A stretch of 64,000 nt of DNA, taken from contig NZ_JAENII010000008.1 in NCBI RefSeq assembly GCF_016595525.1, forward strand, positions 124,001 through 188,000, in the 5' to 3' direction. Every line of letters starts with the position of its first letter. Position 1 is the first letter of the stretch. A model generated the notes under the pieces. The model made no database searches. It was not told the DNA's origin and saw only the letters and a program-made list of their open reading frames with translations. Below, piece after piece: positions 1 through 64,000 of the stretch. The DNA is from Haloferula rosea (GTDB lineage Bacteria; Verrucomicrobiota; Verrucomicrobiia; Verrucomicrobiales; Akkermansiaceae). The position numbers were made by a program, and so were the translations under genes.

Positions 1-650
1 AACCTGATCTGCGGGTAGGGAATCAGATTGAATTGCGGGTAGTCATCCACGGATGCGCCGACCCGGCCATCGGCCAGATCTCCGTAGTACTTCAGATCAC
101 TGATCACCGGCCAATTTGGATCCACCGTCGTGACCGAACTTGCGTTGGATTCCAGCGGCACGGGGAATCCGGCACCGAAGTCCTGATTCAGGCCAGGAGT
201 CACATAGGCACTGCGGTCCAAATCCAATGGATAGAATGTCTGGGAAGAGAAAGTCGACGCGTCACCCGAATTGCCGATCACTGCATCTTGAAGATTGAAC
301 CGCGTCAGGAGCCCCGCCTCGACGGAGTCCTCGGCATTGCCTTCCAGAATCGCCGAACGAAAGATCTTCTGCCACCTCAACGGAGTCCGGCTGGCAGAAC
401 TCTCGTCGGATCCATCCTGCATGCAGCGCATTGCACGGTTTGCCGTAATCGGAACGATTGCCCGCAGGACCGCATCCTCTTTTTCCGCATAGTCCAGACG
501 GAGGGTAGTCGCTGCCTGCGTGCGTTGGGATTCCACCGAGGATTCGTAGGATGAGACCATCATCATCAGCATCACCACCCCGAGGGACAGCACCATCAGA
601 TAGGAGACATAGCCTCCTTCATGCCGTGAGTTTCGCTTTGTCCGTTTCAT
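1..650 (-). CDS. Large GspK-like pseudopilin C1 (3' end outside the window)
   Basis: The frame opens at the ATG at 650-648, sharing four bases with the stop of B1, and stays open for 216 codons to the left edge, so the protein is incomplete here. A basic leader ending in Gly13 precedes a hydrophobic stretch starting YVSYLMVL, as in type IV prepilin-like proteins. Position +5 after the expected cleavage is Leu, not Glu, which is typical of GspK/PilX-like minor pseudopilins that sit at a filament tip. It is paralogous to the 723-residue C2 but clearly diverged. The verrucomicrobial 'Verru_Chthon cassette' proteins are a possible relation that I recall but cannot test. Likely role: tip or minor subunit of an inner-membrane-anchored pseudopilus. 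Substrate unknown. Confidence 0.75.
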   Translation of the reverse strand, partial: MKRTKRNSRHEGGYVSYLMVLSLGVVMLMMMVSSYESSVESQRTQAATTLRLDYAEKEDAVLRAIVPITANRAMRCMQDGSDESSASRTPLRWQKIFRSAILEGNAEDSVEAGLLTRFNLQDAVIGNSGDASTFSSQTFYPLDLDRSAYVTPGLNQDFGAGFPVPLESNASSVTTVDPNWPVISDLKYYGDLADGRVGASVDDYPQFNLIPYPQIR

Positions 651-1177
651 AGCTGCTGGGTTCCTGAGTAAACAAGTTCTTCACCGTTGGGCCCCGTGAG
701 CGTCATCCGCAGGATGCCCTGTTCCACTGAAAACGTCACATCGGTCGGCTCCTTGGATATCGCCCAATCCGCCGGACCCACCACACCAGTCGAGGGGATC
801 AGTCGGTAGTACAAGCCCGTTCCCGTTCCCGGATCTTCAAACGACAGGATCGCCGCTTTCTCGGTGCCATCGGACTCCATGAACCGCAAGACGAGCACCT
901 TGGCATCCTCCAGAACCGCCCCCTGGCCGGACCTCAGTGCATTCATGTCCGCGAAGAGCTGATAGCCCTCGGCACTGCTAATGACCCGCACCACGTAGTT
1001 GCTGATCAAGGGGGCCTCCCGGACGAGGAAATCCTGAGCCCTGAAAATCCTCAGGAAGCTCATCTGCTGATTGAAGAGCATCAGACTCATGGCAGCCACC
1101 ATCATGCCGACCGACATCGCCAGCGTGAGCTCGACCAGCGTGTACCCTCGCCGAATTGCGGTTCTTGCCGTCTTCAT
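647..1177 (-). CDS. Type IV pilin-like protein B1
   Basis: A 176-residue protein with a classical prepilin start: short basic leader, cleavage expected after Gly11 (RRG|YTLVEL), Glu16 at +5, then a hydrophobic helix of about 20 residues. The start ATG overlaps the stop of A1 (ATGA), and its own stop overlaps the start of C1 in the same way, so the three genes are translationally coupled. The protein is almost identical to B2 (178 residues); the main difference is a short Gly-rich insertion in B2. It would be processed by a prepilin peptidase and assembled by a PilB/PilC-type machine, such as the pair at 51107-54110. The specific structure built is unknown. Confidence 0.85.
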   Translation of the reverse strand: MKTARTAIRRGYTLVELTLAMSVGMMVAAMSLMLFNQQMSFLRIFRAQDFLVREAPLISNYVVRVISSAEGYQLFADMNALRSGQGAVLEDAKVLVLRFMESDGTEKAAILSFEDPGTGTGLYYRLIPSTGVVGPADWAISKEPTDVTFSVEQGILRMTLTGPNGEELVYSGTQQL

Positions 1178-1716
1178 TGCGATCTCACCACGGTTCGGGA
1201 TTTCACATACTGACGCCCACCCACTTCATAGAGGAGAAGGCTCTGAAACTTCCAAACCTTCATGCCGGCTGGATTGGTCGAAACCGTACCGCTACCTCCG
1301 TCGATCGGGAAATTGTTCGAATCCGGAGTCCGGGTCCGGACCACCGTCCCACTGATCTCCTTCCCTCCCGGCAACTTCCCCAACACCACATTCGCCTCCG
1401 ACTTGGCCGGATAAACCGGCCACGGTGACGTGTTTGCCAGCAGATCCTCAAAGGGCAGACGCTGCGCATACGCCTTCTCATAGGTAAGATAGGCGTCCGT
1501 GATCGTCTGTTGCAGCGTCCACTGACGGGGCGCCGTGACGTTGATCGCAAGCTTGAGCAGGATCAACGAGAGGCCGGTCAGGAAGGTCAGCGCGTAGGTC
1601 GCCTCAATCAGGATCGCTCCCCGTGAACGACGGGTTCGCGCACGGCGAAACCGGCCCACAGGGGCCGCGAAGCCGCGCTTCCGCGATGTTCTTGGAGGAG
1701 GAGTCTGGGGAGACAT
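1174..1716 (-). CDS. Type IV pilin-like protein A1
   Basis: First gene of the second cassette copy. I chose the ATG at 1716-1714 (180 residues); the frame also runs 12 codons further upstream, through the inverted repeat at 1721-1742. It has an unusually long basic leader of 33 residues (A2 has 13), then RG|AILIEA with Glu38 at +5 and a hydrophobic helix. The mature part is about 80% identical to A2. Its stop overlaps the B1 start. The longer leader and the hairpin upstream are the clearest differences from A2 and suggest separate control of this copy. Confidence 0.8.
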   Translation of the reverse strand: MSPQTPPPRTSRKRGFAAPVGRFRRARTRRSRGAILIEATYALTFLTGLSLILLKLAINVTAPRQWTLQQTITDAYLTYEKAYAQRLPFEDLLANTSPWPVYPAKSEANVVLGKLPGGKEISGTVVRTRTPDSNNFPIDGGSGTVSTNPAGMKVWKFQSLLLYEVGGRQYVKSRTVVRSQ

Positions 1717-1720
1717 TTCA

Positions 1721-1742
1721 CAAAGCTTAACAATAAGCTTTG
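1721..1742 (-). promoter_or_regulatory. Perfect inverted repeat just upstream of A1
   Basis: CAAAGCTTA (1721-1729), loop ACAA, TAAGCTTTG (1734-1742): a perfect 9-bp stem in the 66-bp gap between the stop of C2 and the start of A1. On the transcribed minus strand it ends four bases before the A1 ATG and no T-run follows, so it does not look like an intrinsic terminator. No Shine-Dalgarno sequence is visible for A1. It could be an operator, an RNA processing point between the two cassette copies, or a structure that tunes A1 translation. Confidence 0.5.
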
Positions 1743-1782
1743 CGATAGGCAACCCACGTGATCACGCAGGAAACCGCCGATT

Positions 1783-3954
1783 TCAGGGGTCTTGTGTGAC
1801 ATATAGCTCGGCTCGACGCTCCTCGACCATGACCAGCCAGTTCATCATGGTGACCGGAGGAAGCGCCGATGGATGCCGGATCTGAGTAAGATTGACGGCA
1901 ATATTCGAGTGCGCCACGTCCACATCGCTGCCCGTTTTCAGATCGAGCAGGTGGACCGCAGAGTCCCCTCCTCCACCCGAATCGCCGGCGAGATTCCCGA
2001 CCTGACCGGAAATACTAAGTTTGAAAGGGTCGATCTCCGCTCCATACCGCTTCTCTGGCGCAAAGAGCGAACTGGGCGGGTAGTAGGGAGATGGAATCCC
2101 GGAGTCGAGCGGAGGCGGCACCGCGATGGTGTTGAAATCGTCGGCGATGTAGAGCCTCAAATTGGTCACGAGCGAGAACCCCTTGTCGAATTTGCTGAGA
2201 TCCGCGCACTCCTTGAGCACCACCCCGTAGTCGAGTTCCGTGCAGGGAATCGACGGTTGTTCAAGGTAGGCATGCCCCGGATACGCCACATTGACCACCA
2301 AAGAATGGTTCACGCTGAGATCGTCAGCTCCAACCGTTTCAAGGAACCCCTCCATTCTTTCCGGATAGACCTCCACACACCATTTCTCATCCTGTAGCAG
2401 TGCCACCTTGAAGGGGTAGGACGGACGATAATAGCCGTACTTCAACGAGCCGACCAGCGGATCTCCAAACCGGGCATTGGTGAACTGCACATCCCCACTT
2501 GCCGCCGACTCGTAGTAGAATGAACCATTTCTCCCGTAGGCCACATCCACCGGATAGGGGAAATTGACCGTCTCTCCCTCAACCGCGCATCGGATGTAGC
2601 CAGCGGGCAAGGCCGCATCGCTGGGGTTCTCATCGAGCCTGATGTCGAGAACCTGAAGACTCCCCCCCTTGAGATACTCGAAGCGCAGGGCCGTCGGCAT
2701 CGGGTTGTATTCATCCACCGTGTCCGTGATATCGAGTCGCATCGCACACTGCTTCGCTCCGACCGAGTACTCGTCCCATGTCGTGGAAGAAAGCACGTCC
2801 GTCTCGGGATTGTGGGCATGGCGATCGAAGAAGCTCGCACCCCGGTTGATCGGGAAAAAGGCCGCACGCCCCGCCTCAGATGCCAGGGAAACCGGCATGA
2901 AGGTCTCATGATCCACCTCGAAGCGCTCCCTGACCCCTGGAGCGAAAGGGCTCGACCCCGCCTGCATGTTTCCCACCGCCGCGCTGTCATCGATCTCAAT
3001 GCCCCGCCTTCCCGAAATCCGGGATAGGGTCATACCCTCCTCGATCCTCGCACGGGTCGCGAAGACACCACCTTCCACCACCGCATTCTCCCACGCGCTT
3101 CCATCCGCATGTTTTCCCAATACTGCAAAGGCCTCGGCAGAGATCGCAAGCTGCGAGGGAATCTCGAATACGGACACCACGAAGTCCCGCTCCATGTTGT
3201 CGACTCCGGTGCGGGAGTCATCGTCTTCCGCGAGGTCGAGGCTGAATGCCCACCAATTCCGCTTCGCCACGAAGGGCTGGCCCGGTTCGGCATAACCGAA
3301 TCGGATGTTCGGATAGGGGATCAGGTTGAACTCAGGGTGTTCATCCACCGGGAGCCCCAGGTGTGCTTGCGCCCGGTCGCGATACACCTTCTCGCGGCTG
3401 ATGATTGGATAAAGCCTGTCCCGAACCAGCATGGTCGAATTGGCGGAATCCAGTGGTGCCGGAAAGCCAGGCCCCATGATCCGTCCCGTACCGGGTGATA
3501 CATCCCAGCTGTGAGGGTCCGGCTCGATGGGATCGAAGGTCGTCAGGATGTTTCCATAGGCCGAGTCACCCGCGGTGGCCTGAAAGGTGTTATCCAGACC
3601 GAACTGGGACTTGAGATCGGAATCCACCGAGGTTCTCGCATTCGCCTGATCAAGTGCTTCGGAGAACAAGCTTTTCCATCGGACCGCCTGTCGGGTCGCT
3701 GCACTGTCGTTCGAACCGGACCTCATTGCCATGATGGCCCGATTCGGCACGAGGTTGACGATGGAGCGCAGAATCTCCTCCTCCTTGTCGGCGTAGTCGA
3801 TTCTCAGAGTCGTCACCTTCGAGACATCCTGGGAAGTCACCGAGGCATTGTAGCTGGCCACCATCATCATGATCATCACCACGCCCAATGACAGCACCAT
3901 CAGATAGGACACATACCCACGACTGCGCTTACGGAAATTTTCCTTCGTCTTCAT
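1783..3954 (-). CDS. Large GspK-like pseudopilin C2
   Basis: A complete 723-residue protein. The leader ends in RSRG13 and is followed by YVSYLMVLSLGVV and a strongly hydrophobic helix to about residue 33. Position +5 (Leu18) is not Glu, as in GspK-type tip pseudopilins. The remaining ~690 residues would be periplasmic and have no motif I recognise. The start overlaps the B2 stop by ATGA. It is far larger than ordinary pilins (about 150-200 residues) and than E. coli-type GspK (about 330). It probably caps or decorates a filament made of A2 and B2. The equivalent in the next copy (C1) is only moderately similar, so this subunit may set specificity. Confidence 0.8.
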   Translation of the reverse strand: MKTKENFRKRSRGYVSYLMVLSLGVVMIMMMVASYNASVTSQDVSKVTTLRIDYADKEEEILRSIVNLVPNRAIMAMRSGSNDSAATRQAVRWKSLFSEALDQANARTSVDSDLKSQFGLDNTFQATAGDSAYGNILTTFDPIEPDPHSWDVSPGTGRIMGPGFPAPLDSANSTMLVRDRLYPIISREKVYRDRAQAHLGLPVDEHPEFNLIPYPNIRFGYAEPGQPFVAKRNWWAFSLDLAEDDDSRTGVDNMERDFVVSVFEIPSQLAISAEAFAVLGKHADGSAWENAVVEGGVFATRARIEEGMTLSRISGRRGIEIDDSAAVGNMQAGSSPFAPGVRERFEVDHETFMPVSLASEAGRAAFFPINRGASFFDRHAHNPETDVLSSTTWDEYSVGAKQCAMRLDITDTVDEYNPMPTALRFEYLKGGSLQVLDIRLDENPSDAALPAGYIRCAVEGETVNFPYPVDVAYGRNGSFYYESAASGDVQFTNARFGDPLVGSLKYGYYRPSYPFKVALLQDEKWCVEVYPERMEGFLETVGADDLSVNHSLVVNVAYPGHAYLEQPSIPCTELDYGVVLKECADLSKFDKGFSLVTNLRLYIADDFNTIAVPPPLDSGIPSPYYPPSSLFAPEKRYGAEIDPFKLSISGQVGNLAGDSGGGGDSAVHLLDLKTGSDVDVAHSNIAVNLTQIRHPSALPPVTMMNWLVMVEERRAELYVTQDP

Positions 3955-4487
3955 AGCTGTTGGGTTCCCGAGTAGACCAGTTCTTCACCATTCGGGCCCG
4001 AGAGAGTCATCCTCAGAATACCCTGTTCGACTGCGAATGTAACATCCGCCGGCTCCTTCGAGATCGCCCAATCCGGCGAACCGACCACTCCGCTGTCGGG
4101 GATCAGGCGGTAGTACAAGCCCGGGCCGAGTCCTCCCCCCGGATCCTCGAACGAAAGCACCGAAGCCCTTTCCGTTCCATCCGACTCCATGAACCTCAGC
4201 ACCAGGACCTTGGCATCCTCGAGAACCGCACCGTCACCGGACCGCAGCGATGCCATGTCACTGAAAAGCTGGTAACCTTCGGCGCTGCCAATGACACGAA
4301 CCATGTAGTTGCTGATCAACGGTGCCTCTCGCACCAGGAAGTCTTGGGCACGGAAGATCCTCAGGAAACTCATCTGCTGGTTGAAGAGCATCAGACTGAT
4401 CGCCGCGACCATCATGCCCACCGACATCGCAAGCGTCAGTTCGACCAAGGTGTAACCCCGCTTTCTCCTGAATGAAACCCTTCTCAT
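3951..4487 (-). CDS. Type IV pilin-like protein B2
   Basis: A 178-residue prepilin-like protein. The frame is open for 26 more codons upstream, but the ATG at 4487-4485 gives the right leader (MRRVSFRRKRG|YTLVEL, Glu16 at +5) and the same four-base overlap with the preceding gene as in the other copy. About 87% identical to B1; differences cluster in a short Gly-rich insertion after the SFEDPG motif. Hydrophobic helix residues about 12-35, then a small soluble domain. Expected to be cleaved by a prepilin peptidase and assembled at the inner membrane. Middle gene of the first cassette. Confidence 0.85.
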   Translation of the reverse strand: MRRVSFRRKRGYTLVELTLAMSVGMMVAAISLMLFNQQMSFLRIFRAQDFLVREAPLISNYMVRVIGSAEGYQLFSDMASLRSGDGAVLEDAKVLVLRFMESDGTERASVLSFEDPGGGLGPGLYYRLIPDSGVVGSPDWAISKEPADVTFAVEQGILRMTLSGPNGEELVYSGTQQL

Positions 4488-4966
4488 TGTGACCGGACCA
4501 CCGTTCTTGATTTGACATATTCCCGCCCCCCGAGCTCGTAGATGAGCAGGCTTTGAAACTTCCATACCTTCATCCCCGCCGGGTTGGTGGCGGCGGATCC
4601 ATTTCCGCCATCCAAAGGGAAGTTGTTGGGATCAGGAGTCCTGGTGCGTATCACCTTCGCCACGAGCGCGGTCGCTCCGGGAAGTTTTCCCAGTTCCACC
4701 GTCGATTCGGCCTTCGAAGGATACGCAGGCCATGGAGAATCCCCACCGAGCAGGTCCGCAAAAGGCAGGCGCTGGGCGTAGGCCTTCTCGTAGGTCAGAT
4801 AAGCATCCGTGATCGACTGCTGAAGCGTCCACTGACGCGGAGCCGTCACATTGACGGCCAGCTTCAGAAGAATGAGCGATAAGCCGGTCAGGAAGGTCAG
4901 GGCATAGGTCGCCTCAATGAGGATGGACCCACGTCGATACTTGTTCCTGCGGGAAGATGGCCTCAT
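4484..4966 (-). CDS. Type IV pilin-like protein A2
   Basis: First gene of the six-gene operon. The reading frame continues far upstream, but that extension is antisense to the next gene and unlike a protein; the ATG at 4966-4964 gives a normal prepilin leader: cleavage after Gly13 (YRRG|SILIEA), Glu18 at +5, then a hydrophobic helix. 160 residues. The conserved C-terminal half includes AGMKVWKFQSLL and ends KSRTVVRSQ in both paralogues. Only nine bases separate its start from the divergent start at 4976, so the promoter of this operon must overlap coding DNA. Confidence 0.8.
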   Translation of the reverse strand: MRPSSRRNKYRRGSILIEATYALTFLTGLSLILLKLAVNVTAPRQWTLQQSITDAYLTYEKAYAQRLPFADLLGGDSPWPAYPSKAESTVELGKLPGATALVAKVIRTRTPDPNNFPLDGGNGSAATNPAGMKVWKFQSLLIYELGGREYVKSRTVVRSQ

Positions 4967-4975
4967 GGTACGCCC

Positions 4976-5575
4976 ATGCGCAAACTTCTTGCCCTTTGCT
5001 GGTTCATCCTCGCCGGCACCCTTTGCGGCCAAGCCGTCCTTGAACCCCCGTTCGGGCTGAAGTGGGGCAACTCCCCCGACCAGTTGCTCGACTGGGCCGG
5101 CCGCCATGACCTCGACATCCGCATCACCATGCCCGGCAAGCAACCCGACATGCGGATCTTCCGGGTCGAATCTCCCGCCGGCACCCTCCCCTCGAGCCAG
5201 GCCAGAGCGGTCGAGGGTCGATTCATCCAAGGCCGCCTGATCGAAGTCACGATCCACCACGGCAACCCGGGCGCACTCGCTGACACGGTGGAGAAGCAGT
5301 TCAATGAGACCAGGAGAGAGCTCGCAAGGAAACACGGAAAGCTCACCGCCAATCAGCAGGAACGGCGTGTGGAAGATCAGTTCTCCACCCGCACTCTTTC
5401 GTTCCACAGGGAACCCGTCCAGGGGTTGTTCCTGCTGCTTGCCTTCACGGAAGTCGAAGACCTGCTCCGAAAGTCCCGAAGCGCCAGATTCTCGATCATT
5501 TACCGCAACGACAATCTGCGTCGGCGACTCGAAGCCGCTCCAGCGACCGGCGGGGGAACAACCGGTTCGAAGTGA
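4976..5575 (+). CDS. Exported protein of unknown function
   Basis: A 199-residue protein with a clear signal peptide (MRKLLALCWFILAGTLCGQA). The mature part begins with a PFGLKWG segment, is rich in charged residues, and ends in a short Gly/Thr tail. I do not recognise the family. It is divergent from the pilin operon with a nine-base gap, so the two may share a control region lying inside the coding sequences; whether it works with the pilins cannot be told from sequence. It is followed by a 115-bp convergent gap with no obvious terminator. Confidence 0.75.
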   Translation: MRKLLALCWFILAGTLCGQAVLEPPFGLKWGNSPDQLLDWAGRHDLDIRITMPGKQPDMRIFRVESPAGTLPSSQARAVEGRFIQGRLIEVTIHHGNPGALADTVEKQFNETRRELARKHGKLTANQQERRVEDQFSTRTLSFHREPVQGLFLLLAFTEVEDLLRKSRSARFSIIYRNDNLRRRLEAAPATGGGTTGSK

Positions 5576-5690
5576 TTCAGTGGGTTTCATTCCCCCTTAT
5601 GGATTGATTATGATGAGTGCATCGAGCGCCTCCGGCTGAATAGTTTGACTACCGGGGCCGCGTTCACTGTCCGTCGAGTGCGGCAACCCG

Positions 5691-6716
5691 CTACTCCACC
5701 GTGGTGACTGTCCCGTTCAGGGTCAGATCCCGGTTGATACTAAAGCTGACGTAGTCAAGTCGATCGGTGCCGAATGGGGTCTCTGTCAGAACTTCAAGAG
5801 TCCAGGTGCCACTTGAGTCAATCACCTGATCCCAGTTCTCGATGGTGAGCACACGATCGTGGGGAATCGCATCGTTGATGATCACCGCCGACCCGGGCAC
5901 CGCGGCACCGACAGTGCCGAGTGACTGGCTTCCCTTGTAGATCTGGGCATAGGTCCTCGAGTCCGGATAAAGATCATTCAGGGTCACCGTGAGTGTGGGT
6001 GTCGAGAACCTCAACTGGTCCCCATCCTCGATTCCGGCGATCGAGCCATCTGCCACCGGCCACACCTGGACATACTTCGAGGCCAGCTGAGACTCGGGAG
6101 CCTGATAGTCAGGAAGAGAGTTGATCGTGATCCTCTCCTCGCCGCGTAGCTTGGATCGATCGGCTCCCGGAAGGTTCGTCAGTGGGTAGTTGAGCACGTA
6201 GGTTCCGTTCTGACCAATGTATCCTTCGGCCAGTTTGGTCGCTTGCTCACGATCCAAGCCAACCCCGACACCATTGCCATAGCTCTGGACGTGCTGCAGG
6301 ATTTTCACCATTCGGGCCGCCAGAGGAGCACTGGGATCACTGAGCATCCCGTTGAGGGTAACCGTCACGGTGAAGGGCCGGTCAGCACGGGTCCTGGGGA
6401 TCGTCACATAGGGATCCTCTGTCTCGATCACCACGGAAGCCTGAGGCACGTAGGCGCCGACATATTTGTGATCCAACAGATAGTCGGCGAGCGTGCTGTT
6501 CTCGACAGTCCACAATTCAAACCGGGCGCCACCCGGGTCGATGGCAAGCGGAGACAGTTGTTGTCCTGTCTGAGCGACCGGCACCTGCCATTCGGCGTTC
6601 GAGAACACCTGGACCTGTCGAATGAAATTGATGTAGCTGTCGGCCTTGGCGAGCGGAGCAGCCAAAGTGCAACTCAGTGCCACGAGTGGGCAGAATCGAT
6701 GGATCGGGTTCTTCAT
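5691..6716 (-). CDS. Exported protein of unknown function, third gene of a secreted-protein operon
   Basis: A 341-residue protein with an N-terminal signal peptide cut near ALAAPLAKA|DSYINF. The body looks like beta-rich secreted domains (alternating Val/Thr, many Asp/Gly turns) with no catalytic motif visible. Its ATG overlaps the stop of the preceding gene (ATGA at 6713-6716), so it is translationally coupled to the 192-residue protein upstream, which in turn follows the 298-residue GN-rich protein. All three are exported. They probably form one cell-surface or periplasmic unit; the role is unknown. Confidence 0.75.
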   Translation of the reverse strand: MKNPIHRFCPLVALSCTLAAPLAKADSYINFIRQVQVFSNAEWQVPVAQTGQQLSPLAIDPGGARFELWTVENSTLADYLLDHKYVGAYVPQASVVIETEDPYVTIPRTRADRPFTVTVTLNGMLSDPSAPLAARMVKILQHVQSYGNGVGVGLDREQATKLAEGYIGQNGTYVLNYPLTNLPGADRSKLRGEERITINSLPDYQAPESQLASKYVQVWPVADGSIAGIEDGDQLRFSTPTLTVTLNDLYPDSRTYAQIYKGSQSLGTVGAAVPGSAVIINDAIPHDRVLTIENWDQVIDSSGTWTLEVLTETPFGTDRLDYVSFSINRDLTLNGTVTTVE

Positions 6717-7291
6717 GGTTCTTCGACGTTTGCAGTTTCAGCAGGTTCCTCGGGTGCCACATAAGGGAGCACCGAGATCGGTCCGGTTTGGTAGGTGGCC
6801 ACCACCACCTGCCGGCAGTCCTTGAATGATTCCAGCATGGCCTCTGACAACGGAGCCTGGCCCTCCGCTTGCGCGCGGGTGACCTCAACGGTGCGAATCC
6901 ATGCACGGTTCTGCATCAGGAAATCGGGCCAGTTCACCAACTGGGGATTCTCAGGCAAACCCATCACCCCTCGAAGGTCCGCAGGAAGGTGCAGAACGGC
7001 CCGCTTCGGAACGAGGGTCGCGGTATTGCCCCGCTTCAGGACCTCGGACCGTGCAATGAGGCTTTCTGGTTTGAAGGGCTTCGAACTCTTCACCTCCTCT
7101 GGGATGTTGGCAGTGGCGAGTTGACCGATCGGATTGACCGCCCGGCCGCGCCCTGCCTCGACGATCGAATCGTGTGTGGCCGCATCGCGGATCACCGCCC
7201 GTGGCGGCGCCTGATCACCACAACATCCGTCTTGTGCCCCAACAGGCACGATAAGAGCTGAGCAACCGAATAGAATCTGAATGGTCTTCAT
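6713..7291 (-). CDS. Small exported protein, second gene of the secreted-protein operon
   Basis: 192 residues from the ATG at 7291-7289; a GTG at 7312 in the same frame would add seven residues and overlap the previous stop, but the ATG puts the basic residue and hydrophobic core (MKTIQILFGCSALIVPVGA) where a signal peptide needs them. Just after the expected cut is DGCCGDQ, a Cys pair that could bind metal or form disulphides. The C-terminal tail is acidic and proline-rich. No family recognised. It sits between two other exported proteins with stop/start overlap to the downstream one. Confidence 0.7.
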   Translation of the reverse strand: MKTIQILFGCSALIVPVGAQDGCCGDQAPPRAVIRDAATHDSIVEAGRGRAVNPIGQLATANIPEEVKSSKPFKPESLIARSEVLKRGNTATLVPKRAVLHLPADLRGVMGLPENPQLVNWPDFLMQNRAWIRTVEVTRAQAEGQAPLSEAMLESFKDCRQVVVATYQTGPISVLPYVAPEEPAETANVEEP

Positions 7292-7308
7292 GGTCGTGGT
7301 TTTCTGGA

Positions 7309-8205
7309 TCACCTGATTTCGTCGTCGATGTTTCCGGAAGGATCTTCCTCACCATTGGGACCACCACCGCCTTGGCCGGGGTTCGAGACGTCAACACCAT
7401 CCACGTTGTTGCCGTGTCCATTGTTGTTCTTGCAGTAGTCGAAGCTCGCAAGAACCACGAGGTCCTGAAGGTCGAAACCCGAAGCATTGGTGTTCGTCTG
7501 ACCGAGCTCGATCAGATAGATGACATCCTTCGGTCCGATGTTGATGTAGCCGCCCGCATCAAGGTAGGGCTCGAGGAAGCTCTCAATGTTGCCTTGGTTG
7601 AAGGCAGGAACACTCGAAGGAGGGCGCTGTCCATTCACCAGAGCGATCACATTATCGGTGGGATAACCGGTCGAGCGCCAATCCTTCCAGCGGCTGCCGT
7701 CGTAGCACCTAGCCCTGATATCAATGGGCTGACCGGCTGGAACCGAACTCGCAAAGTAGGTCTGATTCGGCTTCACCTTGTCCTGGGTATTGTAGAAGAA
7801 CTGATTCCAGGTGCCGCCACCGATCCGCACCTGGGCCTGCACATAACCCCACACCGGTTTGCCCCTTCTTGTCCCGATCTGGTAAGACGCACCTAGAACA
7901 CTGATTTCCATGCACAGGTCCGTGGTGGGAGTCACGGTGTCGTCGTCGGGGTCGACGTCGACCACGTCATTCGCCGCTTCGGGATACTGGATGTCCCAGG
8001 TCAGCGTCGGGTGAGTGCCGGTCTGCACGAGGGTCGGGAACGCATCAAGAGTTCCAACCGGAATCAATGGTTCCTTGGGCTGGTTCCCGTTTCCGTTCCC
8101 GTTGTTGCCATTGCCATTTCCGGCGAGGGCAATCGTGGGGCTGACAAATGACAAAGTCATGGCAAGGGCAGCTGCCGGCAAGGCAGCTCGTAGGCTGGTT
8201 TTCAT
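7309..8205 (-). CDS. GN-repeat exported protein, first gene of the secreted-protein operon
   Basis: 298 residues with a signal peptide ending near PTIALA|GNG. The mature N-terminus is a low-complexity Gly-Asn run (GNGNGNNGNGNGNQ) and the C-terminus is a second Gly/Asn/Asp-rich stretch. Between them is a globular domain with a WDIQYPE segment, several Trp and Tyr residues and two Cys. No known domain recognised. Low-complexity ends suggest a flexible surface or extracellular protein. Two further exported proteins follow it closely on the same strand. Confidence 0.75.
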   Translation of the reverse strand: MKTSLRAALPAAALAMTLSFVSPTIALAGNGNGNNGNGNGNQPKEPLIPVGTLDAFPTLVQTGTHPTLTWDIQYPEAANDVVDVDPDDDTVTPTTDLCMEISVLGASYQIGTRRGKPVWGYVQAQVRIGGGTWNQFFYNTQDKVKPNQTYFASSVPAGQPIDIRARCYDGSRWKDWRSTGYPTDNVIALVNGQRPPSSVPAFNQGNIESFLEPYLDAGGYINIGPKDVIYLIELGQTNTNASGFDLQDLVVLASFDYCKNNNGHGNNVDGVDVSNPGQGGGGPNGEEDPSGNIDDEIR

Positions 8206-8472
8206 GGCTGGTGTGGGTGTGGGACATTAGGAAAGGAGGCTTCCGGATTCCGATGTCGGGACAGACGATCGGGGGAAGACGGCCCGGAGGAGGGAAAGGC
8301 ACGGTGCAATCTGGCTGGATATGCGCCGTGACGGTTCGGGACAGAACCCCTCTCCGGGCCACCGGAAACTCACTCGGGACGTGAGCATCCGGACAACTTC
8401 ACTAGGGTGTAATCAATTCAATCAATGAGGCGGGTAAGGTTCGGTGTAACAGCAGGGTAAATTCGGGTCATC
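8206..8472. other. Intergenic region upstream of the secreted-protein operon
   Basis: 267 bases between two minus-strand genes. It must carry the promoter of the operon starting at 8205, since the upstream gene ends at 8473. An AT-richer patch around 8400-8435 (on the minus strand, repeated TTGATT-like hexamers) is the best place to look, but no convincing -35/-10 pair is visible. No RNA gene or repeat was seen. Confidence 0.4.
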
Positions 8473-9249
8473 CTAATCGCTCCAGCCCCGCCACGGGCCG
8501 GCGGGAACATCGTGCTCTTCGACAAATCGCCATTGGACCCGCTCGCCGCTTTGCAGGCCGAGGTAGTCACGGATTGCCGGACTCACATCGATGCCGGCGC
8601 CTCCGTTGCGGTTGTCGCGGGGTTCTTCCCCATCAAAAACGTATTGCCAGTGATCGGTCTGGAACGGGCCGACATCTTCCCAGCGGCCGTAGCAAACACG
8701 GCCCTTGCGGTGGATGGCGATCCAACGCCCCTTGCAAACCGAAACCCCTTCCCCACGATATTCGGTCCAGAACCAAGGAATCACTTCGGAGGCCTCGGGA
8801 CGGTGGCGGAAATTCGACCCAATATCGTTGTATGGCAGGGCGACATAAAACGGATTCAGCTTGGGCTGGAAACCTGCCGGCAGAAGACCATTCCGACGCT
8901 TCGGGTCATCATAGCCGCCGAAATTCGATTCCCAGTTGGGATCCCAGGCGCTCGCGTGATTGGGCGTCGGGTTGTTCTCGGTTGGCTCTTCTCCCACCCA
9001 GAATACGGTGGCCACGACATTTCCACGCCAAGCGGCAACACGGCGGAACATCTCGGTCGGACTCTCGAGCACAATGGTCGCAGCTGGCGGAACACCAAAC
9101 GGATCACTCAAGCCCGGCAATGCTGAACGACGATCCTCAAGGAGGGCCTCGTGGGTGATTGCCAGGCGATCTTCCAGCTGAGTCGCCCCACTCACAACTC
9201 CCAAGAGGGAAAGCGCGATGAAAAGGTGACTGGAAGGACGAGCAGGCAT
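8473..9249 (-). CDS. Exported protein with a possible RlpA-like double-psi beta-barrel
   Basis: 258 residues; signal peptide MPARPSSHLFIALSLLGVVSG. The C-terminal half has KGRWIAIHRKGRVCYGRWED, then VGPFQTDHW and AGIDVSPAIRDYLGLQSGE. The order 'conserved strand, (D)xGPF, (I)DVS/DLS...LGL..G' is the pattern of the RlpA/expansin-like double-psi beta-barrel. In RlpA the barrel acts on peptidoglycan glycan strands that lack stem peptides. The catalytic Asp expected before GPF is Val here, so activity is doubtful. Stands alone on the minus strand. Confidence 0.5.
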   Translation of the reverse strand: MPARPSSHLFIALSLLGVVSGATQLEDRLAITHEALLEDRRSALPGLSDPFGVPPAATIVLESPTEMFRRVAAWRGNVVATVFWVGEEPTENNPTPNHASAWDPNWESNFGGYDDPKRRNGLLPAGFQPKLNPFYVALPYNDIGSNFRHRPEASEVIPWFWTEYRGEGVSVCKGRWIAIHRKGRVCYGRWEDVGPFQTDHWQYVFDGEEPRDNRNGGAGIDVSPAIRDYLGLQSGERVQWRFVEEHDVPAGPWRGWSD

Positions 9250-9375
9250 GATCTTTTTAAAGTTTCGGACGCAGTCGGCGACCTACGTGATCAAGTATGT
9301 TTATTTCGGAAACCTAAACAAGAAGTTTCTGCAGAAAAAATTGAACGCTTTAGAATCAAGGTTGTCTAAGCGGAA

Positions 9376-9453
9376 TTTGCCCCGGGACGCACACCGGAAA
9401 TCCCGGGTTCTCCCCCAAGTACACACGAGACTTCAAATGGGCCCCGGGGCAAA
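9376..9453. repeat. Spaced 11-bp perfect inverted repeat
   Basis: TTTGCCCCGGG at 9376-9386 and its exact reverse complement CCCGGGGCAAA at 9443-9453, 56 bases apart. The right arm lies within a local 10-bp palindrome (GCCCCGGGGC, 9441-9450). The arms could pair in RNA as the base of a branched structure, or be two binding sites for a dimeric regulator of the minus-strand gene starting 127 bases away at 9249. No T-run follows, so it is not a simple terminator. Confidence 0.5.
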
Positions 9454-9605
9454 GAGTATAAAGGATTCCGCGCCATCGCCTGTGGTGAAACAGCCCCAAA
9501 TTCTGCGGGCATTTCCAAGTTGAAGCGCGTCTCATTCCGGCGGACCGAAATGATGCCTGATAGAGAACCAACTCGAACGCATGAGCTCAAGGGTATTTTA
9601 AGAAA

Positions 9606-9629
9606 ATTTGAACATCATTGAGTTCAAAT
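9606..9629 (-). terminator. Candidate intrinsic terminator of mutL
   Basis: ATTTGAAC (9606-9613) and GTTCAAAT (9622-9629) form an 8-bp stem with an 8-base loop 63 bases beyond the mutL stop. On the minus strand the stem is followed by TTTCTTAAAA. The stem is AT-rich, hence weak, so this is tentative. Confidence 0.4.
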
Positions 9630-9691
9630 GGTCCACAATACCTAAAGACTCTAATTTTTCAGGCTCCTCTGCGGTCGGCTGGTCGGAGGAC

Positions 9692-11473
9692 TCAAGCTCC
9701 TCCGAGGCGCTTTTCGAGCTCTCGAATGGAGAATTCGGTCATCGTCGGCCTCCCATCCGCCCCGCAGTACGGCAGGTCACAGCGAAACAACTGCTTCAGC
9801 AAGGCCATCGCTTCGCCAGGTCGCGGAGATTCCAGCAGTGCTGCCTGACGGGCCAGCGACTTGGCCAGACGATCGAGAGCAAAGCGGGAGCGGGCCGCCG
9901 CCCCTTCCACCAACTCGTCTGCCACATCCAGAAGCAGTGCCCGGATCTCGCCCGGATCGAGGAATTCGGGGATCGCGGCCACACTCAGTGCCCCTCCGCC
10001 GAAGCTCTCCAGTTCGAATCCAGCTTCCGCAAAAACCGCTTGGTGCCGCAGCATGGTCTCCACCTCTCTCGGACCGGGTTCCAAGATCAAGGGAACCAGC
10101 AGAGCCTGGGACTCCACCACCCCGCCAATCGCCAGCCAGCGCTCGTACAGGATCCGCTCCCGAGCGGCCCGCGGATCGAGAAGCACCAACCCATCCTCGG
10201 ATTCCAACAGGGCATAGCGCCCGTGAAGCTCTCCAATGAGGCGGAACTTCTCTGCCGATGACACCTCCTCCTTGTCCTCCGATTTCAGGGGCAGCGGCTG
10301 ATCGATGACCGGAGCGACCCATTCGCGCCGTGGGAACGGATCCACCGGAGAAGTCTTTCCAGCCGGCTCTGCATGGAGGCGGTCCTGGGGTGGCACGGGT
10401 GCGGGCTTGGACGCAGAGAATACCGGGGGTGCAGCGGATGCCGCCTGAGGTCGAGGAAGATCGGTCGCGACGCTATTCTCCTTGGCTTGTTGGAGTCCCT
10501 CCTGGACCGCCCGAGAGATCAGTTCCCTGAGCTCATGAGGGCGATGAAGTCGAATTTCACGTTTCGCGGGGTGGACATTCACGTCGACTAAAGCCGGATC
10601 CATTTCAATCCACAGCCAGGCAGCCGGATGCACGCCATCGACAAGTCCACCTCGGAACCCCTCCACCAGTCCCCGCGACACCGCGGAGTCCTCGACAGGA
10701 CGCCCATTCAGAAACACGCATTGGTGGCGCCGTCCCTTGCGGGCATGGCTGGCGGGAAGTACGAAGCCCTCCACCTGCGCCCCCTTGCCCTCGACCACTG
10801 GCAAAGTGAGCAACTCCGAACCCGTCTCCGTGCCGAGCATCCAACGAACGCGGTCACGGCGCGACATCCCTGCAGGAAGATCAAACACTTCGCGCTCGTC
10901 CTTGCGGAAACGCAGCCGCACCCCCGCAGCGGCGAGGGCATGCAGCCGAAGTTGGTGCTCGATGTGCGCCGACTCCGTCGTCTCGGTGCGCAGGAACTTC
11001 CGTCGCGCCGGCACGTTGAAAAAGAGATCCCTCACCTCAATCACCGTGCCCGGAGCGCAACCCGCTTCCCGGATTTCGCCGATCGTTCCACCCTCCACCT
11101 GAACTTCATGTCCGGCGACTTCGTCCGCCTGCCGGGTGGTCATCCTGAATCGGGAGACACTGGCAATACTCGGCACGGCTTCGCCGCGAAATCCAAGCGT
11201 GCGGATCTGATGCAGGCCACCGGCATCGCGCAACTTGCTCGTCGCATGCCGTTCGAGGGACAGCAGCGCATCCTCGCGTGACATGCCACTTCCGTCGTCT
11301 CCAACGCGGATCAGGGCCGCCCCTCCCCGTCTGATTTCCACCAAAACCTCGCCAGCGCCGGCATCGATGCTGTTCTCGACCAACTCCTTGACCACGCTTG
11401 CCGGACGTTCCACCACCTCGCCGGCCGCCACTTGGCTGGCCAGGATGTCGGGAAGAACTTGGATCCGGGGCAC
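9692..11473 (-). CDS. mutL: DNA mismatch repair protein MutL
   Basis: 593 residues. The N-terminal GHKL ATPase is intact: ELVENSIDAGA (motif I), DDGSGM (II), TSKL and LGFRGEA (III), and the NVHPAKREIR segment closing the transducer domain. A linker at about 340-410 leads to the C-terminal dimerisation domain. MutL couples MutS recognition of a mismatch to strand removal. In endonuclease-type MutL the C-terminal domain carries DQHA(x)2E(x)4E and C-P-H-G-R-P; here these read DPRAARERILYE (about residue 431) and CGADGRP (about 568), losing both metal-binding histidines. The QALLVP clamp-binding-like motif remains. It diverges from the IscA-like gene. Confidence 0.95.
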   Translation of the reverse strand: MPRIQVLPDILASQVAAGEVVERPASVVKELVENSIDAGAGEVLVEIRRGGAALIRVGDDGSGMSREDALLSLERHATSKLRDAGGLHQIRTLGFRGEAVPSIASVSRFRMTTRQADEVAGHEVQVEGGTIGEIREAGCAPGTVIEVRDLFFNVPARRKFLRTETTESAHIEHQLRLHALAAAGVRLRFRKDEREVFDLPAGMSRRDRVRWMLGTETGSELLTLPVVEGKGAQVEGFVLPASHARKGRRHQCVFLNGRPVEDSAVSRGLVEGFRGGLVDGVHPAAWLWIEMDPALVDVNVHPAKREIRLHRPHELRELISRAVQEGLQQAKENSVATDLPRPQAASAAPPVFSASKPAPVPPQDRLHAEPAGKTSPVDPFPRREWVAPVIDQPLPLKSEDKEEVSSAEKFRLIGELHGRYALLESEDGLVLLDPRAARERILYERWLAIGGVVESQALLVPLILEPGPREVETMLRHQAVFAEAGFELESFGGGALSVAAIPEFLDPGEIRALLLDVADELVEGAAARSRFALDRLAKSLARQAALLESPRPGEAMALLKQLFRCDLPYCGADGRPTMTEFSIRELEKRLGGA

Positions 11474-11594
11474 GGGAAGGATTTACGTGCCCGGCCCGCC
11501 GAGCCCAAGTGCCAAGTTGGGCAACGGCCCCAAGACCGGACCGATCCGGGAATTTTCCATTCCCAAGTCGTGATCCCGCTCTTATCAGTTCCCC

Positions 11595-11969
11595 ATGATC
11601 TCGATCAACCAACGGGCCAGCGAGGCACTCCGGGACCTCCTTGCCGAAAAGCAGGCTGGGCCGACGGCCGGGCTTCGCCTTGCGGTGAAACGCGGAGGCT
11701 GCGCTGGCTGGCAATACGAAATGAAGATCACCGAACCCGAGCCCAGCGACCACATCATCCAGTTCGATGGTGGACGTTTGATCGTGGATGCCGAGAGCAC
11801 GGAACGTCTCAAGGACTGTGTGGTCGACTACGAGGACTCCCTGTCCGACGCAGGATTCCGGATCCGCAACCCTCAAGCCGCCCGCTCATGCGGATGCGGC
11901 ACCTCATTCGAAGCCGTCGGCGAGACGCCTCCGGACCCTGAAGAAATCGAAGACTGCGGGAAGCCCTGA
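11595..11969 (+). CDS. IscA/ErpA-type iron-sulfur carrier
   Basis: 124 residues, the usual size for the HesB/IscA family. The three family cysteines are present: Cys36 in RGGCAGW and Cys99/Cys101 in SCGCGTSFE. A-type carriers bind an Fe-S cluster or iron and pass it to apo-proteins; clients nearby in the genome include class I fumarase (61048-62679). A short acidic C-terminal tail is added. The stop overlaps the next start (TGATG at 11967-11971), so the downstream membrane protein is co-translated. Whether it is IscA, ErpA or SufA cannot be decided here. Confidence 0.88.
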   Translation: MISINQRASEALRDLLAEKQAGPTAGLRLAVKRGGCAGWQYEMKITEPEPSDHIIQFDGGRLIVDAESTERLKDCVVDYEDSLSDAGFRIRNPQAARSCGCGTSFEAVGETPPDPEEIEDCGKP

Positions 11970-12718
11970 TGCCGAAGAAAAAGGACGCACCGACCTGGAA
12001 GCGCAAGCCCCACTTCTACTGGTGGACGCTTGCCAACGCGCTTGCGATCTGCGCGGCCATTCTCAGTTGGGTGCTGTGCCTTCATGTGTTCGGTCACCCC
12101 GAAATCCCGAAGAATTACGAACTTCTCAAGCGCCTCGACCTCGCCAAGCCAGCCGTTGGCTTCGAACTCCAGAAGGCACCTCCAGGCAATGCCGCGGACC
12201 CACGAGCCCTGTATCGGCGCTATGCCGAACTCGATGACCTATCCACGCAGAGACTGAACCGAGGCCTCCTCAGGAATTACCTCACCGAATTGCCTGAACC
12301 CGGACTCATCCAGTACATCGAAGGCAACTTCAAGATCACCCACGTTCGCGAACTCTCGGAAGACGATCTGTTTCATCCGGGATTCGTCGTCCGAGCCCGG
12401 GCCATGGTTCGCCCCGACGAGTTCTCGGAAGCCGCCCCTTGGCCGGTCACTATCGACTATCTTTTCCCGACACAAAATGCGTCAGCTGCCGACTGGTTCC
12501 AGCCCGGCGATCAGCTTGCGGTCTCCAAGGTGCCGAACTGCGCCCTGCTCCTCCACGTCACCCGGACGCAGACGGAAGACACACCGCTGGTCCGCCTGAC
12601 CGTCGTCCCCATCGCCATGGGCGACTACAAGATCGGCAAGAATCGCAGCTTCACGATCAGCACTCCGACCGAGCTCAACCCGTCCGCTCCCTTTCCGGTC
12701 TTTCCGGAAGGATCCTGA
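11969..12718 (+). CDS. Single-pass membrane protein of unknown function
   Basis: 249 residues. A basic N-terminus with several aromatic residues (KRKPHFYWW) leads into one transmembrane helix at about residues 18-42; the remaining ~200 residues would be periplasmic, with no motif recognised. Coupled to the IscA-like gene by overlapping stop and start, which suggests co-expression rather than a shared biochemical step. It ends 26 bases before the convergent cyclophilin-like gene. The sequence looks like a real, evenly composed protein. Confidence 0.65.
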   Translation: MPKKKDAPTWKRKPHFYWWTLANALAICAAILSWVLCLHVFGHPEIPKNYELLKRLDLAKPAVGFELQKAPPGNAADPRALYRRYAELDDLSTQRLNRGLLRNYLTELPEPGLIQYIEGNFKITHVRELSEDDLFHPGFVVRARAMVRPDEFSEAAPWPVTIDYLFPTQNASAADWFQPGDQLAVSKVPNCALLLHVTRTQTEDTPLVRLTVVPIAMGDYKIGKNRSFTISTPTELNPSAPFPVFPEGS

Positions 12719-12744
12719 GCGACCACAAGTCCCCAGCGGAAACC

Positions 12745-14010
12745 CTACTTGGAAAGGGTCAGTTGCCCGCTTCCAATCGGACTCCAAAAGGGATCATTGA
12801 AGCCCTCAAGGAAGTGGCGCCCGATCAGATTGGAAGCGTCTTCGGAATCAAAACCCAGCCTCGCACGAAGTGGCGTTGGGATGTTGGACGAGGTGATTTG
12901 CAGTGAAGCGCCGTATCCTTCAGCGACATACGAGAGGCTGGTGATAACTCCATCCGATGCATCGACGCTGTAGTTCGTTGTGCCTCCCGTGCCAGTGGAA
13001 TCAAAGACGAACGTGTAGGTAATCACGTTCGGCGGCGCAGTATTCAAAACCAGGGTTCTGTTGGCGAGAGTCGCCGGGCTCAGACCGCCCGGATGACGGG
13101 TCAGGAGCATGTCGAAGAATGCCTTGGGAGCAGCAATCTCGTCCAGTTGGGTGGAGGGTTCGGTCCCAAAGTCCGGATCGATGTGACGCCGCGTGGTGGG
13201 AGACCACGACAAGAGGTCAGAGGACCGACGAAACGAAAAGAAGCTCCCGGAACCCAGCGGTTCATCATGATCGAAATGGACCGCATTCTCCTCGACTCGG
13301 AGTTCACCAAGCGGCGGACCCACGTAGGGTAGATTCTGGGCGTGTTCATCGAAATCGAGCGCTGCCTGCCCCACCCTCTCAATGGTCACGTTTGAGATCG
13401 TCGTGGTCCCCGCTCCGCCGAAAATGATGGCATCCACGACGGCGCGGCTGGCCGGATCCGTGACACTTCCAAAAATCGAATTCACGTCGTCAAACCGGGT
13501 CAAGATTGTGTTTCCCGTGAACATGATCTGACTCCCATTCGTATTCGGGCCCCGGTTGATCTCCGGCCCGAAGAGAGTCCCTGTGAAGTTGGCCAAAGCC
13601 GACATCGACACGTTGTAGCCGTTGTGACGAAGCGATGCATCGAATTCATCCGGAACGGCGTAACCCGGGCCACCAACCGAACTACTGGTCCCGGATCCCG
13701 TGAGCGCGTAAAAGGTGCTTGGAAGAGGGAAAAAACCGAACTCATTGACCACCGAATAGAACGTCTGTCCGTTGTAGAGCGGAGCCCGGGTCAAGCGACC
13801 GGTATTCGGATCGATCCGATTCCGAGTTCCCTCGGCGAGCGTGATGAAGTTGGCCACCGTCTTGGGTGCCTTTTCATATTCGAGGACGACTTCGATCGTG
13901 CCCTTGTTGGTCACGAACTGGGCGAAGATTCCATCACCTTCAGAGGTTTCAGCTCTGACCGCCGTGATGGAGCCGGCAATGAGGATGAGGGAGCACAGTG
14001 ATACCTTCAT
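12745..14010 (-). CDS. Exported cyclophilin-like protein with a C-terminal extension
   Basis: 421 residues with a signal peptide (MKVSLCSLILIAGSITAVRA). Residues about 28-215 follow the cyclophilin fold: NKGTIEVVLEYEKAPKTVAN, YNGQTFYSVV, GSQIMFTG. Cyclophilins catalyse prolyl cis/trans isomerisation, but the catalytic Arg of the TFHRV motif is Ser here (TFYSV), so it may be inactive or only a binding protein. The ~200-residue C-terminal part resembles verrucomicrobial secreted tails in style (FFSFRRSSDLLSWSP) and is not part of the core family. Single gene; the DNA upstream of its start is AT-rich and likely holds the promoter. Confidence 0.75.
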   Translation of the reverse strand: MKVSLCSLILIAGSITAVRAETSEGDGIFAQFVTNKGTIEVVLEYEKAPKTVANFITLAEGTRNRIDPNTGRLTRAPLYNGQTFYSVVNEFGFFPLPSTFYALTGSGTSSSVGGPGYAVPDEFDASLRHNGYNVSMSALANFTGTLFGPEINRGPNTNGSQIMFTGNTILTRFDDVNSIFGSVTDPASRAVVDAIIFGGAGTTTISNVTIERVGQAALDFDEHAQNLPYVGPPLGELRVEENAVHFDHDEPLGSGSFFSFRRSSDLLSWSPTTRRHIDPDFGTEPSTQLDEIAAPKAFFDMLLTRHPGGLSPATLANRTLVLNTAPPNVITYTFVFDSTGTGGTTNYSVDASDGVITSLSYVAEGYGASLQITSSNIPTPLRARLGFDSEDASNLIGRHFLEGFNDPFWSPIGSGQLTLSK

Positions 14011-14195
14011 TAAGGGTATCTAAACTTTCAAGACATCCAAATTCAATCGCGAATCCCCGCAGGCACCCGAGGAAACAAGGCAAAAGAGGCCAAATCGTTG
14101 ATTTTTCGCGGCCTTCAGAAGATCCGCGCGCACCAAAAAACATCAAAAAAGGCCTCCACAAGCTCCGATTGCCTCCGGGATTCGCCGACAAATTC

Positions 14196-15563
14196 TCAAA
14201 ACTCACAGTGGCCCGGGGTGCGGGCGAATGGGATCACGTCACGAATATTGGTCATCCCGGTGACGAACATGAGCATGCGCTCGAAGCCCATCCCGAAACC
14301 CGCGTGGGGCACCGTGCCAAAACGCCGGGTATCGACATACCATGAATACTCCTCGGTGGAGAGTCCGTGCCGCTCCATGTTGGCGAGCAGCACGTCGAGT
14401 CTCTCCTCCCGCTGACTTCCACCTACGATTTCGCCGATGCCCGGAACCAGAAGATCCATTGCGGTCACCGTCTTGTCGTCGTCATTCAGACGCATGTAGA
14501 AGGGTTTGATCTCCTTCGGGTAGTTGTAGACCGTGGTTGGCTTCTTGAAATGCTCCTCGGTGAGCCAACGCTCGTGCTCACTCTGCAGGTTGTGACCATA
14601 CTCCACCGGATACTCGAACTTCACCCCGGACTTCTGGAGGATGTCCACCGCTTCGGTGTAGGACACCCGCTCGAACGCTTCGCTGGCAACGTGCTCGAGG
14701 CGGGCGCGCAGTCCTTTGTCGACGAAGCGCTCGAAGATCGCCAGATCCCCGTCCTGACCCTCGAGGGCTTCCTTCACCAGATACTTCACCATCTCTTCGG
14801 CGAGATCCATGTCACCCTGAAGATCACAGAATGCCATCTCCGGCTCGATCATCCAGAACTCCGCGGCATGCCTTGAGGTATTCGAATTCTCCGCACGAAA
14901 GGTAGGGCCAAAGGTGTAGATGCTGCCGAGAGCCGTAGCGAAAGCCTCGCCCTCCAGCTGGCCCGACACCGTCAGGTGGGTCGCCTTGCCAAAGAAATCC
15001 TCCTCGGCCTTCGCTGGCTTCGGGTCGGCAGGATCGTGAGTGGTGACGCGAAACATCTCCCCCGCCCCTTCGCAATCGCTCGCCGTGATGATGGGAGTGT
15101 GGATGTAGTGGAATGCCCGTTCCTGAAAGAACCGATGGACCGCGTAGCTCATCCGACTGCGGATCCGGAACATGGCGCCGTAGAGATTCGTCCGCGGGCG
15201 CAGGTGGGCGATGGATCGGAGGAACTCGGGCGAATGCCCCTTCTTCTGCAGCGGGAAGTCCTCGGGCGCGGTCCCAAGCAAACGCAACGACGTCGCGTGG
15301 ACCTCCCACGACTGACCACCGCCCTGGGACGCGACCAGCTTGCCCACCACCACGACCGAAGCCCCGGTGGTCATTTTGGTCAGATCTTCGGAGCCCGGCG
15401 TCCCTTGATCCACGATGACCTGCAGGTTTCCAAGGCAGGATCCATCGTTGAGTTCCAAGAACGAGAAGGCCTTCGAGTCACGCCGGGTTCTCACCCAACC
15501 TGCCGCCTCAATGGAGGCAGCCGGTCCGGAGGCAGCCAGCAAGTCACGGATCACAGTTCGCAT
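14196..15563 (-). CDS. asnS: Asparagine--tRNA ligase
   Basis: 455 residues, normal for bacterial AsnRS. The N-terminal OB-fold anticodon-binding domain (about 15-110) is followed by the class II catalytic core: motif 2 around [21 protein letters not shown] and motif 3 around [15 protein letters not shown]. The ending [13 protein letters not shown] is typical of AsnRS and separates it from AspRS. It charges tRNA-Asn with asparagine directly, so the organism need not rely on the AspRS/GatCAB route. Start ATG at 15563-15561. It stands alone, divergent from the PVC-type cytochrome gene. Confidence 0.95.
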
Positions 15564-15676
15564 GCGCGCTATCTAGCCTCCAGCCCAGCCCGTCGCAAGC
15601 TCCCTTGGGACCGGGCGATGATTACGCATCATTTCCTGTAAAATGGCACCAAACCCTGCGTAAAGAGCCCACTCAT

Positions 15677-18361
15677 ATGACCAAGCGTGCGACCCTCACG
15701 GCCCTGGCGGCCTGCTCTCCCCTCCTCGCGGCGGATTGGAATCCCCCTCAAGCCGCCAGCAAAGTGGCACCCATGGCATTTGAAGTCCCGGAAGGCCTCG
15801 AGGTCACCGTGTGGGCATCCACACCGGACCTGTTCAACCCCACCAACATGGACATCGACGCGCAGGGTCGCATCTGGGTGGCGGAAGGAGTGAATTATCG
15901 CCGCCACAAGGGCCGCCGGCCCGGTGGTGACCGCATCGTGGTGCTTCAGGATACGGATGGCGACGGCAAGGCCGACAGCTCCCACACCTTCGTGCAGGAA
16001 GAGGGATTGATCGCGCCGCTGGGAGTCGGCGTTTTCGACAACGTCGTGGTCGTTTCCCAACCACCCGATCTGATCGTCTACACCGATGTCGATCGCGACT
16101 TAAAGTTCGACCCGGCCGTGGACAAGCGCGAGGTGCTGCTCACCGGATTCAATGCCCGCAACCACGATCACTCGCTGCATTCGGTGACCGGTGGGCCCGA
16201 CGGCAAATGGTATTTCAACAACGGCAATTGCGGCGCGATCTTCACCGACCGCTCCGACAAGACCTTCACGCTCTACGGCGCGTATAAGGGCGGCGGCGGG
16301 GACTGGTTCGTCAACAGCAGCAAAGAGCTCAACAAGGCGAGTGATGATGGCTTCAAATGGACGTCCGGATTCTCCGCACGAATGAACCCGGATGGCACCG
16401 AGGTCGAGATCATCGGCCACGGCTATCGGAACTCCTACGAGCACGCGGTCAACTCGTTCGGCGAGCTGTTCCAGAACGACAATGACGATCCACCGGCGTG
16501 CCGGAATTCCTACGTCCTCGAATACGGCTCCGCAGGCTACTTTACCCGCGAAGGCCAGTCCTACCGCACGGTCAAGCGTCCGGGTCAGGACCATGGCAGA
16601 GCGCATTGGCGGCAGGATGATCCGGGAACCTTCGATGTCGGCGACATCTACGGGGGCGGCTCACCCACCGGTGTCGTCTTCTACGAGAACGGTGCCCTTG
16701 GCGATTCCTTCGCCGGAACCTTCCTCAGTTGTGAAGCTGGCCGCAACGTCATCTTCAGCTACCAGCCCGAAGTCCAGGGTGCTGGCTACAAGATGGAGCG
16801 TGGCACCTTCATGAACTCCAACCACGACGGCAAATTCGTGGGATCGGACTTCGTCGGCGGTGGCAAAGCCCAGGCGAAAACCGACAAGGGTGAGGTCGAC
16901 CCGAAACAGTTCCGCCCTTCCGATGTCGCGGTCGGCGCGGATGGAGCCATCTACGTGACGGACTGGTTCGACCCCCGTGTCGGCGGCCACGCAGACCATG
17001 ATGACTCATGCTCGGGAACCATCTACCGGATCGCACCCAAAGGTTTCAAAGCGGTGAATCCCGAGTTTGACCTGAACACGATCGAGGGCGCGATTGCCGC
17101 TCTCCGCAGCCCCGCTCCCAACGTGCGATGGACCGGTTTCGATGCCCTCAGGAAACAAGGAGCCCAGGCGCTGCCAGCCGTCTCGAAACTCCTCGGAGAC
17201 AAGGACCCATGGATCGCCATTCGCGGGGTGTGGTTGCTTCCCTACCTCGGAGAAGACGGCATCACCAAGTGCACCGAGCTGCTGAAGTCGGGCGACGAAC
17301 GCATTCAGCTCGTCGCCTTCCGTGCGCTGAAACGTGCCGGCAAGGACGTCTATGCCGCAGCAGCCCAACTCGCCCATGCTCCGTCAGCCGCCCTGCGCAG
17401 GGACGCCGCGCTCGCGATGCGTGGCCTGCCCGCCGACAAGGCAGCCCCCGTCCTGATCGAAGTCGCCAAGCACTGGGATGGTTCCGACAAGAACTACCTC
17501 GAAGCCATCGGCCTCGGTGCGGAGAACCAGGAGCCCGCCGTCTGGACCGCCATGCGCGAAACCCTTTCCCCCGGCGATCCACTGAAATGGAACGACTCCT
17601 TCGCCAAACTCACGTGGCGTCTGTGGCCGACCACCGCCATCGGCTCCCTCAAGGCCCGCGCGATGGCCCCCTCGTTGACCAAGGATCAGCGTGAGTTCGC
17701 GATCGAGTCCCTTTCGTTCATCGATGACCCGGCAGCGGCTGATGCCATGTTCGACCTGGTCACCCAGGATACCCAGATCAAGCCGGCTGCAACCCGTTGG
17801 CTGTTCGCACGGGGCACCGGCGCATGGGCCAGGTTCGGATTGAAGAAGCGCCTGAAGGAGACCGGCATCTACGACCCTGCCAAAATCGAGATCACCGAGA
17901 TCATCATGCCCGGCAAGCCGGCGAGCACCAAGTTCTCTGATCAGGATGTGCTCAAGCTCAAGGGTGACGCCGAACGCGGCAAGTCCACCGCCATGAGGTG
18001 CGCCATGTGCCACAACATCAACGACGTGGGTCCACACTACGGCCCGGACCTCCGCGGCTGGGTGGCCCGCCAGGGAGAAGCCTCGGCCGTGCGATCCATC
18101 ATCGACCCGTCCGCAGACATCGCCCACGGGTTCGGAGGCACCGCCGTGAACCTCAAGAACGGCAAGTGGATCGATGGCCTGATCATCGCCGATGGCGACC
18201 CTGTCGTCATCACGGCCAATGGAGGCATCACCCAGATGGTGCCGAAGAATCGGATCAAATCGCGCCAGAAGATGAACCGCTCACTGATGCTCAACGCGGA
18301 CCAACTCGGCCTGTCCGCCCAGGACGTTGCCGACATCGTCGAGTGGCTCAAGAGCTACTAG
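15677..18361 (+). CDS. PVC-type haem protein: beta-propeller dehydrogenase domain, HEAT-like repeats, cytochrome c
   Basis: 894 residues from the ATG at 15677 (an in-frame upstream extension lacks a signal sequence, so I rejected it). A signal peptide is followed by a propeller-type domain typical of planctomycete and verrucomicrobial membrane-bound dehydrogenases (VPEGLEVTVWAS, MDIDAQGRIWVAEG), then HEAT-like helical repeats at about 455-600, then a C-terminal cytochrome c with C775AMCH. This architecture is abundant in the PVC superphylum and is thought to oxidise sugars or related compounds in the periplasm; the substrate is unknown. It stands alone, divergent from asnS. Confidence 0.85.
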   Translation: MTKRATLTALAACSPLLAADWNPPQAASKVAPMAFEVPEGLEVTVWASTPDLFNPTNMDIDAQGRIWVAEGVNYRRHKGRRPGGDRIVVLQDTDGDGKADSSHTFVQEEGLIAPLGVGVFDNVVVVSQPPDLIVYTDVDRDLKFDPAVDKREVLLTGFNARNHDHSLHSVTGGPDGKWYFNNGNCGAIFTDRSDKTFTLYGAYKGGGGDWFVNSSKELNKASDDGFKWTSGFSARMNPDGTEVEIIGHGYRNSYEHAVNSFGELFQNDNDDPPACRNSYVLEYGSAGYFTREGQSYRTVKRPGQDHGRAHWRQDDPGTFDVGDIYGGGSPTGVVFYENGALGDSFAGTFLSCEAGRNVIFSYQPEVQGAGYKMERGTFMNSNHDGKFVGSDFVGGGKAQAKTDKGEVDPKQFRPSDVAVGADGAIYVTDWFDPRVGGHADHDDSCSGTIYRIAPKGFKAVNPEFDLNTIEGAIAALRSPAPNVRWTGFDALRKQGAQALPAVSKLLGDKDPWIAIRGVWLLPYLGEDGITKCTELLKSGDERIQLVAFRALKRAGKDVYAAAAQLAHAPSAALRRDAALAMRGLPADKAAPVLIEVAKHWDGSDKNYLEAIGLGAENQEPAVWTAMRETLSPGDPLKWNDSFAKLTWRLWPTTAIGSLKARAMAPSLTKDQREFAIESLSFIDDPAAADAMFDLVTQDTQIKPAATRWLFARGTGAWARFGLKKRLKETGIYDPAKIEITEIIMPGKPASTKFSDQDVLKLKGDAERGKSTAMRCAMCHNINDVGPHYGPDLRGWVARQGEASAVRSIIDPSADIAHGFGGTAVNLKNGKWIDGLIIADGDPVVITANGGITQMVPKNRIKSRQKMNRSLMLNADQLGLSAQDVADIVEWLKSY

Positions 18362-18412
18362 GAACGTCGTTGTTCCAGTCAACGGAAATTCCTGCGACTT
18401 CACCCGGACCGC

Positions 18413-19513
18413 CTACTCCACCGTGGGCAGGTATTCCTGTGAGACCGATGGGTTGCCAATGAGCCGCGGCCGACCGGACCACTCGTCGAGCTCGCCCCAG
18501 ATACGCCCCCACATGCGCTTCATCATCCCACCCATGTCGCGTTCCTCCTTGATGCGCGACTTCAATGGATCGCCCCGGCCATCCACCTGATACTCCCACG
18601 CGAAGATCGGCCTGAGCTCGAGTCCCCGGTCGTCCCACTCGCGGTATTCCCCGAAGCGCATGTCGACCAACCATACCCCGCGGCGCGTCTCGCGGGCCAG
18701 ACACCACTCTTTCGAGAAACGCAGCACGCTTTTCACTTCGGAGGTGTCACGCCACTTCGATAGCACCTCGGGCTGCTTGGGGAAGATCGTCCAACGCATC
18801 GAGGGGTCACCATCGAGAAGAGACCGGTAACCGACCCAGAACTCGCCTTCCCGCTCAATGACTGCCCTCCACAATAGAATGGAGAAAGGCGCCGGAGCCT
18901 CCATCTTCCGATTCCAGTCGATTCCTCTCCTTTCCAGATCCCGGGTAATCGCCGCGGAGACCGATTGCTTCGCCCAGAAGCTCAAACCGACGTAGAAACA
19001 TGAGATGCCCAGGCACACGGCGGTCATCTTGATTCCCTCCTTTTTTTTCCAGCGTTTCAGCTCGATGCGCAGACCCCAGATCACCGCTACGAGCAGCGGA
19101 ATGGTGAAGAGAGGATCGATAATGAATAGATTGTCGAGCGAGACCGGCCGCACCGAGAACAGCCAGAGCACCTGCGTTCCGTAGGTCGTGAAGCAGTCGA
19201 TCAGGATGTGGGTCGACCAGACGAGAAAGACGAACCAACCCGCACGAACCGGCGTGACCTTCTGCCTCTTCCAGCGCAGCGCGAACGGCTTCGCGAGCCC
19301 GAAGGTCACAAGCAGGAGGCAGAGGATGGAATGCGTGAAGCCCCGGTGCACCCGCAGGTCCCAAGCGGTATCAAGAAAAGGCACGAGCAAGGAATCCAAG
19401 TCCGGGATTGTCCCCAGAAGGGCACCCCAGCCGATCGCAGGACGACCAATCTTCGTGCCTAGCACAAGGGCTCCTACTGCCGCACCAAGGGCTGCCTGGG
19501 TGATTGAATCCAC
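18413..19513 (-). CDS. YdjM/DUF457-type membrane-bound metal-dependent hydrolase
   Basis: 366 residues from a GTG at 19513; a GGGGAG sequence lies about ten bases upstream, whereas the TTG at 19522 has no usable spacing. The start DSITQAALGAAVG, then PDLDSL and HRGFTHS, is the hallmark of the family of inner-membrane proteins annotated as metal-dependent hydrolases; Asp and His residues would hold the metal. Four to five membrane helices fill residues 1-180, and a soluble C-terminal domain follows. Related proteins are linked to LexA control in E. coli (ydjM). The physiological substrate is not known. Confidence 0.75.
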   Translation of the reverse strand: MDSITQAALGAAVGALVLGTKIGRPAIGWGALLGTIPDLDSLLVPFLDTAWDLRVHRGFTHSILCLLLVTFGLAKPFALRWKRQKVTPVRAGWFVFLVWSTHILIDCFTTYGTQVLWLFSVRPVSLDNLFIIDPLFTIPLLVAVIWGLRIELKRWKKKEGIKMTAVCLGISCFYVGLSFWAKQSVSAAITRDLERRGIDWNRKMEAPAPFSILLWRAVIEREGEFWVGYRSLLDGDPSMRWTIFPKQPEVLSKWRDTSEVKSVLRFSKEWCLARETRRGVWLVDMRFGEYREWDDRGLELRPIFAWEYQVDGRGDPLKSRIKEERDMGGMMKRMWGRIWGELDEWSGRPRLIGNPSVSQEYLPTVE

Positions 19514-19551
19514 GGGCGCCAATCTCCCCGAGTTCCACGCCTCGCCAAGTG

Positions 19552-19568
19552 AAAAAGCCGATCGGCTT
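19552..19568 (-). terminator. Short candidate terminator after the sulfatase gene
   Basis: On the minus strand AAGCC-GATC-GGCTT is followed directly by TTT and lies 11 bases beyond the sulfatase stop. The stem is only five base pairs, so it is a weak candidate. Confidence 0.4.
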
Positions 19569-19579
19569 ACAGATGGTGC

Positions 19580-21184
19580 TCAGCCGCCGGTATCCCAGAG
19601 GTTCTTGAAGGGCTCGCGCTCCTCATTCTCCGGCTCGTAGCGGGGATTCAAACGCGGGAGGTAGCGTGGCTCGACGTTCGCCTTGATCCACGACTTGAGC
19701 TGCTGGAACAACTTGTCGGTCAGCTCCGGCTTCTCCTCCGAAAGGTCCTTCTCCTCGAAGGGATCGGCCGGAATATCGTAAAGCTCCAGATTCCCATGCC
19801 AGTCCCAGATCAATTTCATGTCACCGACGCGGATGGCCGAGTGAGGGGTCAGTGGGAACCCGTTGTCGGGGTGCTTGACGATGACGTTGAACGGATAGTG
19901 CCAATAGAGCGTGCGCTCGGGTTGTTCGGCAGCGGGGTTCTCCAGGGATGGCAAGATGCTCTGGCCATCGACGTCGGCAGGAATCGGATTACCGGTCAGG
20001 GCTGCGAAGGTCGGCAGGAAATCGGTGCAGTCCACGACCGCATCGCACCACGCCGATTGATCGAATCGACCGGGCTGGAAGTAAACCAATGGCACCCGGA
20101 CTCCCCCCTCATAAAGACAGGCCTTCCCGCCTTTGAACGGGGCGTTGTCGGTCGCCGCCGGATCCGTGTATTCCACCCCACCATTGTCCGAAGTGAACAC
20201 GACCAGGGTATCATCCGCCAAGCCGGTCTCACCCAGTGCCTTCAGGATCGCCCCGACCGACTCGTCGAGGCTCTTCACCATGGCCGCATAGGTCGGGTTG
20301 TCGTGCCCCCCATTGCCAAGCTGGGGCTTCTTGGAGAAATGATCCACATCGTCCTGCTTTGCCTGGATGGGCGTGTGCACCGCGAAATGGCAGAAGTAGA
20401 GGAAGAAAGGTTGATCCGGTGTCTTCGCCCTTTCCTTCAGGTATGTCACCGCCTGAACCGTCAGGTCGTCGGTGAGATAATCCTCGCCCGTTGGAGCCCC
20501 CGCCTTCCCCGCGGCCGATTCCTTCTGTGGCATCTTCGGGAACGGCAGCTTCTTCTGGTTCCAACTGGGCCTCCAGTTGAAGTAGGACGATGCACCCGAG
20601 TCGAGGTAGGCGATCTCCGTGAATCCGTGGTCTCCAGGCTGCATGCCCTCGGCGCCATGCCCGCCTAGGTGCCACTTGCCGATGAACGCGCTGTCGTATC
20701 CCGAAAGGACCTTCGGCAGGGTCGGAAGCTCGGGCGATATCGCCGTCTTGGCATGGGCATTGCCCCACGCAAGGGTCCGGCGGATGGCGTCCTGATGACT
20801 GAACGCATCATGCGGACTGAAGCCATCCGGAACCGGTCTGCCCTGGTTGTAGTAGGTCGGCGTGCGTGGGGTCGCGGTTGTCACGCCCAGCCGAGCCGCA
20901 ATCTTTCCGGTCATGATCGCGGCGCGGGTCGGGGAACACAACTGGTTGGCGTATGCCTGCGAGAACGCGACCCCCTGGTTCACCAACCGATCGAGATTGG
21001 GAGTCTCATAGACGAGTTCCGCCTCCTTCCGGCTTCCAAGTCGCACCGCATAAGCATTCACATCCATGATCCCGAGATCATCGGCCAGAATGAACACGAT
21101 GTTCGGTGACTTGGACGGCGAGGCATGCCCGGCGGAGGTGATGCCGACCAAGGCGGACAGGAGGATGGAAACGAACTTTTTCAT
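19580..21184 (-). CDS. Exported arylsulfatase-type sulfatase
   Basis: 534 residues from the ATG at 21184, which begins a signal peptide (MKKFVSILLSALVGITSAG); the longer frame upstream adds a non-signal stretch. Metal-binding aspartates lie in FILADDLG (Asp35, Asp36), the formylglycine site is C83SPTR, and further ligands lie in FTSDNGG. This is a Cys-type sulfatase needing an anaerobic-type or FGE maturation enzyme, not seen here. Such enzymes desulfate polysaccharides or other sulfated glycans and are numerous in marine Verrucomicrobiota. No glycoside hydrolase or transporter lies next to it, so the substrate cannot be guessed. Confidence 0.92.
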   Translation of the reverse strand: MKKFVSILLSALVGITSAGHASPSKSPNIVFILADDLGIMDVNAYAVRLGSRKEAELVYETPNLDRLVNQGVAFSQAYANQLCSPTRAAIMTGKIAARLGVTTATPRTPTYYNQGRPVPDGFSPHDAFSHQDAIRRTLAWGNAHAKTAISPELPTLPKVLSGYDSAFIGKWHLGGHGAEGMQPGDHGFTEIAYLDSGASSYFNWRPSWNQKKLPFPKMPQKESAAGKAGAPTGEDYLTDDLTVQAVTYLKERAKTPDQPFFLYFCHFAVHTPIQAKQDDVDHFSKKPQLGNGGHDNPTYAAMVKSLDESVGAILKALGETGLADDTLVVFTSDNGGVEYTDPAATDNAPFKGGKACLYEGGVRVPLVYFQPGRFDQSAWCDAVVDCTDFLPTFAALTGNPIPADVDGQSILPSLENPAAEQPERTLYWHYPFNVIVKHPDNGFPLTPHSAIRVGDMKLIWDWHGNLELYDIPADPFEEKDLSEEKPELTDKLFQQLKSWIKANVEPRYLPRLNPRYEPENEEREPFKNLWDTGG

Positions 21185-21287
21185 GGATGGCGGAATGACG
21201 GAGCTGAGCCTGACCCGCCCGACCTGCAACTCAACAAGAAACGTTCCCCTCATGGCTTGCTTGCCCAAGTTTCCGCGCGCCTCCCCC

Positions 21288-21307
21288 CATTCTGATTCAG
21301 CAGAATG
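21288..21307. repeat. Small hairpin in the sulfatase/coaD divergent region
   Basis: CATTCTG, loop ATTCAG, CAGAATG: a perfect 7-bp inverted repeat in the 229-base gap between the divergent sulfatase and coaD genes. It may be an operator or chance; there is no T-run. Confidence 0.3.
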
Positions 21308-21413
21308 AGCTCGAAAGTACTCCCGTCCTCCGCCGGACTTCCGAGCCGATCAAAGAGTCCAGCCATACACATTCGCCCCTTGGCATCTCGCTCCGGGCAA
21401 CCAATCCTCCCCC

Positions 21414-21911
21414 ATGCGCACCGCTGTCTATGCCGGATCCTTCGACCCTCCCACCAACGGCCACCTGTGGATGGTCGAACGAGGTTTGGAGATGTTCGAC
21501 CGCCTCATCGTGGCGATCGGCGACAACCCGACGAAGAGCTACACCTTCACCATCGCCGAACGGTTGAAGTTGCTCGAAACCGCCATTCCCTCCTGCGAGC
21601 GCCTGACAGTCGCTCATTTCGACAATCGCTACCTCGTCGACTATGCCATCGAACACGATGCCCAGTTCATCCTCCGTGGCATCCGCAGTCAGGCCGACTA
21701 CGAGTATGAGCGGATGATGCGTCACGTGAACAACGACCTGGCCCCGGAAATCACAACGACCTTCCTCATGCCCCCACGCGACATCGCCGAGGTGTCATCG
21801 AGCATGGTCAAGGGCCTGATCGGTCCCTCGGGATGGCAGGACACGGTTCGCCGATATGTCCCACAGACGGTTTTCGAAGCACTCGAGAAACGTAGCCAAC
21901 CCATTCGCTAG
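21414..21911 (+). CDS. coaD: Phosphopantetheine adenylyltransferase
   Basis: 165 residues, the family length. The nucleotidyltransferase motif [10 protein letters not shown] (T14xGH17) opens the protein; [13 protein letters not shown] and the C-terminal VSSSMVKGL complete the CoaD signature. The enzyme transfers AMP from ATP to 4'-phosphopantetheine, the penultimate step of coenzyme A synthesis. It is followed after 38 bases by cstA on the same strand. The divergent region upstream carries the small hairpin at 21288-21307. Confidence 0.93.
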
Positions 21912-21949
21912 GTCGGACACCGCCCGGTGCGGCACCTTTTCCCAAACCC

Positions 21950-23770
21950 ATGACAACGCTGTTCATCGCGCTCGGCTCGCTGGTCCTCTACCTCGTCGCC
22001 TACCATACTTATGGGAAGTGGCTTGCCCGCCGGATCTTCAAGCTCGACCCCGACCGCATCCCGCCGTCGGTCGAACTGGAGGACGGAAACGATTACGTCC
22101 CCACTTCCAAAGGAGTCGTCTTCGGCCATCACTTCACCTCCATCGCCGGTACGGGACCCATCGTAGGACCCGCTCTCGCCGTGATCTGGGGTTGGGTCCC
22201 CGCCCTTCTCTGGGTGCTGTTCGGCTCCATCCTGATCGGAGCGGTCCATGATTTTGGATCGCTCGTCGTTTCGATGAGGAACAAGGGACAAACGGTTGGC
22301 GACATCTCCGGACGCATCCTCGCCCCCCGGGCACGCATCCTGTTCCTCTCCATCCTTTTCCTCGCCCTGACCATCGTCCTCGCAATCTTCGGCCTGGTGA
22401 TTGCCAACGTCTTCAAGTTCTACCCGGCCTCCATCTTCCCCTGCTTGATCCAGATTCCCATCGCTGTGGTGATCGGCCTCTGGCTCCACCGCAAGGGCAT
22501 GAACCTCACCCTGCCATCGCTTGTCGCGCTGGGTGTGATGTATCTCACGGTGTATCTCGGCGACTGGGGTCCCCTTGGGGCATTCAATGCCGCCCTTGCC
22601 GAATGGTCGGTTCTGACCTGGTGCGTCGTCCTGCTCCTCTATTCCTACGTGGCTTCAGTTCTGCCGGTATGGGTGCTCCTCCAGCCACGCGACTACATCA
22701 ACTCACTGCAGCTTCTCTCGGCTCTGGCACTGGTGATCATCGGGTTGGTGATCGCAGCGCTGTTCGGCTTCGGCAGTGGAGCAGAAAAACAAGCACTCGA
22801 GATTGCGGCGGAGCCAATCCGTATCGGCGAGAACGCCCCACCGGGTGCACCACTCATGTTTCCCTTCCTTTTCGTGACCATCGCCTGTGGAGCGATCTCC
22901 GGATTTCACTGTCTCGTATCCTCGGGCACGTCGTCGAAGCAGCTCAAGAGCGAAGCGGACGCCCAATTCGTCGGCTACGGATCGATGCTCACCGAAGGGT
23001 TCCTAGCAGTGCTGGTCATTCTCGCCTGCGTGGCCGGGCTGGGTCTGGGAATTCCTGAGATCATCGATGGCGAGAAGACCGGAGCCATCCTCACCGGCGC
23101 CGACGCCTACCACGCCCGCTACGGCAGTTGGCAAGCCGCTGGCGGACTCCCTGCGAAAGTCGGTGCTTTCGTCGACGGCGCCGGGAATTTCATTCAAGCC
23201 CTCGGTCTTCCGGCGAAGTTCGCCATCGCCCTGATGGGCGTGTTCGTCGCCTCATTCGCGGCCACCACCCTCGACAGCGCGTGCCGACTTCAGCGCTACG
23301 TCACCCAGGAATTGGGTGCCGCGATTGGCCTCAAGGTGCTGACCAACAAACACGTGGCCACCATTTTCGCCATCGTCGTGGCCGGAGTCATCGCCGCCCT
23401 CCCCGGAGGACCGGGAAAACCCTACGGATCGGGAGGCCTGCTTCTCTGGCCGCTTTTTGGAGCGACCAATCAGTTGCTTGGGGGCCTCGCCTTCCTCGTC
23501 ATCCTGTTCTGGATGTGGAGAAGAAACCTCCCTGTTTGGTTCGTCGCCATCCCCGCCCTGTTCATGCTCTTCCTGCCGGCTACCGCCATGATCCTCCAGC
23601 TCTTCGCCGGCGATGGTGCCTGGCTGACAGGCACCCAGCCGAACTACCTGCTTGGAGCCTTCGGGCTCGCCACCCTCGCCCTGGAGGCGTGGATCGTCGT
23701 CGAGGCAGCGGCGGCGTGGCCGAAGGCCAAGGGAGTGCTCGAGCCGGAGCTGACCCGGTCGGAATCGTGA
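21950..23770 (+). CDS. cstA: CstA family carbon-starvation/peptide or pyruvate transporter
   Basis: 606 residues with many membrane helices. N-terminal features match CstA: YHTYGKWLARRIF, PTSKGVVFGHHFTSIAGTGP and IFGLVIANVF, followed by the second conserved block SGFHCLVSSGTSSKQL and GLGIPEIIDG. E. coli CstA and BtsT/YjiY import peptides or pyruvate; which applies here is open. It is shorter than the E. coli protein (about 700) and lies just after coaD. The last helix is followed by a short acidic tail. Confidence 0.9.
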   Translation: MTTLFIALGSLVLYLVAYHTYGKWLARRIFKLDPDRIPPSVELEDGNDYVPTSKGVVFGHHFTSIAGTGPIVGPALAVIWGWVPALLWVLFGSILIGAVHDFGSLVVSMRNKGQTVGDISGRILAPRARILFLSILFLALTIVLAIFGLVIANVFKFYPASIFPCLIQIPIAVVIGLWLHRKGMNLTLPSLVALGVMYLTVYLGDWGPLGAFNAALAEWSVLTWCVVLLLYSYVASVLPVWVLLQPRDYINSLQLLSALALVIIGLVIAALFGFGSGAEKQALEIAAEPIRIGENAPPGAPLMFPFLFVTIACGAISGFHCLVSSGTSSKQLKSEADAQFVGYGSMLTEGFLAVLVILACVAGLGLGIPEIIDGEKTGAILTGADAYHARYGSWQAAGGLPAKVGAFVDGAGNFIQALGLPAKFAIALMGVFVASFAATTLDSACRLQRYVTQELGAAIGLKVLTNKHVATIFAIVVAGVIAALPGGPGKPYGSGGLLLWPLFGATNQLLGGLAFLVILFWMWRRNLPVWFVAIPALFMLFLPATAMILQLFAGDGAWLTGTQPNYLLGAFGLATLALEAWIVVEAAAAWPKAKGVLEPELTRSES

Positions 23771-23832
23771 CCCGCTCGCCCTGCCCGATCAGAAGCTTCT
23801 TTATTTTCCCGGTGATTGTCCGAGGTTGAACC

Positions 23833-26800
23833 TTGATCGTGAAACCCATCTGCCTCGCCACCTTCTTCTTCTCGTCGCTGCCTGCGCTCTGCGCCCCTCC
23901 AACGGGCTCCATCACACGCCACGTATGGACCAATGTTTCCGGGGTCGCGGTCCCGGACCTTACCAACCTTTCCGACTATCCGGACTCCCCCGACACCAGC
24001 ACCACTGCCTCTTCGTTTCTTGCGCCAACGAACTGGAGCAACAACTACGGAACCCGGATGTTTGGCTGGGTCCACGCCCCGGTCACGGGCGACTACACCT
24101 TCTACCTCCACGCAGATGACAATGCAGAGCTCTGGCTCAGCACCACCGTATCGCCCGATCAACGCCGAAGGATTGCCCGGGTCCCCGGATGGACCAATGC
24201 CGGCGACTGGAACAAGTTCCCGGAACAAACTTCCCCGATCATCACCCTCGAGGCCGGGAACTACTATTTCATCGAAGCGCTCCAGAAAGAGGAAGGTGGC
24301 GGAGACAACCTTGGGGTCGCCTGGTCCTACCCGGGTCAATCGCGAACCTACGTGCCCGGCGCGAGCCTGAGCCCGTGGCAGAATCTCGCCCCTGAAACGA
24401 ACGATGATGTCGCCCACCTGCCCCCGGGCGGACAGGTCCGGATTCCAGTCCTCGCCAATGACCTCGATCCCAATGGCCGGGCCGACATCGACCCGGGCAG
24501 CCTCGCAGAAGGCACCCCGCCGACGAACGGAAGCCTCGCTATCGACCCGGTGAACGGACAGATCACCTACACCCACGATGGATCCCCGACCGTGAGCGAT
24601 GTCTTCAGCTACTCGATCAGCGATCAAGCCGGGGCATCCTCGACGGCAAACGTCGTCATCACCATCAGCGACGCCCCACGACTTCCACTTGCGACTTCCA
24701 CCATGCCCGAAAACGGCCCCGTCCAAGAGCTGACCCTGGTCGACGCATTTCCCGGCCTCGGATTCTCGGCCCCGGTCGGCATCGTGAGTCCGCCCGCCCC
24801 GGACCAGCGGCTCTTCATTCTCGAGAAAGGCGGCGACATCAGGCTGATTCCGGATCTGCAAAGCCCCAGCAACGTCCGGTTCATGGATCTCGACGGCCTC
24901 GTCAGCGGACGATCAGGCGAGGTCTTTCAAACCAGCAGCGAGCAGGGTCTCCTCGGTCTTGCCTTCCACCCTTCCTATGCCACGAACGGCCGCTTTTTCG
25001 TCGTCTACTCGGTGAACATCAGTGGCGTCCGCTACCAGCGGCTCTCCGAGTTCGCCGTCTCTCCGACGGACCCGAACTCAGCGAACACGGGCTCGGAAAA
25101 AATTCTCATCGAACAGCGGAACGAGGCCGGCAACCACAACGGCGGCGACCTGCATTTCGGGCCCGACGGATATCTCTACATGAGTTGGGGCGACGAAGGA
25201 AACGCCAACGACACCCTCAACAACTCGCAGACCATCACCAAGGATTTCTGGTCCTCCATCACCCGGATCGACGTCGACCTCGAAAGCGAGGATTACACTC
25301 CCACGGACGGCACGGGAAGCGACGACGACAGCGTCCCTCCCAACGACCACCCTGCCGTGGTGAAGGACAACCTCGGCAATCCACGCTACGAGGTTCCGGC
25401 CGACAATCCGTGGGTCGCAACGCCCGTCTTCAATGGTCAGAACCTCGACGTCGAGGATGTCCGGACGGAATTCTGGGCGGCGGGCCTGCGCAACCCGTGG
25501 CGCATGTCCTTCGACCCCGTGACCGGGGATCTCTGGTGTGGCGATGTCGGCCAGGGAGCATGGGAAGAGATCAATCTCATCGAACGCGGCGCCAACTACG
25601 AATGGGCATTTCGTGAGGGGAACCACAATGGAGTCAAATGGAACAACCGGCCTTCGGGTTGGACTCCGAACCAGCAACCCTCCGAAGGACCCAACCGCGG
25701 ACCCGTGTGGCAATATTCCCATGGCTCCGGCCAGTTTGAGGGCAACTCGGTGACCGGCGGTGTTGTCTATCGGGGCAGCAGAATTCCCTCACTTGCCGGG
25801 CACTACGTCTTTGCCGACTATGGCTCGGGGAACATCTGGTCATTCGATGTGAATCAGAGCCCGCCAAACGTGCAGCGCATCGCAGGAGAAGGAGGCATCG
25901 TCGCCTTCGGGCATGACCCGACCAACGGCGATGTGCTGATGGCCGACATCGACAACGGGCTGATCCGCCGCCTTACCGCTGACACCACCGGTGACGTCTT
26001 CCCCGACACCTTGGCAGCTACCGGGCTGTTTGCCGATGCCACCACACTCACCCCGAATCCAGGGCTCATTCCCTACGACATCAATCTACCATTCTGGTCC
26101 GACCACGCGATCAAGTCACGTTGGTTCGGGCACCCGGAAACGTCCCCCACCCTCGCGTATAGCCGGGACGGAAACTGGGCATTCCCCACAGGGAGCACCT
26201 GGGTGAAGCACTTCGAACTCGAGACCGAACGCGGCAATCCGTCGACCCGCAAACGCATCGAGACCCGCGTGCTGGTCAAGACGGAGGAGGGATCCTACGG
26301 AGTGTCCTACCGCTGGAACAACGACGGAACCTCGGCAACTCTCGCCGATGCAGCCGGGGAGGAATTCGATCTGGCCATCATCGACGGGGGCGTTTCCAAG
26401 AACCAGCGCTGGCGCATCCCCTCTCACGCGGAATGCAACACCTGCCACTCCCCGCAAGCCGGCCACGCCCTCTCTTTTCAGACCCGCCAGCTCAACCGAC
26501 CCGGGACGATCGGCGCATTCAGCGGAAACTTCGTATCAGTGCTCGAGCTCACCGGTTACCTGTCCGGCCTCACCGACGACCCGACAACGCTTCCTCGACA
26601 CGTCCAACCGTCGGAAACCGACTACTCGCTGGAGGCACGCGCCCGATCCTGGCTCGATGTGAATTGCGCCTACTGCCACAGCGCCTCCGGCACGGTGCCC
26701 ACGGACTGGGATGCCTCGGTCAGCCTTCCCCTCTTCGAAACCAACATCGTCAATGGTCTGCCCGGCACCGGCATTCTCGATCCCGATGACCGACTGGTCG

Positions 26801-27312
26801 TTCCCGGTGACGAATCCCACTCGGTGATCGTCCATCGTGCCGCGGCGCGCAACGGCTACACGCGGATGCCTCCACTGGCCACCTTCGAGACCGATGACAC
26901 CGCCATCCAGCTACTCATTGACTGGATCGAAAGTGAGCTACCGTCCCGGCTGAGCTACGATGACTGGCGCAGTTCCTTCTTTGGCATGGACCCGCAGGGA
27001 GCCCCCGAGGTGGATGCCGATCTGGACGGGCGCGACAACCATCAGGAATACCTCGAGCAGACTCACCCGCTTCTGGCCGACGCCCCGGCGTCGCTCACCA
27101 TCGCCCACACGAATGGATCGATCCGGGTTTCGCTCCCTGAACTGAGCGGACGCAGCCTGCGCCTCGAGTCATCCACCGACTTGCTCCATTGGACCCCATG
27201 GCCCGACCCGGAAAACAACGGCGTCCCGAGGGCGTCCGGGCAGGCTCTCGAAATCTCGATTCCTGATCCCAACGGTCGTCAGTTCTTCCGCTCCACCGTT
27301 GAGGAACGCTGA
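23833..27312 (+). CDS. Exported PA14 / cadherin-like / sorbosone-dehydrogenase-like propeller / di-haem protein
   Basis: 1159 residues. The start is a TTG at 23833 with GAGG seven bases upstream; a GTG two codons later is the alternative. Order of parts: signal peptide (to about 21); PA14-like beta domain (about 30-180; YGTRMFGWVHAPVTGDYTFYL); a cadherin-like bridge (about 190-285; LANDLDPNGRADIDPGSLAEG); a glucose/sorbosone-dehydrogenase-like beta-propeller (about 300-720; EQGLLGLAFHP, NHNGGDLHFGPDGYLYMSWG); then a region with two haem motifs, C868NTCH and C945AYCH. It is probably a periplasmic or outer-surface quinoprotein-like dehydrogenase with its own electron outlet. The PA14 module suggests carbohydrate binding; substrate unknown. 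Confidence 0.8.
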   Translation: MIVKPICLATFFFSSLPALCAPPTGSITRHVWTNVSGVAVPDLTNLSDYPDSPDTSTTASSFLAPTNWSNNYGTRMFGWVHAPVTGDYTFYLHADDNAELWLSTTVSPDQRRRIARVPGWTNAGDWNKFPEQTSPIITLEAGNYYFIEALQKEEGGGDNLGVAWSYPGQSRTYVPGASLSPWQNLAPETNDDVAHLPPGGQVRIPVLANDLDPNGRADIDPGSLAEGTPPTNGSLAIDPVNGQITYTHDGSPTVSDVFSYSISDQAGASSTANVVITISDAPRLPLATSTMPENGPVQELTLVDAFPGLGFSAPVGIVSPPAPDQRLFILEKGGDIRLIPDLQSPSNVRFMDLDGLVSGRSGEVFQTSSEQGLLGLAFHPSYATNGRFFVVYSVNISGVRYQRLSEFAVSPTDPNSANTGSEKILIEQRNEAGNHNGGDLHFGPDGYLYMSWGDEGNANDTLNNSQTITKDFWSSITRIDVDLESEDYTPTDGTGSDDDSVPPNDHPAVVKDNLGNPRYEVPADNPWVATPVFNGQNLDVEDVRTEFWAAGLRNPWRMSFDPVTGDLWCGDVGQGAWEEINLIERGANYEWAFREGNHNGVKWNNRPSGWTPNQQPSEGPNRGPVWQYSHGSGQFEGNSVTGGVVYRGSRIPSLAGHYVFADYGSGNIWSFDVNQSPPNVQRIAGEGGIVAFGHDPTNGDVLMADIDNGLIRRLTADTTGDVFPDTLAATGLFADATTLTPNPGLIPYDINLPFWSDHAIKSRWFGHPETSPTLAYSRDGNWAFPTGSTWVKHFELETERGNPSTRKRIETRVLVKTEEGSYGVSYRWNNDGTSATLADAAGEEFDLAIIDGGVSKNQRWRIPSHAECNTCHSPQAGHALSFQTRQLNRPGTIGAFSGNFVSVLELTGYLSGLTDDPTTLPRHVQPSETDYSLEARARSWLDVNCAYCHSASGTVPTDWDASVSLPLFETNIVNGLPGTGILDPDDRLVVPGDESHSVIVHRAAARNGYTRMPPLATFETDDTAIQLLIDWIESELPSRLSYDDWRSSFFGMDPQGAPEVDADLDGRDNHQEYLEQTHPLLADAPASLTIAHTNGSIRVSLPELSGRSLRLESSTDLLHWTPWPDPENNGVPRASGQALEISIPDPNGRQFFRSTVEER

Positions 27313-27316
27313 GCGA

Positions 27317-28111
27317 CTACTCGACCGAATAGCCGTAGGAGATCAGCGCGAAGAATCCGAAAATGATCAACAGGATCAGGAACCAGCGCCACGCCTGGAT
27401 CGTTTGATGGCCGACCGTCAGGTTCGCATCCCGGTCCCAGGACGTGATCCCGTTGTTGCTCAATCGGGTGCAGGCGGTGATCTGAGTCACTAGGGACACG
27501 AGCGGGATCCCCAGACCCAACCCACGATAATAGACTTTCAGGGAGCGCACCAAGGCCTCACCGAACGACAGTTTGCTGCCATCGGCATTGCGGATCGAGA
27601 TGCGGAAGATCGCCTTCCCCGGTGTCGTGCCGAACAATGCCAGACTCACTGACTCCAACAGCGCGATGACGGCAAGGATCAGCACATTGAACAGGGTGTC
27701 AGAGATCTCCAATGCTTCAGGCAGCAGCATCCCAAGAACAATCCCGAGGCTGACACCGAAGATCATGATGTCGACCGACCGCGCCCAGAAGCGGATCCAC
27801 GGCCTCACTTGTGGTCCCGAAGTCACCTGCTCCGCCACAGCGACTTGTGAAGCCGCACTCGGCGGCGCGTAGGGAGACAAGCTGCCGTCCTCCGATCGAA
27901 CTTCTGAAGCCTCTCCTCCAACAGCGGATTCGACCGGTGACCCGAGATTTGCAAATGTTTCCAGCTCCGTCGACGGAACCCAGTCCGTCATGCCCTCGGC
28001 CCAGACCAGCGTCTCCTTCGGCAGACTTCCCGACCGGAACCGCTCGACCAGAACATCCTCATCCACCGGACCCTGCTGGGCTTCGAACTCACTGAAAAAC
28101 CACTGTTTCAT
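27317..28111 (-). CDS. GYF_2 and RDD domain membrane protein
   Basis: 264 residues from the ATG at 28111. Residues 1-55 form a GYF_2 domain (WFFSEFEAQQGPVDE, TLVWAEGMTDWVP), a small module thought to bind proline-rich peptides. After a linker comes an RDD-family membrane domain (about 110-260) with RFWARSVDIMIFG and TTPGKAIFRISIRN. RDD proteins are multi-helix membrane proteins, some linked to ion transport. It ends four bases from the convergent large haem protein. Two more GYF_2 proteins lie at 42887 and 43445. Confidence 0.8.
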   Translation of the reverse strand: MKQWFFSEFEAQQGPVDEDVLVERFRSGSLPKETLVWAEGMTDWVPSTELETFANLGSPVESAVGGEASEVRSEDGSLSPYAPPSAASQVAVAEQVTSGPQVRPWIRFWARSVDIMIFGVSLGIVLGMLLPEALEISDTLFNVLILAVIALLESVSLALFGTTPGKAIFRISIRNADGSKLSFGEALVRSLKVYYRGLGLGIPLVSLVTQITACTRLSNNGITSWDRDANLTVGHQTIQAWRWFLILLIIFGFFALISYGYSVE

Positions 28112-28240
28112 GACCTGAATGTTAGAGGATCCACCCATACCGGGCGCCTCAAAGATTACGGAGTAAATGGAAATCCATCCGTCGAGGCAACCCCGACATC
28201 ATGCTCGCGCCACCACCCTTGGATCACTAACCTCACGACC

Positions 28241-29122
28241 ATGCAGCGCCGACAGTTCATCCAAGTCAGCTCCATGGCCCTAGGCACCGGACTCTTGCCC
28301 GCTGCCACACGCGCCGCGAACCCCAAGGCGACCCCCGCCCTGACCATTGGCCTGCTCACTGATGTTCACTACGCCGACAAGCCCGCTAGAGGATCACGCT
28401 TCTACCGCGACAGCCTTGGAAAAGCTGAAGTCGCCGCCGAGTTCTTCAAGCGGATGAAGCCCGACCTCGTGCTTTGTCTGGGCGACCTCATCGACGCCGC
28501 TCCTTCGCTCGAGGAAGAAATTTCCGATCTGAAAACCATCAGCGAAGTGATCGACCGCTCCGGACGACCCCGCCGACACGTGCTGGGAAACCATTGCGTT
28601 CACACCCTGACCAAAGCCGAATTCTTCAAGCACGCAGCGCTCAGCCAGACCACAGGCCATTTCTCCGAGGTCATCGGAGGGACTCGGATCGTGGTCCTCG
28701 ATGCCTGTTTCACCGGCGACATGGAGCCCTACCAAAGGAAGAATTTCGAGTGGACCGACACAAACATCCCAGAAGGGCAGCTCAAGTGGCTGGAGTCGGA
28801 GCTGAAGGCATCGAAGGAGCCTGCCGTGGTGTTCATCCACCAGCGGATCGACCGCCCGCCGAGCGATCACCACACGGTCAATCAGTCACCCCGCGTCCGA
28901 CAGATTCTCGAGCGATCCGGCAAGGTCTCGGCAGTGTTCCAAGGGCACAGCCACCAGAATGATCTCACCACCCTCAACGGCATCGATTACTGCACCCTCG
29001 CGGCCATGGTCGAGGGCCAAGGGAGCGAAAAGAACGCCTACTCGCTGCTCGAGATCCATTCGGATGGATCGATGACCCTGAAAGGCTACCATCAGCAGGT
29101 CGGTCGGGAGTTCGGCGAGTGA
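28241..29122 (+). CDS. Exported calcineurin-like metallophosphoesterase
   Basis: 293 residues. [20 protein letters not shown] resembles a twin-arginine signal, implying export of a folded metalloprotein. Metallophosphatase motifs follow in order: LTD41VH43, [18 protein letters not shown] and GHSHQN. The overall pattern is close to the Mn-dependent ADP-ribose/CDP-alcohol diphosphatase group, but substrate prediction in this superfamily is unreliable. Stands alone between a divergent GYF_2 gene and mdh. Confidence 0.82.
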
Positions 29123-29238
29123 GGCCAGGGGGCGATTTCCTCCCCCCATTCTCCGAGGAATTGTGCAGGACTTGCTCGGCAGTTGACCCAGAATGGGATC
29201 CGGTCATCTTGCCCCTGCCTACAGGCAAACCATCAGAC

Positions 29239-30228
29239 ATGAAGGACCCCATTACTGTATCCATCACGGGGGCAGCCGGAAACATCGGCTACGCCCTCCT
29301 TTTCCGCATCGCTTCCGGCTCGGTTTTCGGTCCCGATCAACCGGTGAACCTGAACCTCATCGAAATCGAACCCGCCTTGCCCGCCCTTCAGGGTGTGGTG
29401 ATGGAGCTCGATGACTGCGCATTCCCACTGCTCAATGAGATCACGGCAACCGCCGATCTCAATGAAGGCTTCAAGGATGCCGATTGGGCACTCCTCGTCG
29501 GTTCCGTTCCGCGCAAGGCAGGCATGGAGCGCAATGACCTGCTCGGCATCAACGGCAAGATCTTCACAGGTCAGGGCCAGGCCATCGCCGCCAACGCCAA
29601 ATCGAGCTGCCGCACCCTCGTGGTCGGCAACCCGTGCAACACGAACTGCCTGATCGCCATGTCCAATGCCGCCGGTCTTCCGAAGAACCAGTTCTTCGCC
29701 ATGACCCGGCTCGACGAGAATCGCGCCAAGTCGCAGCTCGCTGCCAAAGCCGGCGTCCATTCCTCACAGGTCACCAACCTGTGCATTTGGGGCAACCACT
29801 CCGCCACGCAGTATCCGGACTTCACCAATGCCAAGATCGACGGCAAACCCGTCACCGAAGTCATCACCGACATCGACTGGCTCAAGGGTGAGTTCATCTC
29901 CACCGTGCAACAACGCGGTGCCGCCATCATCAAGGCACGGGGTGCTTCCTCCGCGGCATCCGCTGCCAACGCCGCGCTCGATACCGTCGTCAGCCTGATC
30001 AATCCGACTCCGGAAGGAGATTGGCACAGTGTCGCAGTCTGCTCGGACGGATCCTACGGCATTGAAGCAGGCATCATGGCGTCGATGCCGATCCGCACCA
30101 ATGCCGATGGCACTTGGGAAGTCGTCCAAGGCGTGCCTGTGGATGAGTTCAGCCAGGAGAAGATCGATGCGACCATCGCCGAGCTTGTTGAAGAGCGCGA
30201 TGCCGTCAAGGACCTGATCCCCGGTTGA
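29239..30228 (+). CDS. mdh: Malate dehydrogenase
   Basis: 329 residues from the ATG at 29239; the 40 codons upstream in frame do not look like protein. N-terminal [19 protein letters not shown] is the NAD-binding loop of the cytosolic-type (group 2) malate dehydrogenase; [14 protein letters not shown] and the [12 protein letters not shown] segment with the catalytic His are intact. It interconverts malate and oxaloacetate in the TCA cycle, as fits the fumarase and 2-oxoglutarate dehydrogenase genes elsewhere in the window. A strong terminator follows at 30266-30302. Confidence 0.93.
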
Positions 30229-30265
30229 GTGATCGCGCTGAACCTCAGCGCATCCTGATTCTCAT

Positions 30266-30302
30266 ACGCCCGGCTTTCCGCAATGGATCGCCGGGCGTTT
30301 TC
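30266..30302 (+). terminator. Intrinsic terminator of mdh
   Basis: A perfect 9-bp stem, ACGCCCGGC (30266-30274) and GCCGGGCGT (30290-30298), with a 15-base loop and a following TTTTC tract, 38 bases after the mdh stop. Confidence 0.85.
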
Positions 30303-30415
30303 GTATTCCGCCGGGCCATCACTCCGTGCCCTACCAGCGGTTTCCCATGGGCTGAATCACGTCGGTTTCCAACGAGATGATTGGACAACCGCTGCCCAGC
30401 CTCCAAGCTCCCCGC

Positions 30416-31198
30416 ATGCCCGATCCGCTCGTCATCGCCGACCGTGAGTTTTCGTCCCGCCTGTTCCTTGGCACCGGAAAATTCCCGTCGAATGAAGCCA
30501 TGCGCGACGCCTTGGAAACATCGGGCACAGAGGTCGTCACCGTGGCCCTGAGGCGCGCCGATCTGTCGGGTGAAGGCGACCCCTATGCCAACATCCTGGA
30601 ATTCATTGATCCCGAGCGCTACCTCATCCTGCCCAATACGAGCGGAGCCATGAACGCCGAGGAGGCCGTCCGCCTCGCCAAGCTCGCCGCCGCCGCCGGA
30701 CTCCCGAAATGGGTCAAGCTGGAGATCCACCCCGACCCGACCTATCTCCTCCCCGATCCGATCGAGACGCTCAAGGCCGCCGAAATCCTCGTCAAGGAAG
30801 GCTTCACCGTACTGCCCTACATCAATGCCGATCCCGTGCTCGCCAAGCGACTTCAGGAAGTCGGCACCGCCACAGTGATGCCCTTGGGCGCGCCCATCGG
30901 AAGCAACCGTGGAATCGCCACTCGGGATCAGATCCGCATCATCATCGAGCAAGCTACGGTACCTGTCGTGGTTGACGCCGGCATCGGCGCACCGAGCCAC
31001 GCCGCCGAAGCCATGGAGATGGGTGCCGACGCCGTACTGGTCAATACCGCCATCGCCATTGCATCCGATCCACAACGCATGGGCCGCGCCTTCCAGATGA
31101 GTGTGGAAGCCGGACGTGAGGCCTATCTACTGGGCCTACCCGAGGAATCGGACACGGCCTCGGCGACAAGCCCTCTCACCGGTTTCCTCAAGCGCTGA
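30416..31198 (+). CDS. thiG: Thiazole synthase
   Basis: 260 residues from the ATG at 30416; the 13 codons upstream in frame are not conserved-looking. The TIM-barrel enzyme joins 1-deoxyxylulose 5-phosphate, dehydroglycine and ThiS-thiocarboxylate into the thiazole of thiamine. Visible are [19 protein letters not shown], Lys101 in WVKLEIHPD (Schiff-base Lys), [11 protein letters not shown] and [13 protein letters not shown]. No thiS, thiO/thiH or thiF lies next to it, and no TPP riboswitch is recognisable in the 187 bases upstream. Confidence 0.94.
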
Positions 31199-31214
31199 AA
31201 TTCCACCGGGAAAT

Positions 31215-31628
31215 TCAGGTCGCCTGCAGGCGTTCCTTCAAGTCGGCCAACGACTTGCGCCACTCGGCAAAATCCTCGGACTCCTGCCAGGTCTCGAGAA
31301 GCTCGCAGGGTTCGTTGAACACGCGGTCGACGACGCGCAATGCACGTTGCTGGAGACTTCCCTCCGCCTCGATATCCTGCTCATCAATCCAGTCCTGAAG
31401 GTCATCCCCCGCTTCATCGGAGGGCTTCGGATTTCCTCCGGCCCACGCCACCACTTCGGCAGCGGCAAGCCCTTCCTCGGCGATGGGTGCTTCCACGTAG
31501 TCATCGCCCAGTCCAAGCACGGCATCGAGGGCCTCCTCGATCATTCCGGAGCCTTCTGATTCCTTCAACTCAGCGAGCCAGTCGCAAGCTGTGTCGTTCC
31601 CAAAAACTGTCGTGTCCCAAGCACCCAT
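31215..31628 (-). CDS. DUF4259 protein
   Basis: 137 residues. The start MGAWDTTVFGNDTACDWLAEL is the DUF4259 signature (MGAWG...F.ND.A.DWL). Acidic, with no signal or membrane helix, so probably cytoplasmic. The function of the family is unknown; genes of this type are found singly in many bacteria. It lies between thiG (convergent) and ppk2 (same strand, 33 bases upstream), so it may be transcribed with ppk2. Confidence 0.8.
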   Translation of the reverse strand: MGAWDTTVFGNDTACDWLAELKESEGSGMIEEALDAVLGLGDDYVEAPIAEEGLAAAEVVAWAGGNPKPSDEAGDDLQDWIDEQDIEAEGSLQQRALRVVDRVFNEPCELLETWQESEDFAEWRKSLADLKERLQAT

Positions 31629-31661
31629 GCGTGGTTGTATCCCTCGTGAATCCTGCCCCTG

Positions 31662-32498
31662 TCAATCGTCGATCTCAATTGATCCGACATCCCATCCCGG
31701 CTCCGGATATTTCATGTCCAAATCCTCAAGAGTGTCGGCAAAAAGTCGCGCCACGCAGAGGTTCCGATACCACTTCTTGTTCGCTGGGATCACATACCAA
31801 GGCGCGTGCTTCGTGCTCGTCCGCTCGATCAGGTCCTCGTAAGCATGTTGGAACTCATCCCACTGTCCCCGGTCGGTCAGATCATCCGGATGGAACTTCC
31901 AGTGCTTCATCGGGTTGACCAGACGAGCCTCCAGCCGACGCTTCTGTTCGCCCTTCGAAATGTGGAGGAACAGCTTGATGATGGTCGTTCCCTCTTCGGC
32001 AAGCATCTGCTCGAACTCGATCACGTGCCGGTACCTGCGTTTCCACACCGCGTCTTCGAAGATCTTCTTCACCCGCACGGCGATAATGTCCTCGTAGTGG
32101 CTGCGGTTGAAGACGGCGATCTCACCGTTGGCAGGGACGTGCGGATGAATGCGCCACAGGAAATCGTGGGCCATTTCGTCCTCCGTCGGCTTCTTGAATG
32201 ACATCACCCGGATCCCCTGCGGATCGACCCGTGAGAACACGCTCTTCACGCAGCCATCCTTGCCGCCGGTATCCATGGCCTGAATGATGACGAGCACGCG
32301 CTGTTTGCCCTCGGCAAAGAGGACCTTCTGCTGGGCCTGGATTCGATCACGGAGCCCGTCGAACAACTCCTGGGTCGTGCTCTTCGATCCCTTCGGACAA
32401 AGCGCAATACTGGATGGATCCCTGTCCGAAAGCTTGAGCTTGCTGCCTTCAGGAATCAGATAGGCTTTGCGAGGATCGCCGATTTTCATTGGCATCAT
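31662..32498 (-). CDS. ppk2: Polyphosphate kinase 2 family protein
   Basis: 278 residues, the length of single-domain PPK2. Walker A lies in QAMDTGGKDGCVKSVF, and the PPK2-specific FNRSHYEDIIAVRV and lid-module residues KRRLEARLVNP are present. PPK2 enzymes phosphorylate nucleoside di- or monophosphates from polyphosphate, or the reverse. The sequence reads like the class that uses polyphosphate to make ADP and ATP (class III), but the class cannot be fixed by eye. It is divergent from the Ppx-like gene and ppk1; together they form a polyphosphate locus. Confidence 0.9.
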   Translation of the reverse strand: MMPMKIGDPRKAYLIPEGSKLKLSDRDPSSIALCPKGSKSTTQELFDGLRDRIQAQQKVLFAEGKQRVLVIIQAMDTGGKDGCVKSVFSRVDPQGIRVMSFKKPTEDEMAHDFLWRIHPHVPANGEIAVFNRSHYEDIIAVRVKKIFEDAVWKRRYRHVIEFEQMLAEEGTTIIKLFLHISKGEQKRRLEARLVNPMKHWKFHPDDLTDRGQWDEFQHAYEDLIERTSTKHAPWYVIPANKKWYRNLCVARLFADTLEDLDMKYPEPGWDVGSIEIDD

Positions 32499-32609
32499 GC
32501 TTTCCCGGCGATTGCGCTTTGGGAAGCTTGAAATGGAAATCCCTCAGAACTCGCCCGTCGTCACACATTCGGCATTGCAAGACGGACCCACGGGATCAAT
32601 CTAGGGCCG

Positions 32610-34151
32610 ATGTCCTCTCCATCCGATGCCTCATCGCCCGTCACGACCGCGGTGCATGTGGGCGCCAGCTCCGTCTCCATGCTGATCGCCGAGCGCGGTG
32701 AAGACGGAGTCTACAAGCCCCTCGATTTCCTCGAGCAACCCGCCCCACTCGCGCGGGATATTTTCCGCTTCGGGCGCATCACCCGCGGCACGACGGAACG
32801 CATCGTCGAGATCCTCGTCGGCTTCATCAGTGCCGCATCGGAAGCCGGGATCGAGCTCGACACCTCATCGCGTGCCGCAGCCACCAACATCCTCACCGAA
32901 GCCAGCAATCACGAGCGGTTCCTGAATCGCATCCGGATCGCGTGTGGCCTGGCGATCAACCCGATCGACGACGGTGAGATGACACGCCTGATCTACCTGA
33001 AGACACGGCGGCGGCTGCACGACACCCCCATCATGCGGGACAAGCCCGCCATCGTGCTTCACGTCGGCCCGGGCAATACCCGCGCGCTGCTTTTCGACAA
33101 GGGAGCCATCAGTCGCTACACCAGTTATCGGCTCGGCACCCACCGGACGCGGGAAATGATCGAAGGATCCCACACCGCCGGCCCCGCCATGCTCCGGGTC
33201 ATCCGGGAACACGCATCGGGCAACATCGGCCAACTGCGGTTCGACTACCACGACATCCAAACCCACTCGCTCGTCCTGATTGGTTACGAAATCCAGCAGA
33301 TCAGCAGTTTCCTCACCGACTCGAAGGGACGATGTTCGCTGAAATCCCTCCAACGCCTCTCCCAGCAGGCCGCCGAGATGACCGACCTCGAACTGGTCCA
33401 GCATTTCAAGGTCGACTACCAGACCGCCGAGGCGCTGGTGCCTGCCATCGAGAACAATCTCGCCATCGCCGAGGTGCTCGACGCCAAGGAGATCCACATC
33501 CCGGCAAGCGACTACGAACAGGGACTGCTCCAGGACCTTCTGATTTCCTCCGACCTGACCAATTCACTCGACCACGAAGTCCTTCGTTCGGCGCGCATCC
33601 TTGCCTCACGCTATCAATCCGACGGACGCCATGGAGAGCACGTCGCGCAGATCGCCATGCATCTCTTCGAGAAGCTGACGGACCTTCACGAGATGGGCGA
33701 GCATGACGCACTGCTGCTGCGGGTGGCCGCCATCCTCCACGAAGTCGGCACCTACGTGAGCCCGCGGGCCCACCACAAGCACTCGGAATACATCATCCTC
33801 AACAGCGAGATCTTCGGGCTCGACCGCCGTGACGTCACCATCATCGCCCTGGTCGCCCGCTATCACCGCCACTCAGGCCCCCAGACCGAGCACGCGAACT
33901 ACCGCGAACTCACCCCGATCGACCGGATCCTCGTCTCCAAGCTGGCATCCATCCTCCGCGTGGCCGACGCCCTCGAGCGAACCCACAACCAACGGGTCCA
34001 CGACATCGATGTCCGCTTCGACCACCAGCGGATGTACCTCACCCTGCCCGGCGTCGCCGACGTCGCGGTCGAGCGACTGGCGATGAAATCCAAAGGTGAC
34101 CTTTTCGAACAAGTCTTCGGTCTCGAAGTCATCATCGACGACCCATCCTAA
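32610..34151 (+). CDS. Ppx/GppA-fold protein with degenerate active site and C-terminal HD-like domain
   Basis: 513 residues, the length of long exopolyphosphatases. The ASKHA-type N-terminal domains align with Ppx/GppA throughout (SRAAATNILTEASNHERFL, RLIYL), and the C-terminal domain has LLLRVAAILHEVGTYVS and HHKHSEYIILNS as in E. coli PPX. The phosphate-binding and catalytic motifs are altered: DxGSNS is H16VGASS, GEEEARLI is DDGEMTRLI, and DIGGxSTE is H151VGPGNTR. It is therefore probably not a polyphosphate hydrolase; a regulatory or polyphosphate/nucleotide-sensing role is more likely. It starts an operon with ppk1 (15 bases apart). Confidence 0.8.
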   Translation: MSSPSDASSPVTTAVHVGASSVSMLIAERGEDGVYKPLDFLEQPAPLARDIFRFGRITRGTTERIVEILVGFISAASEAGIELDTSSRAAATNILTEASNHERFLNRIRIACGLAINPIDDGEMTRLIYLKTRRRLHDTPIMRDKPAIVLHVGPGNTRALLFDKGAISRYTSYRLGTHRTREMIEGSHTAGPAMLRVIREHASGNIGQLRFDYHDIQTHSLVLIGYEIQQISSFLTDSKGRCSLKSLQRLSQQAAEMTDLELVQHFKVDYQTAEALVPAIENNLAIAEVLDAKEIHIPASDYEQGLLQDLLISSDLTNSLDHEVLRSARILASRYQSDGRHGEHVAQIAMHLFEKLTDLHEMGEHDALLLRVAAILHEVGTYVSPRAHHKHSEYIILNSEIFGLDRRDVTIIALVARYHRHSGPQTEHANYRELTPIDRILVSKLASILRVADALERTHNQRVHDIDVRFDHQRMYLTLPGVADVAVERLAMKSKGDLFEQVFGLEVIIDDPS

Positions 34152-34166
34152 ACCTTGCCGACACCC

Positions 34167-36263
34167 ATGGACCTGCCCTACGTCAATCGAGAACTCTCCT
34201 GGCTTGAGTTCAACCAACGCGTGCTCAATGAAGCACTTCGAGCCGACCTTCCCTTGCTGGAGCGGGTCAAGTTCCTCGCCATCACCGCGTCGAACCTGGA
34301 TGAGTTCTTCCAAGTCCGGGTGGGCGGTCTGATCCTCATGCGCCGACGGGGCCGCAAGCGCCCGGACCCCGCCGGAATGACACCGGTGCAGCAGATCACC
34401 GCCATCCGCCGCCGGGTTCAGCGCATGCTGGCGGATCAAGGCAAGCTCCTGACCGGCGAGCTCCTCCCTGCCTTGGAAGAAAAGGGCATCATGCTACTCA
34501 AGATTGGGGACCTCAGCCCGAGTCAGGCCGATCAGGCCGCCACCTACTTCCATTCCTCGGTCGGCCCGCTGCTCACCCCTCTGGCCGTCGACTCCGAGGA
34601 CGAACCGCCGCACATCCCCGGGCTGCAGTTGACCGTTGCCTGCAAACTCATCGACGACGAAACCAACACGACCCGCTACGCGCTGATTCCCATCCCCGAT
34701 TCACTGGGCCGTCGCGTGCCGGTGGACACCGACGACGACACCTCCGCCTTCGTGCTGATTGAAGACCTCGTGGCAGCCCACTGCAGTTCTCTTTTCCCGG
34801 GCGAAACGGTGGATGCCACCGGTTGGTTCCGCCTTACCCGAAACGGCGACATCACCGTCCAGGACGATGATGGCGGCGACCTCGCCGGGGAAATGGAAGA
34901 TGTGCTGGCGGCGCGCAAGCTCGCCGACACCGTCCGCCTTGAACTCCCCATCCCCCTGTCCCGCGATCTGTCCCGCATGATCGAAAAGGTCTGTGGTGCC
35001 AGCACCTCGGAGATCTATCGAATTGCAGCCCCGCTTGGCATTTCGGGATTCATGGACCTGGCCTTCATCCCTGGCTACGACCAACTTCGCGACCCGGACT
35101 GGCCGGCACAGTCGTCGCCCGACATCCCACCGACCGAGTCGGTCTTCGATGCCATCAGTCGCCGCGATCTGCTCCTCCATCACCCCTACGAGAGTTTCGA
35201 ACCCGTCATGCGGATGCTCGACGAGGCATCCAACGACCCGGACGTCCTCTCCATCAAACAAGTCCTCTACCGTACCGCGAAGAACTCCCGCATCATCGAT
35301 GCCCTGATCCGTGCCGCGGAAAATGGAAAGAACGTCACCGTGCTTGTCGAACTCAAGGCCCGCTTCGACGAAGCGAGAAACCTCGTCAGGGCGGAAGAAC
35401 TCCAGCGTGCCGGAGTACAGATCGTTTACGGAGTCAAGGGGCTGAAAACCCACGCGAAGATCTGCATGATCGTCCGCCGCGAAGCCGGTCACCTCCGCCG
35501 CTATGTGCACCTGGGCACCGGCAACTACAATGAGTCGACAGCCCGCCTCTACACCGACATTTCGCTTCTCACCTGCCGACCCGAGTATGGGGCGGATGCC
35601 TCGATGTTCTTCAATGCCGTCACCGGCCGCTCCAAGCTCCTTCGCTTCCAGCGCCTCGTCCCGGCTCCGACCGCAATGAAGCCACGTCTGCTCTCATTGA
35701 TCGCCGAGGAAGCCGAGCGGGCCCGCCAGGGGGAACCCGCGCGGATCACCGCCAAAGTGAACTCCCTTCAGGACCCCGATATCATTGCAGCACTCTACGA
35801 TGCCTCCGCCGCAGGCGTGAAGATCCGGCTCAACATCCGTGGCATCTGTTGCCTCAAGACAGGCAACTCCAAGCGGGCCAAGAACATCGAGGTCGTCTCC
35901 ATCATCGATCGCTACCTCGAGCACTCGCGCATCTTCCACTTCCATCAGGGCGGCGACCCGGTCGTTTTCATTGCCTCAGCCGACTGGATGGGGCGGAACC
36001 TCGAACGCCGGGTCGAATTGATGATCCCCATCGAAGACAGCCGCTTGCGCAATCGCCTGATGAAGATCCTCGACACCTTCTTCAAGGACAACACGCAGGC
36101 ATCGCGGATCAAGCCGGACGGGACCTCCGAAAAAATCGAGCCCGAACCCGGACAAAAGAAGTTGCGGGCACAGGAGTATTTCTTCAGGCAGGCACGGCGC
36201 ACTGCCAGGGCACGCGAACACGAACGCGCCATGCGCTTCGAACCCCACCTTCCGCCCAAGTAA
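34167..36263 (+). CDS. ppk1: Polyphosphate kinase 1
   Basis: 698 residues from the ATG at 34167 (a TTG four codons earlier is less likely). N-terminal YVNRELSWLEFN and ASNLDEFFQVRVGGL, the kinase core with LYRTAKNSRI and ARFDEARNL, the phospho-accepting His in LKTHAKICM, and EHSRIFHF with the second conserved His are all present. PPK1 reversibly makes inorganic polyphosphate from ATP at the membrane. It is the second gene of a unit starting with the degenerate Ppx-like gene, followed after 13 bases by an SMP-30 gene. Confidence 0.95.
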   Translation: MDLPYVNRELSWLEFNQRVLNEALRADLPLLERVKFLAITASNLDEFFQVRVGGLILMRRRGRKRPDPAGMTPVQQITAIRRRVQRMLADQGKLLTGELLPALEEKGIMLLKIGDLSPSQADQAATYFHSSVGPLLTPLAVDSEDEPPHIPGLQLTVACKLIDDETNTTRYALIPIPDSLGRRVPVDTDDDTSAFVLIEDLVAAHCSSLFPGETVDATGWFRLTRNGDITVQDDDGGDLAGEMEDVLAARKLADTVRLELPIPLSRDLSRMIEKVCGASTSEIYRIAAPLGISGFMDLAFIPGYDQLRDPDWPAQSSPDIPPTESVFDAISRRDLLLHHPYESFEPVMRMLDEASNDPDVLSIKQVLYRTAKNSRIIDALIRAAENGKNVTVLVELKARFDEARNLVRAEELQRAGVQIVYGVKGLKTHAKICMIVRREAGHLRRYVHLGTGNYNESTARLYTDISLLTCRPEYGADASMFFNAVTGRSKLLRFQRLVPAPTAMKPRLLSLIAEEAERARQGEPARITAKVNSLQDPDIIAALYDASAAGVKIRLNIRGICCLKTGNSKRAKNIEVVSIIDRYLEHSRIFHFHQGGDPVVFIASADWMGRNLERRVELMIPIEDSRLRNRLMKILDTFFKDNTQASRIKPDGTSEKIEPEPGQKKLRAQEYFFRQARRTARAREHERAMRFEPHLPPK

Positions 36264-36276
36264 ACACACTTTCCCT

Positions 36277-37125
36277 ATGACGATCGATACAGCCGGACAA
36301 ACGAAGAGCCAATGGGGCGAAGGCCCGATCTGGTGGCAGGACAAACTCTACTACGTCGACATCGAAGGTCACGCCGTGATCTGCCATGACCCCGTGACCG
36401 GCGACGACCAACGCTGGGAAGTCGGCGAACGCGTTGGCACCGTCGTCCCGCGGGAGGCGGGCGGCCTCATCATCGCCGGCGACACGGGATTTCATTTCCT
36501 CGATCCGGACACGGGCAAACTCACCGCGATCGGTGACCCGGAACCCGACAAGGAGAACAACCGCTTCAACGATGGAAAATGCTCTCCGGACGGCCGCTTC
36601 TTCGCCGGCACCATCAGTCTCGTGAAGAAGACAGGCGACGCCCGCCTCTACCGGCTGGACTCCGATCAGTCCATTCATGAGGTGTTCGGCCCGGTGACCA
36701 ATTCCAACGGCATCGGCTGGAGCCCCGATGGAAAAACCTGCCACTACATCGACACGCCACGCCGTGAGGTCCTGAGCTTCGACTACGACAATGGCCAGAT
36801 CAGCAACATGCGCACCAGCGTGGATACCTCCGCCATCGATGCATCACCTGATGGCATGACGGTCGATGCCGACGGAAACCTCTGGGTCGCGTTTTGTCAC
36901 GGAGCCTGCGTCGCCTGCTACTGCCCGACCTCGGGCAAGGAGCTTCGCCGGATCGAGCTCCCCTGCCTCGAGACCACGGCCTGCGCCTTCGGCGGTCCCG
37001 ACCTGACCGATCTCTACGTGACCACCGGCATCCACAAGACCGAAGTCGAGGAACTCGCCGGCCGCGTGCTCGTCATCAAGGGACTCGGAGTCAAAGGCCT
37101 GCCCGCGAATCCGTTCGCGGGCTGA
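36277..37125 (+). CDS. SMP-30/gluconolactonase family protein
   Basis: 282 residues with no signal peptide. The six-bladed propeller motifs are WGEGPIWW (metal Glu near residue 15), NNRFNDGKCSPDGRFFAGT (Asn), VTNSNGIGWSPDG (Asn) and SPDGMTVDADGNLWVA (Asp). Members hydrolyse sugar lactones such as gluconolactone in the cytoplasm, with a divalent metal. It is the last gene after ppk1 and probably co-transcribed; a link to polyphosphate is not obvious. It ends nine bases from convergent lpxI. Confidence 0.87.
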   Translation: MTIDTAGQTKSQWGEGPIWWQDKLYYVDIEGHAVICHDPVTGDDQRWEVGERVGTVVPREAGGLIIAGDTGFHFLDPDTGKLTAIGDPEPDKENNRFNDGKCSPDGRFFAGTISLVKKTGDARLYRLDSDQSIHEVFGPVTNSNGIGWSPDGKTCHYIDTPRREVLSFDYDNGQISNMRTSVDTSAIDASPDGMTVDADGNLWVAFCHGACVACYCPTSGKELRRIELPCLETTACAFGGPDLTDLYVTTGIHKTEVEELAGRVLVIKGLGVKGLPANPFAG

Positions 37126-37134
37126 TCTCCGCGC

Positions 37135-38010
37135 TCAGCGGTCATCCGACACCCCGGTGGGACGGTCGCCGTCCGCCGTGGCGTCGATCGCATGCAGGCT
37201 GATGTCGTGACGCATGCACAACTCCTGGACCACATCGCTTTCCAGCAGCAGCACGCGCTTCGCTTCGATTGCAATCGCACCGACACCCGCCTCCACACAG
37301 GTCTCGATCGTCTGGGGTCCGACCACCGGCACATCGAAACGAAAATCCTGATTCGGCTTCGACACCTTGATCAGCATGACGTTCTTGCCACGTCCGAGCG
37401 ACCCGCCGCGCTTGATGCACTCGTTGGTTCCCTCGAAGGCTTCTACGGCAAGCACCGTACCATGGCGCACCACGATGGTCTGGCCGATGTCCAGGCGGCT
37501 GGTCTCCTTGGCGATGCGGAATCCGAATGCCGCATCTCCGAGCTGACGCTGCTTCATCGCAGGGCCGAAGACATGACCGGGCCCGGGTAGAAGGTCTTCC
37601 AAAAAGGTGGTGGCCGGAAGCAGCTTGATCCCTTCCGAGGCGAGCTCATTGGCGATCGCGCCGAACAAGGACTCCGCATTCCGCTCCGGAGTCTTCGCCA
37701 GCACCATCAGCGCCTTCATGTCCGGCCGCAGGTTGAAAAGATTCTTTGGTGCGATCTGCCCGACCATGATGGCCTCGGTGACCCCGTGCTTCTTGAAGAA
37801 CTTGATCGGCTTCCCAAGCTGTCCGACACGAAACCATTCGGAGGCCTCCACCTCCTCCAGCAACTCCGGCCGGGTCTCATCCTGGAACGCAGCGACAACC
37901 AGGGTGGCACCCGGAGCATTCCGCCGGGCAGCCTCCACGAAGATTCTTGGGTAGGCGCCATTGCCGGCGATGATCCCGATCTTCCGAACTGCCTCGTTGC
38001 CTTCAGTCAT
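37135..38010 (-). CDS. lpxI: UDP-2,3-diacylglucosamine pyrophosphatase LpxI
   Basis: 291 residues from the ATG at 38010. Motifs of the DUF1009/LpxI family are clear: IGIIAGNGAYP at the start, VGQIAPKNLFNLRPD, and DIGQTIVVRHGTVLAVEAFEGT in the C-terminal domain. LpxI cleaves UDP-2,3-diacylglucosamine to lipid X and UMP in lipid A synthesis and replaces LpxH in many non-enteric bacteria. Its presence implies an outer membrane with lipid A. The gene begins 11 bases after the tRNA-Leu gene on the same strand and may share its transcript. Confidence 0.92.
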   Translation of the reverse strand: MTEGNEAVRKIGIIAGNGAYPRIFVEAARRNAPGATLVVAAFQDETRPELLEEVEASEWFRVGQLGKPIKFFKKHGVTEAIMVGQIAPKNLFNLRPDMKALMVLAKTPERNAESLFGAIANELASEGIKLLPATTFLEDLLPGPGHVFGPAMKQRQLGDAAFGFRIAKETSRLDIGQTIVVRHGTVLAVEAFEGTNECIKRGGSLGRGKNVMLIKVSKPNQDFRFDVPVVGPQTIETCVEAGVGAIAIEAKRVLLLESDVVQELCMRHDISLHAIDATADGDRPTGVSDDR

Positions 38011-38021
38011 GATCGTGAAAG

Positions 38022-38102
38022 TAGCGGCTGTGGGACTCGAACCCACACTCCATAGGAACTCGATTTTGAATCGAGCGCGTCTACCAATTCCGCCAAGCCG
38101 CC
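38022..38102 (-). tRNA. tRNA-Leu (anticodon CAA)
   Basis: Read on the minus strand the gene folds as a class II tRNA: acceptor GGCGGCT pairing with AGCCGCT (first pair G-U), D-arm with GGTAGACGC, anticodon stem CTCGA/TCGAG with loop TTCAAAA giving anticodon CAA (38066-38068), a short variable arm (TCC/GGA) and T-arm GTGGG-TTCGAGT-CCCAC. The discriminator base is A, as leucine tRNAs need. CCA is not encoded, so it must be added. It lies between trxB and lpxI, all on the same strand. Confidence 0.95.
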
Positions 38103-38181
38103 CTTGGGTGGGCGGATGTTTGCCCTACCTGCGCGTCGGGCGCAAGCGGCAAAACCGCCCAACTTTGCATCCGTCCGGCGA

Positions 38182-39108
38182 TTACTCGCCGTCAGCAAGA
38201 TAGCGCTCGGCCTCGAGTGCCGCCGCACAGCCCTGCCCGGCAGCCGTGATGGCCTGACGGTAGTAGTGGTCCGCGACATCACCGGCTGCAAACAACCCGG
38301 AGGTCTTCGTCGCCGTCCGGCCCGGATTCTGAAGGATGTAGCCGTTCTCGTCCAAATCCACCAGATCGCCGAGGAACCCGCTGTTCGGCACGTGCCCGAT
38401 CGCGACGAACACGCACTTCACCTCGAGTTCCTTCTCGGAACCATCCACGGTGCTCTGCAGCGTCACCGCACGCATCTCACCCTCTTCGTCGGTCAGATAC
38501 TCGCTCACCGTGCTATTCCAAACCGGCTCGATCTTCTCGTTCGCCAATGCCCGATCGGCCATGATCTTCGAAGCACGGAGCTCGTCGCGACGGTGGATCA
38601 GATACACCTTGCTCGCGAACCGGGTCAGGAAGTCCGCTTCCTCACAGGCGCTGTCGCCGCCACCGATCACACACACCGGCACATCCCGGTAGAATGCGCC
38701 GTCGCAGGTCGCGCAGGAGGTCAGACCGTGGCCGATCAGCTTCTCTTCGCCCTCGATCCCGAGGTGACGCGGAGCCGCTCCGGTAGCCACGATCACGGTC
38801 TTCGTTTCAAGCGTCTTGCCCCCCGCCACGATCTCGAAGTGTCCGGCGTCGGTCTTCGTCACGCTTTCCACATTGGCAAACTCGATGCGGGCACCGAATT
38901 TCTCAGCCTGCTTCTGCATGTTGCTCATCAGTTCGGGACCCATGATTCCCTCAGGAAAACCAGGGAAGTTCTCCACTTCGGTGGTGGTCGTCAGTTGTCC
39001 GCCCGGCTGGGTGCCGGTCAACATGAGCGGATTCAGATTGGCTCGCGCCGTGTAAATCGCCGCAGTGTATCCTGCGCAGCCTGTCCCGATGATGATTACG
39101 TCTTCCAT
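38182..39108 (-). CDS. trxB: Thioredoxin reductase
   Basis: 308 residues from the ATG at 39108; the longer frame upstream adds a non-homologous stretch. FAD-binding [17 protein letters not shown], the redox-active C132ATC135DG, the NADPH-binding [12 protein letters not shown] with HRRDELRAS, and the C-terminal [10 protein letters not shown] are all present, which defines the low-molecular-weight bacterial type. It passes electrons from NADPH to thioredoxin. The gene precedes tRNA-Leu and follows a lipoprotein gene on the same strand. Confidence 0.96.
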
Positions 39109-39170
39109 GGTGATCTGAGTCGAATGCCCGCGAAGTATTCCCCAAACCTCCCCAAGGTCAACGCCGGGAA

Positions 39171-40097
39171 TCACTCCATTCCGCGCTTGCGCTTTTCATT
39201 GGCGATCCAGTCCTGATCACGCGGCGAAAGGTTCTTCTCGCTGGTCTGGAAACGGGTGCCGTCGGGCTCCATCAGCAGCAGCTTGCCCGCCTGATAGGAC
39301 AGCAACTTGGCGAAAATACGGCGTCCGCGCGGGTCCGACCACGTCCGGTAGCCCTTCTTCTCCATCTTCTTCTTCCACGCTTCGTGGGATTTCCCGGCCA
39401 GCATGGCCGCCTGGCGCAGCTGTCCCCACTTGTACTCCGCCTGGCCACGCCGGTATCCCTTGTAGCGTCCGATCACCTCACCAGAAGGCGTCAGCACCAA
39501 CAGGTTTGGCTGACCCAGAATCTTGTAGCGCTTCTTCAGATCCTGCACGAAGCCCGACTTGCGCGAGGTCGAGTCATCCAACTTGCTGCCGTCGATCCGC
39601 TGGTCGATCTGCAGACGTACGAAAGTACCCGCCGCCCATTCCTCGAAATCCTGCGTGTTGAACAATTCCTCAGCCAATGCCTTGCAATTGGGGCTGTTCT
39701 GCGAATCCGTGAACCACATCAGCACCGGCTTGTCGCTGTGTCGGGCTTCCTTGAAGGCGTTGCTGTAGCTCTGGCGCCACGGGCCCTCGCTGGGCACGGC
39801 AGACAGCAACTCCTTCAGCTCCGGGACGATCGCATCCGGATCCTCCGCATCCGGATCCGTGAAGACGATATCCTCGTGATCCAGCACCACGCCTGCGTTG
39901 TCGCGCAGCGCATCCGGAATGCCGCCGCTGTTGCCAAGTGGTGTGGCTCCACCACCCCGCAGTTCGGCTGGAATCGAACCCGGCCCGAAGGGATCCGGCT
40001 GCATCCCGCCCATCGGCCCGGCTCCACCACCGTCGCCTCCACCTCCACAGGAGGCCAGCAATCCGGCTGCGATCAAACAACACCAGCGAAACTTCAT
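39171..40097 (-). CDS. Lipoprotein with thioredoxin-like domain and SHD1-like C-terminus
   Basis: 308 residues. Lipobox LLASC (Cys17) with a Gly-rich spacer after it. Residues about 105-225 look like a thioredoxin fold used by periplasmic proteins ([41 protein letters not shown]), but the CxxC is reduced to SPNC, one cysteine. The end ([35 protein letters not shown]) matches the SHD1-like module common in Planctomycetota and Verrucomicrobiota. It is 62 bases upstream of trxB on the same strand. Likely a periplasmic thiol-binding or structural lipoprotein rather than a disulphide oxidoreductase. Confidence 0.7.
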
Positions 40098-40208
40098 GGG
40101 ATGACCCTAAGAGGCCTTCCCGAAACTTGCAATCCATGGGCAGTTTGCCTTGCCGAGTGGCGCCGGGTCGGCACACTCCCGGCGAACTTTTCCAACCCCT
40201 GACGCCCC

Positions 40209-41849
40209 ATGCACCGACGTCTGATCCCACTATTCCTCGTACTTTTCGCATTCATCGCACCCACGGCCCTCGCTGCCGGAGGAGGCCACGGAGCCGAAAC
40301 ACCGGCTTTTGTCACCCAGATGAACGAATTCCCCGCCCTCGAGGAAGCAGAAGGCATCGACAAGACCGACATCATGGCGCGCATCAAGTTCCGTGCGTCC
40401 CAGGCCCCGTTTCTGGTGGTCGCCACGATCATCTTCATCTGCGCCATCATCCACACCTTCTTCGCCGTGCCCCTCACCAAGCTCGCGCACAAGGTGCAGC
40501 ACGAGCATGACGACATGATCCGGCGGAAGAATGAAGCCGCCGGCGAGGAGACGGAGGAAACCGACATGGTGAGTTTCAAGGCAACCCTGCTCCACTTCCT
40601 CGGCGAGGTCGAAGCCATCTTCGGAATCTGGGTGGTCGTCCTGATGGGCGCCATCGGCTGGTTCTATGGTTTGGACTCAGTCACCGGCTACATCAGTGGC
40701 ACGGTCAACTTCACCGAGCCCATCTTCGTGGTCGTGATCATGGCGCTGGCCTCCACACGCCCCATCCTCAACTTCGCCGAGCGCTGCCTCCGACTCGCCG
40801 CCCGACTCGGCAAGGAAAGTCTCACCGCCTGGTGGCTCTCCATTCTCATCATCGCCCCCATCCTCGGATCGTTCATCACCGAGCCCGGCGCCATGACCAT
40901 CGCCGCCATGCTGCTGGCGAAGAAGTTCTACAGCTACCGCCCGTCCGCCAAGTTCGCCTACGCCACGCTCGGCTTGCTGTTCGTCAATATCTCGGTCGGC
41001 GGCGTGCTGACCAACTTCGCTGCGCCACCGGTCCTGATGGTGGCCCAGAAATGGGAACTCACGACCCCGGAAATGTTCTTCCACTTCGGTGAAAAGGCCA
41101 TCATCGGCATCCTGATTTCCACCGTGGTCTACTTCCTCTTCTTCAAGAAGGAGCTGAAGGAACTCAGCGCCCGTGCCCGCGAGGAGGCGGACCTCGAAGA
41201 AAAGCAGGATCACATCCCGTTCTGGGTGACTTTCACCCACCTCTTCTTCATGGCGTGGACCGTCAAGTTCGCCCACGACCCACCGATGTTCATCGGCAGC
41301 TTCCTCTTCTTCCTCGCCTTCCGTCAGGCGACCGCCCACTACCAAACGGCGATCAACCTCCGCGGCCCCATCCTCGTCGGCTTCTTCCTTGCGGGTCTCG
41401 TCATCCATGGTGGCCTCCAAGGCTGGTGGCTCGCACCCATCATCACCTCCCTGTCCGAATGGCCGCTGTTCATCGGTTCCGTCGTGCTCACTTCGTTCAA
41501 CGACAACGCCGCGATTACCTTCCTCGCCAGCCAGGTCGATGGGCTCTCCCCTTTCCTGAAATATGCGGTGCTTGCCGGTGCCGTGAGCGGCGGTGGTCTC
41601 ACCGTGATCGCGAATGCTCCCAACCCCGCAGGTCAGGCCCTGTTGAGCCGCTTCTTTGGCGACGGGGTTTCGCCCGGCAAACTTCTCGCTGGAGCCCTCG
41701 TTCCGACCATCATTGTGGGTGCCCTGATGATGCTCTTCCCCGACCCGGGCATTGAAGAGATGTTCACGGTCAGTGCAGATAAGGTCGAGGAAGTGGCCGC
41801 TCCAGAAGCGATCGGTGATCTTCCCGAAAGCCCTGCGAATCACGAGTAA
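40209..41849 (+). CDS. Putative Na+/H+ antiporter (PF07399-type)
   Basis: 546 residues with an N-terminal signal-like helix and about ten further membrane helices. Segments such as ILNFAERCLRLAARLGKESLTAWW, FITEPGAMTIAAMLLAKKFYS, VGGVLTNFAAPPVLMVAQ and SFNDNAAITFLASQVDGLS fit the putative Na+/H+ antiporter family. A cytoplasmic acidic linker lies near residues 100-120, and the C-terminus is acidic. It would exchange Na+ for H+ at the inner membrane, which fits a marine or haloalkaline habitat. ribE begins two bases after its stop. Confidence 0.8.
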   Translation: MHRRLIPLFLVLFAFIAPTALAAGGGHGAETPAFVTQMNEFPALEEAEGIDKTDIMARIKFRASQAPFLVVATIIFICAIIHTFFAVPLTKLAHKVQHEHDDMIRRKNEAAGEETEETDMVSFKATLLHFLGEVEAIFGIWVVVLMGAIGWFYGLDSVTGYISGTVNFTEPIFVVVIMALASTRPILNFAERCLRLAARLGKESLTAWWLSILIIAPILGSFITEPGAMTIAAMLLAKKFYSYRPSAKFAYATLGLLFVNISVGGVLTNFAAPPVLMVAQKWELTTPEMFFHFGEKAIIGILISTVVYFLFFKKELKELSARAREEADLEEKQDHIPFWVTFTHLFFMAWTVKFAHDPPMFIGSFLFFLAFRQATAHYQTAINLRGPILVGFFLAGLVIHGGLQGWWLAPIITSLSEWPLFIGSVVLTSFNDNAAITFLASQVDGLSPFLKYAVLAGAVSGGGLTVIANAPNPAGQALLSRFFGDGVSPGKLLAGALVPTIIVGALMMLFPDPGIEEMFTVSADKVEEVAAPEAIGDLPESPANHE

Positions 41850-41851
41850 CC

Positions 41852-42439
41852 ATGTTCACCGGTCTGGTCGAATCCCGGGGTGCGGTTCGCGCATTGGAAT
41901 CCAAAGGCGAACAGGCACGACTCACCATTCAGATTCCCTTCGCCAGCGAACTCTCCCTCGGGGATTCGGTCGCGGTCAACGGGTGCTGCCTGACGGTCAC
42001 CCAACTGGATGGCGGCGACGCGTCCTTCGACGTTCTCAACCAAACCCTGAAGGTCACATCGCTCGGGGATCTCAAGGAAGGATCCACCGTCAATCTCGAG
42101 CGCGCCATGCAGGTCGGCGACCGCTTCGGCGGACATTTCGTGCAGGGACACATTGATGCCACCGGCACCATCGAGGCCTACGCCCCCATGGGTCAGGACC
42201 ACCGTCTCGAAGTCAGGCTCCCCGAGGACATCGCCAACCTGAGCATTCCAAAGGGCTCGCTCGCCATCGACGGCATCTCACTCACCATCGCTGAACTCGA
42301 AGGCACCCTCGCCCGCTTCTGGATCATTCCCCATACCCACGCCGAGACCAACCTCAGCACCCGCCAACCGGGACAACGGGTCAATCTCGAGGCCGACATG
42401 CTGGCGAAGCATGTCGCCAAACTGATGGGCAAGGCCTGA
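41852..42439 (+). CDS. ribE: Riboflavin synthase, alpha subunit
   Basis: 195 residues. Two lumazine-binding repeats, each starting with a fold like MFTGLVES and with the VNGCCLTV and IDGISLTI motifs and HFVQGHIDATG between them; this is the usual trimeric enzyme that dismutates two 6,7-dimethyl-8-ribityllumazine into riboflavin. It follows the antiporter gene by two bases, an operon link without obvious metabolic sense. Other rib genes and an FMN riboswitch are not seen nearby. Confidence 0.95.
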   Translation: MFTGLVESRGAVRALESKGEQARLTIQIPFASELSLGDSVAVNGCCLTVTQLDGGDASFDVLNQTLKVTSLGDLKEGSTVNLERAMQVGDRFGGHFVQGHIDATGTIEAYAPMGQDHRLEVRLPEDIANLSIPKGSLAIDGISLTIAELEGTLARFWIIPHTHAETNLSTRQPGQRVNLEADMLAKHVAKLMGKA

Positions 42440-42451
42440 ATGCCGAGCCAT

Positions 42452-42880
42452 TCATGACGTCGGAGCGAGCCAGTTGAATGGCGGAAACGGTAGATTGCGA
42501 AGCACCGCAAAGCCGATCACCAGCCAAGCCAGCACCCACGCACCACGCGTCCCCAAGGGGAACCGCCACGCTGGAGGACACCCCCTCAGCCAGCCAAGCA
42601 CTTCGGGCACCAGCGCCACGAGCGCCAGTGGGAGCAGGATCACACCCAGCGGGTTGAACCGGAACGCCGCTGCCACATTGCCGTCGAGCACCGCATTGGC
42701 AGCGCGCGTCATTCCGCACCCCGGGCAATGCAAGCCCGTGAGATCATGAAGCAGGCAGGTCCACGGCATCGCCGACGGCCCACCGGTCATCAGTAGCCAA
42801 GTGGCCACCCCCACGAACCCCAAGGCACCTAGCAGAATAGCCAGCCGCCCCCATCTCAGCCCATGAGCTCGCTCGCTCAT
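42452..42880 (-). CDS. DUF2752 membrane protein
   Basis: 142 residues with three predicted membrane helices. The DUF2752 hallmark LHCPGCGMTRA is present at about residues 50-60, followed by FRFNPLGVILLP. The function of the family is unknown; the CPxCG pair suggests metal or redox chemistry near the membrane. It lies six bases downstream of the GYF_2-CD225 gene on the same strand and convergent to ribE. Confidence 0.85.
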   Translation of the reverse strand: MSERAHGLRWGRLAILLGALGFVGVATWLLMTGGPSAMPWTCLLHDLTGLHCPGCGMTRAANAVLDGNVAAAFRFNPLGVILLPLALVALVPEVLGWLRGCPPAWRFPLGTRGAWVLAWLVIGFAVLRNLPFPPFNWLAPTS

Positions 42881-42886
42881 CGAGGA

Positions 42887-43417
42887 TCAGAACGAGGAAC
42901 TCGACTCGGCATAGAAAATGAACCCGAAGGCCGCCAGGTTCGCGATGAGGCCGAGACCAAAGGAAATCCAACACCACATCTTGGCGGCATTCGATGCCTC
43001 CTGGGCTGCCTGCCAATCGCCACTGCGCTTCAAGCCGTCCACCTTGGCTGCATACACGATCGCCGGAATCCCAAGTGGCCAACAGCACAGGATAGTCACA
43101 ACAATCGACTGCCAAAGGTAGGTCGGAATCTCCGGTCCCATCTGCAGCTGGTTGGCCGGCGATGCCGTCACCGGCGATTGGTAGGGAGAGCCACCAGATC
43201 CTGCAGCAGGCACGTTCGACGGCCCTGATGGCGTGGAAACGTGAGGTGCCAGTGAGGAAGCCAACTCAGGCGTTTTCGCCAGCGGCTGCCAATCACTCAT
43301 TCCGTCGTGCCAAACCAAGTCTTCCGGCTTCACGGAACCCGCGGCAATCTTGCCCCTCAGCTCCTCCTCGGAAATCGGTCCCGCCTGGCTGCCGTTCTCA
43401 GAATAATACCACTGCAT
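42887..43417 (-). CDS. GYF_2 and CD225-like membrane protein
   Basis: 176 residues. Residues 1-50 are a GYF_2 domain (WYYSENGSQAGPISEEELR, LVWHDGMSDWQPL). After a Pro/Ser linker come two hydrophobic segments of the CD225/dispanin kind (YLWQSIVVTILCCWPLGIPAIVYAAKVD, then WCWISFGLGLIANLAAF). Such small proteins are common in Verrucomicrobiota; function unknown. Between another GYF_2 gene and DUF2752, all on the minus strand, so probably one transcription unit. Confidence 0.8.
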   Translation of the reverse strand: MQWYYSENGSQAGPISEEELRGKIAAGSVKPEDLVWHDGMSDWQPLAKTPELASSLAPHVSTPSGPSNVPAAGSGGSPYQSPVTASPANQLQMGPEIPTYLWQSIVVTILCCWPLGIPAIVYAAKVDGLKRSGDWQAAQEASNAAKMWCWISFGLGLIANLAAFGFIFYAESSSSF

Positions 43418-43444
43418 GGCTGAGATTCTCTAGCGCCCGGTGGG

Positions 43445-43942
43445 CTACATGTCACGGGAGATTGCCACGAGTAGGAATATTCCCCCCGCCAACGTGATCC
43501 CAATTGTGATGTAGCCGGTCACCAACCCGGCAATCGCCATGCCACGCCCGCCCATCGGCAGCACATACTCACGGATCTGTTTGAGGGCCAGATGCCCACA
43601 GATCACCGCCGGTATCCCGGCAAGAATTCCGATGAAGCAACTGAAAAGGAGCACCAGCGAGCTGATCCCGCACACCATGCTTGCGATGGCCATTCCATTG
43701 TTGGGCACCACCGGGATACCTCCGTAGCCGGGCACCGGGGCCGGACCTGCAGCCACCGGCGGCTGATACACGACCTGGGACGACCACTCAGGCACCTGCA
43801 GAATCGGGAGCCACTCGTCCATGCCCTCCCGCCACACGATCGTCTGCCCGTTGATCATCCCCGAGGCCAGCATCGCACGAATCTCGTCGTCTTCGACTGG
43901 CCCGCTCTGCTGACCGTTCAATCCGTAATACCACTGTGCCAT
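43445..43942 (-). CDS. GYF_2 and DUF4190-like membrane protein
   Basis: 165 residues from the ATG at 43942. An N-terminal GYF_2 domain (WYYGLNGQQSGPVEDDEIR, TIVWREGMDEWLPIL), a Pro-rich linker, then a two-helix DUF4190-like domain (AIASMVCGISSLVLLF, AVICGHLALKQIRE, GRGMAIAGLVTGY). The function is unknown. It is the first of three small membrane-protein genes on the minus strand (with 42887 and 42452) and shares GYF_2 with the protein at 27317. Confidence 0.8.
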   Translation of the reverse strand: MAQWYYGLNGQQSGPVEDDEIRAMLASGMINGQTIVWREGMDEWLPILQVPEWSSQVVYQPPVAAGPAPVPGYGGIPVVPNNGMAIASMVCGISSLVLLFSCFIGILAGIPAVICGHLALKQIREYVLPMGGRGMAIAGLVTGYITIGITLAGGIFLLVAISRDM

Positions 43943-44033
43943 CAGGACCGACTTCACTCATCCGGGAGAGCCCTGCCAAGCCCAAAGCACCCGACCCACT
44001 GTTGATCCGGCCACCTCCGACAGGAAAACCCCA

Positions 44034-44855
44034 TCAATGGGAAGGCACACGCCCCCAGCTCGCCGGGTCCATCTGGTAGAAGCGGGCCATCTCCCGATAG
44101 ACATCCGGCTCCTCACGCTTCATTCCCCTCGCACGCTCGAAAAAGGTCTCTGTCGCGACCGCAAAGAACTCCGCCGGGCTCTCCGCACCGTAGTCGTCCA
44201 GCACACTCCGCTTGCCCTGCTCGACCCTCTCGCAGAAGGCCTTGTAGGCGGGTGCGAAGGCTTGCGACCAACGGCCGTAGTCTTCAAGCAACTCGAACTC
44301 CGGCACCCCGTCCGCGGCACCGTCGGCCTGGTCGATCTGATGGGCAAACTCGTGCAACACGACATTCAGCCCGTCCTGGGGATTCGCATCGCCCTGCCGG
44401 ACACTCTGCCATGCAAGCACCACACTCCCCGTCCCCCAGGATTCCCCGAGCCTCACGGTTTCACTGCCATCCCGGTCGTCACGACTCTTGAATGCCACCG
44501 GGTAGACCAGAATCGATTTCAAGCGTTCATAGTAGTCCTGGGGCCGGTGCGCGATCAACAGGCAGGCAGGTGCCGCGATCGCCAACCTCATCTCATGGGT
44601 CACTTCGTCAAGATCCCCGCAGGCCTCGAACGACTTCTCGGCGAGGAAGACCTGAATCCATCCTTCCGCCAAGGCGCGCGTCTCATCCGGGACAACCTTC
44701 CAGATCGGAAACAATTCCTCGATCATGCGGTGGTCCGTCTCCTCGAGCTTTTCCGCGCGCAAACTCTCTCTTCTCCGATCCCTGCGGGCACTGTGCAAGC
44801 CGGCCATTCCCGCCAGACCGGCCACCCCTCCCATCAATATCCAGATTCCTAACAT
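44034..44855 (-). CDS. mtfA: MtfA-type zinc peptidase (M90)
   Basis: 273 residues. An N-terminal hydrophobic segment may anchor it in the membrane. The zinc motif H168EFAHQID is followed by the downstream Glu in ESPAEFFAVATETFFE. LAIAAPACLLIAHRP and YPVAFKS complete the MtfA signature. In E. coli, MtfA is an aminopeptidase that binds the glucose-PTS regulator Mlc; no Mlc is known here, so only the peptidase role is carried over. Its start overlaps the end of hisA by seven bases, so the two are co-translated. Confidence 0.87.
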   Translation of the reverse strand: MLGIWILMGGVAGLAGMAGLHSARRDRRRESLRAEKLEETDHRMIEELFPIWKVVPDETRALAEGWIQVFLAEKSFEACGDLDEVTHEMRLAIAAPACLLIAHRPQDYYERLKSILVYPVAFKSRDDRDGSETVRLGESWGTGSVVLAWQSVRQGDANPQDGLNVVLHEFAHQIDQADGAADGVPEFELLEDYGRWSQAFAPAYKAFCERVEQGKRSVLDDYGAESPAEFFAVATETFFERARGMKREEPDVYREMARFYQMDPASWGRVPSH

Positions 44856-45637
44856 GCCTTACCGGGTTCGCTCGATCTGCGGTTCCAATCCACGAGTTCG
44901 CGGTATGTCACGCCCTGCCCTCCGAAAATATCCAGGGCCGAACCAACGGTAACATCCACATGCCCACCACTGAGTTCCCCGACCCGCTCGACATCCGCCA
45001 TCGAAGCCGCACCACCCGCGTAGGTGACCACCCCACCTCTCCACTGACCCAGCATCCCGACCAATTCTTCGTCGATCCCGCCACAGAGCCCTTCGACATC
45101 CGCCGCATGGATCAGAAACTCGTCGCAGGAACCCGCCAAGCGATCCAGGGACGGTGGATCCAGCTTCATGTCCGTGAGCGTCTGCCAGCGATTCGTCGCC
45201 ACTCTCCACCCGTCCGCCACTCTCCGACATGACAAGTCGATGACCAACTTCTCCGCTCCGACCTTCTCGACCAGCCGAGCCAGACGCTCGTCGGAAAACC
45301 TCTCGCCGTCCTCAAACAGCCAGGAGGTCACAATCACATGGCTGGCACCTGCATCAAGCCACTCCGACGCATTCGCCTCCGTGACACCGCCGCCCAACTG
45401 AAGCCCGCCCGGCCAGGCCGCCAGCGCCTCCCTCGCGGCATCGTGATTGCCCGGACCAAGTTTGATCACATGTCCACCACGCAGATCGTCGCTGCGGAAG
45501 CGTCGCGCAAAAGATGCCGGACTCTGCTCCGACACGAAATTCTCAATCGGCCCGGCCCCTTCGTCACGAAGGGTGCCGCCGACAATCTGCTTCACCTTGC
45601 CGGCGTGCAGGTCGATGCATGGTCGAAATCGAGTCAC
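44849..45637 (-). CDS. hisA: ProFAR isomerase HisA, eukaryotic (HIS6) type
   Basis: 262 residues starting at a GTG at 45637 with a very strong Shine-Dalgarno (GGAGGGTGGGG) just upstream; the TTG at 45721 is rejected. The sequence follows fungal HIS6 along its whole length: CIDLHAGKVKQIVGGTL, HVIKLGPGNHDAAREAL, VIVTSWLFEDG, VIDLSCRR, WQTLTDMKL, FLIHAADVEGLCGGIDEEL and SALDIFGGQGVTY. Ordinary bacterial HisA is about 245 residues with different motifs. It isomerises ProFAR in histidine synthesis. It lies downstream of sucB (91 bases) and overlaps mtfA; no other his gene is nearby. Confidence 0.9.
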   Translation of the reverse strand: MTRFRPCIDLHAGKVKQIVGGTLRDEGAGPIENFVSEQSPASFARRFRSDDLRGGHVIKLGPGNHDAAREALAAWPGGLQLGGGVTEANASEWLDAGASHVIVTSWLFEDGERFSDERLARLVEKVGAEKLVIDLSCRRVADGWRVATNRWQTLTDMKLDPPSLDRLAGSCDEFLIHAADVEGLCGGIDEELVGMLGQWRGGVVTYAGGAASMADVERVGELSGGHVDVTVGSALDIFGGQGVTYRELVDWNRRSSEPGKAC

Positions 45638-45728
45638 ATCCCCACCCTCCCCGATCTCGCCGCCAGCGCAAGCCCGGAGCCAGCGCTCAACCGACTTCGA
45701 ATCAGACGAGGACGACGACAAACCTTCC

Positions 45729-47177
45729 TCACATCTCCAGCATCAATCGCGTCGGATTCTCAATGCAGTCCTTGATCCGGATGAGGAAGGTCACTGCCTC
45801 CTTGCCGTCAACGAGGCGGTGATCGTAACTCATGGCGAGATACATCATCGGACGGATCTCCACCTTGCCATCGACCGCCACCGGGCGTTGTTGGATGGTG
45901 TGCATGCCGAGGATGCCGCTTTGTGGTGGATTCAGAATCGGCGTGCTCAGCAGCGAACCATAGGTGCCACCATTGGAAATGGTGAACACACCACCCTGCA
46001 GGTCTTCGATCTGAATCTTCCCTTCCTTCGCCTTCATCGCATAGGCGATGATCTCGTTCTCGATTTCCGCGAAGCTCTTCTTGTCGCAGTCCTTCAGCAC
46101 TGGAACCACAAGTCCCTTCTCGGTTCCGATGGCGACTCCGATGTCGTAGAAGTGGTTCTCGATGATCTCGTTGCCATCGATCATGCCATTCACCTGCGGC
46201 ACATCCTTGAGTGCCTGGACGACCGCCTTCACGAAGAAGGACATGAAACCGAGTTTGACGCCGTGCTTGGCGATGAACTCCTCCTGGACGCTCTTGCGCA
46301 GGCCCATCACGGCCGACATGTCGGCCTCGTTGAAGGTTGTCAGGATCGCCGCGGTCTGCTGGGCATTCACCAAGTGGGATGCAATCTTGCGACGCAGCAT
46401 CGACATCTTCCGGCGGGTCGTCCTGCCATCCGCCACCGGCGTGGAATCCGGACGCTCTGCGGGCGATGGAACCACCGTGAAATCAGGCTTCGATTTGCCG
46501 GAATCACCTGCTGGCGGAGCAGTTTGAGCTGCCGGTTCGGACGGTTTCTCGACCGGAGCGCTTGCCTTGGACTCCTCCTTCGCAGCAGGAGCCGGGGCTG
46601 CCTCAGGGGCCGCTCCCACGGTGATCTCGGCAATCACGGTGCCGATGTCGACTTCCTCACCTTCAGCAACGAGAATCCTGATGGTCCCGGACTCGTCCGC
46701 TTCGAGTTCGGTCGAAACCTTGTCGGTCTCGAGAGTCACAATCACCTCGCCCTTCTTGACCGGATCGCCGTCGGCCATCCTCCACGCGGCCACGTTCGCG
46801 GTGGCGATGGATTCCCCCGCCGCCGGGACTTTGACCGGAACCACCTTGCCAGCCGAATCACCACCAGCGGCTTCGGCGGCGGGTTGGGCAGGTGCTGCAC
46901 CCTCATCCGACGAACCGGATGACTCCGGGGATGACTCAGCCTGTGACTCATCGATCGTCGCAATCACTGTACCGATCGCAACCTCTTCGCCCTCGGGCAC
47001 CACCACTTTGAGAATGCCGGAAACATCCGCGGTCAGCTCGTTGGAAACCTTGTCGGTCTCAAGTGTGACGAGCACATCACCGGCTTGCACGGACTCACCG
47101 TCCTTCTTGTGCCAATTGGCAACGTTCGCACTCGTGATCGATTCGCCTGCGGCGGGGACTTTAACTTCGGTGGCCAT
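45729..47177 (-). CDS. sucB: 2-oxoglutarate dehydrogenase E2 (dihydrolipoyl succinyltransferase)
   Basis: 482 residues from the ATG at 47177. Two lipoyl domains are present (lipoyl lysines K43 and K153, each in LETDKVS). A long Ala/Pro/Glu linker (about 185-250) runs straight into the catalytic domain starting near [15 protein letters not shown] and ending with [12 protein letters not shown]. The peripheral subunit-binding domain that normally recruits E3 is not visible, as in mitochondrial E2o. E2 transfers the succinyl group to CoA. It follows sucA by 43 bases; no lpd (E3) gene is nearby. Confidence 0.93.
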
Positions 47178-47220
47178 GAAAATTGGGGTAGGAAAATGAA
47201 AAGCAGATCGTGGGCCGATT

Positions 47221-49995
47221 TCAGACCGAGAAGGCCTGTTCGATGAGGGCCTTCTGTTCGCGATAGTGCTTCGCCTTCGATCCTGCGGCAGGACTTGAGG
47301 CACGGCCTCGCCCGGCGTAGCGGACCCGGCGTCCGAGCACCTTCTCGAGGCGAGGGAAGATATAAGACCAAGCACCCATGTTGAGGGGTTCCTCCTGGCA
47401 CCACACGAACTTGGATGCCTTCGGGAACTGGCTCACCAGAGCCTCGATCATCTCGCCATGGAATGGATAGAGCTGTTCGATCCGGAGAATCGCCGTCTGA
47501 TTGAACTCGTGCTCATCGCGATGGGCAGCGAGATCGTAGTACACCTTGCCGGTGCAGAACACGACCCGGGTGACATCCTCGGGAGATTCAAAGCGCTTCG
47601 GATCGGGCAAAATCTCCTGGAAGCAGGACCCCTCGAGGAAGTCCTCCTCGTTGGAGACCGCCTCAGGCCGCGTGAGCAGGCTCTTCGGCGTCATCAGGAT
47701 CATCGGCTTGCGGAAATTGCGGCGCTTCTGACGACGCAGCGCGTGGAAATACTGGGCCGGCGTCGTGAAGTTGCCGACGATCATGTTCTTCTCGGCGCAC
47801 AACTGCAGGAAGCGTTCGAGGCGGGCGCTCGAGTGCTCCGGCCCCATGCCTTCATAGCCATGAGGAAGGAGAAGTACTAGATCCGACGGAGTTTGCCATT
47901 TCGACTCGGCGGAGGAAATGAACTGATCGATGATCACCTGCGCGCCATTCGAGAAGTCTCCGAACTGAGCTTCCCACATCGTGAGCATGCTAGGCGCACC
48001 GATCGAATAGCCGTAGTCGAAGCCCAACACCGCGAACTCGGAGAGCAGCGAGTTGTAGACACAGAACTTGGCCTGATCCTTACCGAGATTCTGGAGCGGG
48101 ATGTAGCGCTCGCGGGTCTCGGAGTCATAGAACACGGCGTGGCGCTGCGAGAACGTGCCGCGCCGGCAATCCTGTCCGGAAAGACGAACCGGGTTTCCTT
48201 CCAGCAGCAGGGAACCCCATGCCAGAGACTCGGCGAGCGCCCAGTCGATACCTGCCCCCTTCTCCAAGGCTTCCATCCTCCTCGGGACGAAGCGCTTGGC
48301 CAAGGTCGGGTGAAGGTGGAATCCGTCGGGCACCGTGGTCAGCACCTTGCCCAGATACTGGACCGTGTCCTTGGGAATGCCGGTCGGCACCGAGGCGTGG
48401 GAATACTTCGGCTGGGCCACCGCAGTCGACCCACTGAACACAGAACGTTCGCCCTTCTCCTGAGCCTCCAACATCTTCTGATAGCCGGCCTCGAGACGAT
48501 CCCAGATTGCTTTCTCAATCGCATCCGCATCGCCCTGGCTCAGCGTACCTTCGGAAACCAGACGCTTCTTGTAAAGCTGACCGACGGTGTCCCGGCTCTG
48601 GATCTTGCGATAAATGTGGGGCTGGGTGAACGCAGCCTGGTCCGTTTCATTGTGCCCCTGCCTGCGGTAGCAGTACATGTCGATCACGATGTCCCGACCG
48701 AACTTCTGGCGGAATTCCAAGGCGAACTGGGCGGCCCAGAACAACTCCATCGGCTCCTCCCCGTTCACGTGCAGGATCGGCGCCTCGATCATCTTCGCCA
48801 CATCGGTCGCGTAGGACGACGAGCGGGCATCTTCCGGCATCGTCGTGAAACCAATCTGGTTGTTGATGATCACATGGATCGTGCCACCCGTCCGATAGCC
48901 CGGAAGCTGGGAGAGATTCAGCACCTCCGCGACCGATCCCTGACCGGCGAATGCGGCGTCGCCGTGGAGAAGAATCGGAAGCACGCGCTTGCGATCGGTC
49001 TTTACCCCGTCGTCGCCGAGCTGACGCTGTCTGGCCCGGGCCTTGCCCTCGACCACGGGATTGACTGCTTCGAGGTGACTTGGGTTGGCCGCGAGGCTGA
49101 CCCGGACTTCGCCATCGGGAAGCTTCCGGACGCTTTCGTAGCCGAGGTGGTACTTCACGTCGCCGTCGCCTGCCACCAGGTCCGGCATGTAGTTCGGGGT
49201 GAACTCGTAGAGAATCGTAGGCAGCGACTTGGCCACGAAGTTGGCCAGCACGTTGAGACGACCGCGGTGGGCCATCCCCATCTCGATCTCCAGCACGTCT
49301 TCCGACGGGCACTGATTGAGAATGGCGTTGAGGATCACCATCGCCCCTTCGCCACCCTCGAGCGAGAAGCGCTTCTCCCCGAGGAACTTCTTACCAAGGA
49401 AGCTTTCGAATGCTTCAGACTCCAGCAGCCACTTCAAGGCCTCGGCCTTGCGCTCGGCGGAGTCGGGCTCACGGCGGACCCGTGCCTCGATCTTCTCGCG
49501 CACCCAGTGGCGGACCACGGTGTTGTGGATGTGCATGTGCTCGAAGCCAATGATCCCGGAGTAGGTCGCCTCGAGCGCAGCGACCATATCGCGCAGCTTC
49601 ATCCGCTCGCCATTCCGGAAAAACCGGTTGGCCGCCTCCCGATCGAGATCTGCTTCGGAAATCCCGAACTGATCCAGCTTGAGCCGAGGATTCCGCTCCG
49701 GCGGGCCCAATGGGTTGATGTCGGCCTGGGTATGACCAAGCGCCCGGTAGTTGTAGACCAGACTCACCACTTTGCCGAAAAAGGACACTTCATCCTGAGG
49801 AGCCGATCCCTCGGGGGCGGGAGCCGCCGACTTGGCTGGGCTCTCGGCCTGTTTCTTCGGTTGCGCCACGCCGAGCTCAAAGCCCTCGAAAAATGCCCCC
49901 CAGGTAGGCTCTACCGATTGGGGGTCCTTGCTCCACTGAGCATATTTTTCTTCCAGGATGTCCGCATTCAGGCGGGCCGAAACCGAGGATTTCAT
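47221..49995 (-). CDS. sucA: 2-oxoglutarate dehydrogenase E1
   Basis: 924 residues, the usual length. The N-terminal [20 protein letters not shown] segment binds E2, and thiamine-diphosphate and catalytic residues lie in [40 protein letters not shown] and [12 protein letters not shown]. The C-terminal half contains [13 protein letters not shown] and [20 protein letters not shown]. It decarboxylates 2-oxoglutarate and passes the succinyl group to E2. It is the first gene of the minus-strand unit sucA-sucB-(hisA-mtfA). The 144-base divergent gap to the ABC gene holds the promoter. Confidence 0.97.
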
Positions 49996-50139
49996 GAATC
50001 GAGATTGGAATGAGTTGCAACCCCGGACAGGAATTTCCAGCTTGGCCCGCGTCGCGCAGCGACTAGGTAAGGGGCGGGCCGGGAGGCGTCAACCGCACAG
50101 CGCGGTTTTGCCCCGGAAATTCAAAGATTCCTTAACTTG

Positions 50140-51072
50140 ATGATCGAAGTCCGAGAACTCACCAAGCGATTCTCTCGCCACACTGCCGTCGACAACATCA
50201 GCTTCAGTGTCGGCAAAGGGGAAATCGTCGGATTTCTCGGCCCGAATGGTGCCGGCAAGACCACAACGATGCGCATGCTCACCGGCTACCTCCCCGCCAC
50301 CTCGGGGAGCGTTGAGATCGGAGGCCACGATGTCTTTCGCGAATCCGTGCAGGCCCGCCGGAAAATCGGCTACATGCCCGAGAACGTCCCCCTTTACGAG
50401 GACATGCGGGTGCGGGAATACCTCAAGTTCCGGGCCCACCTCAAAGGACTCTCGACTAGCGAAACCCGTCGCCGCGTCGGCGAGGTCATCGCCACCTGCG
50501 GCCTCGATTCGGTCCGCCGGAAGATGATCAAGGTGCTGTCGAAAGGATATCGGCAGCGGGTCGGACTGGCCGACGCACTCGTCCACTCACCGGACCTGCT
50601 GATCCTCGACGAACCGACCAACGGACTGGATCCCAATCAGATCCGCCAGATCCGGGAGCTGATCAAGCGCCTCGGCGAGTCCCATACCATTCTCCTTTCC
50701 ACCCACATCCTCAGCGAGGTCGAGATGACCTGCGGGCGCGTGATCATCATTGATGGCGGCAAGGTTCGGGCCCAGGACAGCCCGGAGAGCTTGGTCGATG
50801 GGATGAGAACCGCCGGCAAGGTCCTCATCGAACTCAAGGCGGATCCCGAGGTGGTCCAAGGTGCGATCAACAGGCTCGACCACGTCAAGCGCGTCACTCA
50901 GGAAGCCACCGGTGACGGATGGTTTGCCTTTGAAGTGCTCGTCGATTCAGGCACGGACGCGCGCGAGCGCATCCACGAGGTGATCGCCCAGAATGGCTGG
51001 TCGCTCCGTAGCCTCCACCGTCGCGTGGCCACGCTGGAAGACGTCTTCGTCGAACTCACCCGCCAGGATTAA
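50140..51072 (+). CDS. ABC transporter ATP-binding protein (GldA-like), orphan
   Basis: 310 residues from the ATG at 50140. Walker A GPNGAGKT (residues about 34-41), signature LSKGYRQRV, Walker B LLILDEPTNGLDP and the switch His in LLSTHILSEVE are intact, followed by a ~90-residue C-terminal extension typical of ABC-2 type (GldA/CcmA-like) ATPases. These work with a separate six-helix permease, but none lies next to this gene; the downstream genes are convergent pilus-assembly genes. The permease must be elsewhere or the ATPase has another partner. Confidence 0.9.
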   Translation: MIEVRELTKRFSRHTAVDNISFSVGKGEIVGFLGPNGAGKTTTMRMLTGYLPATSGSVEIGGHDVFRESVQARRKIGYMPENVPLYEDMRVREYLKFRAHLKGLSTSETRRRVGEVIATCGLDSVRRKMIKVLSKGYRQRVGLADALVHSPDLLILDEPTNGLDPNQIRQIRELIKRLGESHTILLSTHILSEVEMTCGRVIIIDGGKVRAQDSPESLVDGMRTAGKVLIELKADPEVVQGAINRLDHVKRVTQEATGDGWFAFEVLVDSGTDARERIHEVIAQNGWSLRSLHRRVATLEDVFVELTRQD

Positions 51073-51106
51073 GGGCCGGTTTGATTGGACGAAATGGCCG
51101 GAGGCT

Positions 51107-52387
51107 TCAACCGTTGAGGTTGGAGATCGTCTGGAAGATCGCGTTGATCATCAGGTAGGCCATGGTGCCGATCATGAGCGCCATCACGATCAGGATGGTC
51201 GGCATGATCAGGGCCATGATCCGGTTCAGATCCTTGTTCAGCTCCTTGTCGTAGCGCTCAGCAGCACGACGCAGGGACATGTCGATCTTTCCCGTCTGCT
51301 CACCGACCGCGACCATGTCGACGAGAAGGGCCGGGAAATTGCCGGTGCGGACCATCGCCTTGGACAAGGCCCGACCATCGCCAACCTGCTCGATCACCTC
51401 ATTCAGGGATGCTCGCAGGGACAGGTTCTGGGTGGCATCGCGCGACAACTCGAGCGCCCGAAGCAACGGGAGCCCGTTACCGACCAAGTTGGCCATGGTC
51501 TCAAGAAACTGAACGTAGAATCGGCTCGAGATCACCGGCCCCGCCATCGGCAGAGTCAATTTCATGCGATCCCACGTCGGGCGATTCTCCTCGTTGTCCT
51601 TCCATGCCTTGAAGAACAGGCCGCCAGCAACGAGGAGGATGAGATAAACATACCAGAATGCCGCAAAGTGGTCGGTGACGACCACCATCAGCTGGATCGG
51701 CCCAGGCAGCTTGCCGCCCGGTGCTGACTCAATGAGTTGGGTGAGCTGCGGGATCAGAATGGTGACGAAGACGATGGTCACCCCGACGCCCGCGAGCACG
51801 AGGAAGGCCGGGTAAATCATCGCCAGAATCAAACGCGACTGCAGCTCCGCGAGCGTCTTCAGGTAATGCGCCTGACGCTTGAGGATCGTATCGAGCGCGC
51901 CCGATGCCTCACCTGCCGCCGCCAGAGAACAATACAGCGGACCGAAACTCGGACTGACCCGCTTCAGCGCGATCGAGAAGTTGGTGCCATCACGGACCAG
52001 GTGCCTGATCTTTACCGCCACGTCCTTCAGTGATCCGAGTTCCTGACGGTTCTCCATCGCCCGAAGTGCCGGCTCGAGTTGCAATCCGGCGGAGAGCATG
52101 TCGGAAAGCTCCTCGGTGAAGAGAACCACCTCCTGGCGTTTCAACTTCAGCTCGCCGTCGGGCGATGAACTCTCGGCTTGCTCCGTCGAGCGGGAAACCG
52201 GGCGCGCCTTCGCCTTCGGTTTGGTGGCAGCTTTCTTGGGAGCCTCACTCGTCGCATGACTCAGGCTGACCGGCTGGAGACCCTTCCGGTCGAGCAGACG
52301 AAGCGCCTCGGTGCGGTCTCCTGCATCGACCTGCCCCGTTTGCACCGCTCCGTTTGCTCCGAGCGCCTTGTAGGAAAATGCTGGCAT
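51107..52387 (-). CDS. Type IV pilus/type II secretion assembly platform protein (PilC/GspF)
   Basis: 426 residues. Start MPAFSYKALGANGAVQTGQVDAG is the usual GspF N-terminus. A Lys/Ala/Ser-rich insert (about 48-80) is followed by two GspF domains (ELSDMLSAGLQLEPALRAM; ETMANLVGNGLPLLRALELS) and the membrane helices MIYPAFLVLAGVGVTIVF and MPTILIVMALMIGTMAYL. It is the inner-membrane platform on which pilins are stacked. It follows pilB by 13 bases on the minus strand. With the pilin cassettes at 1-4966 it could form one machine, though no prepilin peptidase or secretin is in the window. Confidence 0.92.
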   Translation of the reverse strand: MPAFSYKALGANGAVQTGQVDAGDRTEALRLLDRKGLQPVSLSHATSEAPKKAATKPKAKARPVSRSTEQAESSSPDGELKLKRQEVVLFTEELSDMLSAGLQLEPALRAMENRQELGSLKDVAVKIRHLVRDGTNFSIALKRVSPSFGPLYCSLAAAGEASGALDTILKRQAHYLKTLAELQSRLILAMIYPAFLVLAGVGVTIVFVTILIPQLTQLIESAPGGKLPGPIQLMVVVTDHFAAFWYVYLILLVAGGLFFKAWKDNEENRPTWDRMKLTLPMAGPVISSRFYVQFLETMANLVGNGLPLLRALELSRDATQNLSLRASLNEVIEQVGDGRALSKAMVRTGNFPALLVDMVAVGEQTGKIDMSLRRAAERYDKELNKDLNRIMALIMPTILIVMALMIGTMAYLMINAIFQTISNLNG

Positions 52388-52400
52388 CGTATTCCTGACC

Positions 52401-54110
52401 TCAGTCCGATCCTCCGTCGGTTGCCGTGACGGCGATCACTTCTTCGAGTGTTGTCACCCCCTGCATCACCTTGAACCATCCATAGCCCCGCATCGGGATG
52501 TAACCATCCTTGATGGCTCGAGCGCGCAGCGTCGGCGAGTCGGCCCCGTGGGCGATCATGTCCTGCATCTGCTGCCCGAGGACCACGACTTCGTAGATCG
52601 CGAGACGACCGGAGAACCCGGTTTCCCGGCACCGGTCGCATCCTTTCGCCTCGTAGGCCTGCCCCTGAATCTCAGCGGGAATCCCAAAGGCTTCACGATC
52701 CGCAGGAGTTACATCGCGCGGCGACTTGCAGTGGTCGCACAGCTTCCGCACCAGACGCTGAGCGAGGAATGCCCGCACCGCCGCCGATACCAGGAAGGGC
52801 TCCACCCCCATGTCGATCAAACGACTGATGCCACCCAGAGCATCGTTCGTGTGCAGCGTGGAGAACACCAAGTGACCGGTGAGGGAGGCACGGATCGCAA
52901 TCTCCGCCGTCTCGAGGTCACGAATTTCCCCGATCATCACCGTGTTCGGATCCGCACGAAGAATGGACCGGAGGCCGGCCGCAAAGGTCAGACCAATATC
53001 CGACTTCACCGCGATCTGCATCACGCCGGGCAGCTTGTTTTCCACCGGGTCTTCGATGGTCACAATCCGCTGATCGGGTCGATTGATCTCACTGAGGAAC
53101 GAGTAGAGGCTGGTCGACTTACCGGAACCCGTCGGCCCGGTGATCAGGATGATTCCGTTCGGAAGATCCAGAAGCCCTTCGATCTTCTCGCGCACGAACG
53201 GCTCCATGCCGAGTCGGTCGACATTGAACTTCTCCTGGTTGAGAAGACGCAGCGAGACGCTTTCGCCTTCGACCGTAGGCACGGTCGCGACACGAACGTC
53301 GATCGTCTGCCCTTCCAACTGCAGGTTGATCCGGCCATCCTGAGGAAGTCGGCGTTCGGCGATATCGAGCCTCGACATGATCTTCAGGCGCGCGATCACC
53401 GAGCTTTGCAGCGCCTTGATGTTCTCCGGCACCGTGACCTCGATCAAACGACCGTCGACCCGGTAGCGGATGCGCAGATTGTCGGCGAGAGGCTCGACGT
53501 GAATGTCCGTGGCCTTCTGCTCGAGCGCTTCGCGAATGATCTGGTTCACGAACTTCACCACGCTCGCTTCCTCATCGTCATCGGCGTCGATCACATTGGC
53601 CTCATCGGCCATCTCGAGGTTACCGAAGTCCATGTCGCGACCTTCGAGAATCTGCTCGAAAGTATCCGCACCTACTCCGTAGAGCCTGCGGAGGGACTCG
53701 TGGACGCGGCGACGGGAGGCCATGCACCATTCCACGGGCATGGCGATCTCCTGAGCGACCGCCTGCCGTGCCACCAGATTGAACGGGTCGAAAGTGACAA
53801 GCTTCAGACGTGGATTCTCCTCATCGCCAAGCAGTTCCAGAGGAAGTAGTCGGTAGCGCAGAGCCACCCGAGGCCCACAGGCTTCCCGAAGGGGGAGCGG
53901 CGCCTCAGGCATGACGATGCTGTCAATCCACTCCATCCCGAGCGACGCGGCGAGTTCCCTGAGGTAGGGTTCCTCATCGACGACCCCGGCGTCGAGCAAA
54001 TCGTCAATGGGAGAGCGCTGACGCTGAGCGGCGCCATCGAGTACTTCACCCAGTTTATCCAGGTCCTGGCATCCGCTTTTCCGTGCGGGTTCGATCAAGA
54101 GGTCCGTCAT
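52401..54110 (-). CDS. Type IV pilus/type II secretion ATPase (PilB/GspE)
   Basis: 569 residues. An N-terminal GspE_N-like domain (about 1-150), then the ATPase core: Walker A GPTGSGKST (about residue 325), Asp-box and Walker B DPNTVMIGEIRD, His-box LVFSTLHTNDA, and a tetracysteine zinc module CDHC...CDRC at about 457-495, all typical of the extension ATPase. It powers insertion of pilins or pseudopilins. Two-gene operon with the PilC/GspF gene. A PilT retraction ATPase is not seen, which would fit a pseudopilus or secretion machine. Confidence 0.93.
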   Translation of the reverse strand: MTDLLIEPARKSGCQDLDKLGEVLDGAAQRQRSPIDDLLDAGVVDEEPYLRELAASLGMEWIDSIVMPEAPLPLREACGPRVALRYRLLPLELLGDEENPRLKLVTFDPFNLVARQAVAQEIAMPVEWCMASRRRVHESLRRLYGVGADTFEQILEGRDMDFGNLEMADEANVIDADDDEEASVVKFVNQIIREALEQKATDIHVEPLADNLRIRYRVDGRLIEVTVPENIKALQSSVIARLKIMSRLDIAERRLPQDGRINLQLEGQTIDVRVATVPTVEGESVSLRLLNQEKFNVDRLGMEPFVREKIEGLLDLPNGIILITGPTGSGKSTSLYSFLSEINRPDQRIVTIEDPVENKLPGVMQIAVKSDIGLTFAAGLRSILRADPNTVMIGEIRDLETAEIAIRASLTGHLVFSTLHTNDALGGISRLIDMGVEPFLVSAAVRAFLAQRLVRKLCDHCKSPRDVTPADREAFGIPAEIQGQAYEAKGCDRCRETGFSGRLAIYEVVVLGQQMQDMIAHGADSPTLRARAIKDGYIPMRGYGWFKVMQGVTTLEEVIAVTATDGGSD

Positions 54111-54244
54111 TCAGCTATGCGTCTTGTCACGTAAAACCGCCCACCCTGCAACCTTGTCTCTTCAAAATTCGGAACAATCCAGTTTTCCATCGAGAACCCA
54201 CCCAAAGATGGCCAATCCGCCCGCACCGGCTATCCTCCTCTGAA

Positions 54245-55201
54245 ATGCGACTGCTTCTCCTTCTCGTGCTACACCTGAATCTGTCGGTCGCTCGCGCCGA
54301 CCCCCAGCGCGCATCCAGCGGAAATCAGCCGGTTTTGATCGAAGACGAAGCAGGACGCCGCACATGGCACACCTCCCGGCTCTCAATTCAATCCACCGCG
54401 AACCTGAGCCCGAGGGACTTGAACCGACTTGTCACCGTGGCCGAGGCCACCGTTCGCGCCGTGGCTGCCCATCCGCTCCCCTTGTTCAAGCCTCCCTCGG
54501 ATGAGCGCCTGCGGATCATCATCCTCCACGACGATGCCAGCTACGTCGCCGAAGGCGGCCGTGTCGGGTCGGCCGGGATGTATCTTTGGCGTCAGCAATG
54601 TGTCATTCTCCATGCCCAGCACCTGTTCCGATCCCTGCCCGCCAGCCGACTCCGCGCCGAAGCTGACGAGAGTCTCGTCGTCCACGAACTGGTCCACCTC
54701 TGCATGCACAGCGCTCCCCCGAACCTTCCACAGTGGCTGAAGGAGGGAATCTGCGAGTACTTTGCGGCAGCCCATCAAGGGGCTGGGAAATTTCGTTTCG
54801 ACCAGCCCGAGCAGTCGATTCGTCGCCATCTGCGCAAGCGCTTTGATCCCGCTGACCCGGAAATCCCCGTTGCCCCGATCCACGAGATCGCCGGCCTTGA
54901 TGCCAGGCAGTGGTCCGCTTATCTCGATCGCCTCCCCTTGGATGAACGCCTGCCTCCCTACGCCACCGCGCTTCTTCTGACCCACTATTACCTCCACGGA
55001 AGCAAGGAGCGGCAAGACCTCATCCGCCGTGCCCTCGAAACCCCAACCAAGGAGGCCCGCGAACCCGTCGACCTCCATCTCCGAGGAGAAAATTCAAAAA
55101 TTCTCGAGCAACTCGGGAACTACTGGCGTCCCAAAGGCCTCCAACTCAAGACTTCATCGTCTCTGCCCGCCACTCCGGCCGAAGAATCTCCGAACCGATA
55201 A
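54245..55201 (+). CDS. Exported HExxH metallopeptidase-like protein
   Basis: 318 residues from the ATG at 54245, which starts a signal peptide (MRLLLLLVLHLNLSVARA). The zinc motif is H147ELVHLCMH with WLKEGICEYFA about 16 residues later supplying the third ligand Glu, the gluzincin arrangement seen in DUF1570-like peptidases of the PVC group. The N-terminal ~95 residues and the C-terminal tail are not recognised. Probably a periplasmic peptidase; substrate unknown. It is divergent from pilB. An AT-rich, hairpin-rich region follows (55202-55485). Confidence 0.72.
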   Translation: MRLLLLLVLHLNLSVARADPQRASSGNQPVLIEDEAGRRTWHTSRLSIQSTANLSPRDLNRLVTVAEATVRAVAAHPLPLFKPPSDERLRIIILHDDASYVAEGGRVGSAGMYLWRQQCVILHAQHLFRSLPASRLRAEADESLVVHELVHLCMHSAPPNLPQWLKEGICEYFAAAHQGAGKFRFDQPEQSIRRHLRKRFDPADPEIPVAPIHEIAGLDARQWSAYLDRLPLDERLPPYATALLLTHYYLHGSKERQDLIRRALETPTKEAREPVDLHLRGENSKILEQLGNYWRPKGLQLKTSSSLPATPAEESPNR

Positions 55202-55226
55202 GGCCGGAATGGGTCCAGAAACCAAA

Positions 55227-55246
55227 GTTTTTGGGGGTAAAAACTA
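55227..55246 (+). other. Hairpin with a G-rich loop after the metallopeptidase gene
   Basis: AGTTTTT, loop GGGGGT, AAAAACT: a perfect 7-bp stem with a G5 loop, 26 bases after the stop at 55201. It resembles the GGGG-apex hairpins further on but with a weak A/T stem, and might be a weak terminator or part of the following RNA element. Confidence 0.4.
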
Positions 55247-55319
55247 TCACTATTCCAAAAAAGTTCATGTAACCTTAAGAAAAGGCTTTCCAAATTGATA
55301 TTTCCAGATACACCTATTC

Positions 55320-55472
55320 CCGTGCTTCGGCACCGGTCCATTGGCGCACCCTGCGTAAATTGACCTGCCTGAATTCCGGGGGGATTTCAGACAGGTTTGG
55401 CAGAAACCGCCAAGAAGGACTCAGAAAGGACGCGAGTTGAGAATCCGGGGGGAATCCGACTCGCGTCTTTCT
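55320..55472 (+). ncRNA. Candidate structured RNA, copy 1 (GGGG-apex element)
   Basis: Not a known family to me. Three hairpins follow in order: GTGC-TTCG-GCAC (55322-55333, a stable UUCG tetraloop); a 15-bp stem with two mismatches closed on GGGG (55363-55396, apex TTCC-GGGG-GGA); and a long terminator-like hairpin (55423-55472) with apex AATCC-GGGG-GGA. The second copy at 56602-56753 has the same order, with 69 and 63 bases between the two GGGG apexes. An AT-rich tract (about 55245-55315) could hold a promoter. Orientation is taken as plus because the GGGG apexes and U-rich tail read that way. It may be a small RNA or a double 3'-end structure. Confidence 0.5.
55423..55472 (+). terminator. 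Terminator hairpin, GGGG apex, copy 1 (shared by convergent genes)
   Basis: AGAAAG-(G)-ACGCGAGTTG pairs with CGACTCGCGT-CTTTCT, then a three-versus-one internal loop, then ATCC-GGGG-GGA(A)T. U-rich on the 3' side and A-rich on the 5' side, so it can end transcription from both the plus-strand metallopeptidase and the minus-strand MazG-like gene, which converge here. Confidence 0.7.
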
Positions 55473-55485
55473 ACGTACCCCTGCC

Positions 55486-55845
55486 TCAGGAATTCCCGAG
55501 TTCGTTGTACTTCAGGTTGTTCCCCTTGGACTTGTGAACCGGATACCGTTCCTCATTCCTCTCGATCTTTGCACGCATGATCTGCCCCAAGTCGAAGCCG
55601 AGGGTATCCGCCATTTCGAACAGGAGAATGCCAACGTCGGCAATCTCGGAGGCGATCTCATCCCGGCGCTCTTCTGCCCGACGCTCGACCTGTTCGGGTT
55701 GCTGCCAGACAAAATGCTGCAGCAACTCCCCTGCCTCCGCGGCAATGGCCACCGCCATGTCCTTTGGATTGTGATACGGTGCCCACTCCCGCGCTGCAGA
55801 GAACTCCCGAATCTGCTGGGTCAGCCGCTGAATTGAATCTTCCAT
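55486..55845 (-). CDS. MazG-like nucleotide pyrophosphohydrolase
   Basis: 119 residues from the ATG at 55845. All-alpha MazG/RS21-C6-type fold: EAGELLQHFVWQ (Glu37, Glu40) and EIASEIADVGILLFEMADTLG give the Mg-binding EExxE...ExxD arrangement. Enzymes of this group hydrolyse (deoxy)nucleoside triphosphates such as dCTP or damaged nucleotides, acting as pool cleaners. The upstream frame extension is divergent-promoter sequence, so I did not use it. The gene is divergent from msrB; the two lie between the two RNA-like elements. Confidence 0.85.
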   Translation of the reverse strand: MEDSIQRLTQQIREFSAAREWAPYHNPKDMAVAIAAEAGELLQHFVWQQPEQVERRAEERRDEIASEIADVGILLFEMADTLGFDLGQIMRAKIERNEERYPVHKSKGNNLKYNELGNS

Positions 55846-55941
55846 GTCCCGACCTCGCAGCTTCAAGCTGCTGGACCAAGCAATTTCCGCGGGAATCAGG
55901 CTCGCCCTTGCGCCTCCTACCCAGCGCACTACCTTCCGACC

Positions 55942-56550
55942 ATGAAATTTCCCTTACTTAGTCTGCTGAGCCTGTCCCTTGCGGCTTGCGCCGAGACCAA
56001 ACCCAGTAGCCCCATCATGGAGACCTCCGACACCGCCCCCGCCCAACCCAGCGAGAAAATTGCCAAGACCGACGCCGAATGGCGTGCGGAACTAACACCC
56101 GAACAGTACCACATCCTCAGGGAGGCCGGGACGGAGCGTGCGAATGGCAAGGTTTACAAGGAGTTCAAGGAGCAGGGCGCCGGCACCTACTACTGCGGTG
56201 GCTGCGATGCTGAACTCTTCTCATCGAAAGAGAAGTTCGACTCCGGTTGCGGATGGCCATCGTTCTACGATCCGGCCAACGCGAAGAACGTGAAGACATC
56301 GACTGACTACAAGATCGGCTATGCACGCACCGAGGTTCTCTGCGCGGTCTGCGATGGCCATCTAGGCCATGTGTTCACGGGAGAGGGCTTCGACACTCCG
56401 ACCGACAAGAGATACTGCATCAATGGGATTGCCCTCAAGTTCGTCCCCGCCGGGAACAAGGCGCCCGATCAGGCAAAGCCGGCTGATCCCTCAAATCCCG
56501 CGACGAAAGGCGCGGTGGACGGACAACAGGGTGACCCAAACAAGGAATAG
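55942..56550 (+). CDS. msrB: Peptide-methionine (R)-S-oxide reductase, lipoprotein form
   Basis: 202 residues. The N-terminus MKFPLLSLLSLSLAAC16 is a lipoprotein signal, so the enzyme would sit in the periplasm on a lipid anchor. The MsrB domain has zinc cysteines C85GGC88 and C134AVC137 and the catalytic C159 in RYCINGIALKF. It reduces methionine-R-sulfoxide in oxidised proteins. A low-complexity tail (Pro/Gly/Gln) follows. It needs an electron donor crossing the membrane. Divergent from the MazG-like gene; followed by the second hairpin cluster. Confidence 0.95.
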   Translation: MKFPLLSLLSLSLAACAETKPSSPIMETSDTAPAQPSEKIAKTDAEWRAELTPEQYHILREAGTERANGKVYKEFKEQGAGTYYCGGCDAELFSSKEKFDSGCGWPSFYDPANAKNVKTSTDYKIGYARTEVLCAVCDGHLGHVFTGEGFDTPTDKRYCINGIALKFVPAGNKAPDQAKPADPSNPATKGAVDGQQGDPNKE

Positions 56551-56601
56551 TTCAGCCCACTTTATCCTTTTACTTTCCGAAACTTGCGCTTTCCTTCCCG
56601 C

Positions 56602-56629
56602 TGAGTTGCGTCTTAAAGCAGCTCAATTT
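56602..56629 (+). terminator. Candidate terminator of msrB
   Basis: TGAGTTGC (56602-56609) pairs with GCAGCTCA (56618-56625) with one G-U, loop GTCTTAAA, followed by ATTTT; 51 bases after the msrB stop. It stands where the first hairpin of RNA-like copy 1 stands, so it may belong to that element instead. Confidence 0.45.
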
Positions 56630-56707
56630 TCCACATGTGTCGGGTTTCAAACCCAACTTGGTTTCCGGGGGGAGGCTTTGTTGGGATTCCTGACTGTTGG
56701 GACAATC

Positions 56708-56753
56708 GAAAGGTGCGGGTTGTGAATCCGGGGGGATCCAACCCGCGCCTTTC
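56708..56753 (+). terminator. Terminator hairpin, GGGG apex, copy 2 (shared by convergent genes)
   Basis: GAAAGGTGCGGGTTG pairs with CAACCCGCGCCTTTC (one U-G pair), then TGA opposite C, then ATCC-GGGG-GGAT. It lies between convergent msrB and the Hyi-like gene and is A-rich on one side, U-rich on the other, so it can serve both. Confidence 0.7.
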
Positions 56754-56760
56754 AACCGAT

Positions 56761-57579
56761 TCATTGGCTGCCTGAGGCATGGTCCACCTTCCAGAGGCGC
56801 TCGGCAGCTCGGCGGGGCTCCGCCCCTTCCGGTAGGCACTCGGCACCGAGCGGCAGCCGGTAACCAATCTCACGGACCTTGCGGAACACCTCGGAGTAGT
56901 TGACCTCCCCGGTTCCCGGTTCGTGACGACCTGGCGAATCCGCAAACTGCACGTAGCCAATCCACTCCTTTCCCTTCTCAAGGTTGTCGATCAGGTTGCC
57001 CTCGTAACGCTGCATGTGGAAGAGATCCCAATTCAGTTTGACGTGAGTGGACCCAACGGCTTCACAGATCGCGATGCCATCCGCGCTTCCATAAAGGCAG
57101 TGGCCCGGATGATTGTAGGGGTTCATCGGCTCGACGATCGCCGTGCATCCGTGGGTCTCCAGCACCGGAACAGCCGCCCGAAGCTTTTCAATGACCGATC
57201 CGTGCATCTGCCCTTTCGAAAGCCCCTTGATGTCATCCCCTGCCACGACGCAGAAGCGATCACAACCCGGCAAAATGGGAGCAGCTTTGCACGCGGCCTC
57301 AATCTCCGCGACAAAGTCACTGACTGGAAAATCCGGATCGTTGATCTCCTGACCAAATCCCCACGCAGTGAACTGGGTCGCCGTCATGCCGTGACGGCGC
57401 AACGCTTCCGCACCAGCCGCCAAATCCTTGTCCCGCCAGGTCCAAAGCTCAATCGCCGGGAATCCCAGTTCCGCGGCCTGCTCGATACGCTCGACAAATG
57501 AGCCCTCGAACCACATCTCGATGTTGACCGCGATGGCGGTGTGCGGAGTCCTGCCTGGTAGATCGCCTTGTTCGCTCAC
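56761..57579 (-). CDS. Hydroxypyruvate isomerase-like TIM-barrel protein
   Basis: 272 residues from a GTG at 57579 (a TTG four codons earlier is possible; neither has a strong ribosome site). The xylose-isomerase-like barrel has FPAIELWTWRDKDL, CTAIVEPMNPYNHPG, VKLNWDLFHMQRYEGNL and the closing GYVQFADSPGRHEPGTGEVNY, which is the Hyi/OtnI hallmark. The metal is held by the Glu and Asp/His of these segments. It would interconvert hydroxypyruvate and tartronate semialdehyde or a related keto sugar. Single gene, followed by the shared terminator. Confidence 0.85.
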   Translation of the reverse strand: MSEQGDLPGRTPHTAIAVNIEMWFEGSFVERIEQAAELGFPAIELWTWRDKDLAAGAEALRRHGMTATQFTAWGFGQEINDPDFPVSDFVAEIEAACKAAPILPGCDRFCVVAGDDIKGLSKGQMHGSVIEKLRAAVPVLETHGCTAIVEPMNPYNHPGHCLYGSADGIAICEAVGSTHVKLNWDLFHMQRYEGNLIDNLEKGKEWIGYVQFADSPGRHEPGTGEVNYSEVFRKVREIGYRLPLGAECLPEGAEPRRAAERLWKVDHASGSQ

Positions 57580-57651
57580 GCGGGAACCCAAGCACCCGGC
57601 CCGCAGGATTGCACGCAGGAACAGGACCGAGTCACCCTCGCTCCGCCGATG

Positions 57652-58269
57652 TCACGCCGCGGCGTTCCGCAGCAATCCGACCAGCACCCCCTGAATGACC
57701 AGCTCGCGAGCCGGAATGAGATCGGGATAATCCGGATTCTCCGCTTGAAGGTAGGGCCGACGATTTTTGACGACGTAGCGCTTCAAAGTGGTCTCACCAT
57801 CGATCAAGGCCGCCACGATATCCCCCTTTCTCGGCTCCCGGAATTCGAGGATGACGGTATCGCCATCACAGATGTGGGCATCGACCATGGAGTCCCCCCT
57901 CACCTTGAGGGCGAAGGTCCGGGCGCTTGGACGGATCCCGAGGCTCGCCACATCGATCGAAATGCATCCTTCCTGCTCTGGCGCCGCATCCTGCGACATG
58001 CCCGCCGCAATGCTGCCGTAAATCGGGATGTCGACAATGGCCTCCCGGTCCAACTCTTCGGGAAACACCACGGCACGAGCTTTGTTTGGCAGACGCTGGA
58101 TCGCCCCCTTCTTCTCCAAAGCGCGAAGATGACTCATCGCCGCGGTCTGACTGGCGAAACCGAAGTAATGCTGGATCTCACGAGTCGAGGGCATCACTCC
58201 CGTCACTCGCTGGGCTTCTTTCAGGTAGGAGAGGATCTCTGCTTGTCGATCGGTGAGCTTTTCAGACAT
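57652..58269 (-). CDS. lexA: LexA SOS repressor
   Basis: 205 residues. The winged helix-turn-helix (about 20-60) has STREIQHYFGFASQTAAMSHL; the self-cleavage site Ala89-Gly90 lies in SIAAGMS; the catalytic pair is Ser127 in RGDSMVDA and Lys163 in TTLKRY. On RecA* contact it cleaves itself and derepresses DNA-repair genes. An AAGGAA ribosome site precedes the start. The palindrome TGTTCGTAAGAACA 14 bases upstream is a likely autoregulatory box. No imuB or dnaE2 gene is attached. Confidence 0.95.
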   Translation of the reverse strand: MSEKLTDRQAEILSYLKEAQRVTGVMPSTREIQHYFGFASQTAAMSHLRALEKKGAIQRLPNKARAVVFPEELDREAIVDIPIYGSIAAGMSQDAAPEQEGCISIDVASLGIRPSARTFALKVRGDSMVDAHICDGDTVILEFREPRKGDIVAALIDGETTLKRYVVKNRRPYLQAENPDYPDLIPARELVIQGVLVGLLRNAAA

Positions 58270-58277
58270 GATTCCTT

Positions 58278-58297
58278 GAACAGTGTTCGTAAGAACA
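58278..58297. promoter_or_regulatory. Likely LexA operator upstream of lexA
   Basis: TGTTC-GTAA-GAACA at 58284-58297 is a perfect palindrome; GAACA-G-TGTTC at 58278-58288 overlaps it, so three half-sites lie in 20 bases. Its position just upstream of the lexA start and dyad form fit autoregulation. It differs from the E. coli CTGT-N8-ACAG box. Confidence 0.75.
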
Positions 58298-58411
58298 AAG
58301 CAAGGAACAAGGGACAGCTCAAGCCATAAATTCTCCGCGGAACTGCCTACTCCAAACTTGAGTCACCCCTCCGATGATTGCGAGGCAGCAGAGCACCCCA
58401 AAAAGAAACAC

Positions 58412-59422
58412 TCAGCGTCCCACGACCTCCCGGCTCCACATGGGCGAGCGCGGCAGATCCTTCGGACGGCAGACCACGATCCCGGCCCGCTTGGACGAGT
58501 CATTCAAGTAGTCGGTGATGGGGCGGTCGACGATGGTCATCCTCCCCTTGTCGCGCTCCGAAGTCGCATGAGTGAAGTAGGCCCGCCCCTTCAATTTGAC
58601 GATCAACCCGACATGAGAGGTATAGCCGTATTTCCACGTCGAGGTAATTGCCACCACATCGCCATCCTGAAGGTAGGACTCCACGCTGCGAACCTTGGAC
58701 TTCGGCACATGCCACACCGGCAGCTTCGATACCCGCGCCTCGACTTTGCCCATCTCGGGGATCAAGGACTTGTTGTTGCGGAGGTAACGGTAGCTCTTCC
58801 ACGCTTCCGTCATGTAGCGAACCTCACGCCGCAACCTCACCGCACCCGGTAGGCCCGGCGTCACGTTGGTGGCCAATCCACGCTTCTGGTTGTCATAAAA
58901 CACCTCCTCGAGGTGATGCATCCGGCTCAGGTAACTCCCGGTGCACTTGCCACCACGATAGCGCTCGATCTCGATCATGTGCAGCATGTCCTCGGGACGG
59001 TAGGGACCCGGCTTGTAATGAAGCATCCTCGCAAACGCCAAGGCGTTCTCGTAAAAGGTCCAGCAGTCCATGCCACCGAAGTTGACCACGGGATTCTCGA
59101 TATGATCATCCACCTCGAGCGTGTAGTTCACATACGGCGTCCCGACCATCGCCCGGGCGACACGCACCGTCCTCTGGTTAAGGGGAAGTGAACGCCAGTT
59201 TTCCCGCTCTGCCTTCGCGACCAAAGCTTGGAATTTTGACTCTCCCTTGAACACCGTCGACAACGGGAGCCGCACCGGGCTCGGAGGTGTCACCGAGTGC
59301 ATGGCGGCCGAAGTCGAGACGGGAATCGACTCGGTCGCCGCTCCTTGATTCCCCGCACCGCCACATCCAGCAAGCAGCCCCACCGACCCCAGCAACACCC
59401 CGATCCGTCGCGTACGATTCAT
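58412..59422 (-). CDS. DUF1460 lipoprotein, probable cell-wall amidase
   Basis: 336 residues from the ATG at 59422; lipobox LLAGC20 makes it an outer- or inner-membrane lipoprotein. The DUF1460 core has VGTPYVNYTLEVDD, the nucleophile C120 in GGMDCWTFYEN, and the His in YTSHVGLIV, an NlpC/P60-like papain fold. Members include N-acetylmuramoyl-L-alanine amidase-like enzymes of Bacteroides. It would trim peptidoglycan or recycle muropeptides. Downstream of lexA on the same strand but past a 142-base gap, so probably not under the lexA operator. Confidence 0.82.
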   Translation of the reverse strand: MNRTRRIGVLLGSVGLLAGCGGAGNQGAATESIPVSTSAAMHSVTPPSPVRLPLSTVFKGESKFQALVAKAERENWRSLPLNQRTVRVARAMVGTPYVNYTLEVDDHIENPVVNFGGMDCWTFYENALAFARMLHYKPGPYRPEDMLHMIEIERYRGGKCTGSYLSRMHHLEEVFYDNQKRGLATNVTPGLPGAVRLRREVRYMTEAWKSYRYLRNNKSLIPEMGKVEARVSKLPVWHVPKSKVRSVESYLQDGDVVAITSTWKYGYTSHVGLIVKLKGRAYFTHATSERDKGRMTIVDRPITDYLNDSSKRAGIVVCRPKDLPRSPMWSREVVGR

Positions 59423-59532
59423 AACGCATACCCTACAGGATTCCGCGGTGAAGGAAAGCTCACGAATGTGAAACAATCACCACGCCGGGAATCCTGATTG
59501 CATCGCCCCGGCACGTCGTCACCATCCTACCC

Positions 59533-59946
59533 ATGACCCTTCCATGCAGCCCCAGGAATGAAATCGACGGCATCGTCTACCTCCCGCGACTCTGTGACAA
59601 GATCCGCCTCCATACTGCGGGGCAACTTGATCCGGATTACCACGCCAACCTTGGACGTGGCATGGACCTCTGGACGTGCCAATTCCTTGGAGTCGACTAC
59701 GAAGCTCTCGCAGAGGTCGTCAGATCCGGAGCCTCGGACGCTGAAGCGCTCGATTGGGCGAGGGAGAATGGCACCCAACGCCCGGAGCATGAGGCCACCT
59801 GGTGGAAATGCTACATGCTCACCCGGGGCTTCCGCGACGATCTGGCAGAACGATTGATAGCGCGGAAGCAGGAATCCGGCATGGAGGATCGGACCGAAAT
59901 TCAGACCTTCATGGACTACATCGACGCCGACGAAGGGCGCTTGTAG
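59533..59946 (+). CDS. DUF5069 protein
   Basis: 137 residues. The family pattern is clear: SPRNEIDGIVYLPRLCDKIRLHTAGQL, NLGRGMDLWTCQFLGVDYEAL and WARENGT. No signal or membrane segment; probably cytoplasmic. The function is unknown; DUF5069 genes are common in Planctomycetota and Verrucomicrobiota. Alone on the plus strand, divergent from the DUF1460 gene. The following 171-base gap has no recognisable feature. Confidence 0.85.
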   Translation: MTLPCSPRNEIDGIVYLPRLCDKIRLHTAGQLDPDYHANLGRGMDLWTCQFLGVDYEALAEVVRSGASDAEALDWARENGTQRPEHEATWWKCYMLTRGFRDDLAERLIARKQESGMEDRTEIQTFMDYIDADEGRL

Positions 59947-60117
59947 GAGACTCCGCCCTGAGCCTCAGATTAGCAGGATTCGGCCCGACCGCGGATTCCC
60001 ACCCGAGGCGGCCCCCAGCAAATGCTTGCTAACTCCCTCATTCTCCTCTAGAAACCCCCGGTCGGGAGTTGCAATCTTCATTGGATCCAGCTCCCTGACG
60101 CTGCACCCCCACCCACC

Positions 60118-60897
60118 ATGAAGATCCCTCACTTGACGACCTGCTTGGCTGTTGGCCTCGCCTGCAGTGCTTTCGGGCAGACGTTTACGCTGGACGACAC
60201 CGGTCCGGATTACGATCCCGGGACCTACCGCGCCGTCAATGACTACGTCGTCGGCAACGTATCCTTCAACAACTTCACCGGTCCAACTAACCCCTACGCC
60301 GTCAACCCAGTCGGCATGAAGCAGACCCGCGTGACGCTGGGTGGAGGCCTCGATGTGGACGTTTGGGATGTTTGCGCACAGATCTTTGTGGGACCAACCG
60401 GCAGCTCCACCTACACCGTGACCAACGGATTGGGAGCATCCGGCCTCTCGGCCACCCAGCAGAACCAACTCGGAGCGCTCTATTCCAATGCTCTCCCGCT
60501 TTTCCTGACAGCCCGGGCATCCCTCTCCTACGACGAAGCCTCTTCCTTTGCCGCTGCGATTCAGATGTCGGTTTGGGAAATTGCTGAGGAAATTTTCCCG
60601 AGCTTGTCATTGGACGAGACGGACGTTGCGGTTCTCAACAGCTTCTCCATCGACGTCGCTGGTTCCGATACCGATGCGTTCACAACCGAGGCCATCGACC
60701 TCGCGATTGAATGGGTTGGCCTCATTGAAAGTGGCGACTGGGAGAATTCCGGAGGTATCAGCTTCTTCTATGTCGATGGCGGAACCGAGCAGGATCGCAT
60801 TTGGGCCACCGTTGGCGCCACAACCATCCCCGAGCCATCAGTGGCAATTCTAGGGATCCTCGGAGGCTTGCTTCTCGTTGGAAGACGACGCCGCTGA
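60118..60897 (+). CDS. PEP-CTERM surface protein with a thioester-domain-like body
   Basis: 259 residues. Signal peptide cut near SAFG|QTF. The C-terminus is a PEP-CTERM signal: PEP motif (TIPEPS), hydrophobic helix, then RRRR, so it would be processed by an exosortase and anchored or released with exopolysaccharide. In the body Cys86 (WDVC) and Gln149 in AAIQMSVWEI have the spacing and sequence context of an internal thioester (Cys-Gln) domain, which in other bacteria forms covalent bonds to host or surface amines. That assignment is by pattern only. A strong terminator follows. Confidence 0.8.
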   Translation: MKIPHLTTCLAVGLACSAFGQTFTLDDTGPDYDPGTYRAVNDYVVGNVSFNNFTGPTNPYAVNPVGMKQTRVTLGGGLDVDVWDVCAQIFVGPTGSSTYTVTNGLGASGLSATQQNQLGALYSNALPLFLTARASLSYDEASSFAAAIQMSVWEIAEEIFPSLSLDETDVAVLNSFSIDVAGSDTDAFTTEAIDLAIEWVGLIESGDWENSGGISFFYVDGGTEQDRIWATVGATTIPEPSVAILGILGGLLLVGRRRR

Positions 60898-60920
60898 GCA
60901 CCTGGAATATTTTCTCTACC

Positions 60921-60957
60921 GCCCGACGAGCTCCGGCTCGTCGGGCTTTTTTGTTTT
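60921..60957 (+). terminator. Strong intrinsic terminator of the PEP-CTERM gene
   Basis: GCCCGACGAGC (60921-60931), tetraloop TCCG, GCTCGTCGGGC (60936-60946), then TTTTTTGTTTT. Perfect 11-bp GC-rich stem with a T-tract, 24 bases after the stop. Confidence 0.95.
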
Positions 60958-61047
60958 CAGAATCCAGGTCCTTGGCCAATTCACCCAACTGATCGCCATT
61001 TCCTCTCATCGTCTGGACCTAATCATGCCACCCGATACAGTGGAGTC

Positions 61048-62679
61048 ATGTCCGACAAGCCGTTCCACTACCAAGATCCCTTCCCCCTTGGCCCCGACAC
61101 CACCGAGTATCAGAAGATCAGCTCGGATCACGTCTCCCTCTCCGAATTTGAGGGCCAGAACATTCTAAATGTCGCCCCGGAGGCCCTGACCTTGCTCGCG
61201 AATGAGGCCTTCAAAGCGATCAACTTCACCCTCAGGCCTTCTCATCTCAAACAAGTCGCAGCCATTCTCGACGATCCGGATGCAACCGAGAACGACCGGA
61301 TGGTTGCCCTCATGCTTCTGAAGAACGCGGAGATCGCGGCCAAGGGAATCCTACCCAACTGTCAGGACACCGGCACCGCCACCGTGATCGGCAAGAAGGG
61401 TCAACAGGTTTGGACCACCGGCAACGATGCCGAAGCCCTCTCGGAAGGCATTCACAAGACCTACACCGAGGAGAACCTCCGCTACTCCCAAACCGCCCCC
61501 CTCAGCATGTATGAGGAGGTCAACACTCGAACAAACCTCCCGGCCCAGATCGACCTCTACGCCGATCAAGGGGACGCCTACAAATTTCTCTTTGTCAGCA
61601 AGGGCGGCGGATCGGCGAACAAGACCTTCCTCTATCAGGAAACCAAGGCCCTGCTGAATCCCAAGCGCCTGATGGAGTTCTGTGAGGAGAAGATGCGCTC
61701 GCTTGGCACGTCAGGCTGCCCTCCCTACCATCTCGCCTTCGTGATCGGGGGCACTTCCGCGGAAACCTGCCTGAAAACCGTCAAGATGGCCTCCACCCGT
61801 TACTACGACGCACTCCCCACCGAAGGCAACGAGCACGGTCAGGCTTTCCGTGATCTGGAACTGGAGAAGCAACTCCTACAAGTTGCGCATCAGATCGGTA
61901 TCGGCGCCCAGTTCGGAGGAAAATACTTCGCCCTCGATGTCCGGGTCATCCGCCTTCCACGCCACGGGGCTTCCTGCCCGGTCGGCATCGGCGTCTCCTG
62001 CTCCGCGGACCGCCAGGCCAAGGCGAAGATCACCAAGGACGGCATCTTCCTCGAAAAGCTCGAGAAGAACCCCGGACAGTACATCCCCGACAAGTTCCAC
62101 GATTGGAAATTCAAAGGCGTCGAGGTGAATCTGGACGAAGGCATGGAAAAGACCCTCGCCACCTTGAGCAAATACCCGGTGACCACCGCACTTTCACTCA
62201 ATGGAACGATCATTGTGGCTCGTGATATCGCCCACGCGAAGATCCGCGAAATCCTCGAGGAGACCGGTGAACTTCCGGACTACATCAAGGATTACCCCAT
62301 CTACTACGCCGGACCCGCCAAGACGCCGAAAGGCTATGCCTCGGGCTCCTTCGGGCCAACCACAGCTGGGCGCATGGACCCTTATGTCGACCTCTTCCAG
62401 TCCCACGGGGGCTCGATGGTCATGCTAGCCAAAGGGAACCGGTCCCAGCAGGTCACGGATGCCTGTGCCAAGCATGGTGGCTTCTACCTCGGTTCCGCGG
62501 GTGGTCCGGCAGCCCTTCTTGCGAAAGAGCACATCAAGTCACAGGAGGTGGTCGAGTTCCCGGAACTGGGCATGGAGGCCGTGTGGAAAATCACCGTGGA
62601 AAACTTCCCGGCCTTCATCCTCGTGGATGACAAGGGGAACGACTTTTTCCGCAACCTGAGCCAGTGCCCCATCTGCTGA
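61048..62679 (+). CDS. fumA: Class I fumarate hydratase
   Basis: 543 residues, the length of FumA/FumB. The three cluster cysteines fall at C105 (NCQDTGT), C224 (TSGCPPYH) and C318 ([10 protein letters not shown]), the same positions as in E. coli FumA as I remember it. N- and C-terminal halves are fused as in FumA, not split as in the two-subunit archaeal form. The [4Fe-4S] enzyme converts fumarate to malate and is oxygen-sensitive. The gene symbol is a family label; FumA and FumB cannot be separated here. Terminator at 62724-62750. Confidence 0.95.
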
Positions 62680-62723
62680 GGGCGGCACCAGCATGACCTT
62701 CGTCAGCTTGGCCGACGACTCCC

Positions 62724-62750
62724 AGCCCCGGCTCACCACCGGGGCTTTTT
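62724..62750 (+). terminator. Intrinsic terminator of the fumarase gene
   Basis: AGCCCCGG (62724-62731), loop CTCACCA, CCGGGGCT (62739-62746) and a TTTTT tail. It lies between the convergent fumarase and phosphofructokinase genes, four bases from the latter's stop. Confidence 0.9.
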
Positions 62751-62753
62751 GGT

Positions 62754-64000
62754 TCACCAGCGGGGCTGCCTGGTCACCTGGAGCACCCCACGCCACAGGT
62801 CTCCTCCAACATCCAGTGTCTTCGTCCGGCTGACCACGGCGGGAATCGGCACGTTGATGTAGTGGCCGTGCTCCATCCCGATCATCACTCCCGTCTTCCC
62901 TGCCATTCCCGCATGCACCGCATGGCGGCCCATCTGGTCACACACGAACCGATCAAACCCGTTTGCAGGGACACTGCGGATGAAGTAGCTCGGATCGAGA
63001 TACTTCAAGGTCATCTCAAATTCACGTTCGGCAAAGTGAGCCTTGATCCGGTCCCGCAGGTAGGTGCCGATGTCTTCGTGCTGGAGGTTTCCTGAAGCAT
63101 CTCTCTCACCGGCCTTTCCTTCGAACAGATGCTGCCCGGCTCCTTCTGCGACCACGACGACCGCATGCCCCCGTCGACGAACCCGATCTTCAAGGGACTC
63201 AAGGAAGCCCCCCTTCCCTTCGAGGGGAAACGGGATTTCCGGTACGAGGGTGAAATTGACCTCCTGACTCACGACCGATGCCCCGGCGGCAATGAAGCCC
63301 GCATGGCGGCCCATCAGCTTCACCAATCCGATCCCGTTCACCGCGTCCCGGGCTTCGACGTGGGCGGCTTGAATCACCTCATGCGCCTTGTCCAAGGCGG
63401 TTGCGAAGCCGAACGATTGGTGAACGAAGGAGATGTCATTATCGATCGTCTTGGGAATCCCCACGATGGCCACCTTCGCCTCCCTCCGCTGCAATTCCTT
63501 GTGCAAATCGTGTGCTCCCCTCTGGGTTCCATCACCGCCCAGGCAGAACAGGATATCGATGGCCTGAGCTTCGATGAAGTCAGCCATCACCCGAGGGTCC
63601 TGCGGCCCCCGTGAGCTACCCAAGGCAGTGCCACCCAACTTGTCGATCGGTTCCACCAACTCCCTGTTGAGCAGGATCGGACGCTTCCCCACGGCGGGGT
63701 TCAAACCACGATAGCCGTTCCGGATCCCCAGGACCTTGGGCACACCATAGTTCTCCGAGAGTTCGTAGAATACCGAACGAATCACATTGTTCAGCCCCGG
63801 TGACAACCCGCCGCAGGTCACGATTGCCGCGGTGGTTGCCCTCGGATCGAAGAAGAGCCTTTCACGAGGACCGGCCTCCTCCAGTGTTAGAGGAGTTTGG
63901 ACAGCACGTCCTCCCCCCTCGGTGATATCGAGCCTCACCCGCTCGGACTCCGAGACAAAGTGCCTTCCGCCGTGACGTTTGGCCGATTCAAAACACAATG
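62754..64000 (-). CDS. ATP-dependent 6-phosphofructokinase (5' end uncertain, at window edge)
   Basis: At least 414 residues; the frame is open to the right edge, where only a TTG is available, so the true start may lie outside. The PFK core is clear: TCGGLSPGLNNVIRS, GLGGTALGSSRG, LGGDGTQRGA, PKTIDNDI and GRHAGFIA. GGDG (rather than GGDD) at the phosphoryl-donor site points to ATP, while PKTIDND (Lys) is the form of plant-type and PPi-type enzymes; plant ATP-PFKs combine both. The enzyme makes fructose 1,6-bisphosphate, committing to glycolysis. Convergent with the fumarase gene. Confidence 0.9.
   Translation of the reverse strand, partial: LCFESAKRHGGRHFVSESERVRLDITEGGGRAVQTPLTLEEAGPRERLFFDPRATTAAIVTCGGLSPGLNNVIRSVFYELSENYGVPKVLGIRNGYRGLNPAVGKRPILLNRELVEPIDKLGGTALGSSRGPQDPRVMADFIEAQAIDILFCLGGDGTQRGAHDLHKELQRREAKVAIVGIPKTIDNDISFVHQSFGFATALDKAHEVIQAAHVEARDAVNGIGLVKLMGRHAGFIAAGASVVSQEVNFTLVPEIPFPLEGKGGFLESLEDRVRRRGHAVVVVAEGAGQHLFEGKAGERDASGNLQHEDIGTYLRDRIKAHFAEREFEMTLKYLDPSYFIRSVPANGFDRFVCDQMGRHAVHAGMAGKTGVMIGMEHGHYINVPIPAVVSRTKTLDVGGDLWRGVLQVTRQPRW

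Follow-up and report, generated by a model that had tools for sequence, protein, structure and literature searches.

The small RNAs (sRNAs) CsrB, RsmY and RsmZ sequester the proteins CsrA and RsmA. In Listeria, the sRNA LhrC binds mRNA through redundant loop motifs, including one in the terminator loop, according to the part of the LhrC report used here (PMC4132741). Hardly any regulatory RNAs have been described in Verrucomicrobiota: a 2022 survey, in the excerpt that covers the PVC group, lists just 8 distinct annotated sRNAs for this entire group (PMC9029176). In the open-licence papers searched, we found no comparable sRNA for Verrucomicrobiota. Here, we examined two elements from Haloferula rosea that lie in a stretch of 64,000 nucleotides, called the window in the following. 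These two copies appear to be members of an uncatalogued, multi-copy family of small regulatory RNAs of Luteolibacter-like bacteria. The original prediction had called the element undescribed, and indeed no fitting Rfam family was found: Rfam 15 recognized only a single tRNA in the whole window, gave no match at 55200-56765 at E up to 1, and reported none for five loci at the gathering threshold; a search with six loci returned one chance-level hit (HOTAIR_2, E 0.5).

Both copies contain three hairpins in the same order (Table 1), as had been claimed from the letters of the two gaps, and sequence and folds agree on this point. In each gap, two of the hairpins share the identical apex UCC-GGGG-GGA, at a spacing of 69 and 63 nt. 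Between the copies, the sequences of the 5' hairpin are dissimilar. Fold z-scores against dinucleotide shuffles are -4.40 for the stretch of copy 1 and -4.92 for copy 2, and values as low were seen in 0 of 200 shuffles each. The long hairpins could be aligned in the way first written for them, and single changes that preserve pairing can be seen between the window copies. The claim of at least two double compensatory changes was slightly generous: one is clear (A-U to G-C), and the second hinges on the placement of a bulged base. By BLAST, hairpin 2 of copy 2 has relatives in the same genus, in 6 further genomes. A scan of the window for terminator-like structures did not list the long hairpins; both copies miss its T-run rule, and many relatives carry TTTTCTTTT at this position. 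The 4.68-Mb genome contains 12 occurrences of the 10-mer apex sequence TCCGGGGGGA, four of them inside the two window copies. Lone hairpins with apex TCC-GGGG-GGA were also observed in the same genome near position 1501 of L005 and L007; the L007 hairpin resembles a terminator, and a further G6A run lies about 110 nt upstream of it.

Table 1. Features of the two putative sRNA loci and their flanking genes (window coordinates)
Feature	Position	Strand	Basis or remark
Putative sRNA, copy 1	55320..55475	+	Ends placed by promoter-like core and terminator hairpin
5' UUCG hairpin, copy 1	55322..55333	+	Folds
G-loop hairpin 1, copy 1, apex UUCC-GGGG-GGA	55363..55396	+	Folds; covariation helix 1
G-loop hairpin 2, terminator-like, copy 1, apex AAUCC-GGGG-GGA	55424..55471	+	Folds; helices 2 and 3
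Promoter-like core, copy 1 (CTTTCC, 17 nt, weak -10-like hexamer)	55286..55311	+	Predicted; aligns with block conserved in relatives
Putative sRNA, copy 2	56600..56756	+	Predicted ends
5' hairpin, copy 2	56603..56624	+	Folds
G-loop hairpin 1, copy 2, apex UUCC-GGGG-GGA	56652..56685	+	Folds
G-loop hairpin 2, terminator-like, copy 2, apex AAUCC-GGGG-GGA	56708..56753	+	Folds
Promoter-like core, copy 2 (weak)	56566..56594	+	Predicted; by-eye alignment with relatives
ORF upstream of copy 1	54083..55201	+	No Pfam match; in congeneric species, relatives precede the orthologous sRNA (similarity by eye; neighbour clustering)
MazG-like gene, convergent with copy 1	55486..55845	-	PF12643; same neighbour in L042, L046, L200
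SelR/MsrB-domain gene, upstream of copy 2	55942..56550	+	PF01641; same upstream neighbour in L044, L206
Xylose-isomerase-like TIM-barrel gene, convergent with copy 2	56761..57591	-	PF01261

To describe the conserved structure, we used an alignment (A1) of 58 of 59 distinct members, from which one with an atypical second hairpin (L069/L122) had been dropped. RNAalifold predicts 22 pairs for this alignment, 14 of them with double compensatory changes. Cells at these positions are paired in 96.1% of cases, compared to 85.9% after shuffling and 34-59% when the partners are slid by 1-3 columns. Similarly, 139 cells contain double changes versus 43.3 in the shuffles, and in each of five measures the observed value was reached by 0 of 500 shuffles. 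Helix 2, the terminator stem, changed on both sides in 10 of its 12 pairs. Groups folded separately contain 33 to 61 pairs, of which 8 to 26 are double-changed; the group at the NAD-synthetase locus forms a longer nested structure with outer helices that close hairpin 1. These data show that RNA structure is under selection in this family, and the covariation over 58 relatives is unambiguous where the original prediction had compared two copies. The UCC/GGA pairs at the apex of hairpin 2 do not vary among the 58 members, and this invariance is uninformative for the first 59 members because the search patterns required the apex sequence.

The distribution of the family was examined by way of the tandem pattern TCCGGGGGGA-N40-70-TCCGGGGGGA. 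Within the window's genus, 17 of 18 genomes contain it, and the reversed pattern, used as a control, gave 0 in all 18. In a sample of the phylum, eight of 387 genomes matched. Six belong to the same genus, one (G029) belongs to another genus of the same family and contains three copies, and the last hit (L071 in G346) was discarded since it resembles coding repeat sequence. Adding GAA to the pattern and searching 84,980 species genomes yielded 90 stretches, among which we picked the members by eye, on structure and record title. The 47 stretches with members all come from records titled Akkermansiaceae, Akkermansia, Verrucomicrobia(ceae), Verrucomicrobiia, Verrucomicrobiota, Luteolibacter or Haloferula, and sequences identical to members from the window's genus occur in Luteolibacter marinus, Haloferula luteola and Haloferula sp. 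The remaining 43 are unrelated and were left out; they are repeats or matches by chance, among them CRISPR-like arrays, Streptomyces sequences and an Armatimonadetes repeat. Two Chloroflexota records (L147, L149) contain regular, CRISPR-like repeats of ~67 bp that include TCCGGGGGGA and match the tandem pattern by chance. Single TCCGGGGGGA sites are a separate matter: those in G010 and G002, as well as some of the G016 sites, lie mostly within coding frames, and two genomes from other families of the order (G043 and G050) contain 74 and 58 such sites versus 9 and 5 of the reversed sequence.

A covariance model (R1) matches copy 1 at 55333-55482 (90.6 bits, E 2.6e-26) and copy 2 at 56623-56764 (72.9 bits, E 6.8e-21), both copies being among the 58 sequences of the model. 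The search with such a model, which had been proposed together with the original prediction, matched 36 of 145 family genomes at E up to 0.001, namely 18 of 18 from the window's genus, 15 from g13, two from g10 and one from g8; hairpin echoes on the opposite strand contribute to the match counts. The hits from g10 (L230, L231) are plain terminators that lack a G loop and were not counted, and g1 and g13 alone were accepted. Below E = 1e-7, the only matches outside the window's genus were in a single further genus of the family. Among 285 genomes of the class, 20 matched, including six from outside the family with E between 7.5e-6 and 8.6e-4. Weak members may have been missed, as the filters were strict in both searches and few candidates were scored in each genome. 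Further copies do exist in related genomes, and their stem changes maintain pairing; the lack of either had been named in advance as evidence against the element.

We then clustered the neighbour proteins of 97 elements. Each orthologous group has neighbours of its own that recur from species to species, and no neighbour is common to different groups; these neighbours include NAD-synthetase-like, GlnD-like, tRNA-guanine-transglycosylase-like and RarA-like genes (names by eye). A fixed hairpin that is present several times in a genome could also be expected from a mobile or repetitive element, such as REP-like hairpins, a miniature transposon or a recombination site. The retention of group-specific neighbours argues against this origin, as do the phage and plasmid collections without a match in distant BLAST searches with copy 1, and the viral contigs, none of which contains the tandem pattern. 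We regard a mobile element as extremely unlikely. Downstream genes occur on either strand, an observation that bears on the possibility that the element is a cis-acting leader (riboswitch or attenuator) of the following gene. Two groups do contain a same-strand gene soon after the terminator (NAD synthetase-like and tRNA-guanine transglycosylase-like). However, the downstream gene is encoded on the opposite strand in the window copies and in other groups, it is not common among groups, and no same-strand gene follows closely behind the window copies, which leaves a leader function highly improbable.

The sequences preceding the elements are conserved as well. Ahead of the 5' hairpin, many members contain a CTTTC-17-[GG][CT]A[AT]TTT-like block and, farther upstream, a 30-bp box (TGgCCGaTTTTGGGAcCAntTGGCCGgatT) of 33.1 bits, compared to 7.9 in shuffled sequences. 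This box scores >10 in 48 of 89 non-redundant upstream regions, or in 46 of 87 without the two that were found by the box itself. The far-upstream box is absent from both window copies, whose promoter-like cores are weak, and the sigma-70 consensus has no match in the window. A first box search in 7 genomes produced seven sites, each preceding a member. When 145 genomes were searched with nothing but the box, 22 sites turned up in 10 of them (0 with the reversed control), and the 360 nt downstream contain two G5+A runs at 17 of these sites, one at 2 and none at 3. The RNA itself was not used in this search, which was nevertheless not blind, the box having been derived from members. The result shows that the box, with up to 3 mismatches, occurs mostly ahead of these RNAs. 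An MraZ-like reading of its 10-bp TGG repeats was considered as a possibility. At a locus of G015 (L336, 1500-1860, minus strand), a run of three degenerate copies of the CCGATTTTGGGA box precedes a parB-like start (by eye) with no G-loop RNA after them. From the sequence, we infer that transcription would begin at the element's own promoter-like core and stop at hairpin 2.

This arrangement leads to the question as to whether the elements are simply paired bidirectional transcription terminators between convergent genes, devoid of RNA function, as the original prediction had allowed. Convergent genes flank both window copies, and the A-rich and T-rich flanks of hairpin 2 do pair. In contrast, many paralogues are followed by a same-strand gene, conservation extends beyond the terminator hairpin to hairpin 1 and the upstream sequence, and at least one G loop follows 19 of the 22 box sites. 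Variants of the family also bear on this point. The pairing partner of the G run differs among groups (UCC, UCU, CCU, UUU) with GGGGGG(G)A constant; several groups with changed partners read CUCUGGGGGGAGA, UCCUGGGGGGGAA and AUUUGGGGGGAAU, and all keep the G run. Two G5+A runs are present in 28 of 38 further covariance-model matches and not in the other 10. In one variant (L223, L225, L238, L241, L344, L347, L350, L353), the terminator has a plain loop without a G run and two G6A loops are retained elsewhere; in L238, L241, L344, L347, L350 and L353, which the wider box search added, the second G6A is carried by a short extra hairpin. Since this variant keeps two G6A despite its plain terminator loop, it provides the best evidence that the G loops, and not the terminator, are conserved. 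Terminators are therefore no adequate account of the whole element, of which only hairpin 2 is terminator-like, and we consider this explanation very improbable. Two related loci in G010 (L247, ~880-1080; L251, ~940-1140) may encode another RNA: both have a promoter-like block resembling that of the sRNAs, a G6-7A run (TGCGGGGGG(G)ACTTGC) upstream and a TCCGGGGGGA hairpin downstream, and after these a plain GC-rich terminator-like hairpin.

With a conserved structure and no fixed neighbour, the elements look like independent genes and fit the general description of a trans-encoded sRNA. The small RNA of about 150 bases envisaged by the original prediction thus gains support from the family-wide covariation, the genus-wide copies, the conserved upstream sequence and the lack of a common neighbour, and we conclude that the copies very probably are stand-alone sRNAs. 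Each element would be the gene for a trans-acting sRNA of ~155 nt, one of several sibling copies per genome, driven by its own promoter and, in many relatives, placed beneath the shared upstream box. The transcript would consist of the 5' hairpin, a second hairpin and the terminator hairpin, the latter two displaying the same G6A loop. We infer that these two loops are the contact sites, either for base pairing or for protein binding.

Protein binding would make the RNA a sponge, with two identical G6A hairpins titrating a G-run-hairpin-binding protein other than CsrA. This main rival is consistent with the two identical apexes per RNA, with an apex sequence that is invariant on variable stems, with several redundant, co-regulated copies, and with same-apex hairpins elsewhere in these genomes (L005, L007; L247, L251, L261, L281). 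However, there is no candidate protein, and each RNA offers two sites only. CsrA (PF02599) was detected in 0 of 57 relatives by a search that was positive in 3 of 14 control genomes, which eliminates CsrA as the titrated protein. We judge the sponge rather unlikely.

In the base-pairing mechanism, which we consider the most likely, the G6A loops would pair with C-rich stretches of mRNA leaders near start codons and thereby alter translation. The redundant mRNA-binding loops of LhrC speak in favour of this step (PMC4132741). C-rich loops of other sRNAs bind G-rich Shine-Dalgarno sequences, and the proposed pairing of G loops is the mirror image of this interaction. We surveyed start regions in 400 kb of G010, a single-contig genome of the genus, with 335 genes called by a home-made gene finder. 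Before the predicted starts in this region (L312-L331), no Shine-Dalgarno enrichment was found. The C content of the last 32 nt before the starts is 0.33-0.40 and equally high within genes. For 213 genes with a gap of at least 60 nt, CCCC occurs 104 times at -40..-1 versus 54 times at -80..-41, and it is barely raised for 119 short-gap genes (31 versus 24). Runs of five or six C near the starts do not exceed local composition (CCCCC: 21 of 334, versus 41.5 in block shuffles), nor does TCCCC (40 versus 41.2). The C-rich starts therefore make pairing with G loops possible, and nothing beyond that. In the same region, TTTCC is enriched at -25..-1. One striking complement, the reverse complement of an sRNA stretch at a truA-like start in G010 (L252; gene named by eye), was dropped, its site not being conserved in the genus. 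Hfq (PF17209) was found in 0 of 57 relatives, and the same search was positive in 5 of 14 control genomes; the usual chaperone is therefore missing. Taken by itself, pairing of the G6A loops with C-rich mRNA falls just short of an even chance in our estimate. The whole proposal, a stand-alone trans-acting sRNA of ~155 nt including the C-rich mRNA pairing step, we hold to be evenly balanced. Possible, if on the doubtful side, is the broader idea of a separate riboregulatory system, which would have evolved in a clade with C-rich mRNA starts: redundant sRNAs with twin G loops, controlled by a single dedicated transcription factor (at the TGGCCGATTTTGGGACCA box), would act on C-rich starts lacking Shine-Dalgarno sequences, without Hfq or CsrA.

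If the proposal is true, culturable Luteolibacter and Haloferula would contain a large, multi-copy sRNA family in genomes where Hfq and CsrA were not found. The family would come with a ready model, copies that can be deleted and a regulator box, and it would allow testing of base-pairing regulation where starts show no Shine-Dalgarno signal. Like CsrB, RsmY and RsmZ, these RNAs have repeated GGA-apex hairpins, redundant copies and a dedicated, putatively activating box upstream. Unlike in those systems, CsrA is absent in 57 of 57 genomes searched, and each RNA has just two sites, the two G6A apexes, with GGA predicted to be paired in the stem. The Two-AYGGAY RNA motif also presents the same loop on two hairpins of one RNA, but differs in loop sequence and taxonomy, and Rfam returned nothing for 55200-56765 even at E up to 1. 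With intrinsic, possibly bidirectional terminators the family shares the A and T tracts of hairpin 2; unlike such terminators, it conserves hairpin 1, the 5' hairpin and the upstream box along with hairpin 2. Compared to Listeria LhrC1-5, as characterized in the part of the report used here, the sequences are unrelated, the loop motif is G6A instead of UCCC, Hfq was not found, and the mRNA starts are C-rich with no Shine-Dalgarno signal (PMC4132741). In architecture, the two families are alike: both consist of sibling copies under common regulation, with a redundant contact motif displayed in loop A and again in the terminator loop, as far as that part of the LhrC report describes it (PMC4132741).
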